Virus record (IMG/VR): IMGVR_UViG_3300006059_000011
Span: 1-26,331 of that record
Strand: one strand, 5' to 3'
DNA: 26,331 nt
DNA from: a virus
Part shown: positions 1-26,331 of the stretch, one piece after another
Numbering within the stretch: the stretch's first letter is position 1
Layout of the letters: each line of letters starts with the position of its first letter
Program-made: the position numbers and the translations under genes
The notes under the pieces: model-generated
Told to the model about the DNA's origin: nothing
The model's input: the letters and a program-made list of their open reading frames with translations, nothing else
The model's database searches: none

Positions 1-1
1 C

Positions 2-832
2 ATGAACGCCCCCGCGAATTTCCTCACCCCATTCGATCCCGCCAAGGTCGGCGCCATCATGGAGGCCGTCCTGATCAAGGGCGACCTTTCCGCCCTCACC
101 CAGGCCGAACGCGCGAAATATTACGTGCGCATCTGCGAATCGCTCGGTCTTAATCCGATGACCAGACCGTTCAAATACATCCTGCTCAATGGCGAATTGC
201 AGCTTTATGCGCTCAAGGCATGCACCGACCAGCTCCGCGCCATCCACAGGATTTCCGTAACGGCTCTCACGAAAACCATAGAGGACGGAATTTTCATCGT
301 CACGGCAGATGTCGCCGGGGGCGCCGGCCGCACCGATGCCGACATAGGCGCGGTGCCGATCGCAAATCTTAAGGGCGAGGCGCTTTGTAACGCGATGATG
401 AAAGCCTCTACCAAGGCCAAGCGCCGCGCCACTTTGTCGATCTGCGGGCTCGGCTTTCTCGACGAAACCGAGATGGACGATATTCCGGCCGGCGCCAAGC
501 AGGAAGTGCCGCAACCGGAAATTCCCGCGCCGGCGCCGCGAGCATTGCCGCCTTGCGAGGAAGTCGAGCGCGCCATCAAACAGGCGGCCACGGCGAAGAC
601 CATAGTACGGACAATCGTCCCGGCGCCTAAGCATTCCTTAAAGAATGGCGGGATCGCGGATCGCGCCCTGCAGGGGCGAATCGCGAACACCCTGGAACGG
701 GAACGCAATGCCGAGCCGTCCAAGCCATTCCTGGTATCCGAAATCACACGGCGCCATCCGATCATGGAGGAACCGCCGCCCCATGACGATATCCCGGATT
801 TTCTCGACCGTCGTCAGACGGTCCCGGCATGA
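2..832 (+). CDS. putative RecT/Red-beta-like single-strand annealing protein
   Basis: A 276-residue protein starting at the ATG at base 2; upstream signals lie outside the window. Residues about 40-70 (CESLGLNPMTRPFKYI) and 115-160 (a KASTKAKRRATLSICGLGFLDETE-type segment) resemble phage proteins placed near RecT/Red-beta annealing proteins, which pair single strands in phage recombination. The C-terminal third is proline-rich and probably disordered, and carries DDIPDF at residues 262-267, resembling the DDDIPF tip with which SSB proteins recruit partners. It is one of two genes here on the plus strand and converges on the late operon, its last 19 bases overlapping the end of the small gene at 814-993. 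The recombination role is an inference from motif resemblance; a general single-strand binding protein is the main alternative. Confidence 0.7.
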   Translation: MNAPANFLTPFDPAKVGAIMEAVLIKGDLSALTQAERAKYYVRICESLGLNPMTRPFKYILLNGELQLYALKACTDQLRAIHRISVTALTKTIEDGIFIVTADVAGGAGRTDADIGAVPIANLKGEALCNAMMKASTKAKRRATLSICGLGFLDETEMDDIPAGAKQEVPQPEIPAPAPRALPPCEEVERAIKQAATAKTIVRTIVPAPKHSLKNGGIADRALQGRIANTLERERNAEPSKPFLVSEITRRHPIMEEPPPHDDIPDFLDRRQTVPA

Positions 833-993
833 TCCTTCACATGCGGCCCGCTCCACACCTGGAACGGATGCTCCGCATGATTGGGATCTTCCCGGCATTC
901 CGCGAGCGGATGCAGTCCGCTCGCGAGAACCTCTTCAAGCTTGCGATGCGACTCATCGCGGTCCCCGGTCCCGAACAATTTCACGGCCGCCAT
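814..993 (-). CDS. small hypothetical protein, last gene of the late operon
   Basis: An open frame of 59 residues, beginning MAAVKLFGTGD and ending KDHAGTV, with stop TGA at 816-814. The ATG follows a strong Shine-Dalgarno (GGAGG, 5 bases upstream), and the stop of the preceding gene is only 12 bases away, so it fits the tightly packed late operon. The composition is charged and His-rich (HPL, NHAEHPF), with no membrane segment or recognised domain. It overlaps the 3' end of the convergent plus-strand gene by 19 bases, so transcripts of the two would be complementary there. The function is unknown. The ribosome binding site and spacing are the main reasons for calling it. Confidence 0.65.
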   Translation of the reverse strand: MAAVKLFGTGDRDESHRKLEEVLASGLHPLAECREDPNHAEHPFQVWSGPHVKDHAGTV

Positions 994-1005
994 ATGATCC
1001 TCCGC

Positions 1006-1656
1006 TTACCAGACCGCCGACTCGTCCCATTCCACCCCGACGGTGAAATTCCATGTTCCGGTCGCCGGCACCGTCGCCTGTATCACGAAGCCTTCATTGG
1101 TCGCGAGGATCAGGCGCTGATCGCCCGGCAGGGCTTTGAAAAACTCGGTCTCCGGATTGACGATGTCCTGGCTCGTGGACACCGACATCGAGCGCACCAT
1201 CGATTCGAGCTGCTGGGCGTCGAGCGTGCGGGTGCCGGCCGTCAGGGTCGCGGTGCTCGACACGCGGAAATCCGCGAGCCCCGTGGTCGCGTACGCAGTG
1301 CGCAGCTTGCCGTTGTTGCCGGTCAACGTCGCCGCCGTTCCGCCGCTGTCGGAGGCGGTGAAAGAACGGGCCGCATAAAGATCGAATTGCGCGGCCCCGA
1401 GCGCGAATCCGGTCGTGTTAACGCCGGCGGAAAAGAGAATTCGGCGCACCGTGGCGATGTTGGCGCCGCCATACCGGAACGCCGCGATCGGAGAACCGGC
1501 GCCGAGTCCGGCCGCCATCAGGCCGCTCTTGAGCGCCATCTTGTATTGCCCGAGGGCGCCCGGATTAAAGGGCTTGAGGGCCACCAGCGCAGAGCTGTCG
1601 GCCTGCACGTCCTGCCCTTGTCCCGAAATCTTACCGACGACGATAATGCCGGCCAT
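1006..1656 (-). CDS. hypothetical virion structural protein
   Basis: A 216-residue protein (MAGIIVVGKISGQGQ...) with ATG preceded by AGGAG at good spacing. It is rich in Gly, Ala, Thr and Ser, has alternating hydrophobic residues typical of a beta-sandwich, and ends in WNFTVGVEWDESAVW. There is no signal peptide or membrane segment. It is third from the end of the late operon, downstream of the tail fibre, which fits a decoration, fibre-tip or receptor-binding accessory. No named family is recognised and the structural role is inferred from position and composition. Confidence 0.85.
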   Translation of the reverse strand: MAGIIVVGKISGQGQDVQADSSALVALKPFNPGALGQYKMALKSGLMAAGLGAGSPIAAFRYGGANIATVRRILFSAGVNTTGFALGAAQFDLYAARSFTASDSGGTAATLTGNNGKLRTAYATTGLADFRVSSTATLTAGTRTLDAQQLESMVRSMSVSTSQDIVNPETEFFKALPGDQRLILATNEGFVIQATVPATGTWNFTVGVEWDESAVW

Positions 1657-1668
1657 GTCGAACTACTC

Positions 1669-2178
1669 CTATTGCCAACGCCAACCGACGCTCCACGCGC
1701 CATGGACGAGAGGAACTCCGGAAAATCCGCTATCGGATCCCGGACCGAGCATCGGATTGACGGGGTCCAGTCCTCCGGATGCCCAGGTATTGACCCCATA
1801 GATCGTGAAGCCGACGCCGGGGACGATATTGCCGGCCTGGATGCGCGGCGGATCAAGCCAATGTTCATCGACCGTATGGTCGGCCGTCGCCGCCGGCATG
1901 ATGAACGCCTCGACGATCGAGCCGGCCAGGATATTGGCCTGCCCGGTGATGACGAGCTGCGCATCGGTCGAGCCCGGGAAGGCGCCGAAATTGATCTGTC
2001 CGGAGCCGGCCGTCACCGGCACGTAGCCCGCCGCCTGCATGATCCCGAGCAGCTGCCCGGAACTGAGCCCGATAGTCCAAATGCCGTTCTGCTTGGTGAC
2101 CGTGATGCCGCTACCGCCCTGCACCATGGCAGGAAACGGGGCGGAAAGATTGACGCGGATATTGGCGGCCAGGCTCAT
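1669..2178 (-). CDS. hypothetical virion structural protein
   Basis: A 169-residue protein starting MSLAANIRVNLSAPFP. The middle is a Gly/Thr-rich beta-type region, followed by HTVDEHWLDPPRIQAG and VGFTIYGVNTWASGG. The C-terminus is Trp-rich (WSVGWRWQ). It has no signal peptide or membrane helix. Only 18 bases separate its ATG from the stop of the preceding gene, and those bases are occupied by a copy of the CTTCGAGAAG repeat, so the usual Shine-Dalgarno is weak (GAGAAG). It is probably a tail or fibre-associated component by position. The family is not recognised. Confidence 0.82.
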   Translation of the reverse strand: MSLAANIRVNLSAPFPAMVQGGSGITVTKQNGIWTIGLSSGQLLGIMQAAGYVPVTAGSGQINFGAFPGSTDAQLVITGQANILAGSIVEAFIMPAATADHTVDEHWLDPPRIQAGNIVPGVGFTIYGVNTWASGGLDPVNPMLGPGSDSGFSGVPLVHGAWSVGWRWQ

Positions 2179-2180
2179 CT

Positions 2181-2195
2181 GAGGTCTTCTCGAAG
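2181..2195 (-). repeat. CTTCGAGAAG repeat, variant copy
   Basis: On the minus strand this reads CTTCGAGAAGACCTC, one base different from three copies at 22404-22418 and 22640-22672. Here it fills the gap between the TAA of one gene and the ATG of the next. The TCTTC and GAAGA arms make a short inverted repeat with a 2-base centre. Confidence 0.55.
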
Positions 2196-2196
2196 A

Positions 2197-2889
2197 TTAG
2201 ATTGTTACTCCGCCGTAGAGCACCGGCAATTGGACGAGGAAAACCTGCCGGGTGTTCACGCTATCGGTCATGGTCAACGCGGCATTGAGTGTCCCGGTGG
2301 TGGTGCCGGAGAACGTGCCGGACCCAAGCGTCTTGAACGTCGCCTCCGGGATGAGGAGCTGAAGCATCCCGACATCGATTATCGTGATGCCGTTTCCAAG
2401 CGAGGCCGAGAGCAGCGGCCCGAGATCGTCGGGCGTGCCGAAATCGAACCACGGCACGAAGCCGCCGCCGTAATTGCGTGGACCGCCGCGGCGGATTTCG
2501 AATTGATAAGTGAGGCCGATCTGACACACGAGTGCGCCGGTCGCCGCCGCATAGGACACCACGTATCCGGTCATCGAATTGAGGCCGCTCGCAGTATCCT
2601 TGACGGTGACCGGATCGCCTACATTGATACTCAGGTTCTTTGCGATCGTGAGCGACAGCGTCGACACCTGGTTGCCGATCGGAAACACCGGAATTGTCAG
2701 CGGTGTCGTCGAGGCGGTGACGATCGCGCCGTCGGTGACGGTCCACGCCGCGCCGGTGAACGGCAGCGCATTGAACGTGGTGCAGCCGTCGAGCTTGATC
2801 GGCTGCGCGGTGTCGTCATCGAACAGCGAAATCATCAGCAGCAGATCCTCCCGATTGGTGACTTGCGGGAGGGCGCGGTTGAAGTACAT
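2197..2889 (-). CDS. hypothetical virion structural protein
   Basis: A 230-residue protein starting MYFNRALPQVTNREDLLLMISLFDDD and ending QVFLVQLPVLYGGVTI. Most of it is Thr/Gly/Val-rich beta-type sequence, with one Gly-rich aromatic patch (RRGGPRNYGGGFVPWFDFG, about residues 134-152). There is no signal peptide. The ATG has no clear Shine-Dalgarno (CCCCC precedes it), and a palindromic element lies directly upstream in the spacer from the tail-fibre gene. It is probably a tail or fibre accessory. The family is unknown. Confidence 0.84.
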   Translation of the reverse strand: MYFNRALPQVTNREDLLLMISLFDDDTAQPIKLDGCTTFNALPFTGAAWTVTDGAIVTASTTPLTIPVFPIGNQVSTLSLTIAKNLSINVGDPVTVKDTASGLNSMTGYVVSYAAATGALVCQIGLTYQFEIRRGGPRNYGGGFVPWFDFGTPDDLGPLLSASLGNGITIIDVGMLQLLIPEATFKTLGSGTFSGTTTGTLNAALTMTDSVNTRQVFLVQLPVLYGGVTI

Positions 2890-2898
2890 GGGGGATCA

Positions 2899-2989
2899 GC
2901 GAAAAGAGCGAGTAGCGAAGTGGCGAGTAGCGAGTAGAGGAGCTTCCCTACTCGCTATTTCGCTACTCGCTACTCGCCCCCTTACGCTC
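2899..2989. repeat. modular palindromic element, copy E1
   Basis: An imperfect hairpin in the spacer between the tail-fibre stop and the next gene. The left arm is built of GCGAGTA, GCGAAGTG, GCGAGTA and GCGAGTA; the right arm holds their complements TACTCGC, TATTTCGC, TACTCGC and TACTCGC around the apex AGGAGCTTCCC. The left end is GCGAAAAGAGCGAGTAG and the right end GCCCCCTTACGCTC, both shared with E4. The right end touches the stop codon of the tail-fibre gene. Confidence 0.9.
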
Positions 2990-4039
2990 CTACTGCTTGA
3001 TGTACCAGGTGCCGAGCACGAACGGCTGCATCACGTTGAACGGCGTACCGCTGCCGGTACCGGCATTGTTGATGGTGATGCCGGTGACAGATGAGTTCGT
3101 TGCGGGGCCGCCATAGTTTGTCGTGGCATTGCCGGCTGCGAACACAGCCGAGGTGCCCGTCGCATAAACTGTCGCCGTATGAGAATGTCCCGGGTCGGTC
3201 AGCGAATTGGCATGCGTATGGGTAACCAAATCCGCGAGCGACATCGTATGATTGGCTTCGCCTCCGCTGGCGCCCGGCGTTGTCGTGGTGTCGGCGCCGC
3301 CGCTGGTCACGTTGCTGGCCAGCAATCGTCCTGCCGCGGTATTGCCCATATCGTCGAGACCGACACCGCAGATCCGCCCGCGGCAATCCGGCAGCGTGAT
3401 CTGCTTGTTGGCATTGAAATCGGCGAGCCCCGAAATGCCGCGCCCGCCGACCACCGGGCAATGCGCATCCGGGCAATTGGTCCACAGGTACGTAAAGAGG
3501 TTCTGGGTGTCGGCATTGGCGCGCTGGGTGGCGCCGGAGGCCGCCCCTCCGACGGTCTGGGCATTGGCCTTGACCCAGCCCGACAGGAATTCCCCGGTCA
3601 GTCGCCATTTGAGGTCGCCGGTCGACGCGATGGTGGTCGGATCGACCGCGCCGCCGCCGCCGCCGCCGGCCGACGGACCGATGACCAGCATGTTCGGGTA
3701 ATCGAATTGCACCACGCCGTTTATGTCAGTGAGCCTGACGTGAATCGTTCCGTTCGCCAGATAGAACGGCGGGATGCGGCCATTGATGTCGAGCGCCAGC
3801 GGCCACGAATTGGGAATCGTCAGGCCGGTGTCCTGAAACGAATTTTGAACGGTGTTGACGGTGCCGGTCTGATAGAAATACAGCAAGCCGCCCGACAGCG
3901 GCGTGCCGCAGGCGTTGGTGAAACTCACGCAATTGGTGAATGCGAATTGCTGGGTCAGCGCGATCGGCAGCGTGCCCTGGGCACTGGCGAGGGATGACCA
4001 TAGGAGGGCGACGGCGCCCAAAACGAAGCGACGAATCAT
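2990..4039 (-). CDS. tail fibre with collar-type C-terminal domain and N-terminal signal peptide
   Basis: A 349-residue protein from the ATG at 4039; a TTG 21 bases further upstream is open but less likely. Residues 1-21 (MIRRFVLGAVALLWSSLASA) form a typical Sec signal peptide with an ASA cleavage site, odd for a virion protein. A beta-rich region follows, then a Gly run (125-130) as a hinge, and from about residue 141 a tail-collar-type module (GDLKWRLTGEFLSGW). Two HxH motifs, HTH near 274 and HSH near 285, resemble metal-binding sites in trimeric fibre tips such as T4 gp37. The C-terminus FNVMQPFVLGTWYIKQ is typical of collar-domain fibres. It is likely the receptor-contacting fibre. Its start codon overlaps that of the divergent gene at 4038. 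Confidence 0.88.
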   Translation of the reverse strand: MIRRFVLGAVALLWSSLASAQGTLPIALTQQFAFTNCVSFTNACGTPLSGGLLYFYQTGTVNTVQNSFQDTGLTIPNSWPLALDINGRIPPFYLANGTIHVRLTDINGVVQFDYPNMLVIGPSAGGGGGGAVDPTTIASTGDLKWRLTGEFLSGWVKANAQTVGGAASGATQRANADTQNLFTYLWTNCPDAHCPVVGGRGISGLADFNANKQITLPDCRGRICGVGLDDMGNTAAGRLLASNVTSGGADTTTTPGASGGEANHTMSLADLVTHTHANSLTDPGHSHTATVYATGTSAVFAAGNATTNYGGPATNSSVTGITINNAGTGSGTPFNVMQPFVLGTWYIKQ

Positions 4040-4358
4040 GAAAACTCTCAATCTAATCAAAGATGATCGCGGAATCTTTGTGGATCAAAGCGAATGGGTC
4101 CGCCGCCATTATTGGTGGTGGCGAGAAGACACGCTTTGGATTCGCTGCGAAGATGCGCTATTGCGCTGGCTGAACACGAGGAGCGCGCGACTGATCTTTA
4201 CCGCGTACCTGGCGATTATTCTGATCTGGGCGAACTCGATTGGCGCTCTTCTGCTCTTCGGGTTCAGTATCTACCTGAGTTGGATTTGCAAACCGCTTTA
4301 TCAATTCGTTCCGGATGGGGCCGGTGATATCTGGCACATTGTTGATGAGATTTCGTGA
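4038..4358 (+). CDS. putative moron: small Trp-rich membrane protein on the opposite strand
   Basis: A 106-residue protein, MKTLNLIKDDRGIFVDQSEW..., with a Trp-rich N-terminal half (RRHYWWWRED) and two adjacent hydrophobic segments at about residues 50-85 (LIFTAYLAIILIWANSIG, then ALLLFGFSIYLSW). It is probably an inner-membrane protein. It is the only apparent plus-strand gene inside the late operon, and its DNA is visibly more AT-rich than the neighbours. The ATG shares CATG with the divergent tail-fibre start, and no strong Shine-Dalgarno is seen. The last 201 bases overlap the 3' end of the minus-strand gene at 4158-6092. Because the antisense of a hydrophilic tail often looks hydrophobic, this could be an artefact; the unshared first 120 bases favour a real gene. 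Confidence 0.5.
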   Translation: MKTLNLIKDDRGIFVDQSEWVRRHYWWWREDTLWIRCEDALLRWLNTRSARLIFTAYLAIILIWANSIGALLLFGFSIYLSWICKPLYQFVPDGAGDIWHIVDEIS

Positions 4359-6092
4359 GGCCATGGCGAGCATAGCCTGTCTTGCGGGTCCGGGGACGCG
4401 GGGAGCGTTCCGAGCGACATGCATCCATTTGGCGAGCGCTGAAGCCGTCGCCGGCCGCGCCAGATATTTCGCGAGCCCGAAGCCGCCGGCTCCGGTTACC
4501 AGTCCGGCAAAGACGGCTGCAATATTGCCGCTCGCCAATGCGCCGGCAACGGCACCGCCGCCGCCGATTATCTTTGTAAGAGTATCGACTCGGCCGGTTC
4601 CGGATTTGTTGATATATTTGTCGCTGGCCTTCAGCACCTCATCGAGATTGGCAATTCCATCGAGCGCCTTGCGGTGCGCCGGGTCCGGAAAGAGAATCGA
4701 TTTCGCGGTCGCGCCCAAATTGCGATAGCCGGTGCCGAATTTTTCGAGGCTGAATTTACCCGTCGCGGGATTATGACCCAGTTCGGATAGTCCGACCCCC
4801 ACGATCTGCTCGAAATCCTGTTTCGGCATCTGCTGGCGCAATTGCATGAGCAGCTTTGCATTGCCGCTCTTGCCTTGTGCCGCATTGATTATGCCCCCCA
4901 CTACCCCTTCGTCTGTCTTGATATTGAGAAGATTTTGGACCTTCTTGTTGCGGTCGACGAGCTGTGCCGCGGCGCCTTCCGCTTGTTTCCATACTTCGGC
5001 GGCCTGATTGGGATGCACACCTTTGGCATTGATTCGCACCACGCCTTCCATGTCGCCGGTCATTGCCGCGTAGAGCCGCTTGAAATCACCGACGTTGAAG
5101 CCCGGATTGGGATTATTCGCCGCAAGGCCGATGATCTTGCCGACGTCGGCGCGGGCGCGCTGCAGGCCGTTGAAGCTGGCGCCATTGTTGACCAGCTTGT
5201 TGATGTCCTGCAACCCGGCTTCAGGCTTGACCATGCGGGCGTCGATGCGGCTTTTGAAGATGCTGTCCAGGGCCACCCGCGTGCGCGAGAGTGCCGTGAC
5301 CGCGTCCGGATCGATGACGTGGCGGAGCGCCTGGTAAACCTGATCGATGCGCCCGTTGTTGTCGTCGATGATGCCCTGAAGCGAAGGCCGCAGACCGGCG
5401 CCGGCGGTGGCGCGGTCGGGCACGCCGCCCGACATGCCTTCGGCAATGTCATTCACCGCATTTCCTGCGGCCTCGATCGTGTTCCCGACCCGCTCATCGA
5501 TCTTGGCGCCCACGATCGGCATCGAGCGGGACGCCTGCGTCAATGCCCGGGTGGCCTTGCTGTCGGATACGAGCCCCGCCGGCAATGGCACTCCAAGATC
5601 GGATGCCGTCCTGGCAGCTTCCATGCCGGGCGTCATGGTTTGCGGCAAATCTTCGCCGGCGCCTTTGAATAAGGGCTTTCCGAATGCGGTCAGCGAACGC
5701 GGCCCGGTTACGGCGGGGGATATCGCCTGGCCGACGAAATCCGGATTGACTTTACCTTGATCAAACGTCCGCCGGGCAACCTGCGCTCCCGTTCTCGCCG
5801 CGATCGAGCCCGGCATGATCAAGCTCGCCGTATCGGACAAGCGCCGCTGACCCTCTTCGCTGTTCGGGTCGACGTTGCCCTGCCAGACATCGCGCGGCAG
5901 CGTGGCGCCGCTGACCACGGTTTCGGCGATCCGGCCCGGCCATGTTTTCATGCGCTCCCAGGCCGCCCCGAGACCGGGCTCTTGGGTATTTGCGGCGGCC
6001 TTTGCTTCACTACCGTAATCTTTCTCCCACGGTTTCGCCTTCACGGCATCCGGCGGCGGTTCGTGATAATCCTGCTCCCAGGGCGCCGGCAT
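4158..6092 (-). CDS. large putative internal virion / ejection protein
   Basis: A 644-residue protein beginning MPAPWEQDYHEPPPDAV; the ATG overlaps the upstream stop as ATGA and follows GGAG. A TTG further upstream is open but would extend into the previous gene. The N-terminus has two PWE-[QK]-DY repeats (4-9 and about 22-26), a feature I associate with large phage internal proteins. The middle is helix-rich and hydrophilic; a Gly/Ala hydrophobic stretch near 510-550 (GGGGAVAGALASGNIAAVFAG) could insert in a membrane during DNA ejection. The tail end is Gln/Arg-rich. In P22-like gene order this is the ejection-protein position (gp7, gp20, gp16). No enzymatic motif is seen, so the role is inferred. 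Confidence 0.88.
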   Translation of the reverse strand: MPAPWEQDYHEPPPDAVKAKPWEKDYGSEAKAAANTQEPGLGAAWERMKTWPGRIAETVVSGATLPRDVWQGNVDPNSEEGQRRLSDTASLIMPGSIAARTGAQVARRTFDQGKVNPDFVGQAISPAVTGPRSLTAFGKPLFKGAGEDLPQTMTPGMEAARTASDLGVPLPAGLVSDSKATRALTQASRSMPIVGAKIDERVGNTIEAAGNAVNDIAEGMSGGVPDRATAGAGLRPSLQGIIDDNNGRIDQVYQALRHVIDPDAVTALSRTRVALDSIFKSRIDARMVKPEAGLQDINKLVNNGASFNGLQRARADVGKIIGLAANNPNPGFNVGDFKRLYAAMTGDMEGVVRINAKGVHPNQAAEVWKQAEGAAAQLVDRNKKVQNLLNIKTDEGVVGGIINAAQGKSGNAKLLMQLRQQMPKQDFEQIVGVGLSELGHNPATGKFSLEKFGTGYRNLGATAKSILFPDPAHRKALDGIANLDEVLKASDKYINKSGTGRVDTLTKIIGGGGAVAGALASGNIAAVFAGLVTGAGGFGLAKYLARPATASALAKWMHVARNAPRVPGPARQAMLAMASRNLINNVPDITGPIRNELIKRFANPTQVDTEPEEQKSANRVRPDQNNRQVRGKDQSRAPRVQPAQ

Positions 6093-7786
6093 CAGCTTCG
6101 CTCTCCGGCCGCCCGTACGGGCTCCCAATTGTTTTGATCGCGGTGATTGCCGCCCTTGAACCGCATTCCCTGTTCGATATGACCGATCGGCGGGGCCCCG
6201 GTAACGCCAGTTCCTTTCGGCTCACCTTTCGGCACCGCGTTCGGAACCCGCGCTTTCGCTATATCGGCCCGAAGTTCCTTATCGAAGCCCGCATCAAGCC
6301 TGCCATGCTTGATCTTGTAATCGTCGGCCTTGTCGGCCCACTTCATCATCAGGTCGCCGGTCTTATCCAGCAGATTGAGCTTGGCCTTGATGCCCGCCAG
6401 GCTGTCCTCCGGAGTGATGTTGGCCTTTTCCTCGATATCGAGCATCGACTTGAAGATGCGCGCGCCCTGCTCTCCCGTCTCGGCCGCCATCGACTTCAGG
6501 CCGGAGAATTGATCGGCGAGAATGCGCGCGGACACCTGATTGAAGATTTCGCGCGGAGCCGCGCCGGTCGGATTGATGCCGAATTGTGTCAAGGCGCGTT
6601 GATAGGTCAGCCACGCATCCGTGCCGGTTCCGGGCGTAAACGACGGGCTCTCCGCCACCTGGCGCAGCATATCGACGTTCTGCTTTTGTTGAGCCGCAAT
6701 CATGCCGGAGCCGGCAAGCCCTCGATGCAGCGAGTCATAATATTTTATGTCGGCGGCTGCTTGTGCCGCATGCCCTTCAGCGCCGCTTTCAACGTTTTTC
6801 TGCTTCGTGGTCGGTTCGTTGTACTTCCCGAGACTTTCGAGAATTTTCTCTCCCCGCTCGATATTCGCCTTTCCTGCCGCAAGCGCCGCCTCTGCGGCTT
6901 TCGGCGAAGCCCCATACATGGCGGCAGCGGCCTGCTGGCGCTGTCCCAGCGCGATCGCCTTGCGCGCCTCTGCTTCCGTGCCGACCGGTGTTTGCCGCAT
7001 ATTGGCTGCATTGAATCGCGTATTGAAGCTGTCCCCCTGCGGCGACGGCGATACCTGCCCGCCACCGCCGGGCGCGGCCTGGCTGGGACCGCCGGTGCCG
7101 ACCGGCGTGGTGTCGTTGCTCTCTTCCGGCGACGACGCATTGGGCACCGGCCGCCCCGCCGGCACCCCATTGGCGTTCTGCACCCGCAGCCCGGCCGCCT
7201 TCATGGCGTTCTGCACCCGCGTCACGTCGCGCGGATTAGTGATATGCGCGTTCGGATCGAGGCCGGTATATTGCGCCACCTTCGCGATGGTGGCTCCGGC
7301 AGCATCCGGATCGTCGGCGTTCTGCGTCACCATGCTCGTGATGGTATTGCGACCGTTGTCGCCGCCGGATTGCGATTGGCCGGCGGCCGCGCCGCCGCCG
7401 CGCTGAAGCATGGCGGGCGTCTGGCCGGTCGGGGAGTTGTTCTGTGCGGGCGGCTGCGCCGGCGACTGCCCGGGATTGAGCACATTGGCGATCTGCGCAT
7501 TTGTTTGCTGGCCGATCATGGCCGGAATCATCTGCTGCGCCACCGGAGCGCCGCCGGTCTGAATCATCTTTGAAATCATCGCGGCGTAATCGGGCTGGCC
7601 ATTCCGGTCCTGCGGGATGCCGTCTTTGAAAAGATCTTGTTGCCGGTTCTGGCGAAAGGCTTGCTGACCTTGCTGGTAATCCTGCGGCAGGCCTCCGATC
7701 ATCTGATAGAGCTGCTGGGCCATGTTGCCGGCGCCATAGCTCATCGCGCCGGGAGCATTCCCCACCATGTAGTCGGATGCGCCCAT
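6092..7786 (-). CDS. putative internal virion / ejection protein
   Basis: A 564-residue protein starting MGASDYMVGNAPGAMSYGAG, with AAGG upstream of the ATG and a 3-base gap from the previous gene. The N-terminal 90 residues are Gln/Met-rich (QQLYQMIGGLPQDYQQGQQ), a low-complexity style common in podovirus ejection proteins. A Pro/Gln/Gly-rich region at about 100-250 is likely disordered. A helical C-terminal half follows, with possible coiled coils (for example ILDQFSGLKSMAAETGE and the AKLNLLDKTGDLMMKW area). No enzyme motif is seen. Placed between the S74-domain protein and the 644-residue protein, it probably forms part of the DNA-ejection set. Confidence 0.88.
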   Translation of the reverse strand: MGASDYMVGNAPGAMSYGAGNMAQQLYQMIGGLPQDYQQGQQAFRQNRQQDLFKDGIPQDRNGQPDYAAMISKMIQTGGAPVAQQMIPAMIGQQTNAQIANVLNPGQSPAQPPAQNNSPTGQTPAMLQRGGGAAAGQSQSGGDNGRNTITSMVTQNADDPDAAGATIAKVAQYTGLDPNAHITNPRDVTRVQNAMKAAGLRVQNANGVPAGRPVPNASSPEESNDTTPVGTGGPSQAAPGGGGQVSPSPQGDSFNTRFNAANMRQTPVGTEAEARKAIALGQRQQAAAAMYGASPKAAEAALAAGKANIERGEKILESLGKYNEPTTKQKNVESGAEGHAAQAAADIKYYDSLHRGLAGSGMIAAQQKQNVDMLRQVAESPSFTPGTGTDAWLTYQRALTQFGINPTGAAPREIFNQVSARILADQFSGLKSMAAETGEQGARIFKSMLDIEEKANITPEDSLAGIKAKLNLLDKTGDLMMKWADKADDYKIKHGRLDAGFDKELRADIAKARVPNAVPKGEPKGTGVTGAPPIGHIEQGMRFKGGNHRDQNNWEPVRAAGERS

Positions 7787-7789
7787 CGA

Positions 7790-8719
7790 TCATGCTGCCT
7801 TGAGGAATCGGCCGAGCTCGGCCGCCATGTCGGTGGCGCGGCGGTAGTCGACACCCTTGAGGCCCTTCAATTCCTTCCGATAGGCGCCCATATCGGCCAC
7901 CACCGCGTCCGGCCGCTCGCGCTCGACTTCCTGCGCAATTAGCCCGATCTGATGGCGCGAGTCGCCCTTGTAGCGATAGCGGTGCACCGGCTGGCCATCG
8001 AAAAGTTCGCCGACTTGTTCGATATCGTCCTTCGCGCGGGCATCGGAGAGGAACGGTAATAGACTCGCGCCCATCTTCAGCCCGCCGCCCAGCGCGCCCA
8101 TCAGGTTGCTCGACGCCGTCAGTCCCGCGAGATCGGCATTCGCATTGGCATTGCCGATCGAAGTCTGCGCCCCATACGCCGCATTCCCCTGATTCGTCAG
8201 GTTGGCGTTGAGCTGATTGCCGAGCCCGGTGTTCACGCCTGCAATACCGCCGGCGGCGCTGTTCGATGCGTTGAGGAACGGCAGGAGCTGCGAGACGTAA
8301 TTGTTGTAGTTCTGGCTCGCCATGCCCTGGCCCTGGTTCTGCAGGGCGACATCGGTGGCGCCGCTATTGAGCTGTCCGGTGGCGGCCTGATTGCGCAGCA
8401 CGTTCTGCGAACCCTGACCGAGCGCGAACTGATAGCCCGGCATGTTCTCCAGAGTCTTCTGCGCGGTGGCGCCGCCGGAGGCGCCGTTGAGGCCGAGGAG
8501 ATTGCCGAGCTGGGTGGTGCCCTGGTTGGCCTGGGAGTAGTTTTGCGTGAAGGGCTGGAGCGCCTGCGCATAGTTGGTCGACAGCGCCCCGCGGCCCTGG
8601 CCGAACAGGTCGGAGAGCTGGGAATAGCCCTGGTTGATGCCGGAGATCTGATCGTTGGCCGCCTGACGCTGATCGCCGGTGCCGAATATATCAAAAAATG
8701 CCCATGGGGCATGCTCCAT
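7790..8719 (-). CDS. putative DNA-transfer / tail protein with C-terminal peptidase S74-type domain
   Basis: A 309-residue protein. Residues 1-210 are rich in Asn, Gln, Gly and Ala (GINQGYSQLSDLFGQG...), like gp7-type DNA-transfer proteins. Residues 221-309 match the intramolecular chaperone of phage fibres (peptidase S74): LPFLSDARAKDDIEQVG, then HRYRYKGD and QIGLIAQEVE. Ser225 and Lys230 have the five-residue spacing of the self-cleavage dyad in endosialidase chaperones, so autoproteolysis is possible. The start is doubtful: the ATG at 8719 has no Shine-Dalgarno, while the ATG at 8705 has GGAG 8 bases upstream and would read MGIFDIFGTGDQ if the A run at 8693-8698 (T6 on the coding strand) were one base shorter. 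Confidence 0.88.
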   Translation of the reverse strand: MEHAPWAFFDIFGTGDQRQAANDQISGINQGYSQLSDLFGQGRGALSTNYAQALQPFTQNYSQANQGTTQLGNLLGLNGASGGATAQKTLENMPGYQFALGQGSQNVLRNQAATGQLNSGATDVALQNQGQGMASQNYNNYVSQLLPFLNASNSAAGGIAGVNTGLGNQLNANLTNQGNAAYGAQTSIGNANANADLAGLTASSNLMGALGGGLKMGASLLPFLSDARAKDDIEQVGELFDGQPVHRYRYKGDSRHQIGLIAQEVERERPDAVVADMGAYRKELKGLKGVDYRRATDMAAELGRFLKAA

Positions 8720-8813
8720 TTATTTCAAACGGGCAAACTGGATATTTTCGCCATTAGTGGACGCCCGAAAGTTGCTCCACCGATTGTTGAAGTTGTCACC
8801 GGAAAATCGTGTC

Positions 8814-9455
8814 TTAGTGTTTCAAGACGACAGCACGCAGATTGCCATAACCCTGCATAATTTGAATTGGGCCATTTGTGCCGGTCGACTGACTCGATGA
8901 GAGGAGATTGTAGTAGACGGTTCCATTGGCCCCCGTATCGATGCCGGGGATATAGACCGCGCGATGATGGTCGTTAGACACCGAACCGAAATCACCGCCG
9001 GCCGCAGGCGATACGATTGCACTGGTCTGCCATTCGTTCGGACCAACGGTGGAGCGCACTAGAACAGAAACGAGGCCGACATTGATGCCAAGATCGTTCG
9101 TGGCTTCGTATTGTCCAGTCAGGATCACGACATCTTGCGGATTGAGATTGGTGATTTGAATGCTGTAAATAGAGGTCCAACCACCATTGACGGTCGTGTT
9201 GGTGACGATCTGTGGGACCATCTCCGGACCGCTGGAATATGTCTGAACGGCGGAAATCGCACCTCCCGCAGGGCCTTGAGGACCGGCAGGACCTTGCGCG
9301 CCGGTGGGGCCGGCAGGCCCAGCGGGTCCCGGCACACCGATACATGGCTGTAACGACGAATTGGCGAGAGTGCCATCGCTGTTGAGGCAGTATGTCGCCG
9401 CTTCGGCAGCGAAACACCATGCGCAGAGTGCGAGGGCGAGAATGATTCGGTTCAT
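8814..9455 (-). CDS. secreted collagen-like protein
   Basis: A 213-residue protein from the ATG at 9455; a GTG at 9467 overlapping the previous stop as GTGA is also possible. Residues 1-19 (MNRIILALALCAWCFAAEA) form a Sec signal peptide. Residues 40-64 are eight uninterrupted Gly-X-Y triplets (GPAGPAGPTGAQGPAGPQ...), the collagen pattern, able to form a trimeric triple helix. Cys23 and Cys38 could form a disulphide in an oxidising compartment. Residues 70-213 are a beta-type domain without a recognised family. Collagen-like repeats occur in phage fibres as trimerisation stalks, so a fibre or needle role is plausible, but the signal peptide implies passage through the inner membrane. Confidence 0.87.
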   Translation of the reverse strand: MNRIILALALCAWCFAAEAATYCLNSDGTLANSSLQPCIGVPGPAGPAGPTGAQGPAGPQGPAGGAISAVQTYSSGPEMVPQIVTNTTVNGGWTSIYSIQITNLNPQDVVILTGQYEATNDLGINVGLVSVLVRSTVGPNEWQTSAIVSPAAGGDFGSVSNDHHRAVYIPGIDTGANGTVYYNLLSSSQSTGTNGPIQIMQGYGNLRAVVLKH

Positions 9456-9463
9456 GACGATCG

Positions 9464-10024
9464 TCACCCTATTCTGATTACCGTGAGTGTGCTGTCTTTT
9501 GAAAGTCCGGAAACATTGAACAGTATCTTTCCCGTCGGGAATCCTGAATCTCTTGCGGACATTCGAATATTGCCGGCCGGTGACGAAATCACGCCGCTCA
9601 GACTTAGGGATATTCCATCGCTAGCAGCGATGCTCGTTGTCGCAGCGCTGGCGATGACTGTCGTGCCATCCCATAATTTGACTTCGAAGAAAGTTGCGCC
9701 GCCGGTATCGGTCAAACAGATCGTTCCGGTCGCCAGCCACGTCCCGGTGGTTCCCTGCGCGCAACTCGGACCATCGAAATAATTGGAAGTATTGTTGAGG
9801 TTGACATCGGCACTGAGGCTATTCGTGATCGAGGGTAACGATATTCCGAGCAGACCGCCGACGAATGTCAGACCGACGCCGATCGATTGAATGATCCCGG
9901 TTGCCACCGCCGCCATGAATTGCGCGAAAAATTGCGTTGGTGCTCCGGGCTTGCCGCTGCCGCTTGCTGGCGCGCCCTGCACATTCACCCAATTGACGGT
10001 AGGCGGCGGGAGCGGGGCGACCAT
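9464..10024 (-). CDS. hypothetical virion protein after the gp10-like gene
   Basis: A 186-residue protein starting MVAPLPPPTVNWVNVQGAPASG; the ATG overlaps the upstream stop as ATGA. A Pro/Gly-rich N-terminus is followed by a hydrophobic helical stretch at about 30-65 (FFAQFMAAVATGIIQSIGVGLTF and on) and a Thr/Ser/Gly-rich beta domain to the end. The hydrophobic part is long enough to be amphipathic or membrane-active. In P22 the gene after gp10 encodes the tail needle gp26; the position matches but no heptad coiled-coil is visible, so I do not call it a needle. The role is unknown. Confidence 0.83.
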   Translation of the reverse strand: MVAPLPPPTVNWVNVQGAPASGSGKPGAPTQFFAQFMAAVATGIIQSIGVGLTFVGGLLGISLPSITNSLSADVNLNNTSNYFDGPSCAQGTTGTWLATGTICLTDTGGATFFEVKLWDGTTVIASAATTSIAASDGISLSLSGVISSPAGNIRMSARDSGFPTGKILFNVSGLSKDSTLTVIRIG

Positions 10025-11481
10025 CAATTTTCCCGCGGATCATCGCTCTGCGTCGCGCTCATGAACGGCGCCGCGCAATCGGTGTCGTCGAGCCGCCAGC
10101 GCCGCGCCTGCGGCCCCGACAGCCCGGTGTTCTTGACGCTGACGCGCGTGCGCAACGATTTGTCCTGGAGCCCCAGCGAGCGCACGAGCGGGTTTTTCCA
10201 GGTGATGCCGTCATCGTCCGACCAACTAATCGCCACCACCGGATTGATGATGTTCGGGGCCGCGCCGATCGCGATCCCGGCACCGGTCGAGAAGTTGAAA
10301 TCCGCCCGCGCTACCCGGATGCGGTTGGGGAAGTCGACCGCCGGGGACGATTCGATCCGGCGCAATTGCGGGTTGCCCAGCTCGGTCAGCACGGTGTCGT
10401 CCACAAAGGCGAGGACGCCCGACTGGACGTCGCCCATCAGCCATTTGCCGAACGCCGGATGGCCGCCGGTGGCGCGCCAGCGGCCTTGCATGCCGCTCGT
10501 GTTGAGCGACCACCGCTCGTTCCACTTCTGGCTGGAGAGGTTGAATTCCCAGCTCCAGGACGGCGATGAAATGGTCCAGAACTTCTTGCCCTGGATGATG
10601 TAGCAGCCGGCCTCGAGCGTTGCGCCGGCGCGCACTTGCGCCTCGATCAAGCGGTCGAGGTCGGGCGGGCTCACCTTGGTCGGGGCGAGCGACCCCGGCG
10701 GCATCAGGTACACCCCGAAGTCCTGCGCCACCCACATCAGTATGGAGAAGCCGTCTTCCCAACCCGCGATAGCATTGGCCTGGATCAGCCCATATTCGAG
10801 CACCACGAGGCGAGTGTAGGGGAAGCCGGGCACGGCATTGGCGGTATCCTGATAGACCTCGGCCGAGGCGGTGGTGAACAGAAACAACACGCCGGAATAC
10901 GCAATTCCCCGCAGCAACGTGACCGATGATTTCGCCTGGGCCGTCGTGAACGTAAGGGCATTCATGGTCAGCGAATTGACGTTAGTCGCCTGGCACTGGC
11001 CCGCCGCGATGGTGAAAAACAGGTAGCCGTCCTGGAAGCAGACCGAGTTGGGCACCCCCACCATGTTGCCGCCGCCGTTATAGGAGGTAGGGGCGCCCCC
11101 GGACAGCGTGAAGGCGCCGTTGTCGATATCGACCGCCACCACGTTCGGGGTCGCCGACTGATTGCGCGCGATGGTGACCTTCTTGGTGCCCGCAAAAGCA
11201 CCGAGCACGACGACGTTGCCGCTGCCGTCGACCGTGGCGGCGGTTCCGGACCAGGTCTCGTAGGACAGGTTGTTGACGATCAGGCCGCCGCGGTAGCCGG
11301 TGTTCGCGGTCGAGGCATATTGCGTCAGCCCGGGCGACCGATGATAGGCAGCGCGGGCCGGGCCGTTCTCGCCCAACGGTTCGGAATGGCAGTTGATGAG
11401 GCGGCCGGCGGATTCCTGCGGCGTCGAGCCCGGGAAGCTCGATAGCGGCCATGGGATGTCGACCTTGCCGCGCGGAGACAT
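10024..11481 (-). CDS. P22 gp10-like packaged DNA stabilisation protein
   Basis: A 485-residue protein close to the length of P22 gp10, the hexameric plug protein that closes the portal channel after packaging. Visible family-type features are RLINCHSEPLGEN (about 27-39), a central ASAEVYQDTANAVPGFPY segment followed by VVLEYGLIQ, TISSPSWSWEFNLSSQKW with NERWS, and a C-terminal VVAISWSDDDGITW repeat-type motif followed by RRWRLDDTDC. These are characteristic of the beta-propeller-like gp10 family. The ATG directly follows the previous TAA and has GAGG upstream. It sits two genes after the gp4-like factor, in the same order as P22. The assignment is by pattern recognition without an alignment. 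Confidence 0.88.
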   Translation of the reverse strand: MSPRGKVDIPWPLSSFPGSTPQESAGRLINCHSEPLGENGPARAAYHRSPGLTQYASTANTGYRGGLIVNNLSYETWSGTAATVDGSGNVVVLGAFAGTKKVTIARNQSATPNVVAVDIDNGAFTLSGGAPTSYNGGGNMVGVPNSVCFQDGYLFFTIAAGQCQATNVNSLTMNALTFTTAQAKSSVTLLRGIAYSGVLFLFTTASAEVYQDTANAVPGFPYTRLVVLEYGLIQANAIAGWEDGFSILMWVAQDFGVYLMPPGSLAPTKVSPPDLDRLIEAQVRAGATLEAGCYIIQGKKFWTISSPSWSWEFNLSSQKWNERWSLNTSGMQGRWRATGGHPAFGKWLMGDVQSGVLAFVDDTVLTELGNPQLRRIESSPAVDFPNRIRVARADFNFSTGAGIAIGAAPNIINPVVAISWSDDDGITWKNPLVRSLGLQDKSLRTRVSVKNTGLSGPQARRWRLDDTDCAAPFMSATQSDDPREN

Positions 11482-11964
11482 TTACCAGCCTCGCCTGCGC
11501 TTGAGTTCCGCGCGGTCGGCTTCCCAGCGCGCTTCGAACAACGCCTTGTTGGCGCCGGTCGGTCCGCCGCGCTTGTAATTCCGGTACGCGTCTTCCAATT
11601 CCGGCGGGAAAGTCCCGGTTGCCGCGGATGCGGGCTTGGCAGTGAATGAATCTACCATCTTCTGAATTTCAGCCCGGCCGGCGCCCGCCTTGCGCGCAAT
11701 TTGCAATTGATCGGCTTGTTCGGGTGTGACTTCGTAATTAACGCCGGCCATCTGGCCACGCACCGGAGCAACGATTTTTTCGCCCGATGCCCCGGTGTAA
11801 GTTCGCGCACTTCCGCGGGGAGCCATTTCGGGGCCGCCCGGTCCCTGACCGGGCGGATACGATCCGCGATTGCCCGGCACGTCGGCGACTCGGGAAAGCA
11901 GGTTCTCCAAGGCATCGTCGCTGATGAGCCCGCGAGCTGCGAGAGCCGAAGGATCGACAGGCAT
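11482..11964 (-). CDS. hypothetical protein between the gp4-like and gp10-like genes
   Basis: A 160-residue hydrophilic protein beginning MPVDPSALAARGLISDDALE. A Pro/Gly-rich stretch at about 30-55 looks disordered, followed by helices (EVTPEQADQLQIARKAGAG). The C-terminus is charged, with Trp and Arg (ALFEARWEADRAELKRRRGW). It has no membrane segment or enzyme motif. Its stop TAA is immediately followed by the ATG of the gp10-like gene, indicating translational coupling. It probably belongs to head-tail joining by position; the family is unknown. Confidence 0.82.
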   Translation of the reverse strand: MPVDPSALAARGLISDDALENLLSRVADVPGNRGSYPPGQGPGGPEMAPRGSARTYTGASGEKIVAPVRGQMAGVNYEVTPEQADQLQIARKAGAGRAEIQKMVDSFTAKPASAATGTFPPELEDAYRNYKRGGPTGANKALFEARWEADRAELKRRRGW

Positions 11965-11979
11965 AGTTCGAGAGCCTCA

Positions 11980-12381
11980 CTAGAAATATTCCGTCCGCAG
12001 CCGCTCGCCGGTATAGCGCCCGCGATTGATGGCCCGCAGCGACTTTGCCGCCGCCCCCGTCCCGACATCGACGCCGTTGACCCCGCCCAGCCCCTTGTTG
12101 ATGAGCTTGGTATAGTCGTCCGGCGTCACCCCGAACTTGGTGCAGCATTCCCCGGCCACGACGTCGGCCAAGTCGGAGAACCATTCGCCGGGGATGTTAT
12201 TGGCGTCTGCGACGACGCAGATTTCCAAGGCGGCAAGCTTGCGGAAGATCGAGTCGAGCTTCTCCTGGACGTAATTGAAGTCCTCGACATCGACGGATTG
12301 GCCGGGTGCGAGGACGCCGAGATTGGCGAGAGCTTCGGTGATCAGGTCGTTCTGATTGCGGTAGCGCCCGCCGGTGGCCAT
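11980..12381 (-). CDS. P22 gp4-like head completion / tail accessory factor
   Basis: A 133-residue protein, MATGGRYRNQNDLITEALANLG, whose N-terminal half follows the gp4 family pattern: NDLI-x3-L-x-NLG-x-L-x-PGQ at residues 11-28, VEDFNYVQEKLD at about 32-43, then ALEICVV. In P22 gp4 binds under the portal as a ring, extends the channel and provides the site for gp10. Genes for a gp4-like and a gp10-like protein are separated here by one unknown gene. It follows the preceding stop by three bases, with GAGG upstream of the ATG. P22 gp4 also has muralytic activity in some reports; no catalytic motif is apparent here. Confidence 0.85.
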   Translation of the reverse strand: MATGGRYRNQNDLITEALANLGVLAPGQSVDVEDFNYVQEKLDSIFRKLAALEICVVADANNIPGEWFSDLADVVAGECCTKFGVTPDDYTKLINKGLGGVNGVDVGTGAAAKSLRAINRGRYTGERLRTEYF

Positions 12382-12384
12382 CTA

Positions 12385-12837
12385 TCAGGCCGCCTCTTCC
12401 CCGGAGGTCCAGTTGCCGTTGGTCCATTCCTGTTCGGTGATCAACTCGGCATCATTGCTCTCGTCCCAGTCCTTGCCGGGCGGCGGCACTATGCGCTTCG
12501 ATGTCTTCACCTTGGCGCGCGGGAAGCCTTCGACCTGGAATGACGGATTGGCCTTGGCAAGCTCGATCATCGAAACCTTGCCTTCGCTGTGGCGGGTCTG
12601 CACCGTGCCGTCCGGCAGGATGTGCTCTTTCGGCAGCGGCGCAACCACGAAATGTTTCGACGGATCGAGAATGACGGGCACGCGGGCATGGAACTTCACG
12701 CCGTTCCATACCATGGTGTGCGGGTCATGATCGTTAAGCGGAATGTAAGTGACGTTGACGCCGCGGGCCGGAGATTTGGCCGGCGCCGGTTCCGGCTCCG
12801 GGGCGGCGACTTTTCGTACCGTAGAAGCTTTGGCCAT
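12385..12837 (-). CDS. conserved-looking phage protein of unknown function
   Basis: A 150-residue protein starting MAKASTVRKVAAPEPEPAPAK, with a Lys/Pro/Ala-rich flexible N-terminal 25 residues. A compact domain follows (VNVTYIPLNDHDPHTMVWNG, KFHARVPVILDP, then FVVAPLPKEHI) and an acidic tail (DESNDAELITEQEW). There is no membrane segment. The Shine-Dalgarno AGGAG lies at the edge of a degenerate palindromic element upstream. Located between the capsid accessory genes and the gp4-like factor, it may be a head or neck component. The family is not recognised. Confidence 0.83.
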   Translation of the reverse strand: MAKASTVRKVAAPEPEPAPAKSPARGVNVTYIPLNDHDPHTMVWNGVKFHARVPVILDPSKHFVVAPLPKEHILPDGTVQTRHSEGKVSMIELAKANPSFQVEGFPRAKVKTSKRIVPPPGKDWDESNDAELITEQEWTNGNWTSGEEAA

Positions 12838-12843
12838 GGTTGT

Positions 12844-12875
12844 ACTCCTATTCGCTACTCGCGATTTCTCTATTT
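12844..12875. repeat. palindromic element remnant E2
   Basis: A short degenerate stretch (CTATTCGCTACTCGCG, then TTTCTCTATTT) matching one arm of the modular palindromes and lacking the second arm. On the minus strand it ends in GCGAATAGGAG, placing AGGAG as the ribosome binding site of the gene starting at 12837. Confidence 0.6.
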
Positions 12876-12882
12876 ACGGAGA

Positions 12883-13275
12883 TTACGGCACGACGGCCGG
12901 ACGCCAATCGTTGGTGCCGCCGCCGCCGCCGCCCTTGCCGATCGTCGGCGGAATGCGCAGGAAGAAACCCGACTGACCGGCCGGCACCGCGAAGGCGGCA
13001 TTGGCGACGCCGTTCATTTTCTCGCCCGGGAACGGGTAGACGTTTATCGAATTGGGCGAGTCGTTGATGACGAAGCACAGAAACGAGCATTCGTTGGAGA
13101 TAATCGATTTGAGAGTGGCGCTGCCGGTCGCAACCGATGTCGTGAAACGATTTGCCGGTCCGGGCAGCGCCGTGCCGGTATTCTGGTTTGCGGCATTCGG
13201 CGCGCCGAGATCGTCGAGGACGGTAAAGCCATCGGCTGCCAGCGCGACCAGAAGGGCGTCATTGGTGGTGGACAT
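12883..13275 (-). CDS. hypothetical capsid-region protein
   Basis: A 130-residue protein, MSTTNDALLVALAADGFTVLDD, with GGAG upstream of the ATG. The body is Ala/Ser/Thr/Asn-rich with a beta-like pattern (FVINDSPNSINVYPFPG, AAFAVPAGQSGFFLRIP). It ends in a Gly run (GKGGGGGGTNDWRP) and PAVVP. The appearance, an adhesin- or decoration-like single domain, and the location two genes after the capsid suggest a head decoration or fibre protein, but no family is recognised. Palindromic elements lie on both sides of the gene. Confidence 0.82.
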   Translation of the reverse strand: MSTTNDALLVALAADGFTVLDDLGAPNAANQNTGTALPGPANRFTTSVATGSATLKSIISNECSFLCFVINDSPNSINVYPFPGEKMNGVANAAFAVPAGQSGFFLRIPPTIGKGGGGGGTNDWRPAVVP

Positions 13276-13292
13276 GGGAAGGCTCCGAGAAG

Positions 13293-13364
13293 GCGAGTAG
13301 CGAACTAGCGAGTAGACGGGACGCTTCCCTACTCGCTATTCGCCACTTCGCTATTTCGCTTTCT
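13293..13364. repeat. modular palindromic element, copy E3
   Basis: The left arm has GCGAGTA, GCGAACTA and GCGAGTA; the apex is ACGGGACGCTTCCC; the right arm has TACTCGC, TATTCGC, CACTTCGC and TATTTCGC. It ends 5 bases before the stop of the gene at 13370-14002, so it occupies nearly the whole spacer. Confidence 0.85.
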
Positions 13365-13369
13365 GAAAA

Positions 13370-14002
13370 TCAGCACGCGCCGGCGGTTGAGCCCATCGGC
13401 ACATAGATGCAGCCGCCATCGTTCGGGCCGAAGTATTCGAGCACGACGATAACGGTGCCCGCCGATGGCGCCGCGCCCGTATAGGTCACGGTGAGCCACA
13501 CATCGAAACCGCCGTTGGCGCCGGTCTGGGCGATGCCGTTGCCGGTCGCCGCGATGCCGGCATTGGCGGCGACGACGGTCAGCGCGGTCGAGCCGGTGAT
13601 AGCCGCGATGGTCTGTGCCGCCACAAGGTTGACGGCCGCCGAAGTGGTGCCGACCGCCAAGGTGCAGGTGGTGGCGGCATTGCAGGCCGTCACCACCTGC
13701 TGATAGGCGCGCACCACGAACGCATTGTAAGGCAGCGCCGCCACCCGGATCGAACAGGTCAGGCCGACGAAGATGCAGGTGTTCTGCGCCTGGTCGGCCT
13801 GGAAGTTCGTCGCCGTAATGTTGATGACATGGCGCTCGTAATGGACCTGCTGGGTCGGAAATGCCCGCGGCGCGAATTGGCCCGGGAACACCAGAGCGAG
13901 CGCCGCCGGACCGATAAGAAACGAGCCGATGCCAAGTCCGACAAGGCCGGCGATCGCGGCGTCGCGAACGCGCGTGGTAATGGAGCGCAGGAAGTTGCGC
14001 AT
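13370..14002 (-). CDS. putative membrane-anchored or exported capsid-region protein
   Basis: A 210-residue protein starting MRNFLRSITTRVRDAAIAG, with a basic N-terminus and a hydrophobic helix at residues 16-39 (IAGLVGLGIGSFLIGPAALALV). The remainder is a beta-type domain rich in Ala, Val and Thr, with six Cys residues (about 76, 82, 107, 113 and near the C-terminus) that could form disulphides outside the cytoplasm. The ATG has AAGGATC upstream. It lies directly after the major capsid gene, separated by palindromic element E4. An anchored or secreted protein here is unusual; a hydrophobic capsid accessory is the alternative. Confidence 0.83.
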   Translation of the reverse strand: MRNFLRSITTRVRDAAIAGLVGLGIGSFLIGPAALALVFPGQFAPRAFPTQQVHYERHVINITATNFQADQAQNTCIFVGLTCSIRVAALPYNAFVVRAYQQVVTACNAATTCTLAVGTTSAAVNLVAAQTIAAITGSTALTVVAANAGIAATGNGIAQTGANGGFDVWLTVTYTGAAPSAGTVIVVLEYFGPNDGGCIYVPMGSTAGAC

Positions 14003-14035
14003 GGGGATGATCCTTTCGAATGGAGGGGAAAACAG

Positions 14036-14127
14036 GCGAAAAGAGCGAGTAGCGAAGTGGCGAATAGCGAGTAGGGAAGCTCCTCTACTCGCTACCTCGC
14101 TACTTCCCTACTCGCCCCCTTACGCTC
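14036..14127. repeat. modular palindromic element, copy E4
   Basis: It shares both ends with E1: GCGAAAAGAGCGAGTAG on the left and GCCCCCTTACGCTC on the right. Its arms hold GCGAGTA, GCGAAGTG, GCGAATA and GCGAGTA opposite TACTCGC, TACCTCGC, TACTTCCC and TACTCGC, with the apex GGGAAGCTCCTC. The right end touches the stop of the major capsid gene. Confidence 0.9.
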
Positions 14128-15276
14128 TTACTGATCATTCGCCGCAGCGAAGTATCCGGTGAAAACGCCCCATTCCTTGTAATTGTTGGTGGGGTTCGCC
14201 TTGGCGATCTTCTTCATGCCGTACGCCATCATGACGCCGACACCGCGGAAAAACTGATAATCGTCTTCCTTGAGGAACGTCGGGGTGGGCATGCGGCCCC
14301 ATGCCCAGGCCATGGCGGATTGTCCGCACAGGAAGATCGGCGCGATCTGGATGCCGGCCGAGCCCGCCGTGGTGTAGGTGGTGGGCAGCCGCACGTCGAG
14401 CTCCGGCACTTCCCGGATGATCATGCCGTTGTAGAGCAGGTCGCCGTCCTGGAACAACGGGTTCTTGTCGAGCCCATCGCCTTCGCGGGGGCGCGATTGG
14501 GTGTTTGCCGTGATCACGGTGGTGTCGTTCTGAAGATCGCGGAACGGATTCGATCCGGCGAACACCACGAAGTATTCGCGGCCGTTCTTGAGCTTGTAGG
14601 GCCGCAGCCGCGGGTTGGCCTTCTTGGCGAGCCGCTTCATCTTGTTGAGCGATGCGGCCGACGCGGTCATTGCCGAGGTAATGTTGGCGGCCGAAGTCGC
14701 CCAGTTGCCGGCGGAGAGATTGCCCTGGGCGCCGCCGAACAATACGCGGTCGGCATTGTCGGTCAGCCAGGTATTGCGCTGGGCGGCGGTCGCGCCGTCG
14801 AACAGCGCGCCGTTGACGCGCTGGCCGTTGACCGACCCGAGACCGACGGGAGCGGTCGAGGCAAGCGGGACGGCATAGAAGGCGTCGATGATTTCGTCGC
14901 GCTGAAGTTCCTTGCCCCAATCATCGAGCAACGGACGCGCCTGGCCGAACAGGTCGACGCTGCTCTTCTGCTCTTCCGACCGCGGCAGTCGGACGGCATT
15001 GCGCGCCCAGTCGATCCACATGCGGTCGCCGTAGTTGTCGATCGATTCCTCGTTTCCGACCAAGGTGCCGGTCGAGATCGGCTGGTTCTTGAGACGCGCG
15101 ATCAGCGGAATGTTGATCTGTTCGCCGCCCTTCTTGAGGTCGTTGATGACCCGAATGATGGCGGTCAGTTCGGTTCCGATATAGGGCGCAAAGAGGTTCT
15201 GGCGAATGTATTCGCGCGTCACTTCCTTGCGGAACACGATCAGCTTGTTGTTGGAGGAGACAGTGGTGACGGCCAT
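14128..15276 (-). CDS. major capsid protein (N4 gp56 / DUF4043 type)
   Basis: A 382-residue protein beginning MAVTTVSSNNKLIVFRKEVT. The N-terminal pattern NNKLIVFRKEVTREYIRQN followed by GTELTAIIRV and IPLIARLKNQPI is that of the DUF4043 / N4 gp56 capsid family, a HK97-fold coat protein. Further family-type segments are DRMWIDWARNAVRLPRSEEQK (about 84-104) and REYFVVFAGSNPFRDLQ. It lies directly after the scaffold, as expected. The ATG has AAAGGACC upstream, and a hairpin with a T run ends 17 bases before the ATG. Its stop TAA is immediately followed by palindromic element E4. Confidence 0.92.
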   Translation of the reverse strand: MAVTTVSSNNKLIVFRKEVTREYIRQNLFAPYIGTELTAIIRVINDLKKGGEQINIPLIARLKNQPISTGTLVGNEESIDNYGDRMWIDWARNAVRLPRSEEQKSSVDLFGQARPLLDDWGKELQRDEIIDAFYAVPLASTAPVGLGSVNGQRVNGALFDGATAAQRNTWLTDNADRVLFGGAQGNLSAGNWATSAANITSAMTASAASLNKMKRLAKKANPRLRPYKLKNGREYFVVFAGSNPFRDLQNDTTVITANTQSRPREGDGLDKNPLFQDGDLLYNGMIIREVPELDVRLPTTYTTAGSAGIQIAPIFLCGQSAMAWAWGRMPTPTFLKEDDYQFFRGVGVMMAYGMKKIAKANPTNNYKEWGVFTGYFAAANDQ

Positions 15277-15293
15277 GTGCCGGTCCTTTCAAT

Positions 15294-15318
15294 AAAAACC
15301 CGCCGGTGAGGGCGGGTT
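15294..15318 (-). terminator. terminator-like or stabilising hairpin upstream of the capsid gene
   Basis: On the minus strand AACCCGCC, a 6-base loop and GGCGGGTT form a perfect 8-bp stem running into TTTTT. It ends 17 bases before the capsid ATG, too close to leave room for a promoter. It may be a partial terminator with readthrough, or a 5' stabilising hairpin on capsid mRNA. Confidence 0.7.
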
Positions 15319-15331
15319 CGTCAGGGGCCGA

Positions 15332-15421
15332 CTAAGGGAGCGAGTAGCGAGTAGCGAAATAGCGAGTAGAAGAAAGCCTTCCCTATTCGCTACTCGCTAC
15401 TTCCCTACTCGCTCTTTTCGC
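15332..15421. repeat. modular palindromic element, copy E5 (inverted relative to E1/E4)
   Basis: The left end CTAAGGGAGCGAGTAG is the complement of the right end of E1/E4, and the right end CTACTCGCTCTTTTCGC is the complement of their left end, so this copy is inverted. The arms are GCGAGTA, GCGAGTA, GCGAAATA and GCGAGTA opposite TATTCGC, TACTCGC, TACTTCCC and TACTCGC. Confidence 0.88.
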
Positions 15422-15427
15422 CGACAA

Positions 15428-16459
15428 TTACTCAAACGCGGATTCGAAGATTTCCTGTTCGGTGGAGCGATCGGAGCGCGGGCCGGCATCGCGGGAGCGA
15501 TGGGCGGCGCCGCCGGAAGTGGAATTGAGGGATGGCGGAAGACGGCGGACGGTCTTGGAGTCGACCTCGCCGGTGCCGCGCTCGATCGCGCGCTCGACTC
15601 GGGAACGCCCGGCGGCGCGGGCATCCCCGCTGAGTGCCTGCGTGAGTTCCCGACGATAGTCCGGATCCTCGAGGAGGCGCTGGGCGACCTTGCGCTCATA
15701 GGCCTGCGGATCGCCGCCGATCTCGCGCAGCACCTGTTGCTCATTGTGCCAGCGCATCAGGGCCTTGCCCGGATTGGGGGCATTCCAGATGCGTTGCACC
15801 TGGGCACGGGCGGCAGGATCCTGCGGATTCTGCGAGGTGAGCGCTCGGAAGGCTTCGGTGAAGGCTTCGCCATGCTCTTCCGCGGTTTCCGAGAACGAGG
15901 AGTTGACATGGCGCTCGGTCAGGCTGCGCTCGATCTCCTCGCGCTGCCGGCGCGCCCAGGCATCCGGATCTGCGAAGATGTCGGGCTTTTCCGGCTCTTC
16001 GGCCTTGGGCTCTCTATCGCGCTTGAGGGCCTCGATCTCGGCCTCCAGCCGGCGCACGCGTTGACGTTCGGTCTCGCGTTCGGCCTCCGCGACACGGCGG
16101 CCCTCCGCTTCTTCGCGTAGCCTGGCAGACGGAATACGTCCGCGCCGATCGGGTTCCCGATCGCGCGCGGCGATACGGCCGTCACGATCATCCGGTTCGG
16201 TGCGGTCCGGCTCTTCGTCGCCTTCGCCTTCGTCCTCGTCCTGCGGCTCGTCCTCGTCGTCCTCGTCTCCCTCCTCGAGCTCACCGTCCTCATCGGTCGG
16301 CCAGCCGTCATCGGTATCCATTTCCTCAAGCGACCGATCGCCGTCGTTTTCGTCGGGCTCCCGGTTGGTCGCTTCGTCGAAGATTTCCTGTTCCGTTTCG
16401 GCGATCGCTTCGCCGATCAGCTCCTCCAGCGGAGGAGTAGCTCTGGGGGTTTTTGCCAT
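15428..16459 (-). CDS. capsid scaffolding protein
   Basis: A 343-residue, very hydrophilic protein upstream of the capsid gene. The N-terminal third is strongly acidic (residues about 40-95, mostly Asp and Glu), the middle is Arg/Glu-rich and helical (residues about 95-155, probable coiled coil), and the C-terminal half is helical with Trp-containing helices. It has no Cys or membrane segments. This composition and position match scaffolds that guide capsid assembly and leave the procapsid. The hexapeptide TEQEIF occurs near both ends (about residues 22-27 and 333-338), encoded by an identical 17-base sequence. The start ATG follows GAGAA and a short CACAC/GTGTG inverted repeat. Confidence 0.85.
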   Translation of the reverse strand: MAKTPRATPPLEELIGEAIAETEQEIFDEATNREPDENDGDRSLEEMDTDDGWPTDEDGELEEGDEDDEDEPQDEDEGEGDEEPDRTEPDDRDGRIAARDREPDRRGRIPSARLREEAEGRRVAEAERETERQRVRRLEAEIEALKRDREPKAEEPEKPDIFADPDAWARRQREEIERSLTERHVNSSFSETAEEHGEAFTEAFRALTSQNPQDPAARAQVQRIWNAPNPGKALMRWHNEQQVLREIGGDPQAYERKVAQRLLEDPDYRRELTQALSGDARAAGRSRVERAIERGTGEVDSKTVRRLPPSLNSTSGGAAHRSRDAGPRSDRSTEQEIFESAFE

Positions 16460-16467
16460 GGGGTTCT

Positions 16468-16486
16468 CACACGGTTTCGCGGTGTG
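16468..16486 (-). promoter_or_regulatory. short inverted repeat upstream of the scaffold start
   Basis: CACAC and GTGTG arms enclose a GAAA-containing loop (CACACCGCGAAACCGTGTG on the minus strand), ending 8 bases before the scaffold ATG. The pairing is short with a mismatch below it, so a role in translation control is only a guess. Confidence 0.25.
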
Positions 16487-16557
16487 CGCGGGTCAGCCCG
16501 GAATCCGCCGGCTGGCGCGGTCAGTCGATGTCGTTCGGCCGGGACGGGGCGGAATTG

Positions 16558-16672
16558 GAGGAGCGAGTAGCGAAGTAGCGAAATAGCGAACTAGCGAGTA
16601 GCGAGTAGCGAATAGGGAAGCTCCTCTACTCGCTACCTCGCTATTTCCCTACTCGCTCTTTTCGCTACTCGT
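16558..16672. repeat. modular palindromic element, copy E6 (expanded)
   Basis: The longest copy. The left arm has seven modules (GCGAGTA, GCGAAGTA, GCGAAATA, GCGAACTA, two GCGAGTA and GCGAATA), the apex is GGGAAGCTCCTC, and the right arm has TACTCGC, TACCTCGC, TATTTCCC and TACTCGC, then TCTTTTCGC. The excess left-arm modules suggest expansion by slippage or recombination. It encodes the end of the gene at 16649-16858. Confidence 0.9.
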
Positions 16673-16858
16673 TCCTCCAGCCCTCCGCTTGGGCTTGGCT
16701 TCATTTCGCTGAAGCCGGGCGATCTCTCTGCGCAGGCGGCCGATCTCGGTCCGCTGGGCGGTCACCAATGCGCCTTTGGCCACGAGCTGCTTTGCAAGCT
16801 CGATGTTGCGATTGCGCAATTCCTTGATGGCATGGGCATCGATCAGGCTATGGCGCAT
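16649..16858 (-). CDS. small coiled-coil protein with element-encoded C-terminus
   Basis: A 69-residue protein starting MRHSLIDAHAIKELRNRNIE. Residues about 8-52 form a helix with hydrophobic heptads (IKELRNRNIELAKQL and then IGRLRREIARLQRN), so a coiled coil is likely. The following KPKRRAGG is basic. The last seven residues (TSSEKSE) and the stop TAG are read from the end of palindromic element E6, so the original C-terminus may have been replaced. It sits between the exported protein after the portal and the scaffold, 3 bases from the upstream stop. It could assist head assembly by position. The family is unknown. Confidence 0.72.
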   Translation of the reverse strand: MRHSLIDAHAIKELRNRNIELAKQLVAKGALVTAQRTEIGRLRREIARLQRNEAKPKRRAGGTSSEKSE

Positions 16859-16861
16859 GGC

Positions 16862-17440
16862 CTATTGCTGGAAGCCCCAGGCATTGACGTCCTGATTGAC
16901 GCCTCCGGCGCCGAGTGCGCCCGCCGCGACCGTGACGGTGGTATTGACGGCGCTGCCGGGGATGCACGGCGTAATCGGATGAATAATGTTTGCCCCGGTG
17001 GTGCCGACGGCCGTAACCGGCGCGCCGACCGAAAACGTAAAGGTGCCGGCAGCCGTCATCACCACGTTGATGGTAATTGCCGTCGTGGCGCTGCCGGGAG
17101 AAACGCTGAATCCGCAGATGTAGGTGAACTTTCCGGCCGCCGCGGGAAGTGTCGCCGTCGCACCGGCGGTGGTTCCGGTCGCCGCATTCGAGACCGGAGT
17201 TGCGCCGGGCGGATATCCGGCCCCGGCCGTTCCCGCCGCAATAGTGCCTTGCGTGACCGGCAGCGGTGTAGCGGCACTACATGGCACGGCCGCATTGCCG
17301 CCGGTGACACACATTTCGACGACGCCGGGAACGATTTGGTTTCCCGGCGTTTGCCAGTTGCTGGAATTATTGGCCTGTCCGAACGCCAGCGAGGCCCGGA
17401 GGCAAGCGACGGCAATTATAGCAATTTTGCGAAATTTCAT
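16862..17440 (-). CDS. exported protein between portal and scaffold
   Basis: A 192-residue protein from the ATG at 17440, which overlaps the portal stop as ATGA and follows GAGGA. The frame continues far upstream within the portal gene, but that part is a shadow. Residues 1-22 (MKFRKIAIIAVACLRASLAF, then GQ) look like a Sec signal peptide. The mature part is Ala/Gly/Thr/Val-rich and beta-type (KFTYICGFSVSPGSATTA, then VGTTGANIIHPITPCIPG), with four Cys that could pair outside the cytoplasm. A secreted protein in the middle of the head block is unexpected; I find no named family. Host-surface modification or virion decoration are possibilities. Confidence 0.83.
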   Translation of the reverse strand: MKFRKIAIIAVACLRASLAFGQANNSSNWQTPGNQIVPGVVEMCVTGGNAAVPCSAATPLPVTQGTIAAGTAGAGYPPGATPVSNAATGTTAGATATLPAAAGKFTYICGFSVSPGSATTAITINVVMTAAGTFTFSVGAPVTAVGTTGANIIHPITPCIPGSAVNTTVTVAAGALGAGGVNQDVNAWGFQQ

Positions 17441-19410
17441 GCCGCATTCCTCTTGGGCCGCGCCGCGGCCTTGCGCTTCTGCGCATGCTGAATTTGCTGC
17501 GTACGGCGCTGTTCCTGAAGCTCTTGCATTTTGAAGATGTGCTGGCGTCGCGTCCGCTCCATCTCCAATTGGATCTTCTCGCGGTCGGCCGCCTCGCGCT
17601 CGCGCTGCATTTGGGCGTCGACCTGGGCCTGCGCCTGGTCCTGCTGCGCGTTCATCAGTTCGGCCTGGGCCGCGATCTTCGCCTTGGCGATCTCGGCTTG
17701 ACCTTTCTGCTGGGCGGTCTGCGCCTTGATCATTTCGCCCTGTGCCTTCGGATCGGGCTTCCGGGCGGCCTGCTGTTCGGCCTGCGCGAGTTTCTGTTCG
17801 ATCGACTTCTTCATGCTCGACGGCATCGGCATGAACTCGAGCTTGATCTGCCACGGGATGGTCGGATCGTCCTTGATCATCTCGTAGGCGTCTTGCATCA
17901 GGTTCGCGTTATCGGGGCCTTCATCAAGCATGATGTCGACATCGAGCGCGCCCACCGCATTAACAATGGTCGGCTGGCCCCATTGGTTGAGGCCGAGCTT
18001 GTTGAGATGCAGGAATTGCGCCAGGCCGTCCGACTGGTTGATCCGCACGTAGCGCTCCGAAGTCCAATTCTGCTGGATGGCATTCCACACCGCGCGATAA
18101 ACCCTGATCTTCCAGGCGCGATAATTGCGCAGGAACGATCCGATTTCCGCGATGCCGGCCTTCTGCAACAAGTTGATGGCGACGCCGGAATGCTCGTTCT
18201 GGCCGTCCTGGGCGAGGATTGCCGGGTTGATGTTGGCGAACGAATCGATTTCGTGGCCGGCGTCCTGCATCAGGGCGAGATGCGCTTGCAGGTCCTGCGT
18301 CTTATCCGCCGGCGTCGGCGCATCGAAGCCCATGTTGTATTCGACGACGCCGTCGGGCCGCGCGTTCTCGCGCCGCGCGGTCTCGACATCGTCGACCGCA
18401 CCCTTCTGCAGCGTGAGCTTCGTGACATTGGAGATGTGGAGCGCCTTGGAGCGGCGCTGGTTCAGCTCGTCCTGCGGACCTTTGAGATTGCGGATGAAGC
18501 CGTAGCGGTCGCCGTCGTGATCCACCGCGGCCGAGAACATGATGAACCGGTTCATCGACCGCTTTTTTTCATCGCGGAACGGCGACTCGCCTTGGGCCAA
18601 TAGAATGAAGCTGCAATAGAATGCCCAATACCAGCGATTGCGATGCTTGTACCAATGTTCCACGAGCCGAAGCCGGTGCTCGTTCACATAAACCCACTTG
18701 TATTCGCGATCCGCGTGAGTAGTGAGATCGAACCCGGTTTCCACCATCAGGGTGCGAAGCTCTTCCTCCTTGTCGGGGAATAGTTCGATGGCGGCCTCTA
18801 CATCGAGCCACTTCGCAATTCCCATATAGCGCGCATCGGAAAAATCAGGCTTAAAGCTGCGAGGATCGTAAAAGAAATCGTCGCCGAAAATGAAATCGGC
18901 CCCCACGTCCGGATCGTCATGGTCGCCTTCGATCAACTTGAGTTCGATGCCGGCGATGCCCTCGGTGGCGGCCTGGGTGGCGCAGTAATTGTCGAGGAAC
19001 TGCCATTCGTTGGCATCGAGCACCGAGCGCACGGATTGCGTCGCGATCTCGGCGCCGTCGGCATTACGCGGGTTGCGCGGATAGGCCTTGGGGTCCTGGC
19101 GCAGGCGTTGCAACAGGCCCGCGACGCCGTCGATCTTGCGGGCAGTGCGATTGTAGGTGATGACCGGCTGCCGGCGTTCGCGAAGGACGCGGATTTCCTC
19201 CGGCGTCCATTGCGCGCCGTGGTAATAATGGCGCGATAACTTCTGTTCTTCGTATTCGAGCACCTTGGCGGCGAGATAGTCGAGGTATTGCTGCCGCAGG
19301 CGCGACACCGGGAACATTCCGTCGGCGTCGCCGGACCAATCGAATTCGTCGGGCGAATGCGTGCCCCAATTGCCGACGGTGCCGGTCCGGGAGACGAAGT
19401 TCGCGGGCAT
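17437..19410 (-). CDS. portal protein (P22 gp1-like)
   Basis: A 657-residue protein, in the size range of P22-type portals, which form the dodecameric ring through which DNA enters and leaves the head. The core shows a P22-portal-type pattern: QPVITYNRTARKIDGVAGLL (about 81-100), FIFGDDFFYDPRSFKPDFSD, ARYMGIAKWLD, a KGPQDELNQRRSKALHI segment (about 308-324) and GVAINLLQKAGIAEIG. The last 100 residues are Gln/Ala/Lys/Arg-rich and coiled-coil-like (QAQAQVDAQMQREREAADRE), consistent with the portal barrel that protrudes into the head. It follows three small genes after the large terminase, as expected for packaging genes. Confidence 0.92.
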   Translation of the reverse strand: MPANFVSRTGTVGNWGTHSPDEFDWSGDADGMFPVSRLRQQYLDYLAAKVLEYEEQKLSRHYYHGAQWTPEEIRVLRERRQPVITYNRTARKIDGVAGLLQRLRQDPKAYPRNPRNADGAEIATQSVRSVLDANEWQFLDNYCATQAATEGIAGIELKLIEGDHDDPDVGADFIFGDDFFYDPRSFKPDFSDARYMGIAKWLDVEAAIELFPDKEEELRTLMVETGFDLTTHADREYKWVYVNEHRLRLVEHWYKHRNRWYWAFYCSFILLAQGESPFRDEKKRSMNRFIMFSAAVDHDGDRYGFIRNLKGPQDELNQRRSKALHISNVTKLTLQKGAVDDVETARRENARPDGVVEYNMGFDAPTPADKTQDLQAHLALMQDAGHEIDSFANINPAILAQDGQNEHSGVAINLLQKAGIAEIGSFLRNYRAWKIRVYRAVWNAIQQNWTSERYVRINQSDGLAQFLHLNKLGLNQWGQPTIVNAVGALDVDIMLDEGPDNANLMQDAYEMIKDDPTIPWQIKLEFMPMPSSMKKSIEQKLAQAEQQAARKPDPKAQGEMIKAQTAQQKGQAEIAKAKIAAQAELMNAQQDQAQAQVDAQMQREREAADREKIQLEMERTRRQHIFKMQELQEQRRTQQIQHAQKRKAAARPKRNAA

Positions 19411-19417
19411 GGATTAC

Positions 19418-19717
19418 TCAGAGATCGGGGAACAGTTCGGTCAACAAAAGCTCTTGCGAAAGCTTCGGCGCGGGTCGTGGCTTCGGTTTTGGTTGATCAA
19501 ATGCGGATACCTTGATTTTATAATCCGTTGCCAACCATTCCGCCTGCCGCTTGTCGCGCCACGTTTCAAGTTCCGTCCGGAGTTTCTTTGCGCTGCTGTG
19601 GCCGTCCGCGATCATGGCAAGCACGACCTGGGCGCCGAATTCGTTCGCCAGGTCGCGCATCGGTTCGGAGAGCTTGTCGATTGCCCGCATGACGCGGGCG
19701 GCGTCGGGGTCAGGCAT
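19418..19717 (-). CDS. small hypothetical protein preceding the portal
   Basis: A 99-residue protein starting MPDPDAARVMRAIDKLSEPM at the ATG at 19717, with AAGGCG upstream and an 8-base overlap with the previous gene; longer starts run through that gene and are rejected. It is helical and hydrophilic (LANEFGAQVVLAMIADG, then LRTELETWRDKRQAEW), with a Lys/Pro stretch (QPKPKPRPAPKL) before the C-terminal LFPDL. It ends 7 bases before the portal start. It could be a packaging or portal accessory. The family is unknown. Confidence 0.78.
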   Translation of the reverse strand: MPDPDAARVMRAIDKLSEPMRDLANEFGAQVVLAMIADGHSSAKKLRTELETWRDKRQAEWLATDYKIKVSAFDQPKPKPRPAPKLSQELLLTELFPDL

Positions 19718-20078
19718 CGCCTTGCGGCGGTGCGTCCGCCTTGCGCTGCGCCAGCACGGCCTGCGCTTCCTGTTCGTAGTCCATGCAGTCCTTGGTCGCC
19801 TGGTCGGCGGCAATATCGATCGACTGGGTGCAACCGGCGCAATAAATGAACAGGTTGGCGGCGCGCTGGTACCCCGACATGAAGATGAACCGGGCATCCT
19901 GGAGCTGCTTGGGCGTCAGATTGCCGAGCATGGCGTCCGCGACTAGGTCATCCCAGGCCGCTTTGGCATCGGGGAATACGTCGACATGCGTGAGGCCGTC
20001 CAGGAAGGCCTGGCGCTCGTCCTTCTTTGCCTTATTGGCGGCCTTGTGCTTTGCATTGCCGGCTTTGGGCTTAGGCAT
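19710..20078 (-). CDS. small hypothetical protein, packaging block
   Basis: A 122-residue protein with a Lys/Ala-rich N-terminus (MPKPKAGNAKHKAANKAKKDE) that could bind nucleic acid. A helical domain follows (VDVFPDAKAAWDDLVADAML, then LTPKQLQDARFIFMSGYQRA), then FIYCAGCTQSID with a CxxC and DCMDYEQEA. The three Cys could bind metal but one ligand is missing for a classic zinc site. It overlaps both neighbours by 8 bases (ATGCCTAA and ATGCCTGA), showing translational coupling. The function is unknown. Confidence 0.8.
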   Translation of the reverse strand: MPKPKAGNAKHKAANKAKKDERQAFLDGLTHVDVFPDAKAAWDDLVADAMLGNLTPKQLQDARFIFMSGYQRAANLFIYCAGCTQSIDIAADQATKDCMDYEQEAQAVLAQRKADAPPQGDA

Positions 20079-20385
20079 ATCGCTCGTCCGTCGTCCATCG
20101 CTCGCCCTGCCGCAGGCTCGCCACCCATTCCGTCACCATGGCGACGATATCATCCTGCGAAGCGTGGCAGAACGGACTTTCGTTCGTCACCGTCTTACGC
20201 TTGCCCCCGAGCTGCATGATGAGGCCGTAGGGCTGAGCGCTTGTCGAAGCCTTGCCGGCGGCAAGGGGACTCGATTCCGCAACCCGAAAGGTGCTGATGC
20301 GGGCGCCGTCGCAGAGCTTGGCCAGGATCATGTTGACCCCGGCATTGAATTCGCGCTCTTCCTGATCGGGGAGGAGGAAGCTCAT
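20071..20385 (-). CDS. small hypothetical protein after the large terminase
   Basis: A 104-residue protein, MSFLLPDQEEREFNAGVNMI, whose ATG overlaps the terminase stop as ATGA. It contains a mixed alpha/beta pattern (ISTFRVAESSPLAAGKAS, YGLIMQLGGKRKTVTNE) and ends WVASLRQGERWTTDERYA. It has no signal, membrane segment or Cys cluster. Its tight coupling to the terminase suggests a part in packaging, but no family is recognised. Confidence 0.8.
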   Translation of the reverse strand: MSFLLPDQEEREFNAGVNMILAKLCDGARISTFRVAESSPLAAGKASTSAQPYGLIMQLGGKRKTVTNESPFCHASQDDIVAMVTEWVASLRQGERWTTDERYA

Positions 20386-21902
20386 AGCAACTTCACCGAG
20401 GACTGCACGTCATGCTCCAGCGGCTCGCCCGGCGGCGCATAGGCGTCCTTCGGTATATCCTGTTTCTCCGGCGTCCGCATCCAGGGCCGGCTCGAACAGG
20501 CGTAGCGCCAATCGTCGGCGGCATGATCCTCGCTCTCGGTGTCGAGGTCCTCGGCCCGCGCCGGATCGTGCTGGAGGAGCGGGATGGTGCGGATCGACGC
20601 CGTACAGGTGTCGAAGCAGTAGATCATCGGGACACCGGCGTTGCCGATGATCCGGGCCCGCATGGCGTCCCAGCCGTTCATGGGGCCGCGACGGTCGCGG
20701 CCGGCGTTCTGGGCGACGCGGGTGTTGTCGGCGGCCCGGAACGAAGCCATCTTGCGGGCCGCGAGCTTGGAATTGATCCGCTCCGCGATCGACGGGCCTC
20801 CATCGACCGCAAAAGCCGCCGGGTCGAGCACCGCATAGGCGAGGCGCGGATCGTCTTTTTCACGTGAAACGATGCCGTCGGCGACGGCTTCCGCGGTCAG
20901 CTTGAGGCCTTTGCCCCCGGCCGCGGGATCGGTTGAGCCGTACCACTCGCGATAACGAACCATAGCGCCACGCGGCAGGGTCGGCCGTTGATGATCATCC
21001 TGTACGACAGCCCACCATCCGACGCTGAAAGGAGAGGCGCTACCCCAGTCCGCAGAGCGAAAGCGGACCCACGTCTTGGGGACCTCCATTGGCTGGATGA
21101 CGTTCTTTTGCGACCAGCAGTCAAAGAACGCTCCCTCGATCGCAGTCCAATCGCCGTCAAGCCACGCTTTGACGAGCTGGGCGGAACCTACCAGGTAGAG
21201 CCGGTTGACGTAAGTCGGGTCGCGCTCCATCAAAATCGCGTTGTCGCGCAGCCGCGACGGGATCACCGCGACCGCATGCGAACTGCCGTTCGGCAGCTTG
21301 CGGGCGAGCGCCCGCGGCCTCACCGGAAACGGATGCAGCTCGTAGCGGCTGCGAATCCAGTGCTGACCGGGGCCGCCCGGATTGCCGGTCAAAATCATCT
21401 GCACCGGCACCCCATGAACCGAGCGGAGTACGCCGAACAGGCGCCAGATGGCGTCCGGCGTGGCATAAAGACCGGCTTCCTCGATCCATACGTCAGTGAG
21501 ATTGCGGCCCTGCCAGGCGTCCGCATCCTTGATCGAATCGAGATAGCCGAAACCGATACGCCCGCCATGCGGCATCCGCCACTTGCCCTCGATCATCTTG
21601 GCGCCGAGGGCACCGTAAATCTCGCGGCTGCGTTCGATGGCGTCTTCCGAGGCTACCATCGTCCGGCGGAACATCATGCCGTTGAAGGCAGCGCCATAGC
21701 GCCTTTCCTTCAGCGCCCATTTGCCGAGCACGCCATCGGTTTTGCCACCGCCGCGGGCGCCGCCGAAGAAGATTTCCGGCAGCGGGCAATCAACGAGCGC
21801 GCTTTGTGGGCCTTTTTGCGGTTGCCACGCGACGCGCTGGCTTGGTTGGTTTGGTTGGTCCTGGTTCGCAAGATGGCTCGGCGTATTTTGCCGTCCACTC
21901 AT
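20382..21902 (-). CDS. terminase large subunit (ATPase/nuclease)
   Basis: A 506-residue protein from the ATG at 21902 (MSGRQNTPSH); a TTG 24 bases further upstream is open. It is the packaging motor. The Walker A-like P-loop GGARGGGKT is at residues 47-55 and Walker B LTDVWIEE at 135-142, with catalytic Glu141 or Glu142. Motif III LTGNPGG is at 171-177. The C-terminal RNase H-like nuclease has acidic positions at Asp285 (SADWG), Asp360 (VLDPAA) and the DD of HAADDWRY (463-464). All catalytic elements are present. Its first 113 bases overlap the upstream gene in another frame, so the 38 or so residues before the ATPase core may be variable. It is followed by ATGA coupling to the next gene. Confidence 0.93.
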   Translation of the reverse strand: MSGRQNTPSHLANQDQPNQPSQRVAWQPQKGPQSALVDCPLPEIFFGGARGGGKTDGVLGKWALKERRYGAAFNGMMFRRTMVASEDAIERSREIYGALGAKMIEGKWRMPHGGRIGFGYLDSIKDADAWQGRNLTDVWIEEAGLYATPDAIWRLFGVLRSVHGVPVQMILTGNPGGPGQHWIRSRYELHPFPVRPRALARKLPNGSSHAVAVIPSRLRDNAILMERDPTYVNRLYLVGSAQLVKAWLDGDWTAIEGAFFDCWSQKNVIQPMEVPKTWVRFRSADWGSASPFSVGWWAVVQDDHQRPTLPRGAMVRYREWYGSTDPAAGGKGLKLTAEAVADGIVSREKDDPRLAYAVLDPAAFAVDGGPSIAERINSKLAARKMASFRAADNTRVAQNAGRDRRGPMNGWDAMRARIIGNAGVPMIYCFDTCTASIRTIPLLQHDPARAEDLDTESEDHAADDWRYACSSRPWMRTPEKQDIPKDAYAPPGEPLEHDVQSSVKLL

Positions 21903-22164
21903 CCGAGTCGAGAGGTCGGTCAGCAATCACATACACCGGCTTCACGTTGATATCGATGGCCGCACGCGGCGCACCATGGCCGTAGGCGAGGATGATCTTT
22001 GCTGCCGCCACATATTGAAACGGGTCCTTGAGAGCCAGCACGAGAGCTGATAGCGCCTCCGCCGTATATTTCTGGGCCTCCAGGCGCAAATCGGCATTGA
22101 TTTTATTGGTGCTGCCCTTCTTCCGACCACCTGTTTTGGGGATGCCGCGGGGTCGACCGGCCAT
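21790..22164 (-). CDS. putative terminase small subunit or DNA-binding protein
   Basis: A 124-residue protein immediately upstream of the large terminase, overlapping it by 113 bases in another frame. The N-terminus MAGRPRGIPKTGGRKKGSTN is basic and Gly-rich, as in DUF5681-type DNA-binding tails. A helical core follows (LRLEAQKYTAEALSALVLAL, then YVAAAKIILAYGHGAPRAAID). The C-terminal third is Pro/Lys/Arg-rich (PTKPTKPARRV) and probably disordered; this is the part lying over the terminase start. The position and DNA-binding look suggest the small terminase, but no diagnostic motif is visible. The ATG has no strong Shine-Dalgarno. Confidence 0.78.
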   Translation of the reverse strand: MAGRPRGIPKTGGRKKGSTNKINADLRLEAQKYTAEALSALVLALKDPFQYVAAAKIILAYGHGAPRAAIDINVKPVYVIADRPLDSDEWTAKYAEPSCEPGPTKPTKPARRVATAKRPTKRAR

Positions 22165-22190
22165 TTCTATTAATTTCTATTTCCGGCGGC

Positions 22191-22397
22191 TCACGCGCTC
22201 ATCCTCTGATGCGCCCGATCGGAGATCAGGCCGCGCTTGCGCAGCGACTTGACCTTGGCGCCGTACTTCTTGCCTTTGTCGGCGGCGTGAAATTCCTTCG
22301 CCACTTTCACCGGAATTCCCGCTGCGGAGCCGGTGGGGCGCCAGCCGTGCGCGATGGCCGACATGGTCTTGGCTTGAAGAGGCGAGGTCGAGGGCAT
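22191..22397 (-). CDS. small basic hypothetical protein
   Basis: A 68-residue protein from the ATG at 22397 (MPSTSPLQAKTMSAIAHGWR). A GTG at 22508 is in frame but would overlap the upstream gene by 85 bases, so the shorter form is preferred. It is basic, with VKVAKEFHAADKGKKYGAKV and SLRKRGLISDRAHQRM. A CTTCGAGAAG repeat copy precedes the start, where a strong Shine-Dalgarno is absent. It could be a small DNA-binding protein; the family is unknown. Confidence 0.68.
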   Translation of the reverse strand: MPSTSPLQAKTMSAIAHGWRPTGSAAGIPVKVAKEFHAADKGKKYGAKVKSLRKRGLISDRAHQRMSA

Positions 22398-22403
22398 CGA
22401 ACT

Positions 22404-22418
22404 GAGGGCTTCTCGAAG
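22404..22418 (-). repeat. CTTCGAGAAG repeat, copy upstream of the gene at 22397
   Basis: The minus strand reads CTTCGAGAAGCCCTC and ends 6 bases before the ATG at 22397, in the spot normally held by a ribosome binding site. It is identical to the two copies in 22640-22672. Confidence 0.65.
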
Positions 22419-22423
22419 TTTGT

Positions 22424-22621
22424 TCAGCTCGCCAATTCGCGAAGAGCCTTGAGCTGCGCAATGATGCTCGGCGAGCACGGCCCGTTGTGTTTCATCTGGT
22501 TTTCGCACTCGGCAATCAACGGATCGAGCCGTTCGCGAATCTGCATTGCGAGCACGACGCCGGCGCCGTCGCCCTGCGTCATTTCAGCGGTGTCGTCATT
22601 ACGGCGCGGATGTTCACCCAT
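22424..22621 (-). CDS. small hypothetical protein
   Basis: A 65-residue protein starting MGEHPRRNDDTAEMTQGDGA at the ATG at 22621, preceded by AAGGA at good spacing. The body is helical (VVLAMQIRERLDPLIAECEN, then PSIIAQLKALRELAS) with two Cys. Longer in-frame starts would read through the two repeat copies and the terminator and are rejected. It follows a rho-independent terminator, so it may start a new transcription unit. The function is unknown. Confidence 0.7.
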   Translation of the reverse strand: MGEHPRRNDDTAEMTQGDGAGVVLAMQIRERLDPLIAECENQMKHNGPCSPSIIAQLKALRELAS

Positions 22622-22639
22622 GATGGAATTCCTTCGTCG

Positions 22640-22672
22640 GAGGGCTTCTCGAAGACCGAGGGCTTCTCGAAG
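22640..22672 (-). repeat. tandem pair of CTTCGAGAAGCCCTC repeats
   Basis: Two exact copies of the 15-base unit (22640-22654 and 22658-22672), separated by three bases, lie in the leader between a terminator and the gene starting at 22621. The tandem arrangement resembles a binding site or a short interspersed repeat. Confidence 0.7.
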
Positions 22673-22676
22673 ACTG

Positions 22677-22707
22677 AAAAGGCCCGGCCGTCTCACCGGA
22701 CCGGGCC
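22677..22707 (-). terminator. rho-independent terminator after the AT-hook gene
   Basis: On the minus strand GGCCCGG, a 13-base loop and CCGGGCC make a perfect 7-bp GC stem running into TTTT. It begins 7 bases after the stop of the 38-residue gene, the normal position for a terminator. Confidence 0.75.
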
Positions 22708-22713
22708 GTCGCG

Positions 22714-22830
22714 TTATCGCGCCTTCTTGGCGTGATGTTTGCGCGTCTTGGCGGCGCCGGCTTTCGCTAGCGCAGTCTTCGCGGCGGGTTTTTTCGGGCG
22801 GCCGGGGCCGCGCTTGGCCTTCTTGGCCAT
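22714..22830 (-). CDS. 38-residue basic AT-hook-like protein
   Basis: A small gene with GAGGAG in good position before the ATG at 22830 and a TAA stop at 22716-22714, directly before a terminator. The product is MAKKAKRGPGRPKKPA followed by an Ala/Lys-rich helix-prone stretch (KTALAKAGAAKTRKHHAKK) ending AR. About a third of the residues are Lys or Arg. RGPGRPKKP at residues 7-15 resembles the AT-hook core (GRP flanked by basic residues) that binds the minor groove. It may be a DNA-condensing or transcription-modulating protein. It has its own leader and terminator, so it is probably expressed apart from the late genes. Confidence 0.72.
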   Translation of the reverse strand: MAKKAKRGPGRPKKPAAKTALAKAGAAKTRKHHAKKAR

Positions 22831-22851
22831 ATTTGATACTCCTCGTGTGAA

Positions 22852-22866
22852 ATCGCGAATTGCGAT
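22852..22866. promoter_or_regulatory. operator-like inverted repeat upstream of the AT-hook gene
   Basis: ATCGC and GCGAT arms with a 5-base AT-rich centre (ATCGCGAATTGCGAT) lie 22 bases upstream of the ATG. A TATGAT about 15-20 bases further upstream could be a -10 box, but no good -35 is seen. A regulatory role is an inference. Confidence 0.3.
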
Positions 22867-22899
22867 CACCGCAGGAGAATCATATTTCGGGCGCGAGGT

Positions 22900-23316
22900 C
22901 TATTGCGTATCGCGTCCGCCGCCGCCGTAGGGGCCGCCGGTGTTGGCGATCGTCCCCTTCATCCGCGTATTCCCGGTCTTAGGATTTTTCGTGCTGACGC
23001 CGCTGCCCGGGATCCATTTCTTGCCCTGCAACGGCGCCTGGTCGATCTGCTTGCGAGTCGGCACCGTTCCGCCGCGCGCCTGTCCGCCCTTGCTTGGAGT
23101 CGAGCCGACGCGATCGCGCTGATTGGTCGGATGGCTGATGTGATTGCTCGGCACTTCGGCCTTCTTGTGCGCGGACCCTTCGTCCTTGCTGCGGCCGTCG
23201 AACCTGGCCATCTTGCCTTTTTGCGCACGGGTCTGGCGCAGAATCGCGGGCTTGAACTTCGCGGCAGCCTTGGCGCTGATTGCACCCGAGGCCATCAGCG
23301 AGTTGAGAGAGCGCAT
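22900..23316 (-). CDS. basic Gly/Lys-rich hypothetical protein
   Basis: A 138-residue protein from the ATG at 23316 (MRSLNSLMASGAISAKAAAK), preceded by AGGAG, one base after the upstream stop; longer in-frame starts run inside the upstream gene. After about 25 residues it becomes very basic and Gly/Ser-rich (HKKAEVPSNHISHPTNQRD, then GSTPSKGGQARGGTVPTRK). It ends GGPYGGGGRDTQ and contains PLQGKKWIPGSGVSTKNPK. Low complexity suggests a flexible nucleic-acid-binding or internal head protein. No family is recognised. Confidence 0.75.
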   Translation of the reverse strand: MRSLNSLMASGAISAKAAAKFKPAILRQTRAQKGKMARFDGRSKDEGSAHKKAEVPSNHISHPTNQRDRVGSTPSKGGQARGGTVPTRKQIDQAPLQGKKWIPGSGVSTKNPKTGNTRMKGTIANTGGPYGGGGRDTQ

Positions 23317-23317
23317 G

Positions 23318-24058
23318 TCAATTCTCCTGGTAGCGATCGCAATCGCGATCGGCCCGCACGAGGCCGCAGACGATTTCGCAGGGGGCGATGTCGCCATTGC
23401 CGAGCGCCTTGCGGATGGCGGTGTCGCGGCCGAAGTGGACGCAGTTGGCGCATTTGTCCGGCCCCATGCCGTAATGCACCGCGATCTTGGATTCCTTGAA
23501 GGCATCCACGACACCTCTGGCGCGGAACATGCGCAGCAATTCCTTGGCGCGCTTGCCGTCGGGGCCGTCATCCGTGAAGGCCGTGTCGTGATAGGGGCCG
23601 CACCACAGATCCTTGGGCGGATTGACCGGATCGCGCTTCACGCAGCGGTCGATCGCCGCATCGGTCGTCTCATTCACGCTATCGGGATTGCGTCCCAGAG
23701 TTTCGTAACGCTCATTTTCCTTGGCCGACGCATAGGCGTGCGCGGCCCCGTAGCTGTCCACCGGATTGTCGCCGGCGTCCACCGACCACTCGGTGTGCTC
23801 GTGCTCGATCCAGGCGCCGATCAGTTCCTTCGGCGCGATGCCGCGGACGCGGACATCGCCGGCCATTACCTCGGCATGGAGCCGGCGATCGATGTAGACG
23901 GTCTTGCCGTCCGCGCTGATGCCGCCCGCGTAAGGGACGTCCCGGGTGGTGTCGATCCTGACCGCCCGCGCCAGCAGATCGGGCGTATCGCCTTCGCCGA
24001 GCATGCGCGAGAGTTCCGCCGGCGTCTTGGGCTCGGCATGGCGATGGCCGCTGGACAT
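23318..24058 (-). CDS. protein with metallopeptidase-like HExxE motif and HiPIP-like cysteine cluster
   Basis: A 246-residue protein, MSSGHRHAEPKTPAELSRML. Residues 41-60 (VPYAGGISADGKTVYIDRRL) precede WIEHEHTEW at 83-91, which contains H86-E87-H88-T89-E90, and AAHAYASAKENE from 105; the HE and AH spacing resembles zinc-dependent peptidase folds, though not a standard HExxH. The C-terminus has Cys203-x2-Cys206-x20-Cys227-x12-Cys240 plus Cys231, with VHFG and CDRYQ, close to the cysteine spacing of high-potential iron-sulphur proteins. Possible roles are a head-maturation protease or a redox-sensitive factor. Both assignments are inferences. It overlaps nothing and its downstream partner follows after one base. 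Confidence 0.82.
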   Translation of the reverse strand: MSSGHRHAEPKTPAELSRMLGEGDTPDLLARAVRIDTTRDVPYAGGISADGKTVYIDRRLHAEVMAGDVRVRGIAPKELIGAWIEHEHTEWSVDAGDNPVDSYGAAHAYASAKENERYETLGRNPDSVNETTDAAIDRCVKRDPVNPPKDLWCGPYHDTAFTDDGPDGKRAKELLRMFRARGVVDAFKESKIAVHYGMGPDKCANCVHFGRDTAIRKALGNGDIAPCEIVCGLVRADRDCDRYQEN

Positions 24059-24157
24059 GCGTCAGGATGACCTTGGAGGAAGTGGCGGCCCGGCATTCGT
24101 GGGCTGGGGGGCTGGGGAAGATGCCGGGCCGCCGAGGCCCGCGGGTGGGGCCATACG

Positions 24158-24187
24158 AAAAAACCCGCGGCGCAAAGATGCGGCGGG
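24158..24187 (-). terminator. rho-independent terminator
   Basis: On the minus strand CCCGC and GCGGG arms, with a possible inner CGC/GCG pairing across a short loop, run into TTTTTT. The 194-base gap 24059-24252 between genes contains this signal and otherwise no supported gene. It lies 66 bases after the stop at 24253. Confidence 0.7.
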
Positions 24188-24252
24188 CATATGTCGTCAA
24201 TCTGGAATTTCATGAATTCTGCGGCGCGGTAGCGAAAGAGTCAAGAGCCGAT

Positions 24253-24513
24253 TTATTTGCGAAATTGATGCTCGATCGCTTTCCAGTCAGGCCAATCGGC
24301 CGGCGTAAGAAATCTCAGCCGCCACTTATTGGAACAATGAAGTTCGCGAACCGTATAATACGTGTGCGACACTTCGACCATCGCCGGAGCGACGCCCGAT
24401 CGCGTCAACACGTTCAGTCGGCCCGGAGGATCGGGCAATTCGATGTCGCGCGCTCCCGGCGTTAAATCCGCAAATTGCCCATCGCGCGGGCCGCCGATAA
24501 TCTTAAGCTTCAT
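24253..24513 (-). CDS. small hypothetical phage protein
   Basis: An 86-residue protein, MKLKIIGGPRDGQFADLTPG, with GGAAAGA upstream and an ATGA overlap with the previous gene. The GGPRDG N-terminus, a beta-type centre (AMVEVSHTYYTVRELHC) and the tail WRLRFLTPADWPDWKAIEHQ look like a small phage protein family of unknown function that I have seen in alphaproteobacterial phages. It has no membrane segment. It is the last gene before the terminator at 24158-24187. Confidence 0.82.
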   Translation of the reverse strand: MKLKIIGGPRDGQFADLTPGARDIELPDPPGRLNVLTRSGVAPAMVEVSHTYYTVRELHCSNKWRLRFLTPADWPDWKAIEHQFRK

Positions 24514-25247
24514 TTGATTTTGTCTTTCCGATGCCGCTCCCGCTCCATCAACGCCCGAAAATGCCCATAAACTCCGGCCGCGTCCGCCGGGTCAACCAGG
24601 CCGAGTCGGGTCACCGTCTCGATGAAGGCTTCGCGCTCGGAGTTTAAGGAGCGAGTGGCGAAGTAGCGAGTAGCGAGTAGGGAAGCGTCCCTTCTACTCG
24701 CTAGTTCGCTACTCCCCATTCGCTTTCTTCCGGGCCGCCGCTTGATCCCCAATGCATCCGCCAGGATTCCCAGCGCGATCTTCACCGCCGGCAGCCATCC
24801 CGGCGGGCAGGCGCGATCCTCGACGCACAGCTCTTCAAGCGGCCCTTTCACTTGGCGCGGGCAGAGCGCGATTTCGGCCTGCAGGGTGCCGAACGCGCGC
24901 GCGACGTCCTGGGCACGCTCCCGTGCTTCCTCGCTCTCGATGGCCGCCGTATCGCGACCACGGCCCAGTTCATAGGACGGCGAAGCGACCGACCGCCTCC
25001 GGCCGATCGAGCGGTCGTAACGGCCATAGATTTCTGCAATGCGGAATCCGGTTGCTACTTCTACGGGCGTCAGGCTACCGGCGTAGCCGAGGCGGCCGAG
25101 CTGGGTGGCGATGAGAGGATTGCAGCCGAGCTTGACGGCGTCCTCGCGGATGCGGTGCCAGCCGGCGAGCGATGGTCCCTCCGGCTCCTGGATAAGCTGG
25201 CCGCCGGGATGGCGCTTGCCGGGCTTTTTCGGACGGCCTTTAGCCAT
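24510..25247 (-). CDS. hypothetical protein interrupted in frame by a palindromic element
   Basis: A 245-residue protein from the ATG at 25247, which has GGAG upstream and overlaps the previous stop by 8 bases; a TTG upstream is rejected. The N-terminus MAKGRPKKPGKRHPGGQL is basic; residues 30-80 are helical (RIREDAVKLGCNPLIATQLG, VEVATGFRIAEIYGRYDRS); Cys129, Cys141 and Cys147 lie in the middle. Residues about 174-202 (MGSSELASRRDASLLATRYF and on) are read from palindromic element E7, in frame, between GIKRRPGRK and EREAFIETVTRLG. The flanking sequence looks like one protein, so the element may be a tolerated insertion. Alternatively the element joined two genes. The function is unknown. Confidence 0.8.
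   Translation of the reverse strand: MAKGRPKKPGKRHPGGQLIQEPEGPSLAGWHRIREDAVKLGCNPLIATQLGRLGYAGSLTPVEVATGFRIAEIYGRYDRSIGRRRSVASPSYELGRGRDTAAIESEEARERAQDVARAFGTLQAEIALCPRQVKGPLEELCVEDRACPPGWLPAVKIALGILADALGIKRRPGRKRMGSSELASRRDASLLATRYFATRSLNSEREAFIETVTRLGLVDPADAAGVYGHFRALMERERHRKDKIK
24645..24729. repeat. modular palindromic element, copy E7, inside a coding sequence
   Basis: The left arm has GCGAGTG, GCGAAGTA, GCGAGTA and GCGAGTA; the apex is GGGAAGCGTCCC; the right arm has TACTCGC, TAGTTCGC, TACTCCCC and ATTCGC. It is about 84 bases, a multiple of three, and has no stop in the frame used by the gene at 24510-25247. Its orientation matches E5. Confidence 0.85.
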
Positions 25248-25605
25248 GCGCGACTCCGGCCGGAACAATGGTGGGCTCGATCGAGGTCGGGGCGAAGGAA
25301 ATATCGGCGCCGACGATGATCTGCCAGCCGATGCGGCCCCACGGGGAAGCAGGATGGCTCATGACGGCGGCGATGGAGGTCGGCGGCGGCGGATTGCGGC
25401 GCATCAAAATGCGCAGGAATCGAGCCGTCTGCTCGAAAACCCGCTCTCGCGAAGGGCCGGCGACAGTTACGAGACCGGCGCGATCGATCGTCACCAAGCA
25501 CCCCATCAGGCATGGGACATGCCGACCCTGCGGCACCAATCCGAGCACTGCCGGCAGCAGGAAGATCAGCCGGTAGGGCGATGGGGCAGCATGACGGTCG
25601 GGCAT
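25240..25605 (-). CDS. hypothetical protein
   Basis: A 121-residue protein starting MPDRHAAPSPYRLIFLLPAV, with GGAGAG upstream of the ATG. A hydrophobic segment at about 12-24 (RLIFLLPAVLGLVPQG) is moderate and followed by MGCLVTIDRAGLVTVAG, so it may be a buried core. The C-terminal half is alpha/beta (ARFLRILMRRNPPPPTSIA, WQIIVGADISFAPTSIEP). It overlaps the next gene by 8 bases (ATGGCTAA). No family is recognised; it is called from its ribosome binding site and coupling. Confidence 0.72.
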   Translation of the reverse strand: MPDRHAAPSPYRLIFLLPAVLGLVPQGRHVPCLMGCLVTIDRAGLVTVAGPSRERVFEQTARFLRILMRRNPPPPTSIAAVMSHPASPWGRIGWQIIVGADISFAPTSIEPTIVPAGVAHG

Positions 25606-25654
25606 CGCATGCTCTCCGGCAGCCCTTTCTAGGGTCGCGGAGGTTCATGACGGC

Positions 25655-25993
25655 TTAACGTGACGGATCAGCCGGCCCGACGATGCTCTTGCGACGAATC
25701 CAGAATAACTGGCGAAGGCCCGGGACCGACTTGGCTTCGACCCGGATGAGCACGCCTCGCCACCGGAAGCCCCGCACCGTCACCCGCATATGCGCCTGAC
25801 CGCTGAGTTCCCGCGTGCTGACGTACATGGGGGCGCGGTCGAGGCCGGCCCGCACGTTGATGTAGGCTTCGCCCGCGTGGTCGCGAGGATTGTCGGGGTT
25901 GAATTTGCGAATGTAGATCGGGATCAGCACGCTGTCGCCGATGGCCGGCTGGGGCGCCAATTTGGGCTGCCCAAGCATTCGCCACCGCCACAT
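25655..25993 (-). CDS. hypothetical protein
   Basis: A 112-residue protein from the ATG at 25993 (MWRWRMLGQPKLAPQPAIGD), with GGAGGG upstream; an upstream TTG is rejected because it lacks such a site. It is basic and beta-type (SVLIPIYIRKFNPDNPRDH, VTVRGFRWRGVLIRVEAKS), ending LRQLFWIRRKSIVGPADP. A small nucleic-acid-binding fold is conceivable from the Arg/Trp content, but no family is recognised. Confidence 0.72.
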   Translation of the reverse strand: MWRWRMLGQPKLAPQPAIGDSVLIPIYIRKFNPDNPRDHAGEAYINVRAGLDRAPMYVSTRELSGQAHMRVTVRGFRWRGVLIRVEAKSVPGLRQLFWIRRKSIVGPADPSR

Positions 25994-26034
25994 GAACCCG
26001 GTCCCTCCGTAAGTGGAAGCAATATAACATAAAA

Positions 26035-26331
26035 TCAATCATGCCGGATGCCCATTCCGATCATAGCCACGCACCTCTCGACCAGCTTCAGGCAATCCGG
26101 ACGATCGCTGACGCCGCCGGGTCCCCAATGTTTTCGTGCCGCGTCGATCGATAAATTCCGGCACCCGGCGATGATCCTCCACTCGCCCTTGATTTTTGCG
26201 GGCACGAACCAATAGCCGCGCGAATCTTTGCCGGCCGAAATGCCGGGGAGGTTGTAGAGCCCTACCTCGGTCGCGGCCGGCAATTCCGGCAGCACGGTGA
26301 GGCCGCGGAGGTTGTAGAGCCCCACCTCGGT
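26035..26331 (-). CDS. partial gene with 20-residue tandem repeat, open at the right edge
   Basis: The visible C-terminal 98 residues run off the right end of the window, so the start is not seen; a GTG at 26325 lies inside the repeat and is not a convincing start. Two 20-residue units begin TEVGLYNLRGLTV and TEVGLYNLPGISA. They are followed by GYWFVPAKIKGEWRIIAGCR and a C-terminus with Cys, Asp and His (DRPDCLKLVERCVAMIG). The array may continue outside the window. The function is unknown. Confidence 0.72.
   Translation of the reverse strand, partial: TEVGLYNLRGLTVLPELPAATEVGLYNLPGISAGKDSRGYWFVPAKIKGEWRIIAGCRNLSIDAARKHWGPGGVSDRPDCLKLVERCVAMIGMGIRHD
26248..26331. repeat. tandem repeat with 60-base period at the window edge
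   Basis: GAGGTTGTAGAGCC followed by C[TC]ACCTCGGT occurs at 26248 and again at 26308, a 60-base period equal to 20 codons of the partial gene. The second copy ends at the window edge, so the full copy number is unknown. Confidence 0.8.

Follow-up and report, generated by a model that had tools for sequence, protein, structure and literature searches.

The gene at positions 24510-25247 of a phage record (minus strand, 245 amino acids) raises the question of how a long palindromic repeat can lie within a reading frame without closing it, and whether the repeat entered the middle of a protein or reached it from its end. The window, that is the whole stretch of DNA analysed, is the IMG/VR virus record IMGVR_UViG_3300006059_000011, positions 1 to 26,331. 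The repeat, E7, occupies 24645-24729 on the minus strand (about 85 nt, with ends uncertain by a few nucleotides) and reads AGAAAGCGAATGGGGAGTAGCGAACTAGCGAGTAGAAGGGACGCTTCCCTACTCGCTACTCGCTACTTCGCCACTCGCTCCTTA in the direction of the gene. It folds with an energy of -49.6 kcal/mol (z -5.4), none of 200 shuffled sequences being as good, and its codons 174-202 (24728-24642), about 28 in number, encode RKRMGSSELASRRDASLLATRYFATRSLN. The preliminary description was right that a palindromic element lies in frame within the ORF and that the frame stays open through it. This frame is the only open one among the six of E7.

The six long palindromic copies of the window, E7 included, have arms made of heptads GCGA[AG]TA around a short asymmetric core; some arm units have 8 nt instead of seven, such as GCGAAGTA and GCGAACTA. 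The other five match E7 with 83-93% identity (E-values 7e-22 to 2e-13), the long copies group into families D1/D3 and pairs I1/I2, and all six fold far more strongly than their shuffled versions (z -5.4 to -9.3). The name E7 implied seven copies: six long ones are present, together with an 18-nt fragment near 12849-12866 that is possibly a chance match. Four copies lie 3-7 nt past stop codons: 2899-2985, 4 nt past the stop at 2990; 13288-13363, the best match of E7 among them (93% over 60 nt, with the orientation reversed), 6 nt past the stop at 13370; 14036-14120, 7 nt past that of the major capsid gene (stop at 14128); and 15334-15424, 3 nt past the stop of a scaffold-like gene (15428). The copy at 16559-16668 holds the stop codon of the small ORF 16649-16858, to which it supplies the last residues and the stop (TSSEKSE*); a homologue of this ORF was not found in the relatives L022 and L023. 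The copies at 2899-2995 and 14036-14133 have flanks and outer arms in common, while the 14-nt core of one is exactly the reverse complement of the other (AGAGGAGCTTCCCT and AGGGAAGCTCCTCT), as if the hairpin centre had been inverted between them.

The copies at 13288, 14036, 15334 and 16559 are absent from L022 and L023, despite a capsid protein that is 89-91% identical there; for this reason the window copies are probably recent in the phage lineage. The corresponding sites without the element are too diverged for a comparison of target-site duplications, and the longest direct repeat flanking the element has 5 nt; compared with MITEs, the whole element is an inverted repeat. A role of the element as a native terminator is disfavoured, since relatives with a capsid protein of about 90% identity do without it. 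A terminator-like GGCGGGTTTTT between the scaffold and capsid genes is kept in those relatives, and the hairpins of the element are themselves strong. An Rfam search gave only chance hairpin matches, under the cut-off.

The exact core of the element was found in none of the GTDB genomes, phages and plasmids searched, so that the exact subfamily of the window appears confined to this phage population. The heptad design is more widespread: of 297 Hyphomicrobiales genomes, 15 contain three consecutive heptads, the reversed control giving 0, and several of these matches are palindromes of the same design, about 20 chromosomal repeat loci having been covered. One of them (L248:1501-1555) lies on a Hyphomicrobiales chromosome between two genes, which from reading by eye we take to be tuf and rpsJ. 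The heptad pattern is also present in 79 IMG/VR stretches, three of which are from this phage population (about 76 further ones). The analysis identifies a family of palindromes with heptad arms that this phage has in common with chromosomes of Hyphomicrobiales and with phage-like contigs. A Hyphomicrobiales host is the likely source of the element, its own repeats having been copied into the phage; the host assignment is based on the repeat design and on related prophages.

Copies for comparison were picked by the three-heptad pattern and placed relative to genes with a simple home-made codon-based gene caller. Among 42 non-redundant palindromic copies outside the window, none is internal to a gene, none lies over a start codon, 14 have the stop codon of a gene inside, and for 27 a stop codon is no more than 15 nt away. 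The genes that stop inside such copies end in tails like KRIANSE*, KRVANSE* and RIASSE*. Some of the IMG/VR palindromes hold the stops of head genes, namely those of the prohead protease (L293, L272, L316, L269), of the portal protein (L322) and of a head completion protein (L267). Part of the carriers may represent head clusters (portal, S78 protease, capsid, head completion) of prophages or gene-transfer agents in chromosomes and not free phages, and for this reason many phage cases are not claimed.

The composition of the arms accounts for these endings. Repeated in tandem, the heptad GCGAGTA shifts through each of the three frames in turn (CGA GTA GCG AGT AGC GAG TAG, translated as R V A S S E and then a stop). 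Three heptads thus bring a stop in every frame, and they do so from either side of the palindrome. Since the heptad yields ...SE* in every frame, this ending was rejected as a proof of frame-specific insertion. Taken over 46 copies, the open frames number 31 of 276, where shuffled sequences have 78.5 +/- 7, a depletion that is partly due to the three-heptad selection. E7 keeps its frame open because GCGAACTA, one base longer than a heptad, replaces the heptad exactly at the would-be stop, changing AGC GAG TAG into AGC GAA CTA G. The same 8-nt unit is found in the nearest relative of E7, the copy at 13288-13363.

The gene that carries E7 belongs to an uncharacterised phage protein family and lies upstream of the small and large terminase genes. 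Direct searches returned this phage population alone, and in phage and plasmid records the whole gene had no match; homologues were sought among the ORFs of about two hundred loci, gathered through relatives of the terminase and of neighbouring genes. Homologues were identified in phages and prophages (L137/L207, E 1e-21; L034; L145/L180; L219; L220), and a profile added L133, L079, L182, L069, L208 and a few fragments. In L219, L220 and L034 the homologue lies upstream of the same neighbour as in the window (23318-24058). The identity shared by the homologues is about 18-39%. Ten divergent homologues all stop no more than 18 residues past a conserved C-terminal stretch that ends at about window residue 171, where E7 begins, the conserved part of the gene as a whole covering residues 1-171 (24735-25247, minus strand): they terminate, for example, in ...GLDRRRTP*, ...GLDRRRA* or ...QPRKGA*, whereas the window protein reads ...GIKRRPG and then continues into the element. 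Compared with its family, the window protein has about 70 additional residues, and its structural neighbours in BFVD have mostly 148-202 amino acids; a Foldseek search of the PDB gave nothing. An AlphaFold2 model built from 11 sequences predicts a helical core over residues 27-165 and low confidence (pLDDT 44-47) over residues 171-200, the segment of E7. Since ten homologues end where E7 begins, the element is placed at the ancestral 3' end of the gene and not, as had been stated before, in its middle, a position that the 42 copies elsewhere do not occupy either.

Behind E7, the frame continues through a tail of about 42 codons (residues 203-245 and stop, 24510-24641, minus strand), and its stop TGA and the start ATG of the next gene (24253-24513, minus strand) overlap as ATGA; a weak homologue of this next gene was found in a prophage of Afipia. 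For coding in the frame of the ORF, the score of the tail is +8.3 bits, where the 5th percentile of real genes is 2.6 and the 95th percentile of out-of-frame sequence is -7.1, whereas E7 itself scores -20 bits. The GC content of the tail by codon position is 0.71/0.40/0.71, and AlphaFold2 predicts for it a separate helical hairpin (helices 201-214 and 220-244, pLDDT 73-84). No counterpart of the tail was found within the ten homologues, and no homologue of it as a separate gene in Hyphomicrobiales genomes, phages and the collected loci, which is a weak test run without a positive control; nor does the tail, outside the element, have a convincing start codon of its own. The preliminary description had named two separate genes flanking the element in relatives as evidence against its reading. 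Relatives come close to this, as separate ORFs do follow the gene, for example in L137, L034 and L219, but none is demonstrably homologous to the tail. The 66-amino-acid ORF after the gene in L137 was rejected as a tail homologue (shuffle p 0.20).

The explanation that we favour, and consider probable, is that E7 is a REP-like element of gene 3' ends that is read through into the tail, fusing two coding pieces. It would be a palindromic copy with GCGA[AG]TA arms around an inverted core, from a family that sits at gene 3' ends, and its landing site would have been the stop codon of a phage gene or the position just ahead of it. Most copies would terminate translation themselves, leaving short tails such as ...KRIANSE*; in E7, the GCGAACTA unit would reset the phase, so that the ORF frame contains no stop. 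Read-through is assigned to this frame as it is the only open one of the six, and translation would run through 28 hairpin-coding codons and 42 downstream codons to the stop that overlaps the next start. The putative product is a fusion of the old folded protein, a flexible linker encoded by the element and a short helical tail, the latter being probably another small coding sequence or part of it. This explanation builds on what was directly observed, namely the position of the element, its open frame, the ends of the homologues, the coding character of the tail and the behaviour of the other copies. We infer the insertion at the old stop codon from the ends of the homologues, as the empty site was not found and no relative is close enough at E7. 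The joining of two coding pieces is likewise deduced, given that a homologue of the tail was not found and that its similarity to the small ORF of L137 is not significant, and actual translation through E7 is presumed.

Alternatively, the ancestral protein might already have had the C-terminal hairpin, and E7 would have landed between two domains, where it was tolerated as a linker, a true in-frame insertion. The coding-like tail in the same frame, its modelled folding as a hairpin of its own and its ATGA coupling to the next gene are all consistent with this, as is the match between the frame of the gene and the one frame of E7, out of six, that is open; moreover, with a homologue identity of about 18-39%, a lineage-specific C-terminal domain in the window protein is possible. 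However, the tail is missing from every homologue, copies elsewhere are never gene-internal (0 of 42) and the element begins exactly at the conserved C-terminus, and we regard such an insertion as rather unlikely.

A more doubtful proposal is that the gene yields, besides the long fusion, a second and separate protein of 69 amino acids, for which the element would supply the start. An ATG at 24721-24719 (minus strand, codon 177) does lie inside E7, in frame with the coding-like tail and with the ribosome-binding-like stretch GGAAG 7 nt upstream, and the tail is predicted to fold alone; however, no stop separates the two parts, so the fusion would be made as well. It is also conceivable that the frame is open by accident and that the tail does not code, the read-through giving no functional product. 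Over the six window copies 7 of 36 frames are open (1-2 of 6 in most copies), so that read-through in one of six is expected by chance; yet the 42 tail codons are like those of real genes in codon usage and in GC by codon position, and the helical prediction for them is confident; we consider an accident very improbable. An assembly artefact can practically be dismissed: repeats can cause misjoins and the supporting contigs possibly come from one study, but a second IMG/VR assembly (3300027898_000028) contains the ORF, as well as E7 and 100 nt to either side of it, without a single differing letter and with unique flanks on both sides.

Bacterial palindromic repeats that supply stops or lie in frame are already published. 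GTAG REPs, which occur in Bradyrhizobium and Rhodopseudomonas and are linked to RAYT transposases, are palindromes of 20-40 bp by gene 3' ends with one GTAG at one end; the TAG is often the stop of the flanking ORF, and some lie inside ORFs (PMC3733652). Like them, the heptad element is found at gene 3' ends and supplies stops (14 of 42 hold one, 27 of 42 are within 15 nt), but it is about 85 nt long and has several GTAG units inside both arms. A Y1 tyrosine transposase (PF01797) was found neither in the window record nor in a longer sister contig or five other carriers, the control genomes being positive; the mobilising Y1 enzyme could be located in the host. Rickettsia palindromic elements are known in-frame palindromes read as protein parts in many unrelated ORFs (PMC10969869). 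The parallel with them drawn in the preliminary description is apt as to the effect, an in-frame palindrome, but not as to internal insertion in a conserved protein: the Rickettsia elements are about 150 bp long, differ in design by their published description and are often truly internal to bacterial genes, inside conserved protein parts, whereas E7 begins where homologues end.

Br-REP1 and Br-REP2 of Bradyrhizobium, also in Hyphomicrobiales, are repetitive palindromes in 3'-UTRs (PMC5082802); their consensus sequences, CCGGAATCTCGAGATTCCGG and CGAGATTCCGGGTTCGGCTCTT..., have no heptad arms, unlike the E7 family. The heptameric repeats of Xanthomonas and Nostoc are 7-nt units near or overlapping stop codons (PMC4692102), but they are G-rich tandem arrays (GGGAATC), thought to form quadruplexes, where the E7 family is palindromic. 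In Escherichia coli, ribosomes are stalled by REPs that lie 15 nt or less from a stop codon, according to the work cited in PMC5082802 and PMC12306157; by analogy, the same may apply to the other window copies near stops. In the open-access literature searched, we found no description of the heptad sequence as a repeat family, nor of such an element in a phage.

E7 would show, as a concrete case, how viral genes can be lengthened or fused by a small palindromic repeat. It also suggests why gene ends tolerate such repeats: the 7-nt unit, shifting through the three frames, mostly carries a stop along. Tentatively, a host-derived family whose heptad arms bear a stop in nearly every frame on entry may for this reason settle safely on gene ends and have colonised a free phage, in which a stop-removing 8-nt unit would turn the element into a gene-fusing linker. 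The question of a repeat-encoded protein in phages is hereby reduced to a single mass-spectrometry test.

Some further features of the record were observed. The sister contig (L015:3795-10857) adds about 7 kb beyond the left end of the window, and no further long copy of the element. On the plus strand, an ORF of 702 codons (829-2937) runs antisense to several phage genes; it has no Pfam match and is probably spurious. At the right end (26242-26331), a 30-nt repeat is present in two copies 60 nt apart (93%) and encodes the repeated peptide GLYNL; the contig ends inside it, and this repeat may be the reason why the assembly stopped there.
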